64,000 nucleotides of DNA, from contig NZ_QNRT01000001.1 in the NCBI RefSeq assembly GCF_003315245.1, positions 963,457-1,027,456 of the forward strand, written 5' to 3'. The position numbers were made by a program, and so were the translations under genes. This DNA comes from Arenicella xantha. Lineage in GTDB: Bacteria > Pseudomonadota > Gammaproteobacteria > Arenicellales > Arenicellaceae. Under the pieces are notes generated by a model. It was not told where the DNA came from. It searched no databases and worked only from the letters and a program-made list of their open reading frames with translations. The first letter of the stretch is position 1; each line of letters opens with the position of its first letter. Shown here piece by piece: positions 1 to 64,000 of this stretch.

Positions 1-286
1 GACCCACTCGATGGTGGCGATAGTTGTAACTTTGGGTATACACCCCATTCAGCTGGCGCATTCCTCGCGAAAGATTAGCATCGGGCGTTTCTATCAGCAG
101 ATGATAGTGATTACTCATCAAGCAATACGCATGGCAAACCCAGTTATAGCCAACACACACTTCTCCGAGAAGATCGAGAAACTGCCGCCGGTCCACATCA
201 TCGTCGTAAATGTCCTCACGCCGGTCGCCGCGCGAAGTAACATGGTATAGAGCTCCTGCAAACTCCAGTCTAAGTGGTCTCGCCAT
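1..286 (-). CDS. Y1 (IS200/REP-associated) transposase, N-terminal part
   Basis: Reading the minus strand from the ATG at 284-286 gives a protein beginning MARPLRLEFAGALYHVTSRG. It contains SNHYHLLIET near residue 60, the histidine-hydrophobe-histidine metal site of Y1/HUH single-strand transposases. An AAGG stretch lies just upstream of the ATG. The product belongs to the family of REP-associated tyrosine transposases, which move or process small hairpin repeats. The catalytic tyrosine and C-terminus lie before base 1, so I cannot tell whether the gene is intact. A copy of a 24-bp repeat lies 72 bp upstream of the start. Confidence 0.85.
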   Translation of the reverse strand, partial: MARPLRLEFAGALYHVTSRGDRREDIYDDDVDRRQFLDLLGEVCVGYNWVCHAYCLMSNHYHLLIETPDANLSRGMRQLNGVYTQSYNYRHHRVG

Positions 287-357
287 CCTTGCGCTCCCTT
301 ATTCCTTATCTAAATAAAATTGTCTTCGATCTGGTAACTCAAACTAACGAGCAAACC

Positions 358-381
358 TGCAAAATGCAAGACCTGACCCCA
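358..381 (+). repeat. Left copy of a 24-bp perfect inverted repeat
   Basis: The 24 bases begin TGCAAAATGCAAGACCTGAC and end CCCA. The exact reverse complement occurs at 1899-1922. The TGCA ends point outward, so the two copies bracket 1565 bp as terminal inverted repeats would. The repeat lies just upstream of a Y1 transposase gene. I recall similar sequence dispersed near such transposases in other gammaproteobacteria, but that is memory and not shown here. Confidence 0.85.
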
Positions 382-395
382 TTAGTTTTTATTTG

Positions 396-405
396 CCCCC
401 CCCCC
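396..405 (+). repeat. C10 homopolymer
   Basis: A run of ten cytosines lies between the repeat copy at 358-381 and the stop codon of the small membrane protein gene at 420. Such tracts are prone to slippage, but no open reading frame of note crosses it, so I assign it no function. Confidence 0.8.
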
Positions 406-419
406 TTCATTCGAGTACT

Positions 420-869
420 TCACTTCCTTATACTCCTTTTTTTTGCATCTTTATGAGCTAGGTAAAACAGTAAAATCATAGCCAAACAAAGATTCAAAAC
501 ACCATTAAAAGAGAAGAAGTAAAAAGGTTGCCCAGAGACATTAGAGCGCGAAAATATCGCCAGAAGCGACCAAGCAACGACAATGAAAAATGCTGAATGA
601 CACGACAACATCAACATAAACTCTGCTAAAAATTCACTAACATCAAACTTAGCCCGAAAAATATAAAAGCAAACAACAAGCAAACTCACACCGATATAAG
701 CCGCCGCAACCCACTTGACCAAATGATAGCGATAAGATATCGCTTCTGGCGAGAAGTATCCTTGACTCGGATTTAAGTCCAATGTTGCCACAGCCAAAGG
801 CATCGCATAAAAAAGTGTTAGAACCATTACGATTACTAAAAGTGAAAGCTCAAAAAAAACTATTTTCAT
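420..869 (-). CDS. Small hydrophobic protein, about four membrane segments, unknown
   Basis: The product starts MKIVFFELSLL from an ATG at 867-869; a TTG at 894-896 would add nine residues. Neither start has a convincing ribosome-binding site. About 149 residues carry four hydrophobic stretches, near residues 3-22, 52-72, 82-106 and 119-137, and a basic tail (KDAKKRSIRK), so it is probably an inner-membrane protein. It follows the 375-codon gene in the same direction with a gap of 9 to 36 bases, so the two may be co-transcribed. Both lie largely inside the 24-bp inverted repeat pair. I do not recognise a family. A small membrane protein after a larger unknown protein could be an immunity partner, but nothing in the sequence proves it. 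Confidence 0.6.
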   Translation of the reverse strand: MKIVFFELSLLVIVMVLTLFYAMPLAVATLDLNPSQGYFSPEAISYRYHLVKWVAAAYIGVSLLVVCFYIFRAKFDVSEFLAEFMLMLSCHSAFFIVVAWSLLAIFSRSNVSGQPFYFFSFNGVLNLCLAMILLFYLAHKDAKKRSIRK

Positions 870-905
870 AATTTCAAAATTAAACACTTTTGCCAAATAT
901 TAATG

Positions 906-2033
906 CTAGTTACCTGGCACATAGCCGCCGCTACTGCGTGGAAACGATCTATTAAAGTTAGTATTGCTGTTTAGCCACTCAATTCGCCCTGTAGTTATAG
1001 TACCAGATGGGGTAGCAGCTCTGTACTGTGTACCAACATTTAGCGTTACTGTTCTAGGATTACTGATCCCTCGATAATCCACACCCGAAATACGCCCCTT
1101 CGTGTCCCAAGCGACTCGCCCTGACCAATCATATGCTGTTGCTGTTAAGGTAACAGTCCTCTTGCTATATAGTGCGTTTTGTTGTAACGCTGAAATCAAG
1201 ACACCAGCACCTGCACCATTAGCTAGCCATTTTGCTACTTTATTATTGACTCCTCCCAACCATTGAAGAGCCTTCCACTGCGAGACGCCTATTACCGAGT
1301 TTTCTATCCAACTCAAAGAATCCCATTCGCCAGTAGACTCGACTAGAGTATCAGGATCTATCCAAACAGCGGGGACTCCGTCGACCCCAAAATCAAGGAC
1401 TAAAGCCAGCCTTCCAGAGTCGCCCTCTAACGGATCATCACTCAACACACCTCCATCACCATCACCATCACCATCATCGCCGCTAATAGCCTCAGAATCA
1501 GAAACTGTTGGTGGGCTCTGATCACCTGCTCTAACGAAATTATCAGGGCCACTTACCTCCGAGCCCGCACCGGTCGCTTGCCCCATCATTCTCATGATTG
1601 CTAGGTCGCGAGCAGCACCAGATTCTGACGCTAGAGGATCTGGTTCCGGCCTATAGGTATTTCTGATTTCGGTCATGTCGTCTTCACCGGTCTCCACAGT
1701 CACGCCAGTAGATACAACGTTACCAGTAGCAGCAACAGTTATGACACCTCCACCGGAAACTGAACGAGCCACGGCGCCACCACCCGGCCGACCATTGCTA
1801 GAACCATTACTATTATCTTCGAAATTAGGACAAGGCAAGCGTTGGCTGGCGGAAGAACACTGCGTTGAATTCCCAGTCGGATCAACATAAAAGGCCTCTG
1901 GGGTCAGGTCTTGCATTTTGCACGCCGGATTACCCGCAAGTGTCTCATATTGATGCGGCACAACACCACTAGCTGGACACCCATTCACTACTTCTCTTAG
2001 CCGTAAGGTTGTTGATTCTTTTAATTTCACCAA
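906..2033 (-). CDS. Unknown low-complexity protein crossed by a mobile repeat
   Basis: The open frame of 375 codons opens with TTG at 2031-2033 followed directly by GTG; no ATG lies near the beginning. Residues 1-60 include CKMQDLTP, which is the 24-bp repeat at 1899-1922 read in frame. The middle is Gly/Ser/Asp-rich, with an acidic GDDGDGDGDGG run from a CCATCA-type microsatellite near 1450-1480. The last 160 residues look like a folded domain (VLDFGVDGVPAVWIDPD, later TVTLTATAYDWSGRVAWDT). No signal peptide is visible. It may be the 3' part of a larger surface or YD-repeat-like protein cut by the repeat, with the true start lost. The family is unrecognised. Confidence 0.5.
   Translation of the reverse strand: MVKLKESTTLRLREVVNGCPASGVVPHQYETLAGNPACKMQDLTPEAFYVDPTGNSTQCSSASQRLPCPNFEDNSNGSSNGRPGGGAVARSVSGGGVITVAATGNVVSTGVTVETGEDDMTEIRNTYRPEPDPLASESGAARDLAIMRMMGQATGAGSEVSGPDNFVRAGDQSPPTVSDSEAISGDDGDGDGDGGVLSDDPLEGDSGRLALVLDFGVDGVPAVWIDPDTLVESTGEWDSLSWIENSVIGVSQWKALQWLGGVNNKVAKWLANGAGAGVLISALQQNALYSKRTVTLTATAYDWSGRVAWDTKGRISGVDYRGISNPRTVTLNVGTQYRAATPSGTITTGRIEWLNSNTNFNRSFPRSSGGYVPGN
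1899..1922 (-). repeat. Right copy of the 24-bp perfect inverted repeat
   Basis: This is the exact reverse complement of 358-381, with TGCA at its outer edge (1919-1922). It lies inside the 906-2033 reading frame and is translated there as part of CKMQDLTP. Neither flank shows an obvious target-site duplication. Confidence 0.85.
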
Positions 2034-2264
2034 TGCAAAACCCTAAAATCTCGACCAATCAAGCGACTGGTACAGAAAACAAACAATTGCTGAAATGGGT
2101 GTCCATTTTTATTGCCGTTTTTTGGAGTTAACACGCCCTCGTAAGGCCGATATTAGACCATCAGCCAGTCGCTCTTTTATGGCGATTGACTGATTTATTA
2201 GCGCACATTTTCGCTCATGCACCATCGGTCTAATGCAAAATATAGAAGATCAGCGGCCGAAGTT

Positions 2265-3080
2265 CTAACCCCGTTGACACACCCGACAATAAAAAGTATT
2301 CCTCTGCCCAATAACCTTTGAAACAATGGCACTGTCGCATTTAGAACAGGGCTCACCAGCGCGACCGTAAACTTGTAGTTCGTGCCGAAAGTAACCCGGC
2401 TTGCCGTCTGCTTGAGTGAAATCATTGAGCGTTGTGCCACCGGCTTTAATCGCCTTGGCCAGCACTGTTTTTATTTCTTGGGCGAGCAATTGATAGCGCT
2501 TTCGACTAACTCTCTGAGCAGCGATGGTGGGTCTAATACCAGCTTCGAATAGCGACTCGCTGGCATAAATATTACCCACGCCAACCACCACATTACCATC
2601 CATGATGAAGTTTTTTACCGCCACTTGCTTGCCGCGCGAACGGTTAAATAGATAGTCACCATCAAAAGCATCCGTGAGCGGTTCTGGCCCGAGGTTTTGA
2701 ATCAACTTGTGATCTTCTATAGGCTGCTGCAGCACTAAACAGCAACCAAAGCGGCGCGGATCGTTAAAGCGAATGGTGTGGCTTGAGAAGACTAAATCAA
2801 TATGATCATGCTTGGCTGGCGGCAAGTCAGGCTTGACCACTCTAAGGCTGCCGGACATACCTAAATGCAGCATCACGCTGCCTTTCTCAGTGTGCAACAG
2901 AATGTATTTGGCTCTGCGCTCAACCCGCGTTACCAATTGCCCAACCAATGACTCTAACTCATCCACAGGCACCGGCCAACGCAATGAGGCGTTGCGCACA
3001 ATCACTTTACAAAGGCGCTGATTGGCCACATAGGACTCAATCCCTCGCAGCGTGGTTTCTACCTCTGGTAACTCAGGCAT
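2265..3080 (-). CDS. mutM: Formamidopyrimidine-DNA glycosylase
   Basis: This bifunctional base-excision repair enzyme removes 8-oxoguanine and ring-opened purines and nicks the DNA by beta/delta elimination. The start MPELPEVETTLRGI carries the catalytic N-terminal Pro and Glu exposed after Met removal. The C-terminus has the four-cysteine zinc finger, CSKCDSA then FYCRVCQRG. At 271 residues it matches the family length. The gene is on the minus strand, 47 bp before the hemY stop side, and its downstream neighbour is the accessory region. Confidence 0.96.
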   Translation of the reverse strand: MPELPEVETTLRGIESYVANQRLCKVIVRNASLRWPVPVDELESLVGQLVTRVERRAKYILLHTEKGSVMLHLGMSGSLRVVKPDLPPAKHDHIDLVFSSHTIRFNDPRRFGCCLVLQQPIEDHKLIQNLGPEPLTDAFDGDYLFNRSRGKQVAVKNFIMDGNVVVGVGNIYASESLFEAGIRPTIAAQRVSRKRYQLLAQEIKTVLAKAIKAGGTTLNDFTQADGKPGYFRHELQVYGRAGEPCSKCDSAIVSKVIGQRNTFYCRVCQRG

Positions 3081-3127
3081 GATCGCTCAAACCACTAACT
3101 AACTTTAACTAAAACTAGGCATCGCGC

Positions 3128-4378
3128 TTAAACTGATGGCTTGATGTCTTGCGCTAATAACAACTCGCCATCAGCCGGTGCGGTGGCCTCAGCGATCATT
3201 TCAGCATCAGTGGTGCGTGCCATACTGGTCATGCCGGCACGATACAACTGCAGTGCCTTGCCACTTTCATTACCGGCCTCGTAGACTTCACCTAACAAGG
3301 AGTAAGCTTTCGGCAACTGTGCTATTTGCACCGCTTTTTGTAAATATTCTTTAGCTAACTCCAACTCTTTCTCGCGCAGTGCTAACTGCCCAGCAGCCAG
3401 ATTTAATTCAGCATTCTCAGGTCGGCCCATTAACCAGCCCTCTACCACGCGCCGCAATTTTGCCGGCTTGTCAGCTGGAATTTCACCGTAAAGATGCACT
3501 AATTCATCGCTCCAGTCGGACTTCAAGGTGACTCGAATTAACTTTTCAGCATCCGCCGCATCGCCTCGTTTGATTAAGCTATTGGCGTATAAAACCACAT
3601 TGGCAATGCGCTTTCGCTGTGCTTTCGGCAAAGCTTTCCATGCTATATCTTTGTCCGCAGCACTGATTAAGGCTGCGGTATGCGCATCATTCAAAATAGC
3701 ACCTAACACTTCATCAGGCAGCGCATGTTGCTTACGTGCTACTGGCAACAAAGCCACCGCTTTGTCCCAATTACCCAACTGTTGATGGGTTTGCATTAGC
3801 ATCGCCGTAAACTGTGCATTGCCATGCCCAACGTCAACGATGTCTTGTAAGGTAGCGGCCGCCTGCGCGTATTGACCCGCGGATTGATGTAAGCGTGCTT
3901 TGGTTAAGCCTATTGCTAAACGTTCTTTAGGCGCAGCCTTGAACGCAGCATTAAGATATTCATCACGCTTAGCCATCCGTCCCTGCTCTTGTGCAGCTTG
4001 TGCCGCAGCAAGGTAGTTTATATAGGGCACTCGACTCGCACCAGTCTTCGCAATTAGGCTTTTTTCTGCGCGTTTCCAATCACCCTTAATTAGCGACAAA
4101 TACCCTGCACCTAAGGCAGCATCGGCTTTCTTGTGCGCCCGTTTAGTTCGCCAACCAGTGAATGACTTAGGTGCCCGCCAAGCGGTTTTGACTAACCAAA
4201 ACAACAGTTGCCATGCCAAGAATAAGCAGAAAACTAACAGTAGGAACTGTATGAACGACATTTCCCACAGGTACGCTCCGGCGTATATTTTCACGTAATT
4301 ACCAGGCTGAATATCGCCCAGCAAAAACACCACGTAACCAACAACGCACGCTAATATGACCAATAGAATGTATCGCAT
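3128..4378 (-). CDS. hemY: HemY, inner-membrane TPR protein of the heme operon
   Basis: This 416-residue protein has two N-terminal membrane segments (about residues 3-22 and 42-64) and then a long alpha-helical TPR-like region, the arrangement of the proteobacterial HemY family (HemY_N). It is not protoporphyrinogen oxidase, despite sharing a name with the Bacillus enzyme; hemJ at 48.8 kb supplies that step here. Family members are thought to organise or regulate late tetrapyrrole synthesis. The start is ATG at 4376-4378, two bases after the hemX stop, which indicates translational coupling. Confidence 0.92.
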   Translation of the reverse strand: MRYILLVILACVVGYVVFLLGDIQPGNYVKIYAGAYLWEMSFIQFLLLVFCLFLAWQLLFWLVKTAWRAPKSFTGWRTKRAHKKADAALGAGYLSLIKGDWKRAEKSLIAKTGASRVPYINYLAAAQAAQEQGRMAKRDEYLNAAFKAAPKERLAIGLTKARLHQSAGQYAQAAATLQDIVDVGHGNAQFTAMLMQTHQQLGNWDKAVALLPVARKQHALPDEVLGAILNDAHTAALISAADKDIAWKALPKAQRKRIANVVLYANSLIKRGDAADAEKLIRVTLKSDWSDELVHLYGEIPADKPAKLRRVVEGWLMGRPENAELNLAAGQLALREKELELAKEYLQKAVQIAQLPKAYSLLGEVYEAGNESGKALQLYRAGMTSMARTTDAEMIAEATAPADGELLLAQDIKPSV

Positions 4379-4380
4379 GA

Positions 4381-5592
4381 CTACTGGCCACCTTTGATTG
4401 ACTGCAATAATTCAAACGACTGTGTCACTGGTGGTAAGTCAACCTTTATCGGTTGTGCCCGTAGCGCAGTAAGCTGCTCCATGACCTGCTTAACGTCGCT
4501 GTCATTCAAATCAAAATATTCGGTCATCCAAGTCAACGCTGACTCGAGACTTTGTTGATACACAGTTGACCTACCTTGCAGCGCTGCCAATTCAGCCTTA
4601 GCAAGCTGCAATTGCAAATTTTGATTCAAAAAATAGCGATGTTCTGGGGCCAGCAACGGTTTGGGCGGTTGGTCTATTCGCTGAATATCAAATCGATTAA
4701 CCACATCAGCCCAAACTTGTCGCAACACACCGCGCACCGTTTTTTGTTGCGCGGCATCTATTTCAGGCTCAAGCACCACCGGCTCAAGTGTTGGGCGATC
4801 ATTTTCTAGCTTCAAATTAGGCACTCGTGCGGCTAACGCACTTAGCTCGCCGGTCATGCGCTCAATATCAATTTGCTCTGCATTACGCAACAAACCGATT
4901 TCTTCATTAATTTTTTGCCGCACAATCGCGAAACGCGGATCAGCTAAGGACTTCAATTGGGCATCGGCCAGAGACAGTGCCTTGATCGCCGATGTCACGT
5001 CTCCCGAGAAAACCACATTATTATTCGCCAGCGTTAACAGTTGGGCTACTTCGTCAATGACGTAGCTGTTAACACCTTTTTGCATGGTCTCATTAACCTT
5101 AGCCACCGATTCACTGAGCACCGTTTGGGTTTGCTTTAAATCGCGTAGCTGCAAGTCTACTGAACTGTTGAGCTGGAGAATCTGACTCATAAGTTGAGGT
5201 TCAGTAACCGCATTAGATTGTGCCGTTTGTAAGCGGACAATTGCGTCACCAAGCCGAGTTACGTCGCCCCCAATCTCCGTTACGCTGACCGCTAAATCAC
5301 TGTTTTTTTGAACTCGAACGACGTTGTTGTCATACCAAGTGTAACCAGAACCTGCCAACGCTCCGAGTGAAAGCAAGATCGCCACTACGCTCAAGCCCTT
5401 AGCGGCACCAGCACCTTTGACCACGACCGGTGTAGCTTGAGGAGCCGACTGAGGCGTCGCCGCTTGCGGGCTCTCTGAAGTATTCGTTGCTTTCGAGGCC
5501 TCGGCTGAATCCGATTTCTTGCTAGCATCAACTGTCGCTGCTTTTGTCGCTGCTTTCGATTTGTTAGATTGCTGTTTAGACGAATCGGTCAT
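4381..5592 (-). CDS. hemX: HemX, membrane-anchored protein of the heme operon
   Basis: The product has a roughly 60-residue Ser/Lys/Ala-rich cytoplasmic tail, one membrane segment near residues 66-87 (GLSVVAILLSLGALAG) and a periplasmic helical domain of about 310 residues. This is the layout of the HemX family, which sits after hemD in many gammaproteobacteria. It is often named as a uroporphyrinogen methyltransferase, but no such catalytic domain is visible. It is second in the operon hemCD-hemX-hemY, 168 bp after hemCD. Confidence 0.92.
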   Translation of the reverse strand: MTDSSKQQSNKSKAATKAATVDASKKSDSAEASKATNTSESPQAATPQSAPQATPVVVKGAGAAKGLSVVAILLSLGALAGSGYTWYDNNVVRVQKNSDLAVSVTEIGGDVTRLGDAIVRLQTAQSNAVTEPQLMSQILQLNSSVDLQLRDLKQTQTVLSESVAKVNETMQKGVNSYVIDEVAQLLTLANNNVVFSGDVTSAIKALSLADAQLKSLADPRFAIVRQKINEEIGLLRNAEQIDIERMTGELSALAARVPNLKLENDRPTLEPVVLEPEIDAAQQKTVRGVLRQVWADVVNRFDIQRIDQPPKPLLAPEHRYFLNQNLQLQLAKAELAALQGRSTVYQQSLESALTWMTEYFDLNDSDVKQVMEQLTALRAQPIKVDLPPVTQSFELLQSIKGGQ

Positions 5593-5760
5593 AGATGGCT
5601 GCCTGTGAAGCCCGCCAGTCAGCGAGCAAATACGTTGTACATTAGTTGTGAAAATTCTATCACAGCCGAGCTGACTGAACTATTTACCATATTGTGTAAA
5701 ACGCAACATTGTGTAAAAAGCACTTACCCAAGGTATACCGTAAGCCGCCACGACGATTTG

Positions 5761-7452
5761 CTAGCGTGAAAACGCTATCATCATATGCTTATTCGATGGT
5801 GACTCAGCGATCAATATCTCTCCTTGCCACCCTAGCTTTCTTGCATGTCCAGCGATATTGTCACTGCCGGCGACCATTTTAGTGGCCAATAGTTCATCGA
5901 CCTGACTCCCAGCCAAAGCAAGCAAGTTATTTACCGACTGTTGGCTGTGCACAAAAACGCCTTCTATTTTCTGGCTATTCTTAATGGCTGCGCTAAGCAG
6001 TGAAGCACTCTGCGATGGCAACCCAATCCGATAGATCTTTGCCTCAAACACCTCGCCACCGCGTTGACGCATCTCATCTGCTGGCCAATCTAAACCATTT
6101 TCACCGCGCATAATTAGGAGCTTACGATTCTTGAGGTCTTGCATCGTATCAACCATAAGCAAGGCCTCAGCACCGTGACCTTGCTCAGGAAAGTGAGCAT
6201 TCACGCCATGCCTGAAAAGTTGTTTTGCTGTTTCTGCACCAACCGCCATGACCCGTGCATGAGCCGGCAAGCCACCATTATTCTGGATCAATGGAAAACC
6301 GTATTCGACCGCATTACGCGACACAAAAATGATGTCGGTAAATGTATCAAGTTGCTGCAAAACCTCAACTAACTCAGCATCTTGCCGCGCAGCGACCGCT
6401 AAGGTCGGCACGTGTGTGGGGGTATAATCCAAGCGATGCAAAATGGCCGCGGTGTTACCCAAAAACTGCTCCTGACGCGTCAAAATCACCGTGGGGCGAC
6501 TAATGGTATTGAGCACCAATGGCTCTCGGTATACCGATGCAAGAATCTCGCCAGCACCTTGTTTAAGCAGGTCTTCAGCAACGGTTTGCCCCAAGTGTTC
6601 CGCGCCTTGGATAGAAATATCCGTACCAGTCGCGAGACTACTTAAAACTTGCGAACCGTCGGTTTTACCAACTAGGCCGCGCATTCGAATTTTACCCGCC
6701 TCTAGCTGCGCATAACCCGCAACCGGCACTTGGCAACCGCCTTCTAGAGCCGCATTCATAGCCCGTTCTGCGGCCAAAAAGACCGCACTTTGCATGCTGT
6801 GTAATGGTGCTAAAAGCGCCTTGGTTGTGGCGTCATCAGATCGACATTCAATGCCAACAATACCCTGCCCAACCGCGGGTAAGCATAACTCAGGATTAAT
6901 GTACTGCTTGATACGATCAGCGAAGCCAAGACGCAGCAAACCCGCCGCAGCCAGAATAATTGCGTCGTAGTCGCCGTTGTCCAATTTTTGTAATCGAGTA
7001 TTGACGTTACCGCGTAATTCAATGAACTCTAAGGTTGGAAATGCATGTTTGAGTTGCGCAACGCGACGTAAGCTTGAGGTCCCAACGCGCGCGCCTTGGG
7101 GCAGTGCATAGAGGTTTTGATAGTTATTCGAAACCATCGCATCGCGTGGATCTTCGCGCTCACAGACAACCGAAATTTCGAGACCGCGAGGCAGATCCAC
7201 CGGCACGTCTTTCATCGAATGCACCGCAATGTCAGTCTGCCTCTCTAACAATGAGACTTCCAGTTCTTTCAGGAATAGTCCTTTACCACCAGCCGTCACC
7301 AAACTGCGGTCAAGCAGCTGGTCACCTTTGGTTGTCATTGGCACAATTTCGACTACCAATGCCGAATGAACAGCCAACAATTGATCTTTAACATAGTTGG
7401 CTTGCCACAGTGCCAGCGGGCTATTGCGAGTCGCAATGCGAATCGTTTTCAT
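5761..7452 (-). CDS. hemCD: Fused hydroxymethylbilane synthase / uroporphyrinogen-III synthase
   Basis: One uninterrupted frame of 563 codons encodes both enzymes. Residues 1-310 are Hem[14 protein letters not shown] at the start, VHSMKDVP with catalytic Asp82, and [11 protein letters not shown] with Cys240, which binds the dipyrromethane cofactor. Residues from about 318 (RPTVILTRQ) to the end are HemD, with [10 protein letters not shown] and [12 protein letters not shown]. Together they join four porphobilinogens and close the ring to uroporphyrinogen III. I chose the ATG at 7450-7452 because the HemC domain begins there; the frame is open 38 codons further upstream, but that part has no HemC similarity. 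The usual gammaproteobacterial arrangement is two genes, so the fusion is notable. Confidence 0.95.
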
Positions 7453-7594
7453 AGAGTATCTGAAGCGTCTTGCTAATCTTATGGGGTAAGTAACTGTACC
7501 ATAAGGCATTCTCGATTCAGACTGGTTTTTATATCGTCGTGCTAAACGCCGCACAAACCCTGTCAATTGCTCGCTAAAACCGAGCCGCTCAAGC

Positions 7595-7600
7595 TATAAT
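7595..7600 (+). promoter_or_regulatory. argH: Candidate -10 box for argH
   Basis: A perfect TATAAT lies 70 bp before the argH start in the divergent hemCD/argH spacer. No good -35 lies at 16-18 bp, so the call rests on the -10 and its position only. Confidence 0.35.
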
Positions 7601-7669
7601 CGCTGGCCAATTACCACGTCGTGCAATGGCACGCGGTTAGCTACAAACGAAATAAGGATGGTCCTACCC

Positions 7670-9094
7670 ATGGTCAACCAGAAAACCACTGATGTAAACC
7701 CAAAAGCTACCAGCAAAAAGCCTTGGGGCGGTCGCTTCACCGAAGCAACTAACGCATTGGTTGAAGCGTTTACCGAATCCGTTAGCTTTGATGCCAGACT
7801 TTATCGCCAAGATATCCAAGGCTCATTAGCACATAGCAAAATGCTCGCCAAAATCGGCATTATTACCAATCAAGAGGCTGAGCAAATTCACGCTGGCTTG
7901 CACCGCATTCGCGATCAAATAGACGCTGGTGAATTTGAGTGGTCGACCGAATTAGAAGATGTTCACATGAATATCGAAGCCCGCCTGACTGAAGACATTG
8001 GCGATGCAGGCAAGAAACTACATACCGGACGCTCGCGTAACGACCAAGTGGCTACGGACATTCGGCTCTATATGCGCGAGGCCAGCGACGACGTCATCGA
8101 CCTAATCCGCGCCCTACAACACAATTTGTTGACCCTTGCGGAAAACGAAGTAGACACGATTTTGCCAGGCTTCACACACCTTCAAGTAGCCCAGCCTATT
8201 AGCTTGGCTCATCACCTGTTAGCTTGGAACGAGATGCTTGAACGCGATGCAGAGCGCATCACCGACTGCCGCAAACGGATCAATGTTATGCCGCTAGGCT
8301 CTGCAGCGTTAGCCGGCACGAGTTTCGATCTAGACCGTGACTTCACCTGTGAACTACTTGGCTTTGATCGCCCCAGCCGCAACTCCTTAGACGCCGTGTC
8401 TGATCGAGACTTTATGATTGAATTTGCATCCGCCGCCAGCTTGGTCATGATGCACCTCTCACGCATGTGTGAAGAGATCATTTTGTGGGCGTCGGAAAGC
8501 TATAAATTTATCGACATTGGCGACGCGTTTTGTACTGGGTCGAGCATTATGCCGCAGAAGAAAAACCCAGATATAGCGGAAATCGTACGCGGTAAAAGCG
8601 CTCGTGTGTTTGGCAATTTGCACGCGCTACTAGTGCTAATGAAATCGCAACCACTGGCTTACAACCGCGACAACCAAGAAGATAAAGAACCGATCTTTGA
8701 TACCATCGACACCGTCGCGCGCTCACTACAAGTGTTTGCGGCCATGATACCGAGCATCACGTTTCGTCGAGACCGCATGGAACAAGCGGCACTCAAAGGC
8801 TACGCCACTGCAACCGATCTAGCCGAATACTTGGTGCGTTTACAAGTACCGTTTCGCGATGCTCATGAGATCGTCGGCGGCACCGTGCACTACGCTATTG
8901 AACAAAACAAACCACTGTCTGATTTAACCTTAGCCGAGTTACAATCTTTCGGCTCGATGATTCAAGATGATGTGTATGATGTGTTAACGCTAGAGGGCTC
9001 GGTGAATGCACGCTCACATTTTGGCGGCACAGCCCCCGCACGCGTTCGCGAAGCGTTACAGGCCGCACAAGATAGATTGACACCTCCTAAGTAG
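7670..9094 (+). CDS. argH: Argininosuccinate lyase
   Basis: ArgH splits argininosuccinate into arginine and fumarate, the last step of arginine synthesis. The fumarase/aspartase-superfamily signature [12 protein letters not shown] is present near residue 290, and the N-terminal PWGGRFTE and the THLQVAQP region are also typical. Two in-frame ATGs occur at 7658 and 7670. TAAGGA at 7653-7658 can serve only the second, so 7670 (474 residues) is preferred. It is divergent from hemCD and followed closely by lptM and lysA. Confidence 0.95.
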
Positions 9095-9123
9095 CACATA
9101 ACCTCGAACCTAATTAGAACATT

Positions 9124-9279
9124 ATGAAACAGATATTCTCTCAGCTCTTAAGCCTAAGCCTAGTTCTTGCTCTTTGTGTAGGCGTTAGCGCCTGCGGCCA
9201 AAAAGGTCCACTCATTGTTGACAAACCTGAGACCGAGCAGGTCACCACTCAAGAAGAAGCACTCGAGGAGACCAAATAA
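9124..9279 (+). CDS. lptM: LptM-type small lipoprotein
   Basis: This 51-residue protein has a signal peptide (MKQIFSQLLSLSLVLALCVG), a lipobox VSAC and then the motif CGQKGPL, the hallmark of LptM (YifL). LptM is an outer-membrane lipoprotein that assists oxidative maturation of the LptD-LptE lipopolysaccharide translocon. The rest is an acidic tail. It lies 29 bp after argH and 64 bp before lysA, the family's common place beside lysA. Confidence 0.92.
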   Translation: MKQIFSQLLSLSLVLALCVGVSACGQKGPLIVDKPETEQVTTQEEALEETK

Positions 9280-9343
9280 TCGCTTTAGAATCACGCAACT
9301 TGCACGCAAGCGAGCATCGAATCTAGACGGTTGTTTTAACACC

Positions 9344-10597
9344 ATGACCTTTTTTCAATACCATGCCGGCGAGCTTCACGCCGAGCACGTTCCGGTGTCT
9401 CAAATTGCTAAGCAATTTGGCACGCCCGCATACGTTTATTCCCGCGCGGCCATCGAGCACCAATGGCACTCTCTTGACACCGCCTTTGGTGATTACCCAC
9501 ATACCATTTGCTACGCAGTAAAAGCCAACAGCAACATTGCGGTGCTTAATCTGTTAGCGCAGATGGGCTCTGGGTTTGATATTGTGTCTGAAGGCGAACT
9601 GCGCCGGGTCTTGTTGGCCGGCGGCGATCCCCGCAAAGTAGTTTTTTCTGGGGTTGCTAAATCTACCGGCGAACTTGAATTCGCCATGCGCAATAAAGTA
9701 CGTAGCATAAACATTGAGTCAGTTGCCGAACTCCATCGCGTACAAGCGGTAGCGGCGTCATTAGACGTGGTGGCGGCCATTGCGATTCGCGTCAATCCTA
9801 ATGTCGACCCTGAGACTCATCCGTACATTTCGACGGGCATGGACAAGGCGAAGTTTGGGGTTACCATGGAAGCGGCCTTTGAAGCCTACCAATTGGCGGC
9901 TAAGATGCCGAACATCGAGGTACACGGCATTGCCTGTCACATCGGCTCACAGATCACCAAAACTAGCCCGTTTACCGACGCCCTCTCCATTGTGCTAGAT
10001 ATGGTCAAACGTCTTAGAGATGTAGGCATCCAAATTCAGCAACTCGACCTCGGTGGCGGCTTAGGCATCAATTACCACGGCGAAACACCACCGTCGGCGC
10101 AAGAATATGTTGACGGCATGCTAGCAAGTGTCCGCGAGCATGGAGTGGATCTGCCGATAGCTATCGAGCCTGGCCGCTACATTGTCGGCAATTCGGGCAT
10201 TATGCTTACCCAAGTCGAATACCTTAAACACAATCAGAGCAAACGCTTTGCGATTGTTGATGCCGGCATGAACGATTTACTCAGACCCGCCTTGTACCAG
10301 GCATATCACGAGATCATTCCAGTCGCCGAGCAGTCAACCAGCCCAATCGAGCAATATGATGTCGTCGGCCCCGTGTGCGAATCGGCAGATGTACTGGGTT
10401 ACGATCGCGAGTTGTCGGTTAAGTCCGGTGATCTATTAGCCGTTTGCTCCGCGGGGGCTTATGGCCACGTGATGAGCAACCAGTACAACTCACGACCCAA
10501 GCCTCCTGAGCTAATGGTAGATGGTGACCAAGTTCACGTCATTCGACGCCGCGAGACTCATGATGAACTAACCCTAGCAGAATCACTTCTACCCTAA
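9344..10597 (+). CDS. lysA: Diaminopimelate decarboxylase
   Basis: LysA decarboxylates meso-diaminopimelate to lysine using pyridoxal phosphate. The PLP lysine is in CYAVKANSN (about Lys60). The glycine-rich LDLGGGLGI and the C-terminal GPVCESADV, with the active-site Cys near 343, complete the alanine-racemase-fold family pattern. The ATG at 9344 gives MTFFQYHAGEL and 417 residues, the normal length. The frame is open upstream to 9215, but that part overlaps lptM and has no family similarity. Confidence 0.96.
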   Translation: MTFFQYHAGELHAEHVPVSQIAKQFGTPAYVYSRAAIEHQWHSLDTAFGDYPHTICYAVKANSNIAVLNLLAQMGSGFDIVSEGELRRVLLAGGDPRKVVFSGVAKSTGELEFAMRNKVRSINIESVAELHRVQAVAASLDVVAAIAIRVNPNVDPETHPYISTGMDKAKFGVTMEAAFEAYQLAAKMPNIEVHGIACHIGSQITKTSPFTDALSIVLDMVKRLRDVGIQIQQLDLGGGLGINYHGETPPSAQEYVDGMLASVREHGVDLPIAIEPGRYIVGNSGIMLTQVEYLKHNQSKRFAIVDAGMNDLLRPALYQAYHEIIPVAEQSTSPIEQYDVVGPVCESADVLGYDRELSVKSGDLLAVCSAGAYGHVMSNQYNSRPKPPELMVDGDQVHVIRRRETHDELTLAESLLP

Positions 10598-10683
10598 ACT
10601 CATCGGCCACTATTTCGATTATCCAGACATCAAAATAGAACGTGCTGCTGGTATTTTTTACGAAAATAAGTTATTGATATTGC

Positions 10684-11148
10684 ATGAAACTACCCAACCA
10701 TACTCAAGTGCTATTCGCAGCCCTACTTTCGGCCGCTGTCAGCACCACCGCAGACGCACAAAAACTCTACAAATGGGTTGATGCGCAAGGCAATATTTCT
10801 TACCAAGATTCACCGCCTCCCGAAAATGCAAAACTGCTGGATGAGAAGCAAGTTGGGCGCACCGGTGGCAGCGAAGCTGACGCGCCAGCGAATGGCGACC
10901 CAATTAAAGTCTATACCGTTGCAAATTGTGCTCTATGCGCGCAATCCGTTTTACTTATGATCAAAATGGGCGTGCCCCATGTGGAGCTGCCGCTGAATGA
11001 AGATCGCGCAGCGCAGAGTCTTATTCTGGAAAAGACTTCAAGCTTAATCGCACCGACTATCATGATTGGCGAGACCATTTTGCAAGCACCGTCAGATGAC
11101 GAACTCTCCGAAGCCATCACGGCGGCGGGCTATACCGTCAAAGAATAA
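10684..11148 (+). CDS. Exported DUF4124-glutaredoxin fusion protein
   Basis: The 154-residue product has a signal peptide ending near TTADA. A DUF4124 motif follows (KLYKWVDAQGNISYQDSPPP, residues 27-46), then after a short linker a glutaredoxin-like domain beginning IKVYTVANCALCAQS, with the redox pair CALC near residues 82-85. TIMIGETIL matches the cis-Pro loop region of glutaredoxins, except that the loop reads APTI. Location is probably periplasmic, with a thiol-disulfide or metal-binding role. Substrate unknown. It lies between lysA and xthA and may be co-transcribed with xthA, 30 bp downstream. Confidence 0.8.
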   Translation: MKLPNHTQVLFAALLSAAVSTTADAQKLYKWVDAQGNISYQDSPPPENAKLLDEKQVGRTGGSEADAPANGDPIKVYTVANCALCAQSVLLMIKMGVPHVELPLNEDRAAQSLILEKTSSLIAPTIMIGETILQAPSDDELSEAITAAGYTVKE

Positions 11149-11178
11149 GTCTACTCGTTAGCAAACTAAGGAATACCC

Positions 11179-11961
11179 GTGAAAATTGCATCTTGGAATG
11201 TGAACTCCTTGCGTGTCCGCTTGGACCACCTGAGTGATTGGTTAAATGACAATCAGCCAGACTTAATGTGTTTACAAGAGCTCAAGATGCCGGACCAAGA
11301 CTTCCCTTCTGAAGCGCTATTAGAACTAGGTTATCACAGCGTATTTACCGGACAAAAAACCTATAACGGCGTCGCAATCCTGAGCAAACAGCCACTCGAT
11401 AATGTGGTCACTGATATGCCCGACATGGACGATCCGATGCGACGTTATATCGCTGGCGATTACCCACTCGCAAGCGGCCAATCAATGCGAATAGTAAATG
11501 TCTACGTACCAAATGGACAAGCGCTAGACTCCGACAAATTTATTTATAAACGCGAGTGGTTTAGTAAACTGCGAGCCGCTATGCGTGAAACCTTGCAGGA
11601 CAACCCAAACGTCGTGCTCGTTGGTGACTTTAACATCACGCCAGCCGACATCGACGTGCATGACCCTAAACGCTGGGCAGGTAAAATTCATTGTTCTGAT
11701 ATCGAACGGTTAATGCTGCAAAAACTAATGAGCGAAGGCTTATTTGACACCTATCGTCACTTCAATACTGATGGCGACCATTTTAGCTGGTGGGACTACC
11801 GCGGCGCTGGCTATCGTGCCAATGAGGGTTTGAGAATTGACTTAATTCTAAGCTCCTCGGCAATGCTCAACGCCGCCACTGGCAGCCATATTGACGAAGC
11901 CCCCCGAAAACTTGAACGACCCTCAGACCACACGCCGGTGGTGGCTGAATACTCACTGTAG
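11179..11961 (+). CDS. xthA: Exonuclease III
   Basis: This is an AP endonuclease and 3'-5' exonuclease of the EEP (endonuclease/exonuclease/phosphatase) fold, used in base-excision repair. Visible motifs are SWNVNSLR at the start, LQELK with the metal-binding Glu, GDFNITP, and RPSDHTPVVAEY with the catalytic Asp-His. It has 260 residues. The start codon is GTG at 11179, well placed after AAGGA. The gene is followed by a second, secreted EEP-fold nuclease. Confidence 0.94.
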   Translation: MKIASWNVNSLRVRLDHLSDWLNDNQPDLMCLQELKMPDQDFPSEALLELGYHSVFTGQKTYNGVAILSKQPLDNVVTDMPDMDDPMRRYIAGDYPLASGQSMRIVNVYVPNGQALDSDKFIYKREWFSKLRAAMRETLQDNPNVVLVGDFNITPADIDVHDPKRWAGKIHCSDIERLMLQKLMSEGLFDTYRHFNTDGDHFSWWDYRGAGYRANEGLRIDLILSSSAMLNAATGSHIDEAPRKLERPSDHTPVVAEYSL

Positions 11962-12076
11962 AGCCGTAAAATTTACGGGCAATGTCGCCCGAAACATATA
12001 GCCAGCTGTTGTCATACCTCTGACACTTTACATATTTACGCTGTTACCTTTGTTTCGAACAACCATGCCCTCTACC

Positions 12077-14581
12077 ATGAAAAAACATCTACTCTTTGGT
12101 CTATCGGCCAGCCTCGTTTGCGCTGCGATCTCGTCTTCCTTCGCAGCCTCCATCAATGAAATTCGTACTGATCAACCTAGTACAGATGTGGATGAATACG
12201 CTGAAATTGTCGGCGCCGCTGAAGAATCGCTTAGCGGCCTAAGCTACCTAGTATTAGGTGATGGCACTGGTGGCAGTGGCGTTATTGAATCGGTAGTTAG
12301 TCTCGACAGCAGCGCAATTCCTGCCGATGGCGTATTTGTATTCGCAAAATCAGCCACACTACTCTCAGGCACTGTGACACCAGACCTAGTTACCAGCAGC
12401 CTAAGTTTTGAAAATAGCGACAACGTCACACACTTACTAGTCAACGGATTTACTGGCAGCAATGGTGACGACTTAGACATCGACGACGACGGTACACTCG
12501 ACGTCACACCTTGGACCAGCATTGTTGATTCCGTCGCACTAAAGGAAAACGATTCCGGAGAAATGCTATACAGCAATCGCATTGTCGGCCCTGATGGCAG
12601 CTTTGTACCAAGTCATGTTTACCTGTGCGACGAAGGCTTTCGCATCGGAGCTTTTGATGTCGCATCAGCTGAGGCAAAGGATACGCCAGGCACAGCGAAT
12701 AATTGTGACGGGGGCGGAACAGGTACACCAGTTGCAGCCACTATCCCCGAAATTCAATCCAACAGTGCAAGTAGCCCATTGGTGAATCAGCAAGTCAGCA
12801 CCTCGGGAATAGTGACTGCCGCGTTCACCAGTAGTGACCAGCTAAAAGGCTTCTTTCTACAAGATCCTGTCGGCGATAACGATGTCAGCACCTCAGACGG
12901 TATCTTTGTGTACAACCAAGATGCCGCCGTATCTGTCGGCGACCAAATAACACTCGATGCTACCGTGGTAGAGTTTTTCGAATTTACTGAACTTAGCAAT
13001 GTAGCAAACTTAGTCGTGGTTTCATCGGGTAATACCTTACCGGCGCCCGTGCAGGTGACATTACCAGAAACTACTGACGGCGAGCTCGAGCAATATGAAG
13101 GAATGCTCGTTGAAATTGTTAGCCCAATGACCATTTCACAAAACTTTTTTCTCCCGCGCTTTGGGCAAATGACTCTCTCGTCACCAGACGATAACGGCAA
13201 CGCCGGTCGACTCTATCAACCCACCAACATCTTCAGTGCAGGCAGCCCAGAAGCATTGGCGCTGGAAGCCGAAAATGCTCGTCGAACCCTTATTTTGGAC
13301 GATGGTCAAGATGTAAGTGGTTTCGGCGACAACCCTGATCCAGTGCCCTATATTGGCAAAAACCCAGCATCCGTTATTCGTGCCGGTGACACCGTCAGCA
13401 ACTTAGTCGGCGTGTTAGATTACGGTCGAATTAACGCTAACTCACCACCGAGTCGAGACTACCGACTGCATCCAACCGAAGCACCTAGCTTTACCGCAGC
13501 AAACCCACGACAAAGCACACCAACAAACCCAGGCGGATCAGTCACGGTAGCCAGCTTTAACGTACTCAACTATTTCACTACCTTAGATGGTAATGGTTCG
13601 ATTTGTGGCCCATTGGCAAATCAGGACTGCCGTGGGGCAGATTCAGCCAACGAACTAACTCGCCAACAAGACAAAATCGTTAGCGCTCTCATCGCCATGA
13701 ATGCCGATGTGGTCGGCCTGATTGAAATCGAAAACAATGGTTTTGGTGCTGGCAGCGCTATTCAAACCTTAGTCGATGCAGTTAATGCCAAAGCTGGCGT
13801 CACAAAGTACGCGGTGCTGCCCATTAATGAAGGCGTAACCCCTGGCTTAGGCGGTGACGCGATCACTGTAGGCTTTATCTACCAGCCATCAAGAGTGACG
13901 AGCATAGGCACAGTCACTACCTTAGAGACTGGCGCATTCTCCGAATCTATTACCGATGGAGGCCGTAGCCGTCAACCGATCGCTGCTAGTTTTCGCGAAG
14001 GTGCATCAAACCAAGTTTTTACCGCCGTCATTAACCACTTCAAATCTAAGCGCGCACCATCATCAGTTCAAGGTAATGGCAACGATGATTCTGGCGATGG
14101 CCAAGGTTCATGGAACTTGCGACGTACTGAAGCCGCAAACGACTTAGCCGACTGGTTAGCTAGCGACCCAACTGGAGTCAACAGCGGCGACATTTTGATC
14201 TTAGGCGACCTTAACGCCTATGCTAAAGAAGACCCAATGTTAGCATTGGCCGCTAAGGGGTATACCGACTTGATAAAAGCACACAATGGCCAAAACTCAT
14301 ATTCGTATAGCTTCGACGGCATGGCCGGCTCCTTAGACCATGCGCTCGCATCAACATCGTTGCAAGCTAAGGTTACCGGGGTCACGCAGTGGCATATCAA
14401 TACCGACGAACCACCGATGTTAGATTACAACACTGAGTTTAATCCAGATGGCTACTACCAAGACGATTCGTTCCGCGCGTCGGATCACGACCCAGTCATT
14501 GTTGGCCTAGATTTTGCAGCACAAGAGGATTGTTTTGTGGTTCCGCTAGCAAACACTAAGGTAGTGGTATTCTGTCTCTAG
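12077..14581 (+). CDS. Secreted ExeM/NucH-type nuclease
   Basis: This large secreted protein has a signal peptide (MKKHLLFGLSASLVCAAISS), a lamin-tail-like N-terminal region (INEIRTDQPSTDVDEYAEI), an OB-like region (residues about 230-400) and a C-terminal EEP nuclease domain. Nuclease motifs are SFNVLNYF, GLIEIENNG, NHFKSKR, LGDLNAYAKEDP and ASDHDPVIVGL. Relatives ExeM and NucH degrade extracellular DNA and affect biofilm. The ATG at 12077 best fits the signal peptide; ATG 12065 and a TTG at 12050 are in frame upstream. The C-terminus has two cysteines that could form a disulfide. A hairpin terminator follows at 14597. Confidence 0.88.
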   Translation: MKKHLLFGLSASLVCAAISSSFAASINEIRTDQPSTDVDEYAEIVGAAEESLSGLSYLVLGDGTGGSGVIESVVSLDSSAIPADGVFVFAKSATLLSGTVTPDLVTSSLSFENSDNVTHLLVNGFTGSNGDDLDIDDDGTLDVTPWTSIVDSVALKENDSGEMLYSNRIVGPDGSFVPSHVYLCDEGFRIGAFDVASAEAKDTPGTANNCDGGGTGTPVAATIPEIQSNSASSPLVNQQVSTSGIVTAAFTSSDQLKGFFLQDPVGDNDVSTSDGIFVYNQDAAVSVGDQITLDATVVEFFEFTELSNVANLVVVSSGNTLPAPVQVTLPETTDGELEQYEGMLVEIVSPMTISQNFFLPRFGQMTLSSPDDNGNAGRLYQPTNIFSAGSPEALALEAENARRTLILDDGQDVSGFGDNPDPVPYIGKNPASVIRAGDTVSNLVGVLDYGRINANSPPSRDYRLHPTEAPSFTAANPRQSTPTNPGGSVTVASFNVLNYFTTLDGNGSICGPLANQDCRGADSANELTRQQDKIVSALIAMNADVVGLIEIENNGFGAGSAIQTLVDAVNAKAGVTKYAVLPINEGVTPGLGGDAITVGFIYQPSRVTSIGTVTTLETGAFSESITDGGRSRQPIAASFREGASNQVFTAVINHFKSKRAPSSVQGNGNDDSGDGQGSWNLRRTEAANDLADWLASDPTGVNSGDILILGDLNAYAKEDPMLALAAKGYTDLIKAHNGQNSYSYSFDGMAGSLDHALASTSLQAKVTGVTQWHINTDEPPMLDYNTEFNPDGYYQDDSFRASDHDPVIVGLDFAAQEDCFVVPLANTKVVVFCL

Positions 14582-14596
14582 ACGATTAAGCTACAG

Positions 14597-14630
14597 GGTA
14601 GCCCAGTGCATCAATTGTAACTGGGCTGCC
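14597..14630. terminator. Convergent hairpin terminator
   Basis: GGTAGCCCAGT at 14597-14607 pairs with ACTGGGCTGCC at 14620-14630 across a 12-base loop, with one wobble position. It lies between two converging genes ending at 14581 and 14643. There is no strong T tract. Confidence 0.7.
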
Positions 14631-14642
14631 TAGAAAGCTCTA

Positions 14643-15812
14643 TCAAATCAGACGCGTCTCATTGCCGATCTCTGGTTGGTTAGGAATCAATTGTGATAGC
14701 AGCAGAGAACCAACCGCGATACCCGCTCCAATTAGAAACACCAAAGCACTGCTGTGCAACCAAACCAAGCCCAGTACGGCAGGTAGCACCACCGCAGCAA
14801 TATGGTTAATTGTAAAACTAACCGCTGCCGTTGAAGCAATATCATCAGGCTCTGCGATTTTTTGCAGATAAGTTTTGACCGCAATCGCGAACGCGAAAAA
14901 GAAATGATCGAGAATATAAAGCGCTCCGGCAATTTTGGCATTCTCGACCAAGGCGTAAGAGACGAACACAACGATCAAGCCAACATACTCAAACGTAAGC
15001 GCGCGTCTTTCTCCGATCACGCCAATTAATTTACCAATACGCGCCGCAAACAGTAAGTTAAATACGTAATTAGCCAGAAACAGCAACGAAATCGATGCCG
15101 CCGAATAGTTGAATTTCTCGACCAGTAAGAATCCTGCAAACACCATAAATATCTGGCGACGCGCGCCGCTCAAAAACACCAATGAGTAATACAACCAGTA
15201 AGATTTGCGAATCACTAATTTGGTTTTCTGTTCTACCTTAGCTTCAAACTGTGGAAACGCCATCCACACAAATAGCACCAGTAGTAAGGCCAGGCCGCCG
15301 AATACAAGGTAGATCGTTTTATAACTCACCGCCCAATTTTCCAACATGAGCCACGTACTACCAAAAACCAAGATTGAAGCACCAGCTTTTACCGCCAATG
15401 CGGTACCAAGAAAGTGCGCCGCCGTTGACTTATCAATCCACTGCAAGGTAAGTGACTGGTTAATTGTCTCGAAGTAGTGAAACCCTATCGACATCACCAC
15501 AGTGGTAATGTACAAACCGACAACCGTGGGGAAATAGCCCGTCGACACCACACCTAAAGCCAGCAGTAACAAAGACAAAATGGCAAAACGTTGCTCTTTG
15601 ATATAGGCCATCAAAAACACAGCGGTAAACGCCAAAAAGCCAGGAACTTCACGCAGGCTCTGCAATATACCGATCTCGCGCCCCGAGAACTCAGCGACTT
15701 CTTTGCTAAAGTTATTTATTAACGCGGCCCACGTAGAGAAAGCCAACGGCATGATAAATGCCATAATTAATAGAAGGTTTGCTGGGGAACGCCAGTCACG
15801 AGATACGTTCAT
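14643..15812 (-). CDS. Major facilitator superfamily transporter
   Basis: The product is a 389-residue polytopic membrane protein with about 12 hydrophobic segments, without large soluble domains, and with basic cytoplasmic loops (SGARRQIFMVF, GERRAL). The overall shape fits the MFS fold. The substrate cannot be read from sequence. I took ATG 15810-15812 (MNVSRDWRSP); the frame extends to a TTG at 15845, but the added residues look non-coding. It is divergent from the membrane sulfatase gene across a 266-bp spacer and converges on the nuclease gene. Confidence 0.8.
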   Translation of the reverse strand: MNVSRDWRSPANLLLIMAFIMPLAFSTWAALINNFSKEVAEFSGREIGILQSLREVPGFLAFTAVFLMAYIKEQRFAILSLLLLALGVVSTGYFPTVVGLYITTVVMSIGFHYFETINQSLTLQWIDKSTAAHFLGTALAVKAGASILVFGSTWLMLENWAVSYKTIYLVFGGLALLLVLFVWMAFPQFEAKVEQKTKLVIRKSYWLYYSLVFLSGARRQIFMVFAGFLLVEKFNYSAASISLLFLANYVFNLLFAARIGKLIGVIGERRALTFEYVGLIVVFVSYALVENAKIAGALYILDHFFFAFAIAVKTYLQKIAEPDDIASTAAVSFTINHIAAVVLPAVLGLVWLHSSALVFLIGAGIAVGSLLLSQLIPNQPEIGNETRLI

Positions 15813-16078
15813 ATTGTGTTTAAGCGCAAGCGGAAGGAAAGCCAAAGAGTAAGGAACATACGCCGGTAATGCAAAGCAAGTTCGGCTGATTTTGCGTAAT
15901 CAGCAAATTCAGCCATAACGCGTATCGTATTACTCCACAGAGATACGGGAATTCGACCTGCCTGGCATCGGATATCTCGCATGATTATAATTGACAAATA
16001 ACCAGATTATGCCGTTGTCACTAGGCATTGGACTATGTTTAAATGTGAATCCCTACACCAGAATACGAGTAACACGCC

Positions 16079-17992
16079 TTGAAGTTTGGCAACTGGACTG
16101 CCCTAAGTAGACTATCCAAAAGTAGCGCCCTCAATCGCATAGTTTTCTGCGTCTTTTTAGCGCTCGTTTGGATGATTGCACAGTTCTGTTTAATTCCAAT
16201 ATGGCCCACCGAGGCGACGCTCCTGATGCGAGCGGCCCTACTGAGTCGATACCTCGTAGATGCGCTGGCTATTCTAACCGTCACGGTACTATTGTGCTGG
16301 GCTAGCCGTCTAACTCAGGCGTTTGCATGCCTGGTAGCCATACTTGGACTATTCACTTTTGTTGTGCAATTTCAGAGCCTGCGGTTCTCTAATCAATTAT
16401 TTTCGGTTGTGGCACTTGAGAATACTGACCACATTGCGATGATAGCCAACAATACAATGATGATCGGTCTCGCGGCGTTTCTGGCCTACGCACTCCTGAT
16501 GACTAGATTTGTAATGCGAGGCAGCCAAACATCCAGCATTCGAACCCGGCTAGTGCTACTGGCAGTTCTTCTGCTCAGCGCAATTGCAATTCGCAACGAC
16601 CACAAATGGCTCCCGAGCGATGTTGTGACAACGCGTGCCACTTATTATAATTCACGAGACTTCAGTCACTTCAAACACTCCTTATTGTCGGAATTCTGGC
16701 GAGTTTTGACACACCAATATCGGATGCAACGCCGCATCGATCAACTCGGAGATACAACGCTAATTCTCGATGAGCGGCTGCGAAAATTCGTTGCTAAACA
16801 TAGTCTAAGTTGGGGTAAATTTAGCGCAGAATACCCGCTGCTCCATTTGACCAAAACCAGCGAGCGACTCGATGGTCTTAGCAGTAAGCCGTTCCCAGCT
16901 GCGCCAAATGTGATTGTAATCTTTGCCGAAGGGTTATCGGCTCGCACCATTCAACCTTATTCAAATAAGTTTCCTAACATCTCGGACAATATTGCAGAGT
17001 TTGCCGAACAAGCAATTAAATTTGACCACTATTACAATCACACTTTCGCCACCTATCGCGCTTTAGCCGGCCAAAACTGCTCATTTTTCCCAGCCTACCG
17101 GACCGAAGCGGAAGTTCGATATCGCTGCCTGCCGCATATATTAAAAGACTCCGGATACCAAACCGAATTCTTAATCTCACAGAAAAAAGACGCAACCGAC
17201 CTAGATGAAATGCTATCCAGAGTTGGCTTTGATTCTGTGTTGGCGTATGAAGAACTAGAGCCCATGTTAACGCATGAACCGACGTTAACCGCCCTACCAA
17301 CGCACCTCAGTGATGCCAAGCTATTTGCAACAATGGTTGAGCGTTTGAAGCAACGGCATGCATCAATTGAACAGAATAAGAAACCGTTGTATCTCGGCGT
17401 CTACAATTTTGAAACGCACACCAACAATCACCCGATGTCGCCAGTCGCGCAGTATGAAGCCGCGCCGAACAACTATGTGTTGAATACAATCCATGGTTTT
17501 GATAAAGCGTTTGGTTTATTTTGGGACTACTTCAAAACTTCGCCCTACGCCGACAATACGATCTTAATTCTCACCTCAGATCACGCGCATTACCCTGACA
17601 ACGACTATCGCAGCCTCTGGTCGCCAGAGGACCGCTACTCTCCAGTATTCATGGATCGTATTCCACTGCTAATCTATTCGCCATTTCATGAACAGGTTGC
17701 GAAATTTAAGATACGTCGCTCCAGTTCCTTGGATTTCGCGCCGAGCATTCTGCATTTATTGGGGATCAATCGCTACCAATCGCCCTTTCTAGGCCATAGC
17801 TTGTTCGACTCTACGCCCAGAATGAGACCCATTGCGATGAGCAATCAAGACGCTTGGTACACTGCCCGAGGATTGCCTCAACAGCTAACAACAGAAGAAC
17901 CAAACCCGAACTATGAGAGCATGCGCCTATTCATAAAACGCACACAAGCGCTCGAGTTAAAAAATAAACTATGGCCCGCTAAGGTCGATTAA
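16079..17992 (+). CDS. Membrane-anchored sulfatase / LTA-synthase-like enzyme
   Basis: The N-terminus has about four to five membrane segments (to residue 170), followed by an alkaline-phosphatase-superfamily catalytic domain. PNVIVIFAEGLSA (276-288) is the metal-binding start of the domain. HTFATYRAL (321-329) occupies the place of the nucleophilic threonine. ETHTNNHP and LTSDHAHYPDND supply further metal ligands. Family members transfer phosphoglycerol or phosphoethanolamine to envelope glycans or cleave sulfate esters; which of these applies is not clear. The frame opens at a TTG (16079) without a clear ribosome site, and no ATG gives the first membrane segment, so the TTG start is probable. 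The enzyme faces the periplasm. Confidence 0.78.
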   Translation: MKFGNWTALSRLSKSSALNRIVFCVFLALVWMIAQFCLIPIWPTEATLLMRAALLSRYLVDALAILTVTVLLCWASRLTQAFACLVAILGLFTFVVQFQSLRFSNQLFSVVALENTDHIAMIANNTMMIGLAAFLAYALLMTRFVMRGSQTSSIRTRLVLLAVLLLSAIAIRNDHKWLPSDVVTTRATYYNSRDFSHFKHSLLSEFWRVLTHQYRMQRRIDQLGDTTLILDERLRKFVAKHSLSWGKFSAEYPLLHLTKTSERLDGLSSKPFPAAPNVIVIFAEGLSARTIQPYSNKFPNISDNIAEFAEQAIKFDHYYNHTFATYRALAGQNCSFFPAYRTEAEVRYRCLPHILKDSGYQTEFLISQKKDATDLDEMLSRVGFDSVLAYEELEPMLTHEPTLTALPTHLSDAKLFATMVERLKQRHASIEQNKKPLYLGVYNFETHTNNHPMSPVAQYEAAPNNYVLNTIHGFDKAFGLFWDYFKTSPYADNTILILTSDHAHYPDNDYRSLWSPEDRYSPVFMDRIPLLIYSPFHEQVAKFKIRRSSSLDFAPSILHLLGINRYQSPFLGHSLFDSTPRMRPIAMSNQDAWYTARGLPQQLTTEEPNPNYESMRLFIKRTQALELKNKLWPAKVD

Positions 17993-18032
17993 CCGACCAA
18001 ACAATACGCAATAATTCTGTCACTATTAACGG

Positions 18033-19223
18033 TTATAGCTGCTCGACTAATAACCCAGCCATGAGTTCTCTGATTTTCTCATGCCAATCTCGCGCATGCC
18101 AGTCAGCGTTGGAAACCCGCTCAGAATTAGCGATATCGGCGTCAATACTACGCTGCAACTGAGTCACCAACTCAACCGACAAGGCGGTCACGCAACACTC
18201 TTCATCTTTCGATAAGGAACGATGGTTGATATTAGCCGAACCAAAGCAAGCAACCTGGTCATCTATCAACAATAGCTTAGTGTGCATCATGGTCTTTTGA
18301 TAGCGATATATGCTAACGCCAGCGTCCAATAAGGATTGGTAGTAACGCTGCCCAGCGAGTTGTGACAAACGGCTATCACAATATTTACCACCCGTTAAAA
18401 TTGTCACTTTTACACCTCGCTGCTGCGCCTGACACAACATATCAATTAGGTCTGCGTCGGGCGAAAAATACGCAGTAGTCAGGGTAATCCGTGATTTTGC
18501 AAGCATGACTAAGGTTCTGACCAAGCTCGATATATCAGTCCAGCCAACCGTACTAGAGGCATTAACTATTTGCAGCGGTATGTTTTCTGGCATCAGGGTA
18601 TGCGGGCTATCGGCCAATGCGTTAGGCACATCGTGCAACCAAGCGCCGCTTTCGTTCCAATTATCCAGAAAACTGGCCCGAAGTGCGGTGATAGCAGGCC
18701 CTTGCAACTCGAAATGATTGTCACGCCACTCTTGAGGGTTTCGCGCATCACCGCCCCATTCATCCGCGATGCCAACACCACCAGTAAACCCAAAGGTATT
18801 GTCGCAGATCAATATTTTTCGATGAGTTCGCTTGTCAGCACGCCATATCCGCCAAGTCGCTATCGGCCGAAACCATCGAAGCTCAACGCCAGCAGACTGC
18901 ATCTTGGCAACTAAACCGGCATCCATTTGCTTGGCACCATAAGCATCAAGCAGCAGCCGCACCGTCACTCCCTTTGCTGCGCGCTCTGCCAATGCGTTAG
19001 CAAATCGCTGTGCGATATCGCCGCGCCAATACACAAAAGTGACGAGTTCAATCACCGACACGGCTCGCTCGATAGCCTCTAGCATTGCCGGAAAGATCGC
19101 CTCGCCGTTTTGTAATGGCCGTACCGCATTACCGTCGGTGAAGTTAACGCCTAGCGCCGCCTCCAAGCGACTACGATAATAATATGCGGTATCTTGCGCA
19201 GTAAATTCACTACCGGAGCTCAT
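18033..19223 (-). CDS. Phospholipase D family protein, cardiolipin-synthase-like
   Basis: The 396-residue product carries two HKD motifs, THRKILICD near residue 131 and HTKLLLIDD in the second half, each followed by a Gly-rich turn (FTGGVGIAD, FGSANINHRS). This is the paired catalytic site of the PLD superfamily. Enzymes of this size without N-terminal membrane helices resemble ClsB-type cardiolipin synthases, which join phosphatidyl groups to make cardiolipin. A phosphatidyltransferase with another acceptor is possible. The ATG at 19221-19223 is used. The gene converges on the sulfatase-like gene, 40 bp apart. Confidence 0.85.
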   Translation of the reverse strand: MSSGSEFTAQDTAYYYRSRLEAALGVNFTDGNAVRPLQNGEAIFPAMLEAIERAVSVIELVTFVYWRGDIAQRFANALAERAAKGVTVRLLLDAYGAKQMDAGLVAKMQSAGVELRWFRPIATWRIWRADKRTHRKILICDNTFGFTGGVGIADEWGGDARNPQEWRDNHFELQGPAITALRASFLDNWNESGAWLHDVPNALADSPHTLMPENIPLQIVNASSTVGWTDISSLVRTLVMLAKSRITLTTAYFSPDADLIDMLCQAQQRGVKVTILTGGKYCDSRLSQLAGQRYYQSLLDAGVSIYRYQKTMMHTKLLLIDDQVACFGSANINHRSLSKDEECCVTALSVELVTQLQRSIDADIANSERVSNADWHARDWHEKIRELMAGLLVEQL

Positions 19224-19340
19224 AGATAAACCTGATTAAAGTTGCTGTTCAACGACCTAAAAAGCTGATTAGCCTACAGCAGCTGCGGACAAGAAAGTGT
19301 GTATAAACACGCAATACGGATACCGGAATGGACACCAAAC

Positions 19341-20114
19341 TCAATCGATTGGATCATTAACATCGCTGATCGTGTCGATCAATAATTGCGCCATCTCAGT
19401 TGGTTTGACTCGATAAATCACATGATCTCCAGCAAAGGTGCGTATGGTCCAGCCGCGGCTCGCTGCACGACGCCAAGACGGATCCTCAGATCGTGCCGCC
19501 ATGGTCATTTCCTCAGGAACAAAAGCCACATAACTGACATTTATTGTCTTGGCCTTAGGGTTATCAAAACTAACTGCTTGAGAAATGGTATTGGCCGGAT
19601 GATACACATCGCGTGGATACGGTAATGATGGATCTACCCAAGGGAATTTCACCAAATGATCTTCAATCGGATAGTCACTAAATTTGCCGCCCCACGTCTC
19701 CATGGCAGACATTCCATGCCCCGGCACCGCTGCATCGAGAAACGTTGCATGCTTAATACGTTCAGGTATTTCATTCATCACGCCGGTCAACACCATGCCG
19801 CCATAACTATGGCCAACCAAGACAACCTGCTGTAAATCTTCAAATAAAATCAGATTAACAATGTCGCTGATATGCGTGTCGAGGTTCACATCTGGCCCCG
19901 CTAGGTGAAAACGCTCACCGAGACCGGTCAGCGTTGGGCGATAAACCGAATGTCCCCGCTGGATAAGAGTCTCACTTACGGTACGCCAGTCCCATCCACC
20001 GCCGGTTGCACCATGCACAATAATAAAAGTTTGTTTATCGCCGCCAGCACTCACTGGACTAGCTGATATCAAGCAGCCAAAAAGTAATAGAGCATTTATG
20101 AGAATGTTACGCAT
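19341..20114 (-). CDS. Exported alpha/beta hydrolase
   Basis: A signal peptide (to about SPVSA, residue 23) is followed by a 230-residue alpha/beta-hydrolase domain. HGATGGGWDW forms the oxyanion-hole region, GHSYGG holds the nucleophilic Ser103, and GDHVIY near the end holds the catalytic His. The sequence resembles the esterase group that includes plant methyl-ester hydrolases and many uncharacterised bacterial enzymes. Location is probably periplasmic. Substrate unknown. It lies alone between the PLD-family gene and nasA on the minus strand, 127 bp beyond the end of the nitrate operon. Confidence 0.82.
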   Translation of the reverse strand: MRNILINALLLFGCLISASPVSAGGDKQTFIIVHGATGGGWDWRTVSETLIQRGHSVYRPTLTGLGERFHLAGPDVNLDTHISDIVNLILFEDLQQVVLVGHSYGGMVLTGVMNEIPERIKHATFLDAAVPGHGMSAMETWGGKFSDYPIEDHLVKFPWVDPSLPYPRDVYHPANTISQAVSFDNPKAKTINVSYVAFVPEEMTMAARSEDPSWRRAASRGWTIRTFAGDHVIYRVKPTEMAQLLIDTISDVNDPID

Positions 20115-20241
20115 AGTTAAGAGCCTCCGCCAAGGCGATCTAGTCAGGTGCCCACCAGTGTAACAAAGCCATCATCATCGACGCTATTTGTATCTCAAGC
20201 TAACGGTCATTACGCTTGTCAAACCCAACTCATCAACCAAC

Positions 20242-22851
20242 CTAACGATTTGCAATAAGATAATTTAGCTCAGGTTTACAACTACCGCATTTTGAACCAC
20301 AGCCCAACGTCGAAGACAATTCCTCAATGCTCGACGTTCCGCCATCAATTGAGAGCTCAATGGCTTTACGCGTTGTGCCGAAGCAACTACAAATCAACTC
20401 ATCAGCACCACCAGCTTCTCCGCGCAATAGGTCAGACCAAGGCACAAGCTGTGGGTTGGCATAAAGTTGGTTTAACCATGTCAAGCTGGGCAAACGGCTA
20501 GCATCTACTGCAACGAACAACAAGATTTCAAGCTGATCCTGTTGGTAAGCGGCAATCACTTCTGATTCATCAATGGGGTTTTGGTACTGTGTAATCGTTA
20601 AATCACTATCACTAGTATTTAGCACCCATTGACGCCAATCGACTTTGGCATTCGTACCTACTAGGGTTGCTAGGCCTGCATCAACCACACTTTCAGCCCA
20701 ATAAACCCAAGCATGCTTGTCAATGGGCGCACGACTCACCACATATACCCATTGCCCGCAATCATAAGGTTCGATCGCTACAATAGCTGCTTTAGATTCC
20801 GGCTGGCCAGACACTGGGTCGACAACCGATTCAATGAGGTTGCAGACCACAGCGTGCGTGGCAAACTGTTGATTCCAATGAATTGGGCTAAACAGCTGCC
20901 CGGAAGCAATCGATTGAGAGACCTCCGCCCGCATCACAACTCGACCAAGCACGTTGCTCACTTGCACAAACTGATGGTGCTTGATCCCTAGTGTTAGCGC
21001 GTCTTCAGGGTTTATTTGCACAAATGGTAGCGGGTCATGCACGGTTAATGCGGGCACCGCTCCGGTACGCGTCATGGTGTGCCATTGATCACGCAAGCGC
21101 CCCGTATTTAGAATAAACTCAGCTTTTTTTGCCTGTATTTTTTTCGGTTTGCCACTCACAAACTGCGCTCGGCCGGAGGCGGTATAAAACTGCCCGTCCT
21201 CGAATAACCTATCCGTCCCTTGCGGATGCGTAGCGGTGACAGGCCATTGTATGGGAGTTAGTTCCTGATACTCGAGCTCGGACAAATCACTTAGTCCGCT
21301 AATATCGAAGGCTCGGCTACCTTGATTCTCAAATCCCGATAACGCCGCATGTTCGACAAAGATAGCGTGCGGGCTCTGATACGGGAAGTATTCTTGAAAG
21401 CCAAGTTGATGTGCAACCTGTGTTATTGCCCACCAATCGGCTTTAGCCGACCCTGGAGCTTGACGAAAAGCACGTTGGCGACTAATTCGTCGTTCAGAAT
21501 TAGTAACACTACCGTCTTTTTCTCCCCAACCCAATGCCGGCAGAACAATATCGGCAAAGTCGCTGGTATCAGTATGCGTCACATCGGACACAATTACCGT
21601 TGGGCAAATCTCAAGAGCCGCTCTGATTTTGTTACTGTTCGGTAGGCTTACGGCTGGATTGGTAGCCATAATCCACAGCACCTTAATCTTACCTTCTGCT
21701 ACCGCTTCAAATAAGTCGACCGCTTTTAAGCCGGCCTCATTAGCGATACGTGGTGAATTCCAAAATCGTTGCACACGATCGATGTCCCCCGATGAAAAAT
21801 CCATATGCGCAGCCAGTTGGTTAGCTAGACCACCGACTTCCCGCCCACCCATGGCATTTGGTTGACCGGTGATCGAAAATGGCCCAGCACCGGCATAACC
21901 CAAGCGACCAGTCGCCAAATGGCAATTGATGATGGCATTACACTTATCTGTTCCGGTAGCCGATTGATTAATTCCTTGCGAGTAAAAGCTTACCGTCTTC
22001 GGTGTCGCCAAAAACCAATCGAAGAATGTTTGTACTAAAGATTGGTCTAATCCGGTCTCACGCGAAACACGTTCAAGGCTCATTGCTTCAGCGCTGTTCG
22101 CAGCGGCTTCAAACCCATCAGTGTGACGATCAATGTAACCCTGATCGATACCATCAGTTTGAATTAGGTAACGCAACAACCCTTGAAACAAAAAGCCGTC
22201 AGTACTTGGCAACAAAGGTAAGTGTAAATCAACCAAGTCATTAGTAGCGGTCTGCCTCGGGTCAATTGAAACAACCCGCATATTGGGGTTATTAGCTTTA
22301 GCGGCAACCATGCGTTGATACAACACCGGATGGGTCCACGCCGCATTTGATCCGACCAGCACAATAAGATCAGCCACATCCAAGTCTTCGTAGCAGCAAG
22401 GCACCGAATCTGATCCGAAGGCCCGCTTATAAGCAGCCACCGCAGAGGACATACAAAGGCGCGAATTGGTATCAACGTTAGCGGTCCCAATAAACCCTTT
22501 CATGAGTTTATTTGCAACGTAATAATCTTCAGTCAGCAGCTGCCCCGACAAATAAAAGGCGACACTATCGCGCCCGTATTGCGCGATGCTTTGCTCTATC
22601 TTCCGGGCAATTGTTTGCGTTGCCTCAGACCAACTAACCGCCTCTCCATATACAACTGGATGAGTCAATCGGTTGCCGTCGCGGACACTGAGCAAGGTTT
22701 CCTTTAAATTGCTACCCTTGCTACAAAGTCGACCATAATTAGCGGGATGTGTTGGCGTAGCGAGGACAGTCTTAACGTCGTCATCGAGAACCGATACCGA
22801 CACACCACATCCGACACCACAATACGGGCAAGTGCTTAAAATTTCAGGCAT
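20242..22851 (-). CDS. nasA: Assimilatory nitrate reductase catalytic subunit
   Basis: This 869-residue cytoplasmic molybdopterin enzyme reduces nitrate to nitrite. The N-terminal 4Fe-4S site is CPYCGVGCG with a later LCSKGSN. The molybdopterin-oxidoreductase and dinucleotide-binding regions follow, with TGQPNAMGGREVGGLAN and QWHTMTRTGAVPAL typical of Nas/Nap-type enzymes. A BFD-like 2Fe-2S domain closes the protein (ICSCFGTTRKA, CGSKCGSCKPEL), as in Klebsiella-type NasA, where it passes electrons in. It is the last gene of the nitrate operon, 21 bp after nirD. Confidence 0.95.
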   Translation of the reverse strand: MPEILSTCPYCGVGCGVSVSVLDDDVKTVLATPTHPANYGRLCSKGSNLKETLLSVRDGNRLTHPVVYGEAVSWSEATQTIARKIEQSIAQYGRDSVAFYLSGQLLTEDYYVANKLMKGFIGTANVDTNSRLCMSSAVAAYKRAFGSDSVPCCYEDLDVADLIVLVGSNAAWTHPVLYQRMVAAKANNPNMRVVSIDPRQTATNDLVDLHLPLLPSTDGFLFQGLLRYLIQTDGIDQGYIDRHTDGFEAAANSAEAMSLERVSRETGLDQSLVQTFFDWFLATPKTVSFYSQGINQSATGTDKCNAIINCHLATGRLGYAGAGPFSITGQPNAMGGREVGGLANQLAAHMDFSSGDIDRVQRFWNSPRIANEAGLKAVDLFEAVAEGKIKVLWIMATNPAVSLPNSNKIRAALEICPTVIVSDVTHTDTSDFADIVLPALGWGEKDGSVTNSERRISRQRAFRQAPGSAKADWWAITQVAHQLGFQEYFPYQSPHAIFVEHAALSGFENQGSRAFDISGLSDLSELEYQELTPIQWPVTATHPQGTDRLFEDGQFYTASGRAQFVSGKPKKIQAKKAEFILNTGRLRDQWHTMTRTGAVPALTVHDPLPFVQINPEDALTLGIKHHQFVQVSNVLGRVVMRAEVSQSIASGQLFSPIHWNQQFATHAVVCNLIESVVDPVSGQPESKAAIVAIEPYDCGQWVYVVSRAPIDKHAWVYWAESVVDAGLATLVGTNAKVDWRQWVLNTSDSDLTITQYQNPIDESEVIAAYQQDQLEILLFVAVDASRLPSLTWLNQLYANPQLVPWSDLLRGEAGGADELICSCFGTTRKAIELSIDGGTSSIEELSSTLGCGSKCGSCKPELNYLIANR

Positions 22852-22872
22852 AGCAATCGATACTCACCATGG

Positions 22873-23208
22873 CTAAGCGCCCAAAACAACATGTGCGCCA
22901 CTGATCCGAGCTGGATAAACGGACACACTAGCATCGGCCTCGATACAGTCACCAGTACTCAAAGAGAAATGTTGTTTGTAGAGCGGAGATGCTACAACTA
23001 ATTCATCTCCAACACTGCCAACAATGCCTCGCGATAACACGTTAGCGTTGCCGAGCGGATCCCAGTTATCGAGCGCGTATAGTTTTTGTTCTGTTTCAGG
23101 CAGATAGAATAACGCGACCTGTTTTTGCTCTCCATGAACCTCGACTAAAGCACAAACACCCGAATTCACCACTAGATCACTGACGGTACAAATAATTTGT
23201 TGACTCAT
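22873..23208 (-). CDS. nirD: Nitrite reductase small subunit
   Basis: The 111-residue protein has the Rieske fold of NirD (LYALDNWDPLGNANVLSRG, SPLYKQHFSL, TGDCIE) but lacks the Cys/His pairs that would hold a 2Fe-2S cluster, which is normal for NirD. It partners NirB in NADH-dependent reduction of nitrite to ammonium in the cytoplasm. It lies 16 bp after nirB and just before nasA. Confidence 0.93.
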   Translation of the reverse strand: MSQQIICTVSDLVVNSGVCALVEVHGEQKQVALFYLPETEQKLYALDNWDPLGNANVLSRGIVGSVGDELVVASPLYKQHFSLSTGDCIEADASVSVYPARISGAHVVLGA

Positions 23209-23224
23209 AATTTCTAAACCTGCA

Positions 23225-25753
23225 CTAAGGCAGAACCTTTAATTGATTACGCCGCTTTTCAGCTTCCGTTGCAGGTCGAATTTGACCGCGTTCAGTGCTC
23301 ATTACAATGTTAGCGTCCCGTTCCGACGAATTAACAAACTGGCGAAACCGCTTGAGTTTATCGGCATCCCCAAGAGCGGTCTTCCATTCACATTGGTAAG
23401 TGTCAATAATGTGCTGCATTTGCGCTTCCAATTCAGCACCAATACCCAGCGAGTCATCGATAATCACACTCTGTAAATACGGCAAGCCCCCTTCCAAGCT
23501 TTCAAACCACACCGAAGTGCGCTGCAAGCGATCGGCTGTACGCACATAGAACATCAAGAATCGATCGATATACTGCAATAACGTTGGGGTATCCAAGTCA
23601 GTTGCAAACAAATCGGCGTGTCTTGGCTTCATGCCACCATTGCCACACAGGTAGAGATTCCAACCATTTTCAGTCGCGATTACCCCCACATCCTTACTTT
23701 GAGCTTCAGCGCACTCCCGAGTACAACCTGACACCGCCATTTTTAATTTATGCGGGGAACGCAGTCCTTTATAACGATTTTCCAGATCTATCGCTTGGCC
23801 AACGCTGTCTTGCACACCATAGCGGCACCAAGTACTACCGACGCACGACTTAACCGTGCGTAGTGACTTGGCATAGGCATGACCCGTTTCAAAGCCTGCA
23901 TTAATAAGTCGCCCCCAGATATCCGGAAGATCATTCAATTGAGCACCAAATAAATCGACGCGTTGCCCGCCGGTAATTTTGGTATACAAGCCATAGTCTT
24001 TCGCCACCTGTCCAAGCGAGATCAGCTGGTCGGGTAAAATCTCACCACCAGGCACGCGCGGAACCACTGAATAAGTGCCATCCTTTTGCATGTTTGCCAT
24101 AAACGTATCATTCGTGTCTTGCAGTGGTACCAAATCAGATTCCAGCACATGCTCATTCCACACAGACGCCAAAATTGACCCAATAGCAGGTTTGCAGATA
24201 TCACAACCAAGACCATTCCCGTGTTGGGCTATGAGTTCATTAAAGGTCTTTATCTGCGTACTTTGGACTATGGTAAATAATTGCTGGCGAGTAAATTTAA
24301 AGTGCTCGCACAAGTCCGTGTTGACCTCTAACCCACGCGCCGATAGTTCAAAATCAACCACGTTTTTAAGCAACGCTGCGCACCCTCCGCAGCCCGTCGA
24401 GGCCTTTGTACAGGTCTTGATATCGCCTAACGTAACTTGACCATCGTCGATGGCTGCCATCACATCCGCCTTAGTCACGTTATGACATGAACATATCGAA
24501 GCGGTCATCGGTAAAGCATCAACCCCTAAGGTCGGTGCCGCACCATTGGTCGCAGGCAAGATTAGGTTTTCTGCTTCCGCGGGTAATTCAATATCGTTCA
24601 AATAGTATTGCAAAATAGTATCGTAATCACTGCAATCGCCGACCAACGTAGCACCTAACACTCGCTTACCGTCTGCGGTTACATTTAAGCGTTTATATAC
24701 GTCATCACGTTCATCGCTAAATACGAAGGCTCGAGACTCCTCCACCACCCCCTTAGAATCACCAATTGAACCTACATCAACGCCGAGTAATTTGAGCTTG
24801 GTGCTCATATCTGCGCCGGTGAAGGACACTTTTTCTTTGGTTAGTTGAGACACTGCGGCCTCAGCCATTCGATAACCGGGAGCAACTAGCCCATAAATAA
24901 AGTTACCTAACACCGCACATTCACCAATTGCGAAAATATTCTCATCCGATGTTTTACAATGGTAGTCAATCTCAATACCACCACGTTCACCAACATTTAA
25001 ATCCGCATCACGCGCCAGTTGATCATATGGGCGAATTCCCGCCGAAAATACAATTAAGTCGGTTTCCAGCTGTGTTTCATCGGCAAACTCCATTTTCAAA
25101 CGATGCTGATCACCTGCGACGATTTTCTGTGTGGCTTTATTGGTGTGAACCTTAACTCCGAGCGCTTCAATTTTGCGCCGTAACATGCCACTACCGCCTT
25201 CATCGAGCTGTACGCCCATGAGGCCAGGCGCAAATTCGACAACATGAGCTTCCAAGCCTAAGTTCTTCAACGCATTAGCACACTCTAAGCCCAGAAGACC
25301 ACCACCCACGACGACACCCACCTGCTTTCCTTTGGCCGATGCTTTGATCTCAGCGAGGTCATCAATAGTGCGATAAGCAAGACAGTGCGCCTGTTCCCGA
25401 CCGGGAACCGGTGGAATAAACGGGTAAGAGCCTGTAGCAAGCACCAATTTATCGTACAAAAACTCCTGCCCGCCCTCGGTCACCACTTTTTTTCCAACTC
25501 GGTCTATTCTGGCGACGAAATCGCCAAAATGAGCATCTACCCCCAGCTCAACATAACGTTCTCGAGTGGTAAGTGCCAAATCTGAAGGCTTTTTACCATC
25601 AAAGACTTCAGACAAATGAACACGATCATAAGCCGGTCTTGATTCACCGCCGATAACGCAAATATCAGCATCTACACTGCTAGCAGCCAAAGTTTCGACA
25701 TAGTGGTGCCCCACCATTCCGTTACCCACAACAACAATTTTAAGTTTTTTCAT
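23225..25753 (-). CDS. nirB: NADH-dependent nitrite reductase large subunit
   Basis: NirB reduces nitrite to ammonium with six electrons from NADH. The 842-residue protein opens with a Rossmann FAD site (KIVVVGNGMVGHHYVE) and an NAD site (GVVVGGGLLGLECA). A BFD-like 2Fe-2S domain (CSCHNVTK, later CGGCAALL) follows. The C-terminal siroheme/4Fe-4S reductase domain has cluster cysteines in CVGSTWCRYG and CTRECAEAQ. The start is ATG 25751-25753; the frame runs upstream to 25831, but that part overlaps the leader and has no similarity. The porin gene ends 13 bp upstream. Confidence 0.96.
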   Translation of the reverse strand: MKKLKIVVVGNGMVGHHYVETLAASSVDADICVIGGESRPAYDRVHLSEVFDGKKPSDLALTTRERYVELGVDAHFGDFVARIDRVGKKVVTEGGQEFLYDKLVLATGSYPFIPPVPGREQAHCLAYRTIDDLAEIKASAKGKQVGVVVGGGLLGLECANALKNLGLEAHVVEFAPGLMGVQLDEGGSGMLRRKIEALGVKVHTNKATQKIVAGDQHRLKMEFADETQLETDLIVFSAGIRPYDQLARDADLNVGERGGIEIDYHCKTSDENIFAIGECAVLGNFIYGLVAPGYRMAEAAVSQLTKEKVSFTGADMSTKLKLLGVDVGSIGDSKGVVEESRAFVFSDERDDVYKRLNVTADGKRVLGATLVGDCSDYDTILQYYLNDIELPAEAENLILPATNGAAPTLGVDALPMTASICSCHNVTKADVMAAIDDGQVTLGDIKTCTKASTGCGGCAALLKNVVDFELSARGLEVNTDLCEHFKFTRQQLFTIVQSTQIKTFNELIAQHGNGLGCDICKPAIGSILASVWNEHVLESDLVPLQDTNDTFMANMQKDGTYSVVPRVPGGEILPDQLISLGQVAKDYGLYTKITGGQRVDLFGAQLNDLPDIWGRLINAGFETGHAYAKSLRTVKSCVGSTWCRYGVQDSVGQAIDLENRYKGLRSPHKLKMAVSGCTRECAEAQSKDVGVIATENGWNLYLCGNGGMKPRHADLFATDLDTPTLLQYIDRFLMFYVRTADRLQRTSVWFESLEGGLPYLQSVIIDDSLGIGAELEAQMQHIIDTYQCEWKTALGDADKLKRFRQFVNSSERDANIVMSTERGQIRPATEAEKRRNQLKVLP

Positions 25754-25766
25754 AAGTACTATTACC

Positions 25767-26942
25767 TTAGAATTTTGCGCCAGCCCAAACCCAGAGCTTA
25801 TCGGTGTCAACTTTGCCAAAGGCTGCATCACCAGCCGAATAGGCCGAAAACTTTATGCCCGCAGAGAAGTGCTTGTTGATGCCGCGCGTGTATTGCACAT
25901 TAACTTCATCACCAAGATCACTCACGCCATTGAGCGGTAAATCAGACGAATAATCATGATAGGCAGCCAACCATTTTCCACCGGCGAACTGGCCAGCAAC
26001 TGAAAGCACCACGTCTTCGAGTCCTTGATTAGGTGTCACCAAGAACTGATCACTCCAGCCATTGAATTTGTGTAATGTCGCCAACGGTGTTGCAAAGCCA
26101 TTAGCGCCATCGTCGGAACTCAGCACTTCGTAACCGAGCTTTGCGGTAATACCTGACCACACAGCACCGCCTTCCAGCAGTAGATAATCGGTATCGAATA
26201 CATTGTTAGTCTCTTGCTTAGCGTATTCGGCCGCATACAAAAGCTTAGATTCAGCCATAGCGACCGCGCCACTTAAACTCACGCCATACGTATCGAGCGC
26301 ATTGGGCAGGCCATTATCGACCTCAAGTAAGTAGGTATACCCGACCAACTTACCGAACGGTGTTTGATACGATGTATTGAGAATTACGTCCTTGCTGTCT
26401 ATATCCGCTTCTTCAGCAAAAATACGGTTTCGTTTATTCAGGTATGCCGCGTTAACCACTAAACCATCAATCGGTTTGACTGCGACTACAACACCATCGA
26501 ATGTCTGTCGGTCTTGACGCCAGCCAACGTGCCCAACGAAGCGATGCCCGTCGAGCGTAAACACCTGACGACCCACCTTTGCTGTCACCATACTGCTTGT
26601 GTATTGCACGAACGCCTGATCGATTTCAGTAACCTCAGGATCAGCAATCACCGAATACCGCCCAGGCTTTACTCCGGCTGGCGGCACGCTAAAATCGTCA
26701 ATTAGGCTCCGACTATCTTCGACCTCTAGCGTAGCTGACAAACCGGACCAATCCGCTGACTTATAGCCAAGCCGACTACGTAGCGTCAGCGCATCGGCGT
26801 CTTGTAAGGCGTTGCTTTGGTGAACCGACTCGTATCGCAAACGAAAATCGCCATAAACTTTACCTGCATCTTTTGCGTTATCTTGGGCGTTTGAATTGCC
26901 ACAAACGATACATATTGCAATAACCAAATAGACTCTTTTCAT
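25767..26942 (-). CDS. Outer-membrane porin-like barrel in the nitrate operon
   Basis: The 391-residue product has a signal peptide (MKRVYLVIAICIVCGNSNAQ) and then alternating amphipathic strands ending in KLWVWAGAKF, a C-terminal Phe typical of outer-membrane barrels. GDFRLRYESV and the VGRQVFTLDGHRFVGH segment resemble the alginate-export/OprD-like porin group. Lying between the nitrate ABC transporter and nirB in the same operon, it probably lets nitrate or nitrite cross the outer membrane. That substrate is inferred from context only. It is 93 bp after nrtD. Confidence 0.8.
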   Translation of the reverse strand: MKRVYLVIAICIVCGNSNAQDNAKDAGKVYGDFRLRYESVHQSNALQDADALTLRSRLGYKSADWSGLSATLEVEDSRSLIDDFSVPPAGVKPGRYSVIADPEVTEIDQAFVQYTSSMVTAKVGRQVFTLDGHRFVGHVGWRQDRQTFDGVVVAVKPIDGLVVNAAYLNKRNRIFAEEADIDSKDVILNTSYQTPFGKLVGYTYLLEVDNGLPNALDTYGVSLSGAVAMAESKLLYAAEYAKQETNNVFDTDYLLLEGGAVWSGITAKLGYEVLSSDDGANGFATPLATLHKFNGWSDQFLVTPNQGLEDVVLSVAGQFAGGKWLAAYHDYSSDLPLNGVSDLGDEVNVQYTRGINKHFSAGIKFSAYSAGDAAFGKVDTDKLWVWAGAKF

Positions 26943-27035
26943 AATTCACTCATATGCATAGGGGTTGATCAACCAGCGCTTGGTTTTAGTTAAAAGGGTA
27001 ATCGGCAGCACGCAATGATGCTAAGTTCGCGGCAA

Positions 27036-27905
27036 CTAACTCACCTTCTCATCGTTACTCGACGCTTGAGCGGATTCTGCCGGTGTGGTTTCGATCTTCT
27101 TCTTAGCGGCATCAAAATCCACCACACCTTTCTTTTCATAAAGAAATGACAGAACTTGTTGCCGGTAATAGTTGAATTTATCGCTCTTCGCCAAGGCTAA
27201 ACGCTCTCGTGGTCGCGCTAGGTCGATCTCCAATATTTCGCCTACGCGGGCAGCCGGACCATTCGACATCATGACAATTTTGTCGGACATCAATACCGCC
27301 TCATCAACATCATGCGTGATTAGAATAACGGTCGTATTTAGCTCTTTCTGAATCTCCATCACCGAGTCCTGTAGGTTTGCTCGGGTCAGTGCATCAAGCG
27401 CACCAAATGGTTCATCCATTAACATCACCTTAGGCTGCATCGCCAAGCAGCGCGCAATACCAACACGTTGCTTCATACCACCAGAGATTTCATGCGGCAT
27501 CTTTTGAGTTGCATGATCCATCTTAACGAGGCGCAAGTTATGCTCTACCCACTCCATCATTTCAGCGCGCGTTTTATTTCCTTTAAATACCTGCTCGACG
27601 CCAAGCGCCACATTGTCATACACACTTAGCCATGGCATGAGAGCATGACTTTGGAAAACCACTGCGCGGTCTGGCCCCGGCTCATTCACTTCTTTGCCAT
27701 CCAAAATAACGCCACCGGAAGTCGCTTGATACAGACCCGCAACAATATTCAGGACGGTTGATTTACCGCAACCGGAGTGGCCAATTATCGACACGAATTC
27801 ACCTTCATTAATATGAAAATCGACATCGGACAAAGCACAATAAGTACCATTAGATGTTGGAAATTCGATTCCAACTCGCGATATTTCTAGAAATTTATTC
27901 ATCAT
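27036..27905 (-). CDS. nrtD: Nitrate ABC transporter ATP-binding subunit
   Basis: An ATPase of the nitrate/sulfonate/taurine ABC class, 289 residues. Walker A is GHSGCGKST, the signature is EISGGMKQR, and Walker B is VMLMDEPFGALD; the H-loop ITHDVDEA follows. The C-terminal tail is charged (FDAAKKKIETTPAE). It energises import of nitrate with NrtB and NrtA. Two ATGs are adjacent at the start (27900-27905). Purine-rich GGGAG lies just upstream. It is cotranscribed with nrtB, 18 bp apart. Confidence 0.92.
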   Translation of the reverse strand: MMNKFLEISRVGIEFPTSNGTYCALSDVDFHINEGEFVSIIGHSGCGKSTVLNIVAGLYQATSGGVILDGKEVNEPGPDRAVVFQSHALMPWLSVYDNVALGVEQVFKGNKTRAEMMEWVEHNLRLVKMDHATQKMPHEISGGMKQRVGIARCLAMQPKVMLMDEPFGALDALTRANLQDSVMEIQKELNTTVILITHDVDEAVLMSDKIVMMSNGPAARVGEILEIDLARPRERLALAKSDKFNYYRQQVLSFLYEKKGVVDFDAAKKKIETTPAESAQASSNDEKVS

Positions 27906-27923
27906 TTTGGCTCCCGGCCTCTA

Positions 27924-28922
27924 TTATCGAAGTACCGCCAGCTTGTCCCAGCTAACATAACGTTGTACCAACAAGATCAGACGATCTAGTGCGAAGCCAA
28001 GCAAACCGATTACTACCACCGCCACCATAATTCGTGACAAAGAATCGGATGATCCGTTTTGGAATTCGTCCCAAACAAACTTACCTAAACCGGGGTTCTG
28101 AGAGAGCATCTCAGCCGCAATCAACACCATCCAACCGGTAGCAAGCGACAATCGTAAACCGGTGAAAATCATCGGAATTGAGGCTGGTAAAATGATCTTC
28201 CTTACGTGCATGAGCGCTGGTAATTTGATCACACGACTTACGTTAAGCAAGTCCTTGTCGACATTGGCAACGCCTACAGCTGTATTAATCAAAGTTGGCC
28301 ACAAACAACATAAAGCAACCGTAAACGCTGAATTTAGAAAGGCTTTCTCAAACCAAGGGTCTTCGCTAACATAGACCGCACTAACCACCATCGTAATTAG
28401 CGGTAGCCATGCGAGTGGTGATACTGGTTTGAAAATCTGAATAAGCGGATTGATCGCCTTGTAAACACCATCACTTAAGCCACACACAATTCCGATTGGA
28501 ATGGCGATGAGAGACGCAATTAAAAAACCGAACATTACCGTTTTAAGGCTGGTTAAAACTTGATCGAAGAAAGTCTCCTTACCTGTGTATTTACGAATTT
28601 TGATCTTCGCATCTGGTTTTTTTTCTAGCTTCTTGGCATTACGTACTTCTTGGCGTTGATAAAATGCTTCCGCTTTTTGCTTCTCTACCTGATGCTCCTC
28701 GACTAACACTGCTGCTTGAGCATAAACTTGCGCCGGCCCAGGAAAGGTGCCCAGAGAAGTGTCAATTTGACTGGCAGTGTATGCCCATAAAAGACAGAAA
28801 AAGAACAAGCCAAGCAGCGGGTAAAGCAATGACTTGATGTCAATTGACATCACATACCGCTTTAGCGCAGGGATCAAACTGCTCAACCGAGAGTTAGCAA
28901 CTTGGTTTGATGGAATAGTCAT
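27924..28922 (-). CDS. nrtB: Nitrate ABC transporter permease
   Basis: The 332-residue permease has a first membrane segment near residues 33-53 and a BPD-type transporter core with the EAA-like loop region (SRVIKLPALMHVRKIILPAS). PVSPLAWLPLITM is characteristic of NrtB/CmpB permeases. Between the first helix and the core lies a highly charged 50-residue stretch (VEKQKAEAFYQRQEVRNAKK), probably an extramembrane helix. It forms the membrane channel for nitrate uptake with NrtA and NrtD. Confidence 0.92.
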   Translation of the reverse strand: MTIPSNQVANSRLSSLIPALKRYVMSIDIKSLLYPLLGLFFFCLLWAYTASQIDTSLGTFPGPAQVYAQAAVLVEEHQVEKQKAEAFYQRQEVRNAKKLEKKPDAKIKIRKYTGKETFFDQVLTSLKTVMFGFLIASLIAIPIGIVCGLSDGVYKAINPLIQIFKPVSPLAWLPLITMVVSAVYVSEDPWFEKAFLNSAFTVALCCLWPTLINTAVGVANVDKDLLNVSRVIKLPALMHVRKIILPASIPMIFTGLRLSLATGWMVLIAAEMLSQNPGLGKFVWDEFQNGSSDSLSRIMVAVVVIGLLGFALDRLILLVQRYVSWDKLAVLR

Positions 28923-28954
28923 AATAAATAGGCACTCGATGGAAATTGAAGTTA

Positions 28955-30313
28955 CTACAACGTCTCGTCTTTAAGACCAATTGCAAACTTTTCTAAATAG
29001 GCATTGGGCTGACGACCATCGAAGCTTATGCCGTCGATAAACTCAGTCTGCTCAGGCTTAAAACCTGACTCTGTTGCAAAATCAGGAAATTCATCGGCAG
29101 ATAAAGTCCCTTCATCGATAAGTTCCTTTGCCGCAAGCGCGTATAAATCTGGCTTATATACATCCGAGGCGGTTTTGATATACCAATCGTCCGACTTCGG
29201 TTCGGGTATTTGACCCCAACGACGCATTTGAGTGAGGTACCAAATGGCGTCTGAGTAATATGGGTAGGTAGCGTTGTAACGAAAAAACACATTGAAGTCT
29301 GGCACATTGCGCTTATCGCCTTTCTCATACTCAAAAGTACCGGTCATTGAGTTTGCAATAACATCTTCGTCCGCTCCGACGTAATTGGACTGAGAGAGAA
29401 TTTTGACCGCGGCAGGCCGATTCGCGTTGTCATCTTCATCAAGCCATTTAGCCGCTCTAATTAGCGCCTTGACCACTCGAATGGTTGTAATTGGATACTT
29501 TTCAGTGAACTCCTGAGTCATCCCAAAGACTTTCTCTGGATTGTTCTTCCATATTTCATAGTCGGTTATCACTGGCACACCGATTCCCTTAAACACGGCC
29601 TGTTGATTCCACGGTTCGCCAACGCAATAGCCATGAATGGTTCCAGCTTCAAGCGTAGATGGCATTTGTGGCGGCGGAGTCACCGACAGTAAAGCATCGG
29701 CGTCGATGTTACCTGCCGTGTCACCTTTATGCGGAGCGTAATAGCCTGGATGGATTCCACCTGAGGCTAACCAATATCGTAGCTCGTAGTTGTGCGTGGA
29801 AACAGGAAACACCATACCCATCTTGAATGGTTCGCCCTCCTCCTTGAATTTTTCAACCACTGGCTTAAGATAGTCGGCCTTAATCGGGTGAACCGGCTTT
29901 CCATCTTTCACGGGAATGTATTGCTTCATCTGAGCCCAGATTTCATTGGATACGGTAATACCGTTGCCATTTAAATCCATCGAAAACGGTGTGACGATAT
30001 GCGCTTTGGTTCCGTACCCAATGGTCGCCGCCAATGGTTGCCCCGCCAACATATGAGCACCATCGAGTTTGCCGTCAATTACACCATCCAACAACACTTT
30101 CCAATTAGCTTGTGCCTCGATCGTTACGTAAAGACCCTCATCCTCAAAATAGCCGTTTTCATAGGCAATTGCGATGGGCGCCATGTCGGTCAACTTAATA
30201 AAGCCGAATGTTAACTCGTCCTTCTCAGGCTCTCCGAGCTCGGCAAAACTAGCCTGACCGAAAAAGGCAAGCCCAATGGTTAACAGGAATTTATGTGTGA
30301 CTTGACGAAACAT
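28955..30313 (-). CDS. nrtA: Nitrate-binding protein of the ABC transporter
   Basis: The 452-residue product has a Sec signal peptide ending near FGQASFA and then a CmpA/NrtA-family periplasmic binding domain ([21 protein letters not shown]; later [17 protein letters not shown]). It captures nitrate and delivers it to NrtB. The signal peptide argues against it being the cytoplasmic sensor NasS, which belongs to the same superfamily. It is the first gene of the nitrate operon, behind a long leader and a sigma-54 promoter motif. Confidence 0.92.
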
Positions 30314-30485
30314 AGAGCAACCTCTAGAAAAATAGATGATCGACCCAATAACCCCAAAACGAGCATATTGAAGAGAGGCACTGAGTGCGGTGAATAAAAA
30401 TTGGCAAACTCAGCCGAATGAAATCTCAGCAGAGTATGATTTGAGCATTGCTTGGCATCAGTCGAACGTCGTTGTTGTCGGATGC

Positions 30486-30504
30486 CACCGATAAGTTATC
30501 GGTG
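30486..30504 (-). promoter_or_regulatory. Palindrome in the nrtA leader, possible ANTAR-target region
   Basis: CACCGATAAGTTATCGGTG is a palindrome with only its centre base unpaired, within the predicted 290-nt untranslated leader of nrtA. It would fold as a hairpin in the RNA. Its place, between promoter and first gene of an operon linked to an ANTAR protein, fits a role in antitermination. I could not identify the conserved two-hexaloop ANTAR motif with certainty. Confidence 0.45.
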
Positions 30505-30613
30505 CTGGAAAATCAGGAAGAGTAGGCTATGCGTCGACTGCGGCCTATTGCGAGTATCCTTGCTCCAGAAAGTTTTTTAGCAGAGAGGTGAGTTAAGATT
30601 GTGATTTAGTTTA

Positions 30614-30629
30614 AGCACGAAGTGTGCCA
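30614..30629 (-). promoter_or_regulatory. Sigma-54 promoter motif of the nitrate operon
   Basis: On the minus strand the sequence TGGCACACTTCGTGCT carries the -24 GG and -12 GC at the exact sigma-54 spacing. The only weak position is the T before TGC in the -12 element. The predicted transcription start is near 30603, leaving a leader of about 290 nt before nrtA. A nearly identical element precedes nasT at 31446. Confidence 0.8.
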
Positions 30630-30683
30630 ACTCTCAAAGCTCAGCTAACTCCCTTTAGTCGGCTTTTGGTCGGGCTAATCAGA

Positions 30684-30713
30684 CTTTGCGGGGCGATACC
30701 CTGCCCCACAAAG
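30684..30713 (-). terminator. Hairpin after nasT
   Basis: CTTTGCGGGGC (30684-30694) and GCCCCACAAAG (30703-30713) form an 11-pair stem with one wobble and an 8-base loop, starting about 35 bp after the nasT stop. No T tract follows, and the right arm overlaps the NtrC-like site, so it may be partly regulatory. Confidence 0.5.
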
Positions 30714-30718
30714 GTGCA
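30702..30718 (-). promoter_or_regulatory. NtrC-like enhancer site
   Basis: The minus strand reads TGCACCTTTGTGGGGCA, matching the NtrC pattern TGCACC-N5-GGTGCA at 11 of 12 defined positions. Its centre is about 107 bp upstream of the predicted sigma-54 start for nrtA, the usual distance for an enhancer. Confidence 0.65.
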
Positions 30719-30746
30719 ATCGATGACTGAAATGCACGATTAAGTA

Positions 30747-31388
30747 TCATGCCAATATTTCAGTTACCTCGATAATTCGCTTCGACAATTCCACCATTGT
30801 CTGCCCGTGATCCATCGCCGAACGTCGCATTTGAGTGTACGCCTCGTTCTCAGTTAGCTGCTTTTGTTCCATCAAAATGCCTTTGGCACGCTCAATTAAT
30901 TTTCGATCCGATAGCCTTGCCTTAGTTTCGTTAAGCTCTGTGCACAAGCTTTGCATTTGATTGAAGCGAAACACCGCGAGATCGATAATCACAGGCAGCC
31001 GGTGTGCCCGAACATCATCAACAACATACGAGCTTACGCCGGCCTCAATCACCTTCTGAACCAGCTCTGGCGCGTGTCTACGGGCAAATACAATAACTGG
31101 AAGTGGCGCAATGTCGTTGATCTCAACCAGTTGTTGCAAGGTTTCTGGGTCCAATGATTCGACCGACAGAATAAGCACATCTGGCGTCATAACTTTAACT
31201 TTATCCAGCAATTGCTTGGCCGACTCGGAGACCTCCAGTGCTTCAAAATTTTGATCACGTAACTTTTCTGCCAGAAAATCTGAGCTGGAAAACTGCTTTA
31301 CGTTCTCAATTAATAGAATACGATGCGTATACATACGCACGGCGTTCGCAGTCACTTGACTGTGAATAGAATGGTGTTTTGCGTTCAT
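30747..31388 (-). CDS. nasT: NasT-type ANTAR antitermination regulator
   Basis: The 213-residue protein has an N-terminal receiver-like domain and a C-terminal ANTAR RNA-binding domain (LIERAKGILMEQKQLTENEAYTQM split over residues 159-182). NasT binds leader RNA hairpins so that RNA polymerase reads into the nitrate genes. In known systems a nitrate-binding partner, NasS, holds NasT back; no nasS lies nearby. The receiver has Ser75 (VLILSVES) where a phosphoacceptor Asp would stand, so phosphorylation is unlikely. A GAGG six bases before the ATG at 31388 supports this start. A sigma-54 motif lies about 60 bp upstream. Confidence 0.87.
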   Translation of the reverse strand: MNAKHHSIHSQVTANAVRMYTHRILLIENVKQFSSSDFLAEKLRDQNFEALEVSESAKQLLDKVKVMTPDVLILSVESLDPETLQQLVEINDIAPLPVIVFARRHAPELVQKVIEAGVSSYVVDDVRAHRLPVIIDLAVFRFNQMQSLCTELNETKARLSDRKLIERAKGILMEQKQLTENEAYTQMRRSAMDHGQTMVELSKRIIEVTEILA

Positions 31389-31445
31389 TTCATTACCTCG
31401 AAAAAACCCACTGACAATCCAGCATCGTCAGATATGACCTCGCGA

Positions 31446-31461
31446 AGCACGAAGCGTGCCA
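31446..31461 (-). promoter_or_regulatory. Sigma-54 promoter motif of nasT
   Basis: The minus strand reads TGGCACGCTTCGTGCT, which keeps the -24 GG, -12 GC and spacing and differs from the nrtA element at one base. The predicted start is near 31435, about 45 nt before nasT. No NtrC-like site was found close upstream. Confidence 0.75.
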
Positions 31462-31492
31462 ATTTTAGATAACTAGATCAGCATTTACTCGA

Positions 31493-32212
31493 TTAAGATA
31501 GAAACGATGCAACCCAGTTGGGCAAGGCCTCACCGGCTTTCGCATAAACTGCATGATCGAACTCACTAGCCACCGATGAAGCCTCTAGATTAATTTCAAT
31601 AGTGGTTGCGCCAGCCTGATTAGCGGCTTGTACAAATCCAGCGGCTGGGTAGACATTTCCAGATGTTCCGATAGATAGAAATAAGTCACACGATGCCAGA
31701 GCTGAATAGATTTCGTCCATATACAGTGGCATTTCACCAAACCACACAATATGAGGCCTGAGACTCCCGGCTCGTTGGCAACAAGCGCACACCGAATCCA
31801 CTGAGATCGCGGTATGACAAGCAAATATTTCGCCGCTGACAGTGCAGCGCATTTTGAGAATCTCGCCATGCATATGCCGAACGCCTGAAGAGCCAGCGAG
31901 TTCATGTAGATTATCTATGTTCTGAGTGACCAGTAAAAAATCACCATTAAACTTTTGCTCTAATTGAACCAATGCAACATGAGCTGGATTCGGATCAATC
32001 GCGCCCCGTAACAGCGGTTCACGCCGTTGATTGTAAAATCGATGGACAAGCATCGGGTCGCGCGCAAACCCTTCTGGAGTCGCTACATCTTCGATGCGAT
32101 GCTCCTCCCAAAGCCCGTCGCTGGCACGAAAAGTTTTAATGCCGGACTCAGCCGAAATACCGGCGCCGGTCAGCACCACAATAGATGAATAGTCTCGATA
32201 GTTAGGCTTCAT
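31493..32212 (-). CDS. cobB: Sir2-family NAD-dependent protein deacylase
   Basis: The 239-residue enzyme removes acyl groups from protein lysines using NAD. Motifs are [25 protein letters not shown] and the catalytic HGEI, with a zinc site of four cysteines ([10 protein letters not shown] and CACC). The Tyr60/Arg63 pair in RFYNQRRE marks the class III sirtuins, which prefer succinyl and malonyl groups. It lies upstream of nasT in the same direction but is separated by the nasT promoter motif, so a functional tie to nitrate is not implied. Confidence 0.93.
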
Positions 32213-32279
32213 ATTGGTTCAGTTTAGGTTCAGCTGACCTCCCGTAAAGTGGAATCATCGTAATCACTAGGAGGTTCCT

Positions 32280-32681
32280 ATGAAAATGTTATCCCACCTT
32301 TCGGTCGCCAGTTTGGGGCTTATTCTCTTGGTTGGCTTAACGCCCACCACAGCCATGGCAAAAGGCAGTCTACACCTAGACTTACCCGGCATTAGCATTG
32401 GCGTTCATGATGATCATCGAAAACGCCAACATCGCCAGCACTATCGCGAAAAACGTTACCAGAATCGTCACTATGATCGGCATCAATCCAGAAAATATGA
32501 TCGTCGCAGTTATCGACACGACTCGTATCGTAACGACTATAGTCGCCAATATTACTACGGCGGCCGCGACAATCAATACCGCTCGCGTTCTTCCGCTCGC
32601 TGCCCCAGCCCAGGGTTTTCTGAGTACTATTACCGCAATCGAGATTGCTATCGACACAAAGACCATTTCCACTGCGGCTAA
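32280..32681 (+). CDS. Secreted Arg/His/Tyr-rich small protein, unknown
   Basis: This 133-residue protein follows a strong AGGAGG site. A signal peptide ends near TTAMA. The mature part starts KGSLHLDLPGISIGVHDDH and then is almost all Arg, Tyr, His, Asp and Asn (HYREKRYQNRHYDRHQSRKY), with three cysteines near the C-terminus. It is highly basic, probably disordered, and may bind polyanions, metals or cell-wall material. The biased codons open long frames on the other strands; the signal peptide and ribosome site favour this one. The short LDLPGISI motif also occurs in other small exported proteins, but I do not recognise a named family. Confidence 0.72.
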   Translation: MKMLSHLSVASLGLILLVGLTPTTAMAKGSLHLDLPGISIGVHDDHRKRQHRQHYREKRYQNRHYDRHQSRKYDRRSYRHDSYRNDYSRQYYYGGRDNQYRSRSSARCPSPGFSEYYYRNRDCYRHKDHFHCG

Positions 32682-32722
32682 CCACAGCGCATAGCATGTA
32701 AACTAAATACATCTAAACCATG

Positions 32723-32772
32723 TACGTCACTTTTCTCAGCGCGATTATTCGGGGGAAAGTGACGTAGTTTTT
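32723..32772 (+). terminator. Rho-independent terminator
   Basis: TACGTCACTTT at 32723-32733 pairs perfectly with AAAGTGACGTA at 32756-32766 and is followed by GTTTTT. It ends the Arg/His/Tyr-rich gene and abuts the stop of the converging epimerase-like gene. Confidence 0.75.
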
Positions 32773-33637
32773 AGTACTTAATGCCTTGCATGAAATCTGG
32801 GTAATTGAGCTCTACCGATAAATCGTTTAACAGCTTGGCATTACTTATTTTACGTGACTCGCTAAGGTACGACAGCATGCCGTCAGACAGCAATTGTTGC
32901 GCTTCTTGCATAGAAATCTCAGGCAGAGGATCCATACCCAGTACATGCGCAGCAGCTTGCAAGAATTCAGAAATTGTACCCGGCGTTCCATCGCTTGCAT
33001 TGTACACTTCACCACTTGCTCCGCGATGCATGGCGGCAACGCAGATCGACGCTAAGTCATCAGCATGAACTCGGTTAGTAAACCCACATTCATGTGCATG
33101 CACTACCGGAGTACGCGCCTTAAGTCGCTCTCTAGGCAGTCGACTGTAAGCATAAATACCCGGCACCCGGAGTATCACCACCGGCACGCGAACCTGTTTT
33201 CCCCACGCCAACCATCGCCGCTCTGAATCCAAACGCCGCTTACCTCGGTCTGTGCTCGGTTGGGTTGGAGCCTGCTCAGTAACCCATTCACCAGCGCAGT
33301 CGCCATACACTCCTGTAGTACTAATGAGCACCACTTTCGCTGGTTTTACACCAGCATCGACAAAATGTCTAAGCAGGTTTTCGGTGCGTGAGTCCACAAT
33401 GCCTACCTTCGGTGGCGCCACTGTATAAAAAAGCTCGCCATTTTGACAAAGCGACAAGTCGCGCTTGAGAGAATCCAGATCAACACGCAATCCCAACACG
33501 CCGAGCCGCGAACACACCTCTGCAGTCTCAGCGGTCCGCACATAGCCAATAATGCTAGAACGATCAATACCGCATTCAATTAGCTTCTTAGCAATACGCC
33601 TACCGACGTCGCCACACCCGAAAATAATACTAGCCAT
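32771..33637 (-). CDS. NAD-dependent epimerase/dehydratase-like protein
   Basis: The 288-residue protein begins MASIIFGCGDVGRRIAKKL, a Rossmann nucleotide-binding motif. STTGVYGDC gives the Thr/Tyr region of extended short-chain dehydrogenases, and GEVYNASDG the substrate-side loop. It resembles the YeeZ-like group of atypical extended SDRs. Its activity is unknown. The start is the ATG at 33635-33637, which overlaps the stop of the upstream antiporter gene as TAATG, so translation is probably coupled. The frame stays open further upstream inside the antiporter gene but encodes nothing recognisable there. Confidence 0.83.
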   Translation of the reverse strand: MASIIFGCGDVGRRIAKKLIECGIDRSSIIGYVRTAETAEVCSRLGVLGLRVDLDSLKRDLSLCQNGELFYTVAPPKVGIVDSRTENLLRHFVDAGVKPAKVVLISTTGVYGDCAGEWVTEQAPTQPSTDRGKRRLDSERRWLAWGKQVRVPVVILRVPGIYAYSRLPRERLKARTPVVHAHECGFTNRVHADDLASICVAAMHRGASGEVYNASDGTPGTISEFLQAAAHVLGMDPLPEISMQEAQQLLSDGMLSYLSESRKISNAKLLNDLSVELNYPDFMQGIKY

Positions 33638-34791
33638 TAGTCTCTTCGCAGGCGCTCTGACACCGCAATTGGAGTTTGATAACGTAATACGATGGAATAA
33701 CTGGACCCAATAAAGGTAACTAAGGTGGCCAACTGCACAAAGTACACAGCCGTCGGTTCGATAAGTGCGCTTTGCAAAGCAACAAACACAATCAGAAGTG
33801 AAAACTCGCTCATTTGACCTAATCGAAAGCCCGTCTCCCAGCCCAATTTCGATGTTTCCGAGACTCGGTGCAACGCGAACCGAAATACCACGGGTTTGAG
33901 CACTAACATGGCTCCCCCAAGCAGTACCGCTGGCAGCCAAATCTGATCAAGTTCCGACACATTTAACCCCGCACCAAGAGCAAAAAAGAACAAAATTAAG
34001 AAAAAATCTCGCAGCGGCTTAAGGCTCTCTGAGATGAATAGCGCAATGGGGCTCGTAGCCACCGTTATTCCTGCAATAAAAGCACCGGTTTCATGTGAGA
34101 AGCCAATCGCATGCGCCAGTTGCGCAATACCCAAGCACCACGCCAACGCTAGCAAGAACACATATTCTTGAATGCGGTCGTATTTCGCTAATAGTTTGAG
34201 CAACACCAAGTGCTTAAATACCCACACGCCCCCAACCAACATGGGTAGAAAAACCGCTAACTTGGCTAATTCGACCAAGGTATTTAATTCGGAAGATGCA
34301 GCCTGAAAAGCTATCAAAACGACGATGGCGATCATATCTTGAAGCAACAAAACACTAATAATCACCTCGCCAGTATGACGATGATGCAACACTGTAGTTG
34401 GCAACAGCTTCAGGCCAATGATCGTGCTAGAGAACATACAGGCCACACCAATGATGACCGAATTGATCATATTGAAACCGGCCAGAGTGGCAAAGCCCCA
34501 ACCGACAGAGGCAAACACCGCTGAGGTCAACAACGTCACAATCATCGTTTGCCGCAATAAGACCAGCAATTTCCTAGGACTTAAATTCAGCCCCAATAGA
34601 AACAACAGAAAGATGATACCGATATTGGATATATCTTGAATGAGCTCAGTGTCGGTAACCCATTTGAGCCCCCAAGGCCCCAACACGATCCCTAGAGCAA
34701 TATACCCGATAATGAGGGATTGGCGCGCCATTAGCGCAAGGGTTCCAAGCACCGCAGCGCCAACAAATATTAAAAACAGAGAATGAAGCAT
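33637..34791 (-). CDS. CPA2-family cation:proton antiporter
   Basis: The 384-residue membrane protein has about 12 hydrophobic segments of the Na+/H+ exchanger domain. GIVLGPWGL, ISNIGIIFLLFLLGLNLSP and the helix with VLLLQDMIAIVV, including the conserved acidic residue, are typical of KefB/KefC-like CPA2 transporters. It lacks the C-terminal RCK/TrkA-N domain that gates Kef channels. It probably exchanges K+ or Na+ for protons across the inner membrane. Its stop codon overlaps the start of the epimerase-like gene. Confidence 0.87.
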   Translation of the reverse strand: MLHSLFLIFVGAAVLGTLALMARQSLIIGYIALGIVLGPWGLKWVTDTELIQDISNIGIIFLLFLLGLNLSPRKLLVLLRQTMIVTLLTSAVFASVGWGFATLAGFNMINSVIIGVACMFSSTIIGLKLLPTTVLHHRHTGEVIISVLLLQDMIAIVVLIAFQAASSELNTLVELAKLAVFLPMLVGGVWVFKHLVLLKLLAKYDRIQEYVFLLALAWCLGIAQLAHAIGFSHETGAFIAGITVATSPIALFISESLKPLRDFFLILFFFALGAGLNVSELDQIWLPAVLLGGAMLVLKPVVFRFALHRVSETSKLGWETGFRLGQMSEFSLLIVFVALQSALIEPTAVYFVQLATLVTFIGSSYSIVLRYQTPIAVSERLRRD

Positions 34792-34880
34792 GCCTGAATG
34801 CTAACTCATGCATGCTAGATTAGAAATAACGATTTGTTGGCAATTCGCGAATCGTGGCTCAACTCCGCCCGCTGTAGTGC

Positions 34881-36293
34881 TTACGAAAACCTCATCGACG
34901 AGTCGTTAACGCTGGTAAAACGCAGCGCCATATTGTCTAGTATGAAATTTTGATTCAAACGCCATGGCTTAGAGTCGGCCTGTTTTGGCAACTGTGCTAG
35001 CGACCGCTGAATATAGCCAGAACTCAGATCCATCAATGGCGTGTCATTCAATACGGTTTGAGGCTGTGGCTGACAAATGCGATGGCCATTTTTATCCATG
35101 TAATTGATTAGCCTTGAAGCATAGCGATGCGTTAAATCAACCTTCAGCGTCCAAGATGCATTGGTGTAACCAACCGCCAAGAAAGTATTCGGTACCCCGC
35201 TCAACATCATGCCTTTATAGACATACGATTCACTGGTATCCAGCGGCTTGTTATCGACAAAAAACTCCATGCCCCCAAAGAATTGTACTTTCAGGCCGGT
35301 CGCCGTAACAATCATGTCGGCATCAAGTTCCTTGCCTGACTTCAATTTAAGCCCAGTTTGCGTAAAGCACTCAATTCGATCAGTCTCAATACTGGCTTTA
35401 CCCGACTTCAATGACTCGAAAAAATCCGCGTCGGGACACAAACAGACACGCTGATCCCACGGGTTATACGTAGGCGTAAAGTGTTTAGGATCAAATTTGT
35501 CACCAAGTATCTTTTGGATCTCTTCCGACATCTTCCGCTTGGTAAAGTCCGGAAAGGTCTTAGAAATCCAGTAGATAAACATACTGTTCAATATGAACCA
35601 CCAACGCGCCGCCCAACGCCCAAACCATGCCGCCAGCTTATTGGCAACCGGGTCTTCAGCAGGTTTAGACCCGAGGTAGGTTGGAGACCGCTGCACCATA
35701 GTGACATGTTTCGCAGAGTCAGCCATTGAGGGCACCAAGGTAATAGCCGTCGCACCACTACCGATAACCACTACATTTTTGTCACGGTAGTCGAGATCGG
35801 TGGGCCAAAACTGCGGATGAATCACCTCACCTTTAAAATCACTCTGGCCCACGAACTCCGGCGCGTGAGCTTGATCGTAACTATAGTACCCAGCGCACAT
35901 ATAAAGAAACTGGCAACTAAACTGCTCGCCTTGCTCATTGGTTAGGAGCCATCTGGCATCTGCGGTCGACCACTCAGCACGCTGAATGTGCTGATTAAAC
36001 TGAATATGCTTATCTATGCCAAACTCGTTAGCCGTATCGTGTAGGTAACTTAGAATTTTGTCTTTTTCAGCAATCGCAGATTTGTCCTCCCACGAACGAA
36101 AGGAAAAACCAAAGGTGTACATGTCGGAGTCAGATCGAATTCCTGGGTAATTAAACAAGTCCCAGGTGCCGCCCAGCGATTCACGACGTTCGAGAATCGC
36201 ATAGCTTTTAGACGGGTTGTGCGTCTGCAAATGGTAGGCAGCACTGATTCCCGAGATGCCTGCCCCGATAATAATCGCATCAAAATGCTGCAT
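34881..36293 (-). CDS. Flavin monooxygenase, Baeyer-Villiger type
   Basis: The 470-residue enzyme has an FAD Rossmann motif (IIIGAGISGISAAYHL), a second dinucleotide site for NADPH (VVVIGSGATAITL) and between them FKGEVIHPQFWP, matching the FxGxxxHxxxWP fingerprint of Baeyer-Villiger and related flavin monooxygenases. It inserts one oxygen atom into a ketone or long hydrocarbon-derived substrate; AlmA-like alkane hydroxylases share the fold. The specific substrate is unknown. It follows the PF10118 hydrolase gene by 7 bp and shares its promoter, divergent from a tetR-SDR pair. Confidence 0.88.
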   Translation of the reverse strand: MQHFDAIIIGAGISGISAAYHLQTHNPSKSYAILERRESLGGTWDLFNYPGIRSDSDMYTFGFSFRSWEDKSAIAEKDKILSYLHDTANEFGIDKHIQFNQHIQRAEWSTADARWLLTNEQGEQFSCQFLYMCAGYYSYDQAHAPEFVGQSDFKGEVIHPQFWPTDLDYRDKNVVVIGSGATAITLVPSMADSAKHVTMVQRSPTYLGSKPAEDPVANKLAAWFGRWAARWWFILNSMFIYWISKTFPDFTKRKMSEEIQKILGDKFDPKHFTPTYNPWDQRVCLCPDADFFESLKSGKASIETDRIECFTQTGLKLKSGKELDADMIVTATGLKVQFFGGMEFFVDNKPLDTSESYVYKGMMLSGVPNTFLAVGYTNASWTLKVDLTHRYASRLINYMDKNGHRICQPQPQTVLNDTPLMDLSSGYIQRSLAQLPKQADSKPWRLNQNFILDNMALRFTSVNDSSMRFS

Positions 36294-36300
36294 AACAGGC

Positions 36301-37164
36301 TTAATGGTCTAAGAAGTAAGGTTGTAGCTCACTCTTCCACTGCTCAACTAAGGCCGAGTCGTCATGATCCCATGGATGAAAATTTGGCTTCAAGAACATC
36401 ATATACAGCGGTTTCACTGATTTAATTAAACCGTCTGGGCCAAACAAATAATGCCATAGCTCCTTGCGTTCTTGCCATGTAGCTTTGTAGCCCATGTCAC
36501 GCAATAAAAAGCGGGTTGCTAATGACATTTTCAACGGAAACTCAAAATAGCTAAAGTAGCGGAATTCGCGATTCAAGCGCTTACGGTCTCCAACACAGTG
36601 TTGATATACATCGAAGGCAACCGATTTATGTTCAATTTCTTCGATCGCATGCCATTGAAATAGCTTCCGTAGCGACTCTGGAAAATGCCCCATCGAATCA
36701 ACGTTAGTCAACGCGAAGTGCGCCATAATTGCAGTGACATGTTCAGCCACTACCGTGCGCGCTAACCGCCGTTCGGGCGACCATTGCTGCTGACGCTCAG
36801 TCATCTGTTCTTTGAGCGTTTTTTCAATTTTTGCGGTGCTATACCCCAGATCGTCAAACAACTTATTTATTTTGCGATGTTGCAATGAGTGGTGTGCTTC
36901 TTGCGCCGAGAACTCTTTCACTTCTTGCTGAAGCTTAGGATCTGTGACTTGATCACTAAATAGTTTTACGGAATGAATAAACTCCGTCTCTCCAATTGGA
37001 AAACTAGCCGACATAGCCACCCAAAGTGCGCTTATCAGGGAATTTTCATTATAGAAAAAGCGCTCTTTTAGATCATCGAACTCGAATTTTACTCGACGAG
37101 GTTCGATCGCGAGCTTGGAGTTTGATTGCGGAATCGCGATGGCTGGATTGGTGTGAGCATTCAT
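36301..37164 (-). CDS. PF10118-type predicted metal-dependent hydrolase
   Basis: The 287-residue protein is all-helical with conserved His/Glu clusters (SAQEAHHSLQHRK near residue 93 and HAIEEIEHKSVAFD near 175), the ferritin-like metal-binding pattern of PF10118. Biochemical function of the family is poorly known. Genes of this family are often next to flavin monooxygenases and short-chain dehydrogenases, as here. It is the first gene of a two-gene unit with the monooxygenase, divergent from tetR. Confidence 0.84.
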   Translation of the reverse strand: MNAHTNPAIAIPQSNSKLAIEPRRVKFEFDDLKERFFYNENSLISALWVAMSASFPIGETEFIHSVKLFSDQVTDPKLQQEVKEFSAQEAHHSLQHRKINKLFDDLGYSTAKIEKTLKEQMTERQQQWSPERRLARTVVAEHVTAIMAHFALTNVDSMGHFPESLRKLFQWHAIEEIEHKSVAFDVYQHCVGDRKRLNREFRYFSYFEFPLKMSLATRFLLRDMGYKATWQERKELWHYLFGPDGLIKSVKPLYMMFLKPNFHPWDHDDSALVEQWKSELQPYFLDH

Positions 37165-37223
37165 AATTATTGCCTGCGTTAGCCAACGTTGCCAACGCGA
37201 TGAATTGTTACGATTAAATTTGT

Positions 37224-37241
37224 GTTTACAATACTGTAAAC
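37224..37241. promoter_or_regulatory. Palindromic operator candidate for the TetR regulator
   Basis: GTTTACA at 37224-37230 and TGTAAAC at 37235-37241 are perfect inverted arms around ATAC. A related TTACAATACTTTA follows at 37246. The site lies between the divergent PF10118 and tetR genes. Confidence 0.6.
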
Positions 37242-37265
37242 TAAGTTACAATACTTTAGAAGCTG

Positions 37266-37281
37266 TTGACAGTTCTGTCAA
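37266..37281. promoter_or_regulatory. Second palindromic operator candidate
   Basis: TTGACAGTTCTGTCAA is a perfect inverted repeat of 7-bp arms with a two-base centre, about 36 bp before the tetR start. Its left arm includes TTGACA, a -35 consensus. A bound repressor there would block tetR transcription. Confidence 0.6.
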
Positions 37282-37316
37282 TAGCAAGTGATTAAGCAAT
37301 TATATTTATCGATTAA

Positions 37317-37955
37317 ATGGCCAGAAAAACTCACGAATCCCCACAAGCCGCTAAAACTGCGATACTCGATGCAGCCGAAGCCATTATGGTTGAAGTTGGC
37401 CCTGCCGGTTTACGAATCAGCGCGGTAGCAAAAAAAGCTGGCATGGCACATCCGAATATTATTCACCACTTTGGTTCACGCGAAGGTTTAATTGATGCGG
37501 TAGCCCATCGGGTTGGGCAGCGCGCAACCGAACGCATTACCAACGCCATAGATAAGGCATTGAGTGCACCACCGCAAGATCGTGTCGCGGCAATTACACA
37601 GATCCTCGAAACGGTGTATCCGGGCGATGAAGGACGTGCCGCTGTTTGGCTGTATTTAGGTGGCGCGAGTAGTTCTTTAAAACCAAATATGCAACGTATC
37701 GTCGAGTTATCTCACCGCTTCCGACAAACCATTGATGCCGACGTGCAACCCGCCAACACTAAGCGCTTGGTCATGTTAATCACCTTGGCACTAGTCGGCG
37801 AAGTGGTCTCTGGCCACACTATCAAAGAAGCACTTGGCTTTGATAATACTGAAGGAGACCGAGCACATTTCAAACAATGGTTGGCTGAAATTCTTCTGAA
37901 TTTGTCGGACCAACAACTTACTACCAGCATTAATGCCGTGGAGTCGAATCAATGA
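37317..37955 (+). CDS. TetR/AcrR family transcriptional regulator
   Basis: The 212-residue protein has an N-terminal helix-turn-helix of the TetR type (TAILDAAEAIMVEVGPAGLR, then ISAVAKKAGMAHPNIIHHFG at residues about 30-50) and a helical ligand-binding domain. It probably represses itself and the divergent hydrolase-monooxygenase genes through the palindromes in the 152-bp spacer. The ligand is unknown, perhaps a hydrophobic substrate of the monooxygenase. Its TGA overlaps the ATG of the SDR gene as ATGA, so the two are translationally coupled. Confidence 0.9.
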   Translation: MARKTHESPQAAKTAILDAAEAIMVEVGPAGLRISAVAKKAGMAHPNIIHHFGSREGLIDAVAHRVGQRATERITNAIDKALSAPPQDRVAAITQILETVYPGDEGRAAVWLYLGGASSSLKPNMQRIVELSHRFRQTIDADVQPANTKRLVMLITLALVGEVVSGHTIKEALGFDNTEGDRAHFKQWLAEILLNLSDQQLTTSINAVESNQ

Positions 37956-38794
37956 AAAAATTTATGGACAGTGTCGCCGTCGTCACCGGAGCAGGCAGTG
38001 GTATCGGTCGCGAGTTAGCGCTGCAATTGGCGGGGCATGGTGCGCACGTTGCGATCTCCGATATCAATCAACAAGGCTTACTTGAAACCTCTGAGCTGAT
38101 CACCAACCAAGGTGGCAAGGTGCATAGCAAGCTGCTCGATGTCTCTGATCGACAAGCGGTGTTTGATTATGCGAGTCAGGTGCATCAAGACTGCGGTCAA
38201 ATCAATCTAGTCATCAATAACGCCGGTGTAGCATTGGCATCAGGTACGCTTGCCAATACCACCATAGATGAGTTTGAATGGTTGATGGGCATTAATTTTT
38301 CTGGGGTTTTGTACGGTACCAAAGCATTTCTTCCGATACTCGAGCAGGCTGAATGGGGGCATATCGTTAACCTCTCGAGCCTATTTGGGTTAATTGGTGT
38401 ACCCGAGCAAGCTGCCTACAATGCCAGTAAATTTGCGGTCCGCGGCATGACCGAAGCATTACGCCAAGAGCTCGATCAAAGTGACAGCAAAGTAAGTTGC
38501 ACATCGGTACATCCCGGCGGCATCAAGACTAACATCGCACGCAATGCACGACCCGGAGAGGCCTTAGATCCACAGGCAACTCTTTTACTAGAGGGTTCGT
38601 CTGATCGCTTCGACAAGCTCGCCCGCACTAGCGCCATGGAGGCCGCTCGTCAGATACTCCAAGCGGTGGTGAAAAATAAAAAGCGGCTTCTCATCGGCAA
38701 CGATGCCAAAATGCTAGACCGAATTCAGCGACTTTTACCTAACCATTATCAATCCATTTTGAAGCGCGCCCTTGATAAAATGACGCAGGACTAG
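37952..38794 (+). CDS. Short-chain dehydrogenase/reductase
   Basis: The 280-residue classical SDR has the cofactor motif VTGAGSGIGRELAL, NNAG, and catalytic Ser in VNLSSLFGLIG with YNASK (Tyr and Lys) about 13 residues later. The Asp after the second strand (ISDINQQG) favours NAD. It probably oxidises or reduces an alcohol/ketone pair related to the divergent monooxygenase. It is coupled to tetR by an ATGA overlap. Its TAG interlocks with the stop of the converging DUF1232 gene. Confidence 0.9.
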   Translation: MKKFMDSVAVVTGAGSGIGRELALQLAGHGAHVAISDINQQGLLETSELITNQGGKVHSKLLDVSDRQAVFDYASQVHQDCGQINLVINNAGVALASGTLANTTIDEFEWLMGINFSGVLYGTKAFLPILEQAEWGHIVNLSSLFGLIGVPEQAAYNASKFAVRGMTEALRQELDQSDSKVSCTSVHPGGIKTNIARNARPGEALDPQATLLLEGSSDRFDKLARTSAMEAARQILQAVVKNKKRLLIGNDAKMLDRIQRLLPNHYQSILKRALDKMTQD

Positions 38795-39264
38795 TCTCTC
38801 GGCAATGGTTCCAACAAGTGTGTGGTTGACGGTTTCAAGTCAGGGTCTTCGCTAGCTGGTTGGTTTGACTCCCATTCACTAAATCTATCGAGATCCTGAG
38901 ACACTGAGCTAAGCGTCCACGCCAATAAACTAACGTCATCGATAAAACCTAGACTGACAATAAAGTCTGGGATCAAATCAATTGGCATCACAAAGTAGAT
39001 TATCGACGTAACGATCAGCGCCAAGCTCTCACGGGAAATCGAGCGATACTCACCGCGGGCATAGCTCTTGACCAACCTAAATGCGGTTTTCGTCGGTTCT
39101 AAAATACTGGCAAAACGATCGTTGTTTGTCAGTGCTCGCAACGCACCAGCGTCAGAGACTAACGCTAGCAATTGAGCTGGGCTTTGCAAGGTCGCCGTCA
39201 CTACCGACTTAGCTTTACGATAAGCTCGACTATTCAATAAACGTGAGGGCTTTTTACTTGGCAT
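38791..39264 (-). CDS. DUF1232 (YkvA-like) membrane protein
   Basis: The 157-residue product has a basic N-terminus and one membrane region (SLALIVTSIIYFVMPIDLIP) with the DUF1232 signature PIDLIPDFIVSLGFIDDV at residues about 102-119. The family's function is unknown. Four-base overlap (CTAG) with the SDR gene joins the two stops. Directly upstream lie four tandem 15-bp repeats that may affect its expression. Confidence 0.85.
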   Translation of the reverse strand: MPSKKPSRLLNSRAYRKAKSVVTATLQSPAQLLALVSDAGALRALTNNDRFASILEPTKTAFRLVKSYARGEYRSISRESLALIVTSIIYFVMPIDLIPDFIVSLGFIDDVSLLAWTLSSVSQDLDRFSEWESNQPASEDPDLKPSTTHLLEPLPRD

Positions 39265-39295
39265 CGTGCATGTATGGGTTAGTTAGGGGCTAAGG

Positions 39296-39355
39296 TTGCT
39301 ATCGACTAATCTGTTATCAACTAAGCTGTTATCAACTTAGTCGTTATCAACTAGG
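39296..39355. repeat. Four tandem 15-bp repeats (iterons)
   Basis: Four units of exactly 15 bp fill this stretch. The second is CTGTTATCAACTAAG, the third differs from it by one base, and the outer two are more diverged. The last three share GTTATCAACT. The array lies 32 bp upstream of the DUF1232 start, in a 249-bp gap between two minus-strand genes. The rest of the gap shows only a short hairpin (GCGTCA 39480-39485 with TGACGC 39499-39504). Confidence 0.8.
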
Positions 39356-39513
39356 AAGGAGCTAATCCACCATTAGTGGCAATGAATATTTGAATTAGCA
39401 TAACAGACCCTGATAAACAGACGAATCTCAGCCCGCATCAGCGTATCCGGCGCCACGTTACTTACTTCACAAACTTGTTGCGTCAGCGCTTTAAGGTCTG
39501 ACGCCCATTCCGC

Positions 39514-40092
39514 TTAAAAATAGTCTGGCTCGTTACCCGGTTTCCACTTTATGCTGCAGCCAATGCTGGCTACTTGCTCATCGACCGTGGCTTTATCTGC
39601 CAAAACGGCGGCGAGCGCAGCAGTTAGATCAGCGCCGCTAACGTCGTGCGAGTTCGACGGCCGTGAATTGTCCATTTGCCCGCGATATTGCAAACGATGA
39701 GCACGACTGTAAACAAAAAAATCTGGCGTACAAGCCGCTCCATATGCTTTCGCCACCGCTTGAGTTTCATCAAATAGATAGGGAAACTGAAACCCATATT
39801 GTTTGGCAAAATCCCGCATTGGCCCTGGCCCATCTTGTGGGTAAGCATCAGTGTCATTAGACGAAATTGCCATAACCGCAAAGCCATTTGCTTGCGCCTC
39901 ATTAGCAATTGACGTCATCTTTTCAACAAGATGTAAAACGTAAGGACAATGATTACAAATAAACATCAACAGCAGCGGTTGGTCCTGCGCCGCCGACAAT
40001 GAGACTAGAGCATTTTTCTTAGTTACGTCTGGCAAACTAAAATCAGTTGCTAACAGACCAAGTTCTGGCATGGTTGAAGCCACAGTAGCCAT
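39514..40092 (-). CDS. Thioredoxin-fold (AhpC/TSA-like) protein
   Basis: The product has a thioredoxin fold with the redox motif CNHCP near residue 48 and a cis-Pro region in ACTPDFFVY. GQMDNSRPSN is typical of the thioredoxin-family group with PF08534/TlpA-like similarity. No signal peptide, so it is probably a cytoplasmic thiol peroxidase or reductase. An ATG at 40101 overlaps the Nudix stop. GGGGGGA sits 8 bases before the ATG at 40090-40092, which I prefer (192 residues). It is the second gene after the Nudix hydrolase. Confidence 0.83.
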   Translation of the reverse strand: MATVASTMPELGLLATDFSLPDVTKKNALVSLSAAQDQPLLLMFICNHCPYVLHLVEKMTSIANEAQANGFAVMAISSNDTDAYPQDGPGPMRDFAKQYGFQFPYLFDETQAVAKAYGAACTPDFFVYSRAHRLQYRGQMDNSRPSNSHDVSGADLTAALAAVLADKATVDEQVASIGCSIKWKPGNEPDYF

Positions 40093-40093
40093 A

Positions 40094-40792
40094 TTAATCA
40101 TCCCCCCGATTGATTATCTTACGCGTGATTTTATCAACATTATCGCGACTCATTTCGCGCTTTTCTATATTTTTGAGTATTTCCTTTTGTGCTTCACTCA
40201 GCACCGGCATAGGCCAATCCAACAATTCATATAGCCCCATAACCATGCGCAGACTCAAGCCCCACAGAATTTGCTTTTTGCCTTCGTCAATCATCACTCC
40301 AGGCATACTAAACGCTTGATCCAGAGGATGAGTAAAACTATGCGCATTTGCCGCATCATGCAAGTAGCTCAGCGGCAACCATACCATGTCAGCAACTTCA
40401 TAATTACCAACCAAACTTAGCGTCTTGCTAGGCTTAAAAATAAAACAGGATACATGTACGCTGTAAACGCCATCCACCTTTAATCCATACAAATCATCTA
40501 ACTGACCAACCAAGTCAGCATCCGATAAATCGGCCCCGACTTCCTCATACGCTTCTCGTATGGCGGCCGCTCTGGGACTCGCATCATCAGGCTCGATCTT
40601 TCCGCCAGGAAACGACATCTGACCGGACCAAGGATCATTCTCGTGCTGAGCACGCTGCATCATAAGAAACTCGGTGCCGGATTCGGTATCACGCAAAATA
40701 ATTGCGACCGAGGCTCGCATCAAACTGACTTCGGGCTGGATTTTAGGTCGATACTCGCGAATGCGGTCGAGTTCATTTTGCCCGATTAACAT
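40094..40792 (-). CDS. Nudix hydrolase, CoA pyrophosphatase-like
   Basis: The 232-residue protein carries a Nudix box, GGKIEPDDASPRAAAIREAY followed by EEVGAD, preceded by DPWSGQMSFPGG. This combination marks the NudL-type CoA pyrophosphatases (UPF0035 group), which cleave coenzyme A to phosphopantetheine and adenosine phosphate. Assignment rests on these motifs. It lies just upstream of the thioredoxin-fold gene with nearly overlapping ends, and is divergent from punA. Confidence 0.87.
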   Translation of the reverse strand: MLIGQNELDRIREYRPKIQPEVSLMRASVAIILRDTESGTEFLMMQRAQHENDPWSGQMSFPGGKIEPDDASPRAAAIREAYEEVGADLSDADLVGQLDDLYGLKVDGVYSVHVSCFIFKPSKTLSLVGNYEVADMVWLPLSYLHDAANAHSFTHPLDQAFSMPGVMIDEGKKQILWGLSLRMVMGLYELLDWPMPVLSEAQKEILKNIEKREMSRDNVDKITRKIINRGDD

Positions 40793-40888
40793 GGTTGGTT
40801 AGGTGTGACATTAGGCATAGATTGAATTATGCCTGAAGGGGCAGAAGTGTTCTAGAATACACCACTCATAACTTACTAAATTCGCCCC

Positions 40889-41722
40889 ATGTCGAACCCC
40901 AATTCAGCCGCTTTGCACCTACTGGTCGAGCAAGCGGCAAGCCACATAAAACCTCTCCTCGAGGCTCCATTGGATACCGCTATCGTGCTCGGCACCGGCC
41001 TATCTAGCTTAAGCCTACCTGGCTACCATGATGTCGTCAGCATCAAATATGACGACATACCGGGCATGCCGACCTCCACTGCCCCCAGTCATGATGGCGA
41101 GCTGAGAATCATCAGCAATGGCCAACAAACTGTTGCGTTATGTGCTGGTAGACAACACTTATATGAAGGCTATTCTGCTCAGCAAGTTAGCACCATGACA
41201 TACGTGTTACGAGCACTCGGTGCTAAAACGCTAATCATCACTAATGCCTCTGGCGGCCTAAATGCCGACTTCTCCCCCGGAGATGTCATGCTAATCAAAG
41301 ATCACATGAATTTGACTGGTCACAATCCATTGGTTGGTCAAGACGAAACGCTGGGCATACGATTCCCCGACATGTCTAGGCCTTATGACCTGAGCCTACG
41401 TCAAAAGATTACGGCGATTGCTAGCGCACAAAAGATTACGGTGCACCAAGGCGTTTACGCCGGGGTACTAGGCCCATCGCTAGAAACCTCAGCGGAACGT
41501 CGCATGTTACGGGTAATGGGAGCCGATGCGGTAGGCATGTCAACGGTGCTTGAAGTAATCGCGGCGGTTCACTGTGGCCTCAATGTACTTGGATTAGCAG
41601 CCATAACTAATTTGGCACTGGGCGATGAAAATCAAGCACCTGATACTTTGGAAGATGTACTGGAAAACGCAGCGGTGGCTGCCAGCAAAATGACTGTATT
41701 ACTGCAAAAGCTATTAGCGTAG
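40889..41722 (+). CDS. punA: Purine-nucleoside phosphorylase
   Basis: The enzyme splits inosine or guanosine with phosphate into base and ribose 1-phosphate for purine salvage. The 277-residue protein has AIVLGTGLSSL, the phosphate-binding RQHLYEGY, TNASGGLNADFSPGDVM and AVGMSTVLEVI of the trimeric PNP family. The ATG at 40889 is used. It is divergent from the Nudix gene, and a hairpin terminator follows at 41771. Confidence 0.93.
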   Translation: MSNPNSAALHLLVEQAASHIKPLLEAPLDTAIVLGTGLSSLSLPGYHDVVSIKYDDIPGMPTSTAPSHDGELRIISNGQQTVALCAGRQHLYEGYSAQQVSTMTYVLRALGAKTLIITNASGGLNADFSPGDVMLIKDHMNLTGHNPLVGQDETLGIRFPDMSRPYDLSLRQKITAIASAQKITVHQGVYAGVLGPSLETSAERRMLRVMGADAVGMSTVLEVIAAVHCGLNVLGLAAITNLALGDENQAPDTLEDVLENAAVAASKMTVLLQKLLA

Positions 41723-41770
41723 AGATATGAGTATTGAACGCGCAATGTAAACGGATGTCGCAATTGCGCT

Positions 41771-41799
41771 CGCTCGGGGTTAATGACCAACCCTGAGCG
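41771..41799. terminator. Convergent hairpin terminator
   Basis: CGCTCGGGGTT at 41771-41781 pairs with AACCCTGAGCG at 41789-41799, one mismatch, 7-base loop, between the converging punA and outer-membrane-protein genes. No T tract. Confidence 0.6.
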
Positions 41800-41834
41800 G
41801 CTTAATAGTACCGGCTCAATCTACCAGCTTAGTA

Positions 41835-42494
41835 TTACCAGCTTAAATCAGTACCGAGCAGAAAACCCGAGCTCGAACCTAACTCTTCAATGACAGGGTC
41901 TTCCAAGTCGAGAGAAAACACTCGATAACCAGCCTTCAACGACAATGATGGTAGCGGCTGATACAGTAAACCCGCTTCGAATTCATAGCCAGTCGCATCA
42001 CTTTCGCTTAGGCCATCAACGAGGTCAGGAAAATAAGAGGTTAAGCCGTACACCTGAAAAGAGTCGAATATATTGTATCGACCACTCACCGACACCTTCG
42101 GACCACTGGCTTCTAGTTGCGAAGCAATATCGAGTTCCTGCCAACCTAGGCCAAGCTCGAGATTAGATTTGTCTTGTGCACCAAATAAGCGACGCTTAAC
42201 ATCGAGATTGAAGTATTGGCTGTCTTCCGGCAAACCGAAAACATCGTCTTCGTCGTTCTGCAGTAATTTGGCGCTTACTCCCCAATTCTCTGTCCAGAAC
42301 TCACTTTTACCCAAAAAAGAGTCATACTCTCCGGCACCGAATACAGAGACACTGACATCGTCAGATAACCACATTAAACTGGGCTTTGGTGCAAACGGGT
42401 CTTGCTCTTGTGCTAACGCTGCACCACCAAGTGTCGATAGCAGCAAACCGCTCAGCACAAAAACGCTTTTCATTCCCTGCACAATCGAGCACAT
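41835..42494 (-). CDS. Exported beta-rich protein, probable small outer-membrane barrel
   Basis: The product has a signal peptide (MKSVFVLSGLLLSTLGGAALA within the first 30 residues) and then about 190 residues with alternating strand pattern, ending SGFLLGTDLSW, a terminal aromatic residue as in outer-membrane barrels. ATGs occur at 42543-42545, 42492-42494 and 42471-42473; AGG lies six bases before the middle one, which I chose. It resembles YfaZ-like small barrels in size, but I cannot assign a family. Upstream is a 375-bp spacer shared with hslR. Confidence 0.7.
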   Translation of the reverse strand: MCSIVQGMKSVFVLSGLLLSTLGGAALAQEQDPFAPKPSLMWLSDDVSVSVFGAGEYDSFLGKSEFWTENWGVSAKLLQNDEDDVFGLPEDSQYFNLDVKRRLFGAQDKSNLELGLGWQELDIASQLEASGPKVSVSGRYNIFDSFQVYGLTSYFPDLVDGLSESDATGYEFEAGLLYQPLPSLSLKAGYRVFSLDLEDPVIEELGSSSGFLLGTDLSW

Positions 42495-42586
42495 GGCCGA
42501 CCTGCGGTGGGATTGCGTGTTTTGATTGTTAGCGTTTATTTTCATGACATTTTATTGTTATTAACTCTTTAACTGCTCTTCTTATT

Positions 42587-42610
42587 ATTTGTCGTTCTAT
42601 TTGTCGTTCT
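42587..42610. repeat. Tandem 12-bp duplication
   Basis: ATTTGTCGTTCT is repeated exactly twice, head to tail, in the AT-rich spacer (42546-42920) between the outer-membrane-protein gene and hslR. Apart from this and the promoter candidate at 42800, I see nothing in the 375-bp spacer. Confidence 0.75.
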
Positions 42611-42799
42611 TTAAGTGTCGCTGATATCGTTCAGGTAACGCAGGCTTTCATTTATTTATGAAATGCTTAAACTGTGCTCCTTACTCATCAGCTCAATCGC
42701 TTAATTCAATGGCATCGCTGATTTCTTATGAATCAGTCGAATCATTGACTAGAATCTAAACAGAACGTGATTTTTAGTTTTACTTGCTACGCTAAGTTA

Positions 42800-42827
42800 T
42801 TGTTCTTACGACTAATTAAAGTATAGA
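42800..42827 (+). promoter_or_regulatory. hslR: Candidate sigma-70 promoter of hslR
   Basis: TTGTTC at 42800-42805 and TATAGA at 42822-42827 are 16 bp apart, about 94 bp before the hslR start. No heat-shock (sigma-32) pattern was recognised. Confidence 0.4.
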
Positions 42828-42920
42828 CCTAAACTATGACTAATTTGTGGCAATTTTGCCGGAATTCATCAAATTTAATGTTTAAAAATGGTTTTTTAAC
42901 GCATTTTCAGCGGAAATATT

Positions 42921-43316
42921 ATGCCAACTAAAGAGCTTGAGTCGGTTCGAATTGATAAATGGTTATGGGCTGCTCGGTTTTTTAAAACTAGGCAACTGTC
43001 CGCAAAAGCGATCAAATCAAGCCAAATTCTGAGCGGGAAACAGACTGTTAAACCAGCGAGCCTAGTCAAGGTCGGTGACATAATTACGCTAAAGAGAGGC
43101 TTGTATTTACTCGAAGTAGAGGTGCTTGGCTTGAGTGAACAACGAGGCTCCGCCACCGTGGCGCAAACCCTCTACCGTGAGACACAAGCAAGCCAGCTCG
43201 CGCGCGAAAAACTTAAACAACAACTCGATAGCCAACCAAAAATAGACATCGACCGGCGCAAACCAGATAAACGTGGGGTTCGGTCACATCGGGCCATTAA
43301 ACGCGGTGGCGAATAG
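42921..43316 (+). CDS. hslR: Hsp15, S4-domain RNA-binding heat-shock protein
   Basis: The 131-residue protein has an S4 RNA-binding domain at the N-terminus (RIDKWLWAARFFKTRQLS) and a basic tail (RRKPDKRGVRSHRAIKRGGE). Hsp15 binds stalled 50S subunits that carry peptidyl-tRNA and helps recycle them. Length and motifs match the family. It converges on the amidohydrolase gene, their stops 4 bp apart. Confidence 0.92.
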   Translation: MPTKELESVRIDKWLWAARFFKTRQLSAKAIKSSQILSGKQTVKPASLVKVGDIITLKRGLYLLEVEVLGLSEQRGSATVAQTLYRETQASQLAREKLKQQLDSQPKIDIDRRKPDKRGVRSHRAIKRGGE

Positions 43317-43320
43317 CCCG

Positions 43321-44796
43321 TTATTCGCTAAGCGCCGACAATTTTTCACGAGCATTAATTCGACCACCAATCATTACCCAATCGATTGAATCATAGGCTG
43401 AAATTGTTAATAACGGATTTTTTGACAACAACAACATATCCGCACGTTTACCAACATCAATCGAGCCTAGTTCCTTTGCCAACCCAAAAAACTTAGCATT
43501 CTCAATGGTGGCCGATGCTAACAATTGCTCAAGCCCAATGCCCATAGCGTGCCACTGCTGCATTTCCATGCGACCATTGAGTCCTGGGGGGTTGGCATAA
43601 GTCATATCACTCGGTGTGTCACTACCAAAAAACAACTTGCCACCTTGCTTAACCCATTGCTTGGTCGCGGCTGTTACACGCTTAAGAGGTGCCGCATTGA
43701 TTTGTTGCCAACCAGATTCGGCGAGCAAACGCTGTACATAAGGAACCTCACGCATCTGCATCCGAAACGTCTGCCCATCAGGACTATCGTACCATTTGAC
43801 TAAGCTTGCCGGAACGGCGTGCTGAATCGAGTTATGGTTTAGATAATCAGGGTCGTGCAAGTCTCGCTCCCCCATTAGCACTTGTATGGTCGGTTGCAGC
43901 ACGATGCCAGCCGCTACCGCATCATCGATCAGAGCCGCAACGGGGTCGTTTATCGCGCTTGCATGCGCATCATCCCAAGTCCACAAGCCATGCACAAAAG
44001 CATCTACTCCGGCGGCGATGCCAAACTGCTGAGCTGACTGCGAATTGGCATGTAACAGCACCTTCAACCCCTGCTGGTGAGCATTCGCCACCAACTCTTG
44101 TATCAGTTCAACTGTTGGCGTTGGTAAGTTCTTAACACTTCCAAACCCCGTTTCAAAATGCGTTTTCACACAGATAGCACCATCACCAACCATGCGCTGC
44201 ACCACAGCTTGGGGCGAATGATTCGCCGGCTCAGAGCTCTTTGGCAGCGGCCGATCACCAAGCAGATAATACGGTGTTACCTGAGCTCGAATTGATGCGG
44301 GCATGAAATTAGTTGGGTACCCGTCCAGTAAGGGAGCCGCACCACAAAAGTAGGCTGTTGGCCTGAGCGCTTGCGCATTCCAGGCAGCGATCGACTCGGC
44401 ATTCGAGTGCAAGTCTATGACCGTAGTAAATCCGTGATAAAGGTAGCTCAACGGAATCTGTCGATACGCCTGCGCCGCCACATCTGAGTTATTTTGAGCT
44501 TGCTCATAGCTCATACCCGGAACGCCGCTTAAGTGCGTGTGCGCATCGATTAAACCAGGGATTAAGAAACGCCCGCTCGCGTCGATTTCACGGCTCGCGC
44601 TTACCATTAAATCTTTCCCGATTTGAGCAATTTTTCCGCCTACTATCAACACATCCACTCCTGGTTGTACTTCCATGCTGATAGTTGAAATCAACGTTGC
44701 GTTGCGAATTACCGTTGACTCGCCAGCCGCCGCTAACAAGTTCGCCGAACCAAACAAAAGCGTGACACTAAGAATGATGGTTAAAAATATTTTCAT
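43321..44796 (-). CDS. Exported amidohydrolase
   Basis: A signal peptide (MKIFLTIILSVTLLFGSANLLA) is followed by a metal-dependent amidohydrolase domain of about 465 residues. Metal ligands are visible in DAHTHLSG, in VCVKTHFE-like and LLHANSQS segments, and in FGSDTPSDM. The GLIDAHTH motif follows a beta-sandwich start (VIRNATLIS), as in imidazolonepropionase-like amidohydrolases and prolidase-type secreted enzymes. The substrate cannot be assigned. Location is probably periplasmic. It is divergent from the AraC-type regulator gene. Confidence 0.85.
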   Translation of the reverse strand: MKIFLTIILSVTLLFGSANLLAAAGESTVIRNATLISTISMEVQPGVDVLIVGGKIAQIGKDLMVSASREIDASGRFLIPGLIDAHTHLSGVPGMSYEQAQNNSDVAAQAYRQIPLSYLYHGFTTVIDLHSNAESIAAWNAQALRPTAYFCGAAPLLDGYPTNFMPASIRAQVTPYYLLGDRPLPKSSEPANHSPQAVVQRMVGDGAICVKTHFETGFGSVKNLPTPTVELIQELVANAHQQGLKVLLHANSQSAQQFGIAAGVDAFVHGLWTWDDAHASAINDPVAALIDDAVAAGIVLQPTIQVLMGERDLHDPDYLNHNSIQHAVPASLVKWYDSPDGQTFRMQMREVPYVQRLLAESGWQQINAAPLKRVTAATKQWVKQGGKLFFGSDTPSDMTYANPPGLNGRMEMQQWHAMGIGLEQLLASATIENAKFFGLAKELGSIDVGKRADMLLLSKNPLLTISAYDSIDWVMIGGRINAREKLSALSE

Positions 44797-44924
44797 GCGA
44801 TTTTTTTCGAGAAAGTTAATTTACCGACATACTGCTGACCAAAGTGGTTTCAGATCGACCGAGATCGCGTTTTAGGTCTTAAAACATTGTGGTTGGACGC
44901 AATATGACTTGCTACCATAGTCCC

Positions 44925-45998
44925 ATGCCTGACTTGTTTGACAATATAGGATACACCTTCGCGTTTATTTGTGGCCTGTTGGCCGTGCACCTGTTGATGT
45001 CACGCGCGAGTAATCGTGTACCCGCATGGATTCTCGGCAGTACCTTTGCGCTGCTAGCTGTGCATGCAATTTTTATCACCATAGTGATCACTCAAGGTCG
45101 CAGCAATGCACCAACACTGATAGTAATGTTAGTGCCGGTTTTGGCGCTCTGCATCGGTCCGCTATTCTATAGCTACTTTCGTCTAATCGCCGAACCGACA
45201 CCACGCTTCAGCGTCACACAGCTAATCCATTGCCTCCCGGCGCTACTGGTCAGTATCGAACTCGGGATACAAAAATTTTGGATCGACATTGATTTAGTGA
45301 TTGTTATGAGCTTGCTGACCTACGCGACTCTCCTTAGCGTCAGAACGAGACTCGGACGTCGTCAATTCGAACATTTAGACGCACATGCCAATATCGCCTT
45401 TCAATGGCTCAAAGCGGCTACCGGCATTCTCTGGGTATCGCTAATTAGTGAAGTCCTGATCAATGTAAATTTGGCTCAAGGCGGCGCACTCAAACAATCC
45501 CCCATTCTAATTTTCGATTGGATTGGTAAGCTCATGCTAATCGCCTTGGCGATTCTGCAACTACTACGACAACCAACACAGTTCAGTTGGTTGCTTGGAC
45601 CTAATAAATCGTTCCGACAAACCGCAATCAACGACCAACAAAGCCAACAATTTAAACACACAGTTGCGCAATTTGAAGACTTTGTAACTAATCAGCAAGC
45701 GTATACCGACGCCTCTACATCGCTTAAATCGATCGCCAAACAACTCAACATACCAATCCGACAGCTCTCCAGTGCGATCAACCACGTCTACCAAGAGAGC
45801 TTCTCAAAACGCATGAACCGGTTTCGCGTAGCTCACGCAAAACAACTATTGGCGGAGCCGTCCCCAGCTAAACTCATAGCGGTAATGTACGATTCGGGAT
45901 TCCGCACCAAATCAAGTTTCAACAAAGAGTTTCAAGCCATCGAAGGCATCTCGCCCTCAGAATATCGGCGTCAAGTGATGTCGAATAAGCAAGTTTAG
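44925..45998 (+). CDS. AraC-family regulator with membrane-embedded N-terminus
   Basis: The N-terminal 210 residues form about six or seven hydrophobic segments; the last 100 residues are an AraC-type double helix-turn-helix (LKSIAKQLNIPIRQLSSAIN, then YDSGFRTKSSFNKEFQ and ISPSEYRR). Such proteins are thought to sense envelope or small-molecule signals from the membrane. The target is unknown; the divergent amidohydrolase is a candidate. I took ATG 44925 (MPDLFDNIG); ATG 44904 and GTG 44889 are alternatives. Its TAG interlocks with the stop of thrH. Confidence 0.85.
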   Translation: MPDLFDNIGYTFAFICGLLAVHLLMSRASNRVPAWILGSTFALLAVHAIFITIVITQGRSNAPTLIVMLVPVLALCIGPLFYSYFRLIAEPTPRFSVTQLIHCLPALLVSIELGIQKFWIDIDLVIVMSLLTYATLLSVRTRLGRRQFEHLDAHANIAFQWLKAATGILWVSLISEVLINVNLAQGGALKQSPILIFDWIGKLMLIALAILQLLRQPTQFSWLLGPNKSFRQTAINDQQSQQFKHTVAQFEDFVTNQQAYTDASTSLKSIAKQLNIPIRQLSSAINHVYQESFSKRMNRFRVAHAKQLLAEPSPAKLIAVMYDSGFRTKSSFNKEFQAIEGISPSEYRRQVMSNKQV

Positions 45999-46612
45999 CG
46001 CGTTGGCATACTGCTCATAGCCAGGTCAATTTCTTGCCGCAGTTGTTGATAGCTCTCAGCGACTGGAAACTGTGGGAACTCGTCAATCACATTTTGCGGT
46101 GGACAAAATAGAATGCCCTGCTCCGCCTCGCCCAACATAGTGGTGTCGTTGTAGGAATCTCCCGCCGCGACCACATTGAAATTTAGTTCATGCAAACGCT
46201 TTACCGTTTCGCGCTTGTGGTCGGCTTTACGAAGTTTGTAATCGGTAATACGACCTTCTTCATCAATCACCAGCTCATGACAGAAAATGGTAGGCCAATC
46301 GAGTTGTTGCATCATCGGTCGCGCAAACTCTTGAAAAGTATCCGACAAAATAATTAGCTGGTAGTCAGCACGCAGCGCGTCACTAAATTGCTTCGCCCCG
46401 TCTAACGGACTCAAGGTGGCAATAACCTCTTGAATATCTTGAATACGAAAATCGTTCTTCGTGCAAAGGTCGAGACGAAAACGCATCAACTCGTCGTAAT
46501 CAGGAATATCTCGCGTGGTGGTTTTAAGCGCTTCGACGCCAACTTTTTCAGCGAAATTTATCCATATTTCAGGGATCAGAACCCCTTCCAAGTCAAGGCA
46601 AACGATATTCAT
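45995..46612 (-). CDS. thrH: Phosphoserine phosphatase / homoserine phosphotransferase
   Basis: The 205-residue HAD-superfamily protein begins MNIVCLDLEGVLIPEIW, where the usual first catalytic Asp reads DLEG, the hallmark of ThrH. Further motifs are LSDTFQEF, KADHKRETV and GDSYNDTTML. ThrH dephosphorylates phosphoserine and can transfer the phosphate to homoserine. The ATG at 46610-46612 fits; upstream extension to 46648 is unsupported. It overlaps the AraC-type gene by 4 bp and is divergent from hemW. Confidence 0.92.
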   Translation of the reverse strand: MNIVCLDLEGVLIPEIWINFAEKVGVEALKTTTRDIPDYDELMRFRLDLCTKNDFRIQDIQEVIATLSPLDGAKQFSDALRADYQLIILSDTFQEFARPMMQQLDWPTIFCHELVIDEEGRITDYKLRKADHKRETVKRLHELNFNVVAAGDSYNDTTMLGEAEQGILFCPPQNVIDEFPQFPVAESYQQLRQEIDLAMSSMPTR

Positions 46613-46721
46613 AGCATGAGAAAAAACAAGTAGTGGAACGCGAACCATAAGCGTTCAGACTGTTGGATTCAAGCGCTTTAAATGGCTTTGCTTGCCGCGG
46701 CAAGCATGACACAATTCGGGT

Positions 46722-47864
46722 ATGACGCCGATCCCCCTCAGCCTGTACATTCATGTACCCTGGTGTGAACGAAAATGCCCCTATTGTGACTTTAATTCCC
46801 ACCAAGCTCGGGGCAACGTTGACGAAGATCAATATGTCGATGCCCTGCTGGCTGATTTGGATGCCGATTTAGCGCATTTTGGGCAAGCGGCCACTAACCG
46901 CCCGATCCACAGCGTATTTATTGGCGGCGGCACACCTTCGTTATTTAGCCCAACCAGTTACCAACGCTTATTTGATGGCTTGCGCCAACGTTGTGAGTTT
47001 GAAGCAAATGCCGAGGTCACGTTAGAAGCCAACCCCGGCAGTAGCGAGGCCAGCAAGTTTGCCGGATTTCGTGAAGCGGGAATCAACCGCTTATCAATTG
47101 GCATCCAAAGCTTTAACCCTGCCCATTTAACGGTGCTGGGTCGTGTGCACAATTCACAAGAGGCGCTTAATGCCGGTCGCTTCGCGCGTGCAGCGGGCTT
47201 TGATAATTTCAACTTAGACTTGATGTTTGGCTTGCCAGACCAAAGCAACGAACAAGCTCTCGCCGACCTAACTCAAGCCATCGAGCTAAATCCAACTCAC
47301 CTCTCGTGTTACCAACTCACGATAGAGCCCAACACACTATTTCATCACGCGCCGCCGGTCACACCAGATGACGACGCCTTATGGCAGATGCAGCAACATT
47401 TGCAAAGCTTGCTTGCTCAACATAGTTATCAACAATATGAAGTATCGGCCTACGCCAAAACTGGGCGGCGCTGTCAGCACAACCTGAATTACTGGCAATA
47501 TGGTGACTATTTAGGAATCGGCGCAGGCGCGCACAGCAAAGTGACCGACGGTGACGCACTCACTCGATCGTGGAAAATCAAGCATCCAACTAGCTACTTA
47601 TCAAAGGCAAGCAAGGTCGGTGCACGTGAGCTAATTGAACCAGCACAACGACCAATTGAGTTCATGATGAACGCCTTACGACTCACCGAGGGATTCCGCG
47701 GCATTGATTTCGAAGCTCGCACACACGTGTCGCTAACGGAGATTCAAACCCTGCTCGACAAACACCAATCACAGGGCTTAATCACGCGGCCAGATGGTCA
47801 TATTGTGCCCACTGCTTTTGGGCACAATATGTTGAACTCTATGCTCGAGGATTATCTAAGCTAA
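46722..47864 (+). CDS. hemW: HemW, radical-SAM heme chaperone
   Basis: The 380-residue protein has the radical-SAM cluster motif CERKCPYCDF near residue 14, followed by FIGGGTPSL and EANPGS. The Phe after the third Cys, in place of the fourth Cys seen in HemN, points to HemW, which carries heme to targets and is often mis-named coproporphyrinogen oxidase. The C-terminal domain (HNLNYWQYGDYLGIGAGAHS) is also typical. The gene stands alone, divergent from thrH. Confidence 0.92.
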   Translation: MTPIPLSLYIHVPWCERKCPYCDFNSHQARGNVDEDQYVDALLADLDADLAHFGQAATNRPIHSVFIGGGTPSLFSPTSYQRLFDGLRQRCEFEANAEVTLEANPGSSEASKFAGFREAGINRLSIGIQSFNPAHLTVLGRVHNSQEALNAGRFARAAGFDNFNLDLMFGLPDQSNEQALADLTQAIELNPTHLSCYQLTIEPNTLFHHAPPVTPDDDALWQMQQHLQSLLAQHSYQQYEVSAYAKTGRRCQHNLNYWQYGDYLGIGAGAHSKVTDGDALTRSWKIKHPTSYLSKASKVGARELIEPAQRPIEFMMNALRLTEGFRGIDFEARTHVSLTEIQTLLDKHQSQGLITRPDGHIVPTAFGHNMLNSMLEDYLS

Positions 47865-47921
47865 CCGTAACGCAGCGGAACTCCTGCCAGCTCGTAATCA
47901 TGAACCAACCTCTGCAGAGAC

Positions 47922-48683
47922 TTATTTACGCGGCAGACTGACTTTCCCTAGTACTTTGGCGTGTTTGATTCCGCCCGAGGTATCGGCTTTCACGGTAAAG
48001 TCGCCCCCAACATTATTGACCTCGATTGACCCGCTGCTATCACGCTTAATCAACACGTCTTGACGCGCATCACTTATTTCAATATCCCCAGAGCTGTCAG
48101 CATCAATCACAAAGTTACCGGAAATAAATTCCGCCTCTATGTCGCCTGAACTGTCAGTCAACTCGACGTTGCCCAACACATCTTCAATATCAATGTCACC
48201 GGAAGAATCGGTTAACCATAAGTCGCCAGCTACCTTATCTATTTCAAGGTCACCGGATGAATCAGTTATATGCAAGGCCGCTACGTTCTCCACCGAGGCA
48301 TCGCCACTACTGTCAGCTACTTTCAAAGCCATTGCTTCAGGCACAACCAACACTAGATCAATGCGCGCCGACTTATTGCCGCCAAACAAGCCTTTTTCAG
48401 GGTATTTAGTCTCGATGCTCACCGTATCGCCAAGCAACTCGGACATAACGTCCATAGCCGCTAATGCGTCAGCATCTTCAGAGCATAGGCGCGCGCGAAT
48501 CACGATGTCATCTCGCTTTTCACCTTTGATCTCTAACTCGCCAGCTCCCGCTCTAACATTAAGCTTGGTGGCAGCACCAACGGCAATCTCGCGGTCGATT
48601 TTTCTAGTTTCGTCACAATTGCCCCATGCCATCGCCGAACTGCTAAAAACAACCGTCAAACCCACAATTAATAACTTTTTCAT
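47922..48683 (-). CDS. Exported DUF4097-type protein with DSSGD repeats
   Basis: A signal peptide (to about SSAMA) is followed by 230 residues. From residue 125 to 240 seven copies of a 17-19-residue unit repeat, each with DSSGD or a variant and a hydrophobic strand (ITDSSGDLEIDKV). This predicts a right-handed beta-helix or stacked sheet with acidic Asp-Ser turns on one face, as in DUF4097/DUF2807 proteins. Function unknown; secreted or outer-surface. I chose ATG 48681-48683, seven bases after GGAG; a GTG precedes it. It is divergent from hemJ. Confidence 0.82.
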   Translation of the reverse strand: MKKLLIVGLTVVFSSSAMAWGNCDETRKIDREIAVGAATKLNVRAGAGELEIKGEKRDDIVIRARLCSEDADALAAMDVMSELLGDTVSIETKYPEKGLFGGNKSARIDLVLVVPEAMALKVADSSGDASVENVAALHITDSSGDLEIDKVAGDLWLTDSSGDIDIEDVLGNVELTDSSGDIEAEFISGNFVIDADSSGDIEISDARQDVLIKRDSSGSIEVNNVGGDFTVKADTSGGIKHAKVLGKVSLPRK

Positions 48684-48810
48684 CACTCACTCCGCTGCAA
48701 AATTGTATTAGTAAAACAATAAGACGCCCAAGCAGGCCAATTGGTTTACATCAGAATTATTTTTTTAAAGACTAGCATGTTAGTCTTGGCCTGAAAATTT
48801 AAGGTGTCTT

Positions 48811-49224
48811 ATGCTCTGGATTAAAGCGTTTCATATAGTCTCAATTATTTCTTGGATGGCCGCCATCTTGTATATGCCGCGCCTGTTCGTATACCACTCT
48901 ATGTCAGAGGGCGAAGAAAGTCGCGAACGGTTTAAGGTCATGCAGCGAAAACTCATGAACGGCATCATGACGCCCGCGATGGTGGCATCATTGGTGTTTG
49001 GATTTTGGCTGTGGTTAGGCTACGGGTTTTGCGGTGGCTGGCTGCATGCAAAGCTTGCTTTAGTCGTATTGCTAGTCATTTTTCATTTTTGGTGTGCCGC
49101 CACCATCCGCAAGCTTGCCCGTGACGAGAACCCACACGGCCATGTTTTCTATCGCTGGATGAACGAATTACCTGCGGTTGTGATGATTGCTATTGTTATC
49201 CTTGTCGTGGTCAAACCCTTTTAG
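48811..49224 (+). CDS. hemJ: Protoporphyrinogen IX oxidase, HemJ type
   Basis: HemJ oxidises protoporphyrinogen IX to protoporphyrin IX in the inner membrane. The 137-residue protein has four membrane helices, and conserved LWIKAFHIVSIISWMAAIL with the heme-liganding His near residue 8, LYMPRLFVYH, and KLALVVLLVIFH. Together with hemCD, hemX, hemY and hemW it adds to the tetrapyrrole genes scattered here. AAGGTG precedes the ATG. A DUF2721 gene follows 16 bp later. Confidence 0.93.
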   Translation: MLWIKAFHIVSIISWMAAILYMPRLFVYHSMSEGEESRERFKVMQRKLMNGIMTPAMVASLVFGFWLWLGYGFCGGWLHAKLALVVLLVIFHFWCAATIRKLARDENPHGHVFYRWMNELPAVVMIAIVILVVVKPF

Positions 49225-49240
49225 CCTACAAGTATTCTTT

Positions 49241-49660
49241 ATGATTCTGAGCATTACTGACCCCGCCTTCTTGTTTCCTGGCATTTCTTTGCTGTTTTTG
49301 GCGTACACGAACCGTTACTTGGCATTAGCGAATGTGATTCGCGCACTAAACAATAATGTTGATGACGAATTCTCGCCAAATAGAATCAGCCAAATTCAGT
49401 CTCTGCATATGCGCATTACGCTAATTAAGTACATGCAAGCGTTTGGTGTTGTCGCCTTTTTGTTTTGTGTTCTGGCCATGCTGTCGCTGATGCTTGAACA
49501 ACAACATTCTGGCGAAGTACTTTTTTTCACTAGCCTGATTTCGATGGTCATTTCACTGTTGTTGTCGCTAACTGAAGTAATGAAATCTGGTCAATCGCTT
49601 AAAATAGAACTTGACCGCACGCATGTACGCAAATCTGGCCCGAGCAAACGCAAGTCCTAA
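49241..49660 (+). CDS. DUF2721 membrane protein
   Basis: The 139-residue product has membrane segments at about residues 8-25, 62-84 and 91-112, and the DUF2721 motif LFPGISLLFLAYTNRYLALA. The family has no known function. The ATG at 49241 (MILSITDPAFLF) is preferred because an upstream start would overlap hemJ. It is probably co-transcribed with hemJ, and its TAA interlocks with the stop of the converging fructokinase gene. Confidence 0.84.
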   Translation: MILSITDPAFLFPGISLLFLAYTNRYLALANVIRALNNNVDDEFSPNRISQIQSLHMRITLIKYMQAFGVVAFLFCVLAMLSLMLEQQHSGEVLFFTSLISMVISLLLSLTEVMKSGQSLKIELDRTHVRKSGPSKRKS

Positions 49661-50610
49661 CGCGCAGCTGACAAAATAAAGTGATTTACCTCGTCGACCG
49701 TGGGCGGTGAACATCCTGCTCTTGAAACATTGATAGCCGCCGCCGCACAGGCGAAATCAAGAGCATCTTCACACCGCTTTAGACAATCAGCCGGACTACC
49801 AGCGTTTAGATCGATATCACCATCGCGCACTAACTTCGCCAGAAATGCCGAATGAAACGTATCACCAGCCCCAACGGTATCGATGACTCTGGCCACCGGG
49901 TAAGCCTTGCGTCGAATGCTGCCAGCATGACTCAGCAGCAGTGCGCCACCGTTACCCTCGGTCAGAATAAATAGCCCTCCACTCATCTCAGCATAAAACA
50001 GTGTCGCAACGTCGGCCGGACTACCTTGCAACGCAAACGCTTGCAGATCTTCATCGCTGGCTTTAACAATATCGACCAAGGGTAGCAGTGAACGTACACC
50101 GTCTAGATAAGCTGCTTTATCTAAGCTCGCGCCTAAGCGAATATTAATATCAACGCTAATGAGCACACCGCGCTGTTTTAGTAGGTCAAACAGACGGCGT
50201 ATTTTGGGCAATTGACTTGGCGTAATCGCCAGCGAACCGGTGTGGAATACAGACAAGTCGTCCGGCAGACTTGCCAAAATCTCATCTAGCGACGTATCTT
50301 TGTCTGCGATACCCTCACGATACAATCGATAGCTTGGCTGACCAACAGAGTCTATTGTCACCATGGCCAACGAAGTTGGTAATACCGATCTCGGATAGCT
50401 CGCAAGCTCCACGCCTTCGTCAATCAAAGAATTAGCGAGTTGCTCGCCGAAACAATCGTCTGACAGCTTAGACAAATAGCTAACCGGCATCCCTTGCCGC
50501 GCAAGACTAATCGCCACGTTGTATGGAGATCCTCCAAGGTGTGGCCGATAGCTACCATCGCGCCCCATCATAAAGTCGATCAATGCTTCACCTAATACCG
50601 CAAACTTCAT
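49657..50610 (-). CDS. scrK: Fructokinase, PfkB family
   Basis: The 317-residue kinase has GEALIDFM, LGGSPYNVAISLARQG and the PfkB signature DTVGAGDTFHSAFLA with catalytic Asp. It phosphorylates a sugar, almost certainly fructose freed by the sucrose phosphorylase in the same locus. The start is ATG 50608-50610, eight bases after GAGG; a GTG one codon upstream is less likely. It is last in the unit TonB receptor, sucP, symporter, scrK. Confidence 0.9.
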   Translation of the reverse strand: MKFAVLGEALIDFMMGRDGSYRPHLGGSPYNVAISLARQGMPVSYLSKLSDDCFGEQLANSLIDEGVELASYPRSVLPTSLAMVTIDSVGQPSYRLYREGIADKDTSLDEILASLPDDLSVFHTGSLAITPSQLPKIRRLFDLLKQRGVLISVDINIRLGASLDKAAYLDGVRSLLPLVDIVKASDEDLQAFALQGSPADVATLFYAEMSGGLFILTEGNGGALLLSHAGSIRRKAYPVARVIDTVGAGDTFHSAFLAKLVRDGDIDLNAGSPADCLKRCEDALDFACAAAAINVSRAGCSPPTVDEVNHFILSAAR

Positions 50611-50670
50611 CACATTAACCTCATATTCAGTTTTTTCTCGTCATTTAGCTAAAAGCGAGCACCCGAGCCA

Positions 50671-52050
50671 TTAGGCCGACGCTCGTCGTTGCTGCAAATC
50701 GGCTTCAATCTCAGTTAGAGTCTGCCGATTGAGGCCATAGCCGAGCATCAGTAATCCGCTAACTAAAAAGAAGACCGCAGGCAAGAAATTAAACATCAAG
50801 CGAATTCCAAACACCGCAGTGTCTGTCTGCACTTCATTGGCGACAAAACCAAAGCCGGCGAGAATAAAGCCTGGCAACGCACCACCGACAGCGGAGCCAA
50901 ATTTGAGTGAGAACATCGACGATGACACGGTGAGCCCCGCCGTGTTTTTGCCGGTCGACCATTCACCGTATTCAACGCAATCGGTATACATGGAGAACAG
51001 TAAAGTAATCACCACTCCAAAGGTGAAAATGCCAAGTGAATGCAATAGTACTAGCAAAACGAAATCATCAGGCGAGACAAAGAAACAGGCGACAAGTAAT
51101 AGCGCGTGCAGCACATTCATCAACAACATCAAATGATGTTTTTCAAACCTGGAGGTCAGATAGGGCGTACACAAAGCGCCAAACAACTGACCGATCAATC
51201 CACATGACGACAGAAATGCGGTTTTGCTCATAAACCAGAAGTACAATGCGCCACTATCCACTAAGTAATATTTAACGTAATAGACTATCGACGCGAAGCG
51301 CGCGATTAAGCCAACCACAACCAAAATCCCGACGAATACCAAAATCGCCCACGAGCGGTTCTTTAGCAATGCACTAAAGTCTTCTTTTACCGAGGTCTTT
51401 TGTAGCGTTGGAGCAACGCGCTCTTGCGTAGTCGCAAACGTTACCCAAAAGATCACCACCGACAGAATAGCGAACAGAATAATGGTAAAGCGAAACCCTC
51501 GTAGTTCATCGCCACCACCGAGCCAAGCAACCAAAAACGGTGCCAGTGAACTCACCACTAGCGTTCCCAACGACGCAAATACGAAGCGATATTGAGTAAC
51601 CTTGGTGCGTTCCTCGGCCACTGGCGAAATTACGGCCAACAAGCCTGAATAGGGAACATTAATGGCGGTGTAGGCCAGCATCACAAGGGTGTATGACACA
51701 TAGGCAAATATTAGCTTACCCGCGGCTGAAAAGTCCGGCCCTAGAAACAACAGATAACCGAGCAATGCATACGGAATAGCAACCCACAACAAATAAGGTC
51801 GATACCGCCCCCATCTCGATTTTGTGCGGTCAGCCACTAGCCCCATCACTGGGTCGCTAATCGCGTCAACCACCTTGGTCACCAACAGCATGGTCGCAGC
51901 AGCGCTGGCGGAAATCCCATAGACATCGGTGTAGTAGTACAGCAGAAACAACCCGAAGAAGCCCATGTAAAAATTGGACGCCATATCACCCAGTCCATAG
52001 CCCACTTTTTCCTTAAATGAGAGAGGGCTGTTATCTGAGGTTCTGTTCAT
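50671..52050 (-). CDS. GPH-family sugar:cation symporter, probably for sucrose
   Basis: The 459-residue protein has about 12 membrane segments and the MelB/GPH-family motifs KVGYGLGDMASN near the start and DAISDPVMGLVADRT after helix 2. These transporters import glycosides with H+ or Na+. Gene context between sucrose phosphorylase and fructokinase makes sucrose the likely substrate. The ATG at 52048-52050 lies 8 bp after the sucP stop; upstream in-frame codons overlap sucP. Confidence 0.88.
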   Translation of the reverse strand: MNRTSDNSPLSFKEKVGYGLGDMASNFYMGFFGLFLLYYYTDVYGISASAAATMLLVTKVVDAISDPVMGLVADRTKSRWGRYRPYLLWVAIPYALLGYLLFLGPDFSAAGKLIFAYVSYTLVMLAYTAINVPYSGLLAVISPVAEERTKVTQYRFVFASLGTLVVSSLAPFLVAWLGGGDELRGFRFTIILFAILSVVIFWVTFATTQERVAPTLQKTSVKEDFSALLKNRSWAILVFVGILVVVGLIARFASIVYYVKYYLVDSGALYFWFMSKTAFLSSCGLIGQLFGALCTPYLTSRFEKHHLMLLMNVLHALLLVACFFVSPDDFVLLVLLHSLGIFTFGVVITLLFSMYTDCVEYGEWSTGKNTAGLTVSSSMFSLKFGSAVGGALPGFILAGFGFVANEVQTDTAVFGIRLMFNFLPAVFFLVSGLLMLGYGLNRQTLTEIEADLQQRRASA

Positions 52051-52057
52051 TGCTAGA

Positions 52058-53533
52058 TTACCGCTTAGTTGTCTCGTGGAAACCACCTTCATTAATATCA
52101 TACTCTCGTGTATCACTTCCTTCTGTCACCAGAATACGCGCCGTTGAATCTTTGAAATACACCGTTAACATAGCGCTTGCACCACCATTACTCCACTTCA
52201 TTCCAAGCGTATGATCATCAGTGCTAAGTAAAGAAAACTCACCATCAAAAGCGCTAGCCGTGTTTCGAAGCTTAATTAACGCCATTAAACTGGCTACCAC
52301 CGGTCGAGCTAATTGCGCCTCAATATCTGCACTCGAATATATCTGTCGATTGATATCGCGCCCGACTCCAGTGTTGCGCAATAGCGCCATATCATTCATA
52401 CCAGCCAACAAACCAACATAATAGAGCTGTGGCTCACCAGGCGCGAAAAACTGAATCGCTCGTGCAATCAGATAATCAGCATCGCAACGACCTAAGGCAT
52501 CATAGAAGGTGCAGTTAACCTGATAGATATCCAGATTGCTGGCGCCAGTACCACTGGCTTCGCGACTCTCACCACCGCTTTTTTGATGAATACCTTCAAC
52601 CAGCTCGTTGACTCGGTCGTCGCTTAACAAGCCTGGCTTATCACCGTCGCGAGCGACATCCAAAATGCCGATACCATCATGTGTATCTAACACCGTTACG
52701 CAATTGCGCGGAGACATTTCCAACCAACGTTTTAACGGTGCCGCGTCGTTCTGGTAAATAGCATTGAGTACCAGTGGCGGCAACGCGAAATCATAGACAC
52801 GACCAACGCGACGGGCGATCTCGATTTGCAATCGGTAGTGTGAATGGATTTCGACCAGTGTTTGCATGCCACGTTGTTTCGCGGCCTCGGTCAGTGACGC
52901 AATAAATTCAAACGTCTCCGGCAGCATAAAACAACGCGTTCCCGCTCGTTTGATTGCATACCCTGCGGCATCCAATCGAATTTCTTTGACCCCTGAACTA
53001 GCAAATTGATCTAACACTGATGTTAAATACGCTTGCCCAGTCGGCACCTCAACATTGATGTCGATTTGGTTTTCGCTGAAGGTGGTCCAAAACTCATACG
53101 AATGACCATCTTGCGCGGCGATACTAGTAAATGGGGAACTAGGCCGTGGACGATATATTTTGGCCACATCATTAGGGTTGCCGTCCACAGGAAAGACATC
53201 GCTCTTCTTGAGAAACAAGTCCCAATACTTCGACTCTTTACCGAATTGCAACACATCTTTGAATTGTGCAGACTCGGCCGATACATGGTTAACTATTAGA
53301 TCGGCCATCACTGAGTAGTCAGCGCCAAGCTCGGCAACATCAGGCCAACCGCCGAGCCGACCATCAACAGCAGTATGATCCACCGGATCAAAACCTGCAT
53401 CAGCGCCGTCTATTGGGTCGAAAAAAGGAAGCAGATGAACGCCTGAAAAAAGCCCAGAAAACTGCTTGTCTAGCATGCTTTTCAGACCGGCCAAATCTCC
53501 AGCCAGACGGTCAACGTAAGTAATTAATTGCAT
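52058..53533 (-). CDS. sucP: Sucrose phosphorylase, GH13
   Basis: The 491-residue cytoplasmic enzyme splits sucrose with phosphate into glucose 1-phosphate and fructose. The nucleophile is Asp188 in EIRLDAAGYA, the acid/base is Glu228 in LVEIHSHY, and the third acidic residue is in VLDTHDGIG (about Asp286). HLLPFFDP and GFDPVDHT are typical of the GH13_18 group. A sucrose-6-phosphate variant is possible but the non-PTS context favours sucrose. It follows the TonB receptor gene across a 94-bp gap with a strong hairpin. Confidence 0.93.
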   Translation of the reverse strand: MQLITYVDRLAGDLAGLKSMLDKQFSGLFSGVHLLPFFDPIDGADAGFDPVDHTAVDGRLGGWPDVAELGADYSVMADLIVNHVSAESAQFKDVLQFGKESKYWDLFLKKSDVFPVDGNPNDVAKIYRPRPSSPFTSIAAQDGHSYEFWTTFSENQIDINVEVPTGQAYLTSVLDQFASSGVKEIRLDAAGYAIKRAGTRCFMLPETFEFIASLTEAAKQRGMQTLVEIHSHYRLQIEIARRVGRVYDFALPPLVLNAIYQNDAAPLKRWLEMSPRNCVTVLDTHDGIGILDVARDGDKPGLLSDDRVNELVEGIHQKSGGESREASGTGASNLDIYQVNCTFYDALGRCDADYLIARAIQFFAPGEPQLYYVGLLAGMNDMALLRNTGVGRDINRQIYSSADIEAQLARPVVASLMALIKLRNTASAFDGEFSLLSTDDHTLGMKWSNGGASAMLTVYFKDSTARILVTEGSDTREYDINEGGFHETTKR

Positions 53534-53568
53534 GGTTATTATCCATTAAGAAACTAGTTCAGAAACTG

Positions 53569-53598
53569 GCGCACATTCGCATCGAAGCGAATGCGCGC
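53569..53598 (-). terminator. Intercistronic hairpin before the TonB receptor end
   Basis: GCGCACATTCGC (53569-53580) and GCGAATGCGCGC (53587-53598) form a 12-pair stem with one mismatch and a 6-base loop in the gap between the TonB receptor stop (53628) and the sucP start (53533). With no T tract, it may act as an mRNA stabiliser or weak attenuator separating receptor and enzyme expression. Confidence 0.6.
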
Positions 53599-53627
53599 TC
53601 AGCCAAGGCTTATCCGCTCGGATAATT

Positions 53628-56108
53628 CTAGAAGGAGTAAGTAAAGCCCACTGAACTGGATCGGCCGTTCAAAGGCCGCGCTCGAACAAAGCTACCGATG
53701 GCGCCCGACCCCTCTTCAGACTCAGTCAAAACAAATTCGTCTGTCAGGTTATTAACCGTAACGAATGCTGAGAGCTTGTCTGAAAAATGATACGTGCCAA
53801 ACAGATTCACCAGCACATACGCTTTTTGCTCTAGATCATTATTGTCTTGAAGATAGAAGTCCGTGCTGCCCTGAAACGTCGCACCAACATTGAAGCGATC
53901 TGCGTTGTACTCGGGGGTAATCGTATAAATGAAGTCTGCTTGACGGCGTGGCGTATTGCCTACCACTGCCGCATTAGTGCGGTCGGCGGCGATTTCTGCA
54001 TCGGACCACGTTATATTGCCAGCAACTGAAAAACCGTTAGCAAAATCATAGTCGCCATCGATTTCAATTCCAGTCGCCTCATAGGTGCGTTCAAAGGTAT
54101 TGCCACTGGTAATTTCAGCGCCAGTTTCTTCCGTTTCAGTATCGAAAGCGGTGACAAAGAACGAGCCATTCTCGCCCAAGTACTTATAACCAATTTCAAA
54201 CTGAGTGACTGAATCAACACCATCTGTGGTCGCTGCTAAGCTGCCGTCAGCCTTCACTGCACCGCCAATTTGCAATAAGCGGTCACCAATAGCACGACCA
54301 CCTTCGCTCAAGCGGGTAAACACCGATGAATTGTCACCAAGCAAGTAAGTACCACCAATCGAGTACGATGTGTGATCCGTTGAGTAATCCGCTCGTTGGC
54401 CGGGGTTTGCGGTATCTAGCACACCAATACCACCGGCAATAAAGCCCGCCGACGTTGTACTTGGGTTCTCAAGTGAATCAATCACACCATTGCCATTGAC
54501 GTCAACCGCTTGGTTGCCACCACAACATGCACTCGCCAACGTGCCTTCGGCATCGACGCTATCGCGACGCACACTCATATCAACCGTTACGTTGTCCCCA
54601 ACATCAAAGCCAACATTCAAGTACGGCGCGATTGTTTGATAATCGAGATCCCATTTCCAATTTAAAAAGCTGGCTGACAGCAATCCGTTATCTGACAACA
54701 CCTCGCCATTAGCATTGGCTATATATGTAATGTCTTGAGAATTACCACCATCAACCGTTTGCAAACGTGTGTGCCATGCGTTCCATGAGGTCTCGATGGA
54801 CTGATCGGAATAATACAAACCACCCGATACACTGACCACATCCGACTCCCATGACAACCTTAAATCATTCACAGTTAGGCCAAGATCTTCGAACGAAGTG
54901 TCAAAAGTGAGATTGGTGAAAGCGAGCTGATTCGGATTTGCCGCCACTCCGTTCACCAAAGCGCTTACACCTTGCGAACAATCAGCGACCGAAGAGTCAC
55001 TGCACAGTATATCGCCTTTATTTGCAATCGTTGCAGTACCACCAGCAAAACCATCGGTGAACGGCGAGATAAACCCACCTTTAATGCTCGAGGTTCGGAA
55101 CTTATTGGTCAGCGTCAAACCATTATCAAAGCTCTTTTCAAATTCCAAGCCCACCGCGGTTACGTCCGACTCAATACCGTCTTCAATTGAACGACCTGGT
55201 ACGCGTTGACCATTGATATCGTAGAATGGTTGGTTGCTAGCAGTTGAAGCCGAATGAAGTACTTGCGAGCTGGCGTCGAAACCAGCCACTGGGCCGTAGT
55301 TTCCACCACCAAGCACGGTAACTGGCGCGGGTAAATAGGTCGTTACATTGTCGTTAATCTTCTTTAGATAGAGTCGTACGTAGCCATCATCGAGTTCTTT
55401 GGTAATGTTGGCTTTGATCTGACCACCTTCATCGCCGTCAAAACCGGTTTCGCGTACGCCTTCGCCCTTTCGGAAAAAACCACCAATATGGTACGTCACC
55501 GTATCATTAACCGTGCCGCCGTATTCGAAATCGGTGCGGAACTCGTCGTAATCTAGTCCCGCACTAATGCCAACACTACCGGCATCATCGCCACCGGTTT
55601 TGCTGATCATATTAATGATGCCACCTGGTGAATTGCTGGCCAAGGTCGATGCCGAACCACCACGAACACTTTCTATGCGTCTAATGGTTCGGTCAGCACG
55701 GATGAAGTTATCCGTGTTCCCAAAGTTAATGTCGCCAAATTCTAAAACTGGCAAACCATCTTCGTGGATCTGCGTGTACTTTGAACCACCGGTAGCGAGT
55801 GGAATACCCCGGATAGTAATGTTTGCGTTACCACCGCCACCAGACGACTCCGCTCGAATACCCGGCAGACCACGAAATATTTCCGCGGTGGAGCGTGGCG
55901 CTAATTTTTGAATATCCTCGTCACTAATAGCACTGACCGAGATACTGGCCTCAAGTTTGGTGACCCCTTGACGCGCAACGCCAGTTACTACGATTTCTTC
56001 AATGGCTGGGCTAGATGATTGATCAGCTTGCTGGGCTATTACAACGTTCATTGAACTCATAACAGCAAGCGACACGGCACTTAAAGCAAAACGCTTTGGT
56101 AGATTCAT
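53628..56108 (-). CDS. TonB-dependent receptor of the sucrose locus
   Basis: The 826-residue outer-membrane protein has a signal peptide, a TonB box EEIVVTG (residues 37-43), a plug domain (AEIFRGLPGIRAESSGGGGN) and a long beta-barrel ending SSSVGFTYSF. It imports a ligand with energy from TonB-ExbB-ExbD. It heads the unit with sucP, a GPH symporter and scrK, so sucrose or a related oligosaccharide is the likely ligand. GAGGAGG lies just before the ATG, and the -35 box overlaps a LacI-type palindrome. Confidence 0.92.
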   Translation of the reverse strand: MNLPKRFALSAVSLAVMSSMNVVIAQQADQSSSPAIEEIVVTGVARQGVTKLEASISVSAISDEDIQKLAPRSTAEIFRGLPGIRAESSGGGGNANITIRGIPLATGGSKYTQIHEDGLPVLEFGDINFGNTDNFIRADRTIRRIESVRGGSASTLASNSPGGIINMISKTGGDDAGSVGISAGLDYDEFRTDFEYGGTVNDTVTYHIGGFFRKGEGVRETGFDGDEGGQIKANITKELDDGYVRLYLKKINDNVTTYLPAPVTVLGGGNYGPVAGFDASSQVLHSASTASNQPFYDINGQRVPGRSIEDGIESDVTAVGLEFEKSFDNGLTLTNKFRTSSIKGGFISPFTDGFAGGTATIANKGDILCSDSSVADCSQGVSALVNGVAANPNQLAFTNLTFDTSFEDLGLTVNDLRLSWESDVVSVSGGLYYSDQSIETSWNAWHTRLQTVDGGNSQDITYIANANGEVLSDNGLLSASFLNWKWDLDYQTIAPYLNVGFDVGDNVTVDMSVRRDSVDAEGTLASACCGGNQAVDVNGNGVIDSLENPSTTSAGFIAGGIGVLDTANPGQRADYSTDHTSYSIGGTYLLGDNSSVFTRLSEGGRAIGDRLLQIGGAVKADGSLAATTDGVDSVTQFEIGYKYLGENGSFFVTAFDTETEETGAEITSGNTFERTYEATGIEIDGDYDFANGFSVAGNITWSDAEIAADRTNAAVVGNTPRRQADFIYTITPEYNADRFNVGATFQGSTDFYLQDNNDLEQKAYVLVNLFGTYHFSDKLSAFVTVNNLTDEFVLTESEEGSGAIGSFVRARPLNGRSSSVGFTYSF

Positions 56109-56283
56109 TATATCCTCCTCGTACTTTAGAACTCTTTCGAGCGCAGCTAGATGACACGCCCGACTCGATTACCTAGAAACGCCGTATTATTTTTTTTATT
56201 TGCGACGAATATCTAATGGTTTTTTAAACCAATCGTTGAATCTGCACACACCGCTTTGGCGCATGATTATCTCCGACAAAACA

Positions 56284-56312
56284 ACGATACTACTGATTTT
56301 ACAAAAATACAA
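56284..56312 (-). promoter_or_regulatory. Promoter of the sucrose operon
   Basis: On the minus strand TTGTAT (56307-56312) and TATCGT (56284-56289) are 17 bp apart, giving a sigma-70-like promoter with a leader of about 165 nt before the TonB receptor. Its -35 sits in the palindromic operator. The rest of the 348-bp spacer (56109-56456) shows no gene. Confidence 0.5.
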
Positions 56313-56323
56313 CCGGTTGTATT
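56306..56323. promoter_or_regulatory. LacI-type operator, perfect 18-bp palindrome
   Basis: AATACAACCGGTTGTATT is fully symmetric around a central CG, the standard form of LacI-family operators. It lies between the divergent TonB receptor and lacI-type genes and covers the -35 box of the receptor promoter. Confidence 0.75.
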
Positions 56324-56456
56324 GCAGTTTTTGTGGCATTATCAACCTAAATACACAATACAAAGAAACTAATCATTAACTGACCCAGCGCCAAACTATT
56401 GAACCGGTGATGTCTGGTACAATCCTAATCGCGCATAGACTAAACTCCGATATCGA

Positions 56457-57470
56457 ATGAAAATGTCTGACCTAGCACGCCTTGCCGGCGTGTCCAAATC
56501 CACCGTATCGCGCGCCCTTTCAGGTAGCGAGCGAGTCACCAAAGCCACCAGAGAACGTATTCAAAAACTTGCGCAGGAGCACAACTACAAACTCGATACA
56601 CGGGCACGCAACCTACGCAAACAAGACACATTAACGATCGGCGTGTTACTGCCGTCTAACGGTCGTCAAGACTGGTTAGCCACTGACCCTTTTATTTTAG
56701 AAATGCTAGGATCAGTCGCCGACTCCTTAGAAGAAAAAGGCTCCCACGAGTTATTGTTGGCCAAGCACACGAATAACGACCCTTCGTGGATTTCTGAGTT
56801 CGCGCGCACGCGTAGCGTTGATGGCATCATTGTAATCGGCCAAAGTCTTTATCATGACGAGCTCAACAAAGCCACGGACTACCACAACGCAATGGTGGTT
56901 TGGGGCGCGGAAATACCGGGCCAAAAATATATCACCGTCGGCTCAGACAACTATCGTGGCGGCCGGATTGCTACTGAGCACTTACTCGCACAGGGTCGCA
57001 AGAACTTTGCATTTTTAGGTGACATTCGCTATCCAGAAACAAGACTCAGACACCAAGGCTACTGCGACACGCTCGCCCAGGCGGGGCTAGAGTATCGTTC
57101 AGAATTAACCACTGATTCTGAGCACTCAAGCGATGCCGCATTACAGTCTTTAGCAGAGCTGCTCAACAAGCCATCCGCTTTCGATGCGTTAATTGCATCC
57201 AGTGATTTATTAGCGATTAGCGCCATAAAGGTCATTACAGACCATGGGCTGCGCGTCCCTGAGGACATCGCAATTGTCGGCTACGACAACATAACGTTAG
57301 CCAATTACAGCACGCCAACTTTGTCATCCATTACTCAAGATCGCGTATCAGCCGGTCACCTACTGGTTAAAAAGTTATTTGAAATTCTAGAAACTGGACA
57401 TTCAGAAAACAGCGCGATTGAAACTGAACTAATCGTTCGCGGCTCATCAGCAGTATCCGAGCAAGTCTAA
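56457..57470 (+). CDS. LacI-family repressor of the sucrose locus
   Basis: The 337-residue protein has a LacI-type helix-turn-helix at the start (MSDLARLAGVSKSTVSRALS) and a hinge region (LDTRARNLRKQ). The periplasmic-binding-like sensor domain includes IGVLLPSNGR and IVGYDNITLANYSTP. It probably represses the divergent TonB receptor-sucP-symporter-scrK unit until sucrose or a product binds. The 18-bp palindrome at 56306 is its most likely operator. Confidence 0.92.
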   Translation: MKMSDLARLAGVSKSTVSRALSGSERVTKATRERIQKLAQEHNYKLDTRARNLRKQDTLTIGVLLPSNGRQDWLATDPFILEMLGSVADSLEEKGSHELLLAKHTNNDPSWISEFARTRSVDGIIVIGQSLYHDELNKATDYHNAMVVWGAEIPGQKYITVGSDNYRGGRIATEHLLAQGRKNFAFLGDIRYPETRLRHQGYCDTLAQAGLEYRSELTTDSEHSSDAALQSLAELLNKPSAFDALIASSDLLAISAIKVITDHGLRVPEDIAIVGYDNITLANYSTPTLSSITQDRVSAGHLLVKKLFEILETGHSENSAIETELIVRGSSAVSEQV

Positions 57471-57517
57471 AAGACCGCCTAACATCAATACGCAACCACA
57501 GTTAACTACACAAGAGG

Positions 57518-57982
57518 CTAGGACCCGTTAACAAAGCCCAGTTGACGCCACGCCTCGTAAACGACGATTGCCACGGAATTTGACAAATTAAGACTGCGAT
57601 TACTCGCCTGCATAGGAATACGTAAACGCTCCGACAACGCAATCTGATCCATTACTGGTGCCGGTAGGCCGTCAGTCTCCGAACCAAATAAAAGCGTATC
57701 GCCCGCCACAAATTTCGCTTCGGTGTACGCGATTGAGCCCTTAGTGGTGATAGCAAAAACCCGTTGCGGCTTCACACTCGCCAAGAACGTCGCATAAGAT
57801 TCGTGTCGACTCACGGTGCTCAGGTCGTGATAATCCAAGCCAGCCCGACGCAACTGCTTCTCTGCAAAATCAAAACCCAGTGGCTCAATTAAATGTAAGT
57901 GGCAGCCAGTATTCGCCATTAGCCGTATCACATTACCGGTGTTCGGCGGAATTTTAGGATTGTGTAAAACCACATTCAACAT
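57518..57982 (-). CDS. trmL: tRNA (cytidine/uridine-34-2'-O)-methyltransferase
   Basis: The 154-residue SPOUT enzyme methylates the wobble base of tRNA-Leu. The knot motifs are [14 protein letters not shown] at the start, [11 protein letters not shown] in the middle and [19 protein letters not shown] at the end. Length matches TrmL (about 157). The gene is convergent with the LacI gene and stands alone. Confidence 0.93.
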
Positions 57983-58252
57983 AGAGAAACTCGTTTAAAC
58001 AAAACACAAAATCCAAGTATAACTGTTTAAAAGTATATCCGTTTAACGCTTGATCATACTGAGTAGCTACTCTAGCAATCAATTGCTCTTAAAATGAGCC
58101 TACGACAGAAGTGGTAACTCATTAATTTTGCTACTTGAGTCGTATTCAATTCGCTCGGTATACTGAGTTCAGTAGGTTAGCGAAATGCGGTGTTCGCCCC
58201 TGCCTACACCCGAACTACCAACCGTGAATAAGAGACTCGCAGGAGAGACACC

Positions 58253-59101
58253 ATGACCGACCAAAAACCAGATCAAGAGCAAACCGAAGATCCTTATCAA
58301 AATACCCCAGACGCCGACTTAGGCACCAACCCTAGCGAAGCATTCGACATCAATAGCGTGATTGCCGATGCGCGTAAAATAATTACCGATCCGGTCGGCT
58401 TCTATCGCGACATGCCGCAGACTGGCGGTTACACCAACCCATTGCTCTTCGTGGTAGTCATGGGCTTGGCCACTGGTGTCATCGGCTTTGTATTAAGCTT
58501 AATCGGTTTGGCCAAATTCAACACTATGATTGGCGGAGCGGTAGGCTTCGGCATGCTAATCTTTATGCCAATTGCGCTGGTTATTGGGTCGTTTATTGGT
58601 GGCGCAATTTTGTGGGTTGTATGGAAGCTAATGGGCTCACAAAAGAGCTATGAAACCGCCGTTCGATGTGTTGCATACTCCAGCGCTATCACCCCGATCG
58701 TGTCAGCCCTGTCTATCATTCCCTACATTGCCGGCATTGTAAAAACGCTTTGGAGTTGCTTTTTGATGTACACCGCGAGTGTGCAAACTCATGAATTAAA
58801 AGAGCAAACGGCCAAGATTGTATTCGGCATCTTTGCCGCCATCGGCTTAATTTCTGGCATTGGCAGTGAACACACGGTGCGCAAATATGGCAATGCGGCA
58901 GAGCAATGGAAAGCCCAACTAGAAAAACGTCATGAAGACGGCACAATCGGAAAATCCTTGCAAGAGCTTGAGAACTTTGAAGACATGACTCCTGAAGAGG
59001 CCGGCAAACAATTGGGCAAATTCCTCAGCGGCATGGAAGAATTTTCTAAAGGCTTAGAAGAAAGTGTAGAAGACGCTCAAAAGGATCAAAAATCTAATTA
59101 A
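58253..59101 (+). CDS. Yip1-family membrane protein
   Basis: The 282-residue product has an acidic cytoplasmic N-terminus, then five hydrophobic segments (about residues 63-90, 100-125, 140-160, 165-180 and 190-207) typical of the Yip1 domain, and a charged C-terminal helix rich in Glu/Lys. ADARKIITDPVGFYRDMP is the characteristic Yip1-domain start. Bacterial members have no firm function. AGGAG precedes the ATG. A strong terminator follows. Confidence 0.84.
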   Translation: MTDQKPDQEQTEDPYQNTPDADLGTNPSEAFDINSVIADARKIITDPVGFYRDMPQTGGYTNPLLFVVVMGLATGVIGFVLSLIGLAKFNTMIGGAVGFGMLIFMPIALVIGSFIGGAILWVVWKLMGSQKSYETAVRCVAYSSAITPIVSALSIIPYIAGIVKTLWSCFLMYTASVQTHELKEQTAKIVFGIFAAIGLISGIGSEHTVRKYGNAAEQWKAQLEKRHEDGTIGKSLQELENFEDMTPEEAGKQLGKFLSGMEEFSKGLEESVEDAQKDQKSN

Positions 59102-59110
59102 GACGTAGCA

Positions 59111-59146
59111 AAAAAGGCGCTGCATGAGCTTATGCAGCGCCTTTTT
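59111..59146. terminator. Strong bidirectional terminator
   Basis: GGCGCTGCAT (59116-59125) and ATGCAGCGCC (59132-59141) pair perfectly with a 6-base loop. A5 precedes and T5 follows, so it can end transcription from both the Yip1-family gene and the converging muiA-type gene. Confidence 0.92.
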
Positions 59147-59174
59147 AATAGATCAAACACTATTAACCCAAGCC

Positions 59175-60815
59175 TTAGTATTCGTTTACTAAGCGACGAT
59201 CAGCCGGATAGCTCAAACTATAGCCATAGCGGATTTTCCACGTTTCACCAGCCGGCAAATCTTTACGCCACATAACCACACCAGCTTGATCGTCCTCATC
59301 GCGTACCGTTGGCGACGTTGCCGAATCACTCATTTCAATTTTGATCGATTTATTCTTGGCCACCGGATAGGCATCACGTACTTCAATTGTTGCTTGACTA
59401 GCACGACGGTTAACAATTTCAAACAACAGATCAACTGCGTCAGTGCGTTGTTTTTTGAAGACACCCGACTCACCATCCTGAGCACCTTGATCAACAACAG
59501 TCACCTCAATTCGAGGGTCTTGCCCCATCGGCAATGTAACTTCTGCACCAGGCAAAATAGCCGGCATATACGCCTCACCCATAAATACACCGTCAACATA
59601 GATAAGCATTTCACTGGCATACAACGGCGTGCTGCCATCGTGCGTTAAGCGCGCGGCAAGATAAGCTTTGTCATCTTTTTGCGGTACGACTTTGGTCACC
59701 AACTGAGTATTGAATGAAAATGACTTAAGGTCATAGCGCTGAGTCTCATTTGAGTTATTAGTTACCGTCACTCGACCGGCAATTGGAAAGTTCATTGCGT
59801 AATTCCCACTCCATGTCGGCTCAGCTCGTTTAGACCCGGAGACCACCACCTCTTCCAACATTGCGCTCGGTGCCGGCGCCATTGAATAATCGAGTTGCGC
59901 GGTCTGCTTACGATTGCTGCGTTGTGGGGCAGGCCTCGGCAACGCTAAATTCACAAATTGGCTCGATACCGTGGGCGCTTCCAGCGCCTCTGATGGCTCA
60001 CTGGTTGACAGCATTAACTTAACATTTTCCCACGCCTCTTCAGTGGCTTGCGATACTACCGCTTTCTGAGCCAGCACCAACTTACCGGAATCCGTGTCTA
60101 ATCGAGCTTCATAGTTAGGTGACCAACTCGCTCGATCTTGCTGGTAGTGAACCTTAATTTGGGTAGTCGCTTGGCGGTTCGCCGAAACCGCCAACATCAG
60201 CGATGTTCGAGCTTGACGAGTCGCGCGTTTATCAGCCAATTGGCGTTTCAGAAGACTCAGGTCTTTATTCAGTTCAAGCTTCTTATGCTGATTATCACGA
60301 ATAACTTTATAAGCACTTCCTGCCCCTTTCTGCATTAAATTTAACGCTTGCTGCCAACTCGCGGTATCAGCATTCGCTTGCGCCGACCCAACCCACGCTT
60401 CTTTGGAATATCCGGTTGCCAGTGATTCAAGAAACGACAATTGCAACTTAGCGGCTTTATTACTGTCTTCAACCACCTGCAGTTCCAACTCGACGGCTTC
60501 GATTTGCGCTTGAATGGCTAGCACCGCGTCAGAGTCTGACTCACGTAAAGCGTCTCGCCGAGCATTAACTTGGCCGATGCGTACCTGCTTATCGGCCACT
60601 TCGATACGAATATTCGCCGGATCCAAATTAGACGGAAACCCTTCTAACACAACCTCCTGCTCGCCGGCCGCAACATTGACTGACGCGCTACGCGTTACCA
60701 TTGCACCTTGGCCATAAACGGTCACCTCAGACACCGAGGTCGGCACCTCAATTGCCATCACTAGCGACTGGCAAATAAGGGTAATGAATGATGCGGCTAA
60801 CAATTGTTTGATCAT
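59175..60815 (-). CDS. MuiA-family exported protein (DUF4140/DUF4139)
   Basis: The 546-residue product has a signal peptide (MIKQLLAASFITLICQSLVMA), a DUF4140 start (VSEVTVYGQGAMVTRSA), a long coiled coil (residues about 90-200) and a C-terminal DUF4139 domain (VHYQQDRASWSPNYEARLD, later VEVRDAYP-like and WRKDLPAGE). Relatives are called mucoidy inhibitor MuiA; the mechanism is unknown. Between the parts lies EEVVVSGSKR (321-330), which looks like the TonB box of outer-membrane receptors. ATG 60813-60815 follows AAGGAAG by eight bases; the longer open frame upstream overlaps the purD promoter region and is not supported. Confidence 0.88.
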   Translation of the reverse strand: MIKQLLAASFITLICQSLVMAIEVPTSVSEVTVYGQGAMVTRSASVNVAAGEQEVVLEGFPSNLDPANIRIEVADKQVRIGQVNARRDALRESDSDAVLAIQAQIEAVELELQVVEDSNKAAKLQLSFLESLATGYSKEAWVGSAQANADTASWQQALNLMQKGAGSAYKVIRDNQHKKLELNKDLSLLKRQLADKRATRQARTSLMLAVSANRQATTQIKVHYQQDRASWSPNYEARLDTDSGKLVLAQKAVVSQATEEAWENVKLMLSTSEPSEALEAPTVSSQFVNLALPRPAPQRSNRKQTAQLDYSMAPAPSAMLEEVVVSGSKRAEPTWSGNYAMNFPIAGRVTVTNNSNETQRYDLKSFSFNTQLVTKVVPQKDDKAYLAARLTHDGSTPLYASEMLIYVDGVFMGEAYMPAILPGAEVTLPMGQDPRIEVTVVDQGAQDGESGVFKKQRTDAVDLLFEIVNRRASQATIEVRDAYPVAKNKSIKIEMSDSATSPTVRDEDDQAGVVMWRKDLPAGETWKIRYGYSLSYPADRRLVNEY

Positions 60816-60979
60816 TGCGGTTCTTCCTTTGAATTGTGTAGGGTTTATCACTTTATGGAGTCTAATCGAGATAGTCATGGGACTCAAACTAGCGCCGCGA
60901 TCATCTGTGTTCCACAAGACATCCGCAGCGTCGCAAGGTAGAATGAGCGCCTCCCAAAAACTCCAACAAAATGCTCGCA

Positions 60980-62272
60980 ATGAAGGTCTTAATAATTGGC
61001 AGCGGTGGACGCGAACATGCGTTTGCTTGGAAGGTCGCTCAATCCCCACAAGTGTCTCAGGTATTTGTAGCACCAGGCAATGCCGGTACTGCGCGTGAAG
61101 CCAAGGTAAGCAATGTTGCAATTGGCGTAGAAGATATCAGCGCATTAATTGCTTTTGCTAAACAGGAAGACATCGGGCTCACCATTGTCGGGCCAGAAGC
61201 ACCGCTCGTTTTAGGCGTGGTCGATGCTTTTACCGACGCCGAGCTATTATGTTTTGGGCCGAGTGCGGGCGCAGCGCAATTAGAAGGCTCCAAAGCTTTC
61301 AGCAAAGATTTTCTCGCACGTCACGGAATTCCAACGGCGGCTTATCAAGTATTCACCGACGCTGAGCAAGCTTGCGCATACATTGCCGAGCAAGGTGCTC
61401 CCATTGTGGTAAAAGCAGATGGTTTAGCCGCTGGCAAGGGAGTCATCGTGGCACTCACAGTTGAGCAAGCGCAAGCCGCTGCTCGCGACATGTTACTCGA
61501 CAATAAATTCGGTGATGCCGGCGCACGAGTCGTCGTCGAAGAGTTTATGCAAGGCGAAGAAGCCAGCTTTATCTGCATGGTCGACGGCGATAACATTCTG
61601 CCGCTAGCCACTTCGCAAGACCACAAAGCACGTGACAACGGCGACCAAGGCCCGAATACCGGCGGCATGGGCGCGTACTCTCCAGCTCCAGTTGTTACGC
61701 CAGACATGCACGATACCATTATGCAGCAGGTGATTTTCCCAACTGTCGCCGGCATCAAACAAGATGGCTACCCTTACACCGGTTTTTTGTACGCTGGGCT
61801 CATGATTACCCCTGAAGGTATACCCAAGGTAGTCGAATATAATTGCCGCTTTGGTGACCCTGAAACGCAACCCATTATGATGCGCTTGCAATCTGATCTA
61901 GTGGAACTTTGCCTCGCTGCGTTAGATCAAAACCTAGGCGAGATTCAGGCTGACTGGGACCCTCGCGCGGCGGTAGGCGTGGTACTCGCTGCTGGCGGTT
62001 ACCCCGAATCTTACGCCAAAGGTAACGTCATCTCGGGATTAGATGATTGTGACACTGAACACTGCAAAACCTTTCATGCCGGTACTAGCTTGAACAACGA
62101 CGACGTAGTAACCAGCGGTGGCCGTGTACTATGTGTAACCGCGTTGGGCGACTCAGTAACACAAGCACAACAGCGCGCCTACCAATCGGTAAACGCCATC
62201 AATTGGGACGGCATGTTTTATCGCTCCGACATCGCCTATCGAGCCATAGCTCGAGAAGCCAGCTCGGAATAA
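60980..62272 (+). CDS. purD: Phosphoribosylamine-glycine ligase
   Basis: PurD joins glycine to 5-phosphoribosylamine with ATP, the second step of purine synthesis. The 430-residue ATP-grasp enzyme begins [18 protein letters not shown] and has [35 protein letters not shown] and [12 protein letters not shown]. The ATG at 60980 matches the family start; another ATG at 60971 would add MLA. It leads purD-thyA-folA-rpiA, all closely spaced on the plus strand. Confidence 0.96.
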
Positions 62273-62297
62273 ACCGCTAACAATCAGCGAACAAGCC

Positions 62298-63206
62298 ATG
62301 CAAGCCTATTTAGATCTCCTGCAAGACGTATACGACCACGGTGTTGGCAAAGATGACCGTACCGGCACCGGTACGCGGAGTGTATTTGGTCGACAATTAC
62401 GTTGTGATTTAGCCGAAGGCTTCCCACTCCTAACGACCAAAAAAGTGTTCTTACGGGGCATTATTCATGAACTATTGTGGTTTGTGCGCGGCGATACCAA
62501 TATCAAATATTTGGTCGACAATAACGTCGGCATTTGGAATGAGTGGCCATTTCAAAATTACCTAAAATCTAAAGGGTTAGACAACAAGCTGGAAAAACAC
62601 GGTTGCGATTGGCAGTACCAGCTTGAGGAATTTATCGGAAAAATCCAGCGCGATGACACCTTCGCTCAACAATGGGGCGAACTCGGGCCAGTTTATGGCA
62701 AGCAGTGGCGTAACTTCTCTGGTGTAGATCAACTTGATTGGGTCATCAATGAAATCAAAACTAACCCCAATTCACGTCGCTTAATTGTTTCAGCATGGAA
62801 CCCTGGCGAAATTGAAGAGATGGCCAAAGCGGGTCTGCCACCGTGTCACACCCTGTTCCAATTCTATGTGTCACACGACAACAAGCTAAGTTGCCAACTA
62901 TATCAACGCAGCGCCGATTTATTTTTGGGCGTGCCGTTTAATATTGCCAGCTACGCGTTACTCACCATGATGGTCGCCCAAGTATGTAAATTGCAACTCG
63001 GCGAGTTTGTACACACCTTTGGCGACGTGCATATATACAGCAATCATGAAGAGCAGGTACGCACACAGCTCAGTCGCACACCTAAACCGTTACCCAAGAT
63101 GACTCTTAACCCAAGCGTTACGGACTTGTTCGAATTTCGTTTCGAAGATTTTGAGCTCACTGAATACCATCCAGATGCGGCGATTCGCGCCCCCGTAGCG
63201 GTCTAA
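62298..63206 (+). CDS. thyA: Thymidylate synthase
   Basis: ThyA converts dUMP to dTMP using methylene-tetrahydrofolate. The catalytic Cys lies in [13 protein letters not shown]; other motifs are [22 protein letters not shown] and [16 protein letters not shown]. At 302 residues it is about 38 longer than the E. coli enzyme because of an insert in the small domain near residues 90-130, as in Lactobacillus-type enzymes. It is followed by folA, which regenerates the folate it oxidises. Confidence 0.96.
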
Positions 63207-63220
63207 CTCGGAGATTGATT

Positions 63221-63703
63221 ATGCAAGTAATCTTAATTGCCGCGCTCGGCGAAAATGGCGAGATGGGGCATAACAATGAACTGCTGTGGCATCTACCCGG
63301 CGACCTTCCGCGCTTCAAACAAATCACCATGGGTTCGCCAATCATTATGGGCCGCAAAACCTACGACTCAATTGGCCGCCCACTACCTGGTCGATTAAAT
63401 ATTGTGTTAACTGAGAATCAACAATGGCACGCTGATGGCGTATCAGTGGCGGCCTCGTTGGACGCTGCACTCAGCCTCGCAGAAGCAGAGAAAACTGGCA
63501 AAGCCTTTGTGATCGGCGGCGGCCAGATCTATAAACTATTCTTAGCATATGCGACCAGCATGGAGCTCACCGAAGTATTTGACACACCGGTGGCCGACAC
63601 CTATTTCCCATTTTTCTCGAACACTGATTTCAAAGAAATTCAGCGCATCAAGATCACCGACAATGACCCTAAATTTGATTACGTGACCTACCAGAGAGTG
63701 TAA
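63221..63703 (+). CDS. folA: Dihydrofolate reductase
   Basis: FolA reduces dihydrofolate to tetrahydrofolate with NADPH. The 160-residue protein shows [40 protein letters not shown] and [13 protein letters not shown]. The start is ATG 63221, with GGAG 7-8 bases upstream; a TTG at 63215 is in frame. It lies 14 bp after thyA. Confidence 0.95.
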
Positions 63704-63707
63704 ATCT

Positions 63708-64000
63708 ATGACCCCCGAACAAGCCAAACAACTCGTTGCCGAAGCGGCCATTGAATATCTAGAATGGGACTGGGTTATCGGTGTTGGTACCGGCTCTACC
63801 GCCAACCTGTTTATCGACGAGCTGGCTAAAATGAAAGCCAATATCGACGGCACTGTAGCAAGTTCCGAAGCCTCCGCTGAGCGCTTACGAGCCCACGGCA
63901 TCAAAGTCTATGAACTCGATCAAGTCGGCGACTTGCCAATCTACGTAGACGGCGCCGACGAAGCAACTAAGCACCTACATTTAATCAAGGGCGGCGGTGC
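63708..64000 (+). CDS. rpiA: Ribose-5-phosphate isomerase A, N-terminal part
   Basis: RpiA interconverts ribose 5-phosphate and ribulose 5-phosphate in the pentose phosphate pathway. The visible 97 residues include [18 protein letters not shown], the phosphate-binding loop, and the catalytic-region motif IYVDGADEA. The protein is cut by the window end. It starts 4 bp after the folA stop, so it is in the same unit. Confidence 0.94.

Follow-up and report, generated by a model that had tools for sequence, protein, structure and literature searches.

Predicted sigma-54 promoters of nasT and the nrtA operon in Arenicella and an NtrC-like site between them

The nitrate cluster of Arenicella xantha very probably contains two sigma-54 promoters, one in front of nasT and the other in front of the nrtA operon, as judged from a comparison of sequences within the genus. 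The explanation which accounts best for the results as a whole, and to which we assign a probability of roughly 0.8, combines these two promoters with NtrC acting from 30702-30718, a likely remote activation of nasT, NasT working on the nrtA leader and, probably, no nitrate brake. Its support at the sequence level consists of the conservation of promoters and enhancer, the presence of rpoN and NtrC, a genus-wide hairpin motif and the failure to find NasS; what we infer is the occupancy of the site by NtrC, the remote activation of nasT, the action of NasT on the A. xantha leader and an unbraked NasT.

The nitrate cluster and its sigma-54 motifs

Coordinates refer to the window, that is, the whole 64-kb stretch of A. 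xantha DNA (genome G000) that was analysed, and the genes of the cluster are all on its minus strand. The nasT gene (30747..31388) codes for 213 aa with a degenerate receiver and an ANTAR RNA-binding domain (PF03861, 1.3e-19); its Response_reg match of 24.8 bits remains below the cut-off of 30.2. It is followed by genes for an nrtA-like nitrate-binding protein of 452 aa (28955..30313), whose N terminus looks by eye like a signal peptide, an nrtB-like permease (27924..28922; TIGR01183, 160.9 bits, below the cut-off of 209), a nitrate ABC transporter ATPase (27036..27905; TIGR01184, above cut-off), a porin of the alginate-export / Opr-like kind (25767..26942), the nitrite reductase large subunit, nirB (23225..25831; TIGR02374, above cut-off), a probable nirD, assigned from size and position only (22873..23208), and a molybdoenzyme (20242..22851). 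For the latter, every model stayed below its cut-off, the best being formate dehydrogenase (461.7 bits, cut-off 666), with NasC at 414.7 bits (cut-off 1100); by its context, this gene probably encodes the assimilatory nitrate reductase. Directly upstream of nasT lies a gene for a Sir2-family deacetylase (31493-32212), as in 10 of 14 Arenicella loci according to a reading of the ORFs; PADLOC returned nothing for Sir2 plus NasT.

Other arrangements exist within the genus. G014 (L032) has nasT followed by what appears by eye to be a nirB-like ORF, with a terminator-like hairpin and a T run in between; since no second sigma-54 promoter was found, the sequence suggests a nasT-nirB operon with internal antitermination. 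At the corresponding place in G006 (L073 / L033), an apparent nrtB remnant, also recognized by eye, replaces nrtA after nasT and is followed by the ATPase gene, which looks like decay of the cluster.

The first-pass annotation had proposed two near-identical sigma-54 promoters of the form TGGCAC(A/G)CTTCGTGCT with exact -24/-12 spacing. Both 16-mers are minus-strand sequences, one preceding nasT at 31461-31446 (TGGCACGCTTCGTGCT; predicted +1 at 31435) and the other preceding nrtA at 30629-30614 (TGGCACACTTCGTGCT; predicted +1 at 30603), both genes downstream of them are minus-strand genes, and the distance from GG to GC is canonical in both motifs. From the 16-mer to the start of the gene, there are 57 bases for nasT (start at 31388) and 300 bases for nrtA (start at 30313). 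A genome search for the same 16-mer near other nitrogen genes had been suggested; the exact pattern has two occurrences in the entire 4.44 Mb genome, namely these two, and the core pattern together with an NtrC site is also found before glnA and glnK. Genome-wide, up to two mismatches to the 16-mer were seen at 6 places vs 4 for the reversed control, and the core TGGCACRN5TGCW gave 26 matches vs 7 for the reversed control, 14 of the 26 being located outside ORFs of at least 150 aa.

In total 21 genomes were searched, and 14 of the genus (A. xantha and 13 relatives) hold a nasT relative at 2e-26 or better; the nrtA sites come from the 11 genomes in which nrtA follows nasT. For the scans we used a sigma-54 score matrix and an NtrC consensus. 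Sigma-54 scores of 15.3 or more occur about 1.0 times per shuffled 64-kb window, so a high score is not rare by itself, and it is the position before orthologous genes which lifts the motifs above chance. When the regions were fixed without looking at the site, no more than 2 of 200 shuffles scored at least as high as the observed motif in 13 of the 14 nasT upstream regions and in all 11 nasT-nrtA intergenic regions. The sole exception is nasT of G006, which has no sigma-54 site within 150 bp upstream; a match scoring 13.6 is found about 390 bp upstream, at the end of the contig. TGGCA and TGCT are invariant in all 24 equivalent sites, which stem from 13 Arenicella genomes; this constancy is somewhat inflated by the choice of the sites by score, which would nonetheless have tolerated changes at several of the invariant positions. 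Spacer and inner arm bases drift: position 6 is C in 19 and T in 5 sites, position 7 is G in 17 and A in 7, there is no constraint at positions 8 and 12, and variation is also seen at the first T of TTGC. Genus-wide conservation and scores above those of shuffled sequences thus uphold the reading of both motifs as putative promoters of nasT and of the nrtA operon. The rpoN gene is present as a single copy (439 bits, cut-off 277).

A scan for sigma-70 promoters, with 5 sites vs 2.1 in shuffles, was set aside; one 9/12 match overlaps the nrtA sigma-54 site. Between the nasT promoter and the start of the gene, the leader contains a hairpin followed by TTTTTT (31411-31431), and a hairpin in the corresponding position can be seen by eye in G001 and G008; this element is possibly an attenuator of nasT.

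NtrC-like sites and the activation of the two promoters

An NtrC-like site matching 11 of 12 positions had been noticed about 107 bp upstream of the motif before nrtA. This site (TGCACCTTTGTGGGGCA, 30718-30702, minus strand) is the only one with at least 11/12 in the 64-kb window, and relative to the predicted nrtA +1 (30603) its centre is at -107, which corresponds to +725 relative to the nasT +1. A second, degenerate NtrC-like site (TGATACTTAATCGTGCA, 30733..30749; 8/12) overlaps the nasT stop codon with its centre at -138, and its right half GTGC is kept in 10 of 11 aligned rows (not in G011). The NtrC sites of E. coli glnAp2 are located at -108/-140, a spacing resembled by the two centres in A. 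xantha. Within 350 bp upstream of nrtA, a site of at least 10/12 occurs in 9 of 11 genomes (centres from -76 to -234), with no more than 4 of 100 shuffles as good in any of these nine; for G017 and G010 the best site is 9/12, and 22 and 32 of 100 shuffles, respectively, did as well.

The genome also encodes NtrC (678.9 bits, cut-off 558.6). Among the 26 core matches, just 4 have an NtrC match of 11/12 in the 300 bp preceding them, namely those of glnA, of glnK, of nrtA and of a gene for a TorF-type porin. The number of NtrC patterns in the genome was discarded as evidence in itself (22 places vs 17 for the control); since the pattern is barely enriched, single matches are weak and the argument is carried by context. 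On these grounds of sequence conservation, NtrC control of the nrtA operon appears well supported. Under nitrogen limitation, phosphorylated NtrC would bind to 30702-30718, with a weak second site at -138, and loop to RNA polymerase-sigma-54 at 30629-30614, upon which transcription of the nrtA-nirB-nitrate reductase operon would start. Elsewhere in the genome, a single pair of NtrC-like sites is shared by the divergent sigma-54 promoters of glnK and the divergently oriented TorF-type porin gene (C2:999966-1000213), and only one NtrC site was found that is perfect (12/12); it is located between glnA and ntrB (C1:829499-829515).

Nitrogen-starvation control had been predicted for both genes. It stands for the nrtA operon with its conserved NtrC-like site, but upstream of nasT no site of at least 10/12 was found within 350 bp in any of 13 Arenicella genomes, so that for nasT we can only infer a control by NtrC or nitrogen. 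Still further upstream, a 10/12 match occurs in 2 of 13 loci (at -434 and -1101), which is about the background density. Just after nasT, a site of at least 10/12 is present in 11 of 13 loci, nine of which are the nrtA sites. G014 and G002 possess such a site after nasT, yet no sigma-54 site scoring at least 10 was found within 700 bp downstream on either strand; in G002 it is followed by a convergent ORF, and the one of G014 is ambiguous and may be a terminator because it is located inside a hairpin. According to the accessible text of a review (PMC7408454), enhancer-binding proteins can have their sites as far as 3 kb upstream of the start or as far as 1.5 kb downstream of it. Because of this record of downstream action and of the NtrC-like sites just after nasT, we favour, without proof, one enhancer serving both the nasT and the nrtA promoter. 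The same NtrC, acting from about +725, would then be the likeliest activator of the nasT promoter, for which no site of its own was seen.

It is possible, albeit doubtful, that the nasT promoter depends on sigma-54 but is activated by an enhancer-binding protein other than NtrC. The lack of an upstream site in the 13 Arenicella genomes would fit, and the search for the NtrC family in the genome yielded four further long matches of 227-340 bits. Other genera point both ways. The cross-genus list holds at least 80 nasT loci, including three Arenicella contigs (L073, L074, L102), and among the matches listed 14 of 77 nasT loci from other genera have a sigma-54 match of at least 14.5 near the nasT start. 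Nine of these 14 (again among the matches listed) are likewise without an NtrC-like site, but five carry one of at least 10/12 within 350 bp upstream, three of them at 11/12 (L119, L142, L149) and 84-107 bp before the sigma-54 motif, measured start to start. Moreover, the NtrC site before nasT is required for expression in Paracoccus, as stated in the available part of PMC5424462, and the alignment upstream of nasT revealed no other conserved element to which a different activator might bind. Since the NtrC site is missing in nine of the 14 loci from other genera as well, its absence before nasT is not peculiar to Arenicella, and we dropped the idea that it marks a departure of this genus.

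A further reading, which we consider unlikely, is that NtrC drives nasT either by reaching a high concentration or from weak sites, deviating from the consensus, within the upstream Sir2 gene. A four- to fivefold higher concentration of NtrC allows activation in the absence of a nearby site (PMC7408454, in its accessible text), and A. xantha has a 9/12 match at -81 of nasT; however, this match was equalled by 35 of 100 shuffles, and none of the relatives has one at that place among the top four listed.

The motifs had also been described as near-palindromic (GCACG/CGTGC), with another regulator as a possible reader. The arms are as described in A. xantha, where 5 of 5 arm pairs match before nasT and 4 of 5 before nrtA, both copies being near-perfect inverted repeats with an identical CTTC centre, and all five pairs are kept in 4 of the 24 sites (nasT of G000 and G016, nrtA of G017 and G007). 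That GCAC(G)N3(C)GTGC is the operator of another regulator, or an RNA hairpin, with an incidental likeness to sigma-54 sites is nevertheless extremely improbable and was ruled out by the column statistics: the sigma-54 consensus in itself dictates the three outer arm pairs, and the two inner pairs are complementary no more often than composition predicts, without further covariation (pair 6-12 in 8/24 sites, about 7.4 expected; pair 7-11 in 11/24, about 12.5 expected, as calculated by hand from the column counts of the 24 sites; position 12 is A9 G7 T5 C3). Judged from these columns, the near-palindrome is a by-product of the sigma-54 consensus.

NasT, the nrtA leader and the search for NasS

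Beyond the two promoters with their possible common enhancer, NasT would act on the nrtA leader through ANTAR hairpins. The leader of the nrtA operon in A. xantha comprises 290 nt (30314..30603, minus strand) compared with 89-249 nt in ten relatives, all leader starts having been assigned mechanically, and it holds the inverted repeat CACCGATAAcTTATCGGTG. One candidate ANTAR-type hairpin, P1, is located at 30454..30486 (minus strand; GGCAUC...AAC-AACGAC-GUU...GAUGCC), with the hexaloop AACGAC (A1, G4) and an outer stem drawn by eye; its inner stem has 3 bp in A. xantha and up to 11 bp in relatives. Six-base loops with A at position 1 and G at position 4 are the signature of ANTAR targets (PMC3369931, text seen in part). 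The 11 Arenicella nrtA leaders together contain 20 such hairpins vs 1.7 expected, a number not equalled in any of 200 shuffles. A. xantha itself contributes one minimal hexaloop hairpin, and a second one was not found in its leader; G011 has none under the strict rule.

When P1 was aligned, 7 of 11 pairs were changed on both sides and 78.5% of the cells were paired vs 36-53% when the rows were slid, which is modest evidence as there are eleven rows, registered by hand on the loop; one slid version has eight pairs changed on both sides, and further pair types are not above shuffles. No intrinsic terminator, which in ANTAR antitermination leaders follows or overlaps the second of the tandem hairpins, stood out clearly from shuffles (8 per leader) in the 11 Arenicella nrtA leaders; the leader of G010 has a modest one of -8.0 kcal/mol before TTTTTT, and by eye several other genera have hexaloops followed by strong terminators. 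A search for Rfam families in 30200-31600 gave none up to E = 5, and the fold of the whole A. xantha leader is uninformative (z = -0.85). With a single minimal hairpin, no second one and no terminator above chance, the action of NasT on the A. xantha leader is thus uncertain.

NasS, a cytoplasmic nitrate sensor which resembles NrtA, is the inhibitor of NasT. With NasS of Marinobacterium as a query, only the NrtA gene was matched (about 155-161 bits) in 11 of the 12 Arenicella genomes that gave any match, 8 of these 12 being at least 90% complete and 4 under 90%. In G014 there is one more match, which is weak and split into two parts (61 and 52 bits). The nrtA-like gene at 28955..30313 is the only NrtA/NasS-like gene found in the A. 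xantha genome, and in G002 and G006, both with nasT, no NrtA-like gene was found. As a control, 5 other genomes each showed a separate, stronger match, taken as NasS (216-893 bits), in addition to NrtA, and one of them a third, weak match. For Colwellia demingiae, the query found NrtA only.

Residue 75 of NasT, the phospho-acceptor, is an aspartate in none of the 14 Arenicella proteins and an alanine in Colwellia demingiae. At the 67 loci with an adjacent NasS/NrtA-like gene it is D in 49, H in 12, G in 5 and a gap in 1, among the matches listed. Adjacency was defined as a gene with less than 50% identity to NrtA within 700 nt of nasT; the resulting 67 of 80, again among the matches listed, is an upper bound because the rule also catches NrtA proteins with a signal peptide from other clades. 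The genome-level NasS controls are therefore the better evidence.

Loss of nasS leads to constitutive expression in Paracoccus (PMC3795266, text seen in part). Since NasS was not found, the Arenicella NasT probably works without a nitrate-sensing brake, which would leave the nitrogen status as the main signal. Tentatively, one may think of a switch without NasS, in which both promoters are driven by one NtrC enhancer, lying, in the case of nasT, about 725 bp downstream of the start, and in which NasT acts constitutively on the leader RNA in an amount that is set by NtrC and takes the place of nitrate sensing. We put forward with the same reserve that NasT has in this way become free of both NasS and its receiver aspartate. 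Another such case may be Colwellia demingiae, whose NasT has alanine at residue 75 and in which the query likewise yielded no NasS.

Relation to known systems

That nitrate genes can be under the control of sigma-54 is well established, and such control has already been predicted for nasT. A survey from 2025 (PMC12316311) predicts, in the part available, sigma-54 promoters in Pseudomonadota for COG3707, to which nasT-type genes belong, and for the nitrate ABC transporter genes of COG0600, COG1116 and COG0715, so that the kinds of target, the promoter class and the phylum are all the same as here, and our principal finding adds one more case to a kind already described. To these promoters by COG, as far as that text goes, Arenicella adds the genus-wide conservation, the possible shared enhancer and the failure to find NasS. 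Going by the sequences, Arenicella appears to depart from the known kind in that NasS was not found, the aspartate of the receiver has been lost and no clear terminator is seen in the leaders. Within the literature searched on NasT without NasS, Arenicella and Colwellia, with subscription papers mostly outside the search, this arrangement is unreported. If NasT has truly lost its sensor throughout this marine genus and the hairpins persist, the bacteria may have given up induction by nitrate in favour of control by nitrogen status alone, a testable case of a two-signal circuit collapsing to one. Likewise, an enhancer for a tandem promoter pair, one of them served from downstream, would provide a useful natural system in which to test how NtrC acts over a distance.

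The nasTSABGHC system of Paracoccus denitrificans (PMC5424462; PMC3795266, both seen in part) can be likened to what is proposed for Arenicella, as nasT and the nas genes depend on NtrBC and NasT acts on leader hairpins. There, mutation of the NtrC site before nasT lowered expression on nitrate from 14,500 units to 220 (PMC5424462, accessible part). The two systems differ in the position of this site, which precedes nasT in Paracoccus (available text of PMC5424462) and follows nasT, before nrtA, in Arenicella, and in NasS, which is present in Paracoccus (PMC5424462, PMC3795266, in the same parts) and was not found in Arenicella.

Within the same genome, the promoters of glnK and the TorF-type porin gene resemble those of nasT and nrtA in that two sigma-54 promoters are associated with one NtrC-like site pair. 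However, the former are divergent with the sites between them, whereas the nasT and nrtA promoters are in tandem with nasT in between. In Klebsiella, nasF is sigma-54/NtrC-dependent. The NasR of this organism is a one-component NIT-ANTAR sensor (PMC3369931, text seen in part), in contrast to the ANTAR protein of Arenicella with its degenerate receiver and no known sensor. Going by the same part of that paper, the nasFEDCBA/NasR system combines a nitrogen-regulated start with ANTAR antitermination at hexaloop hairpins in the leader, as is proposed for Arenicella.
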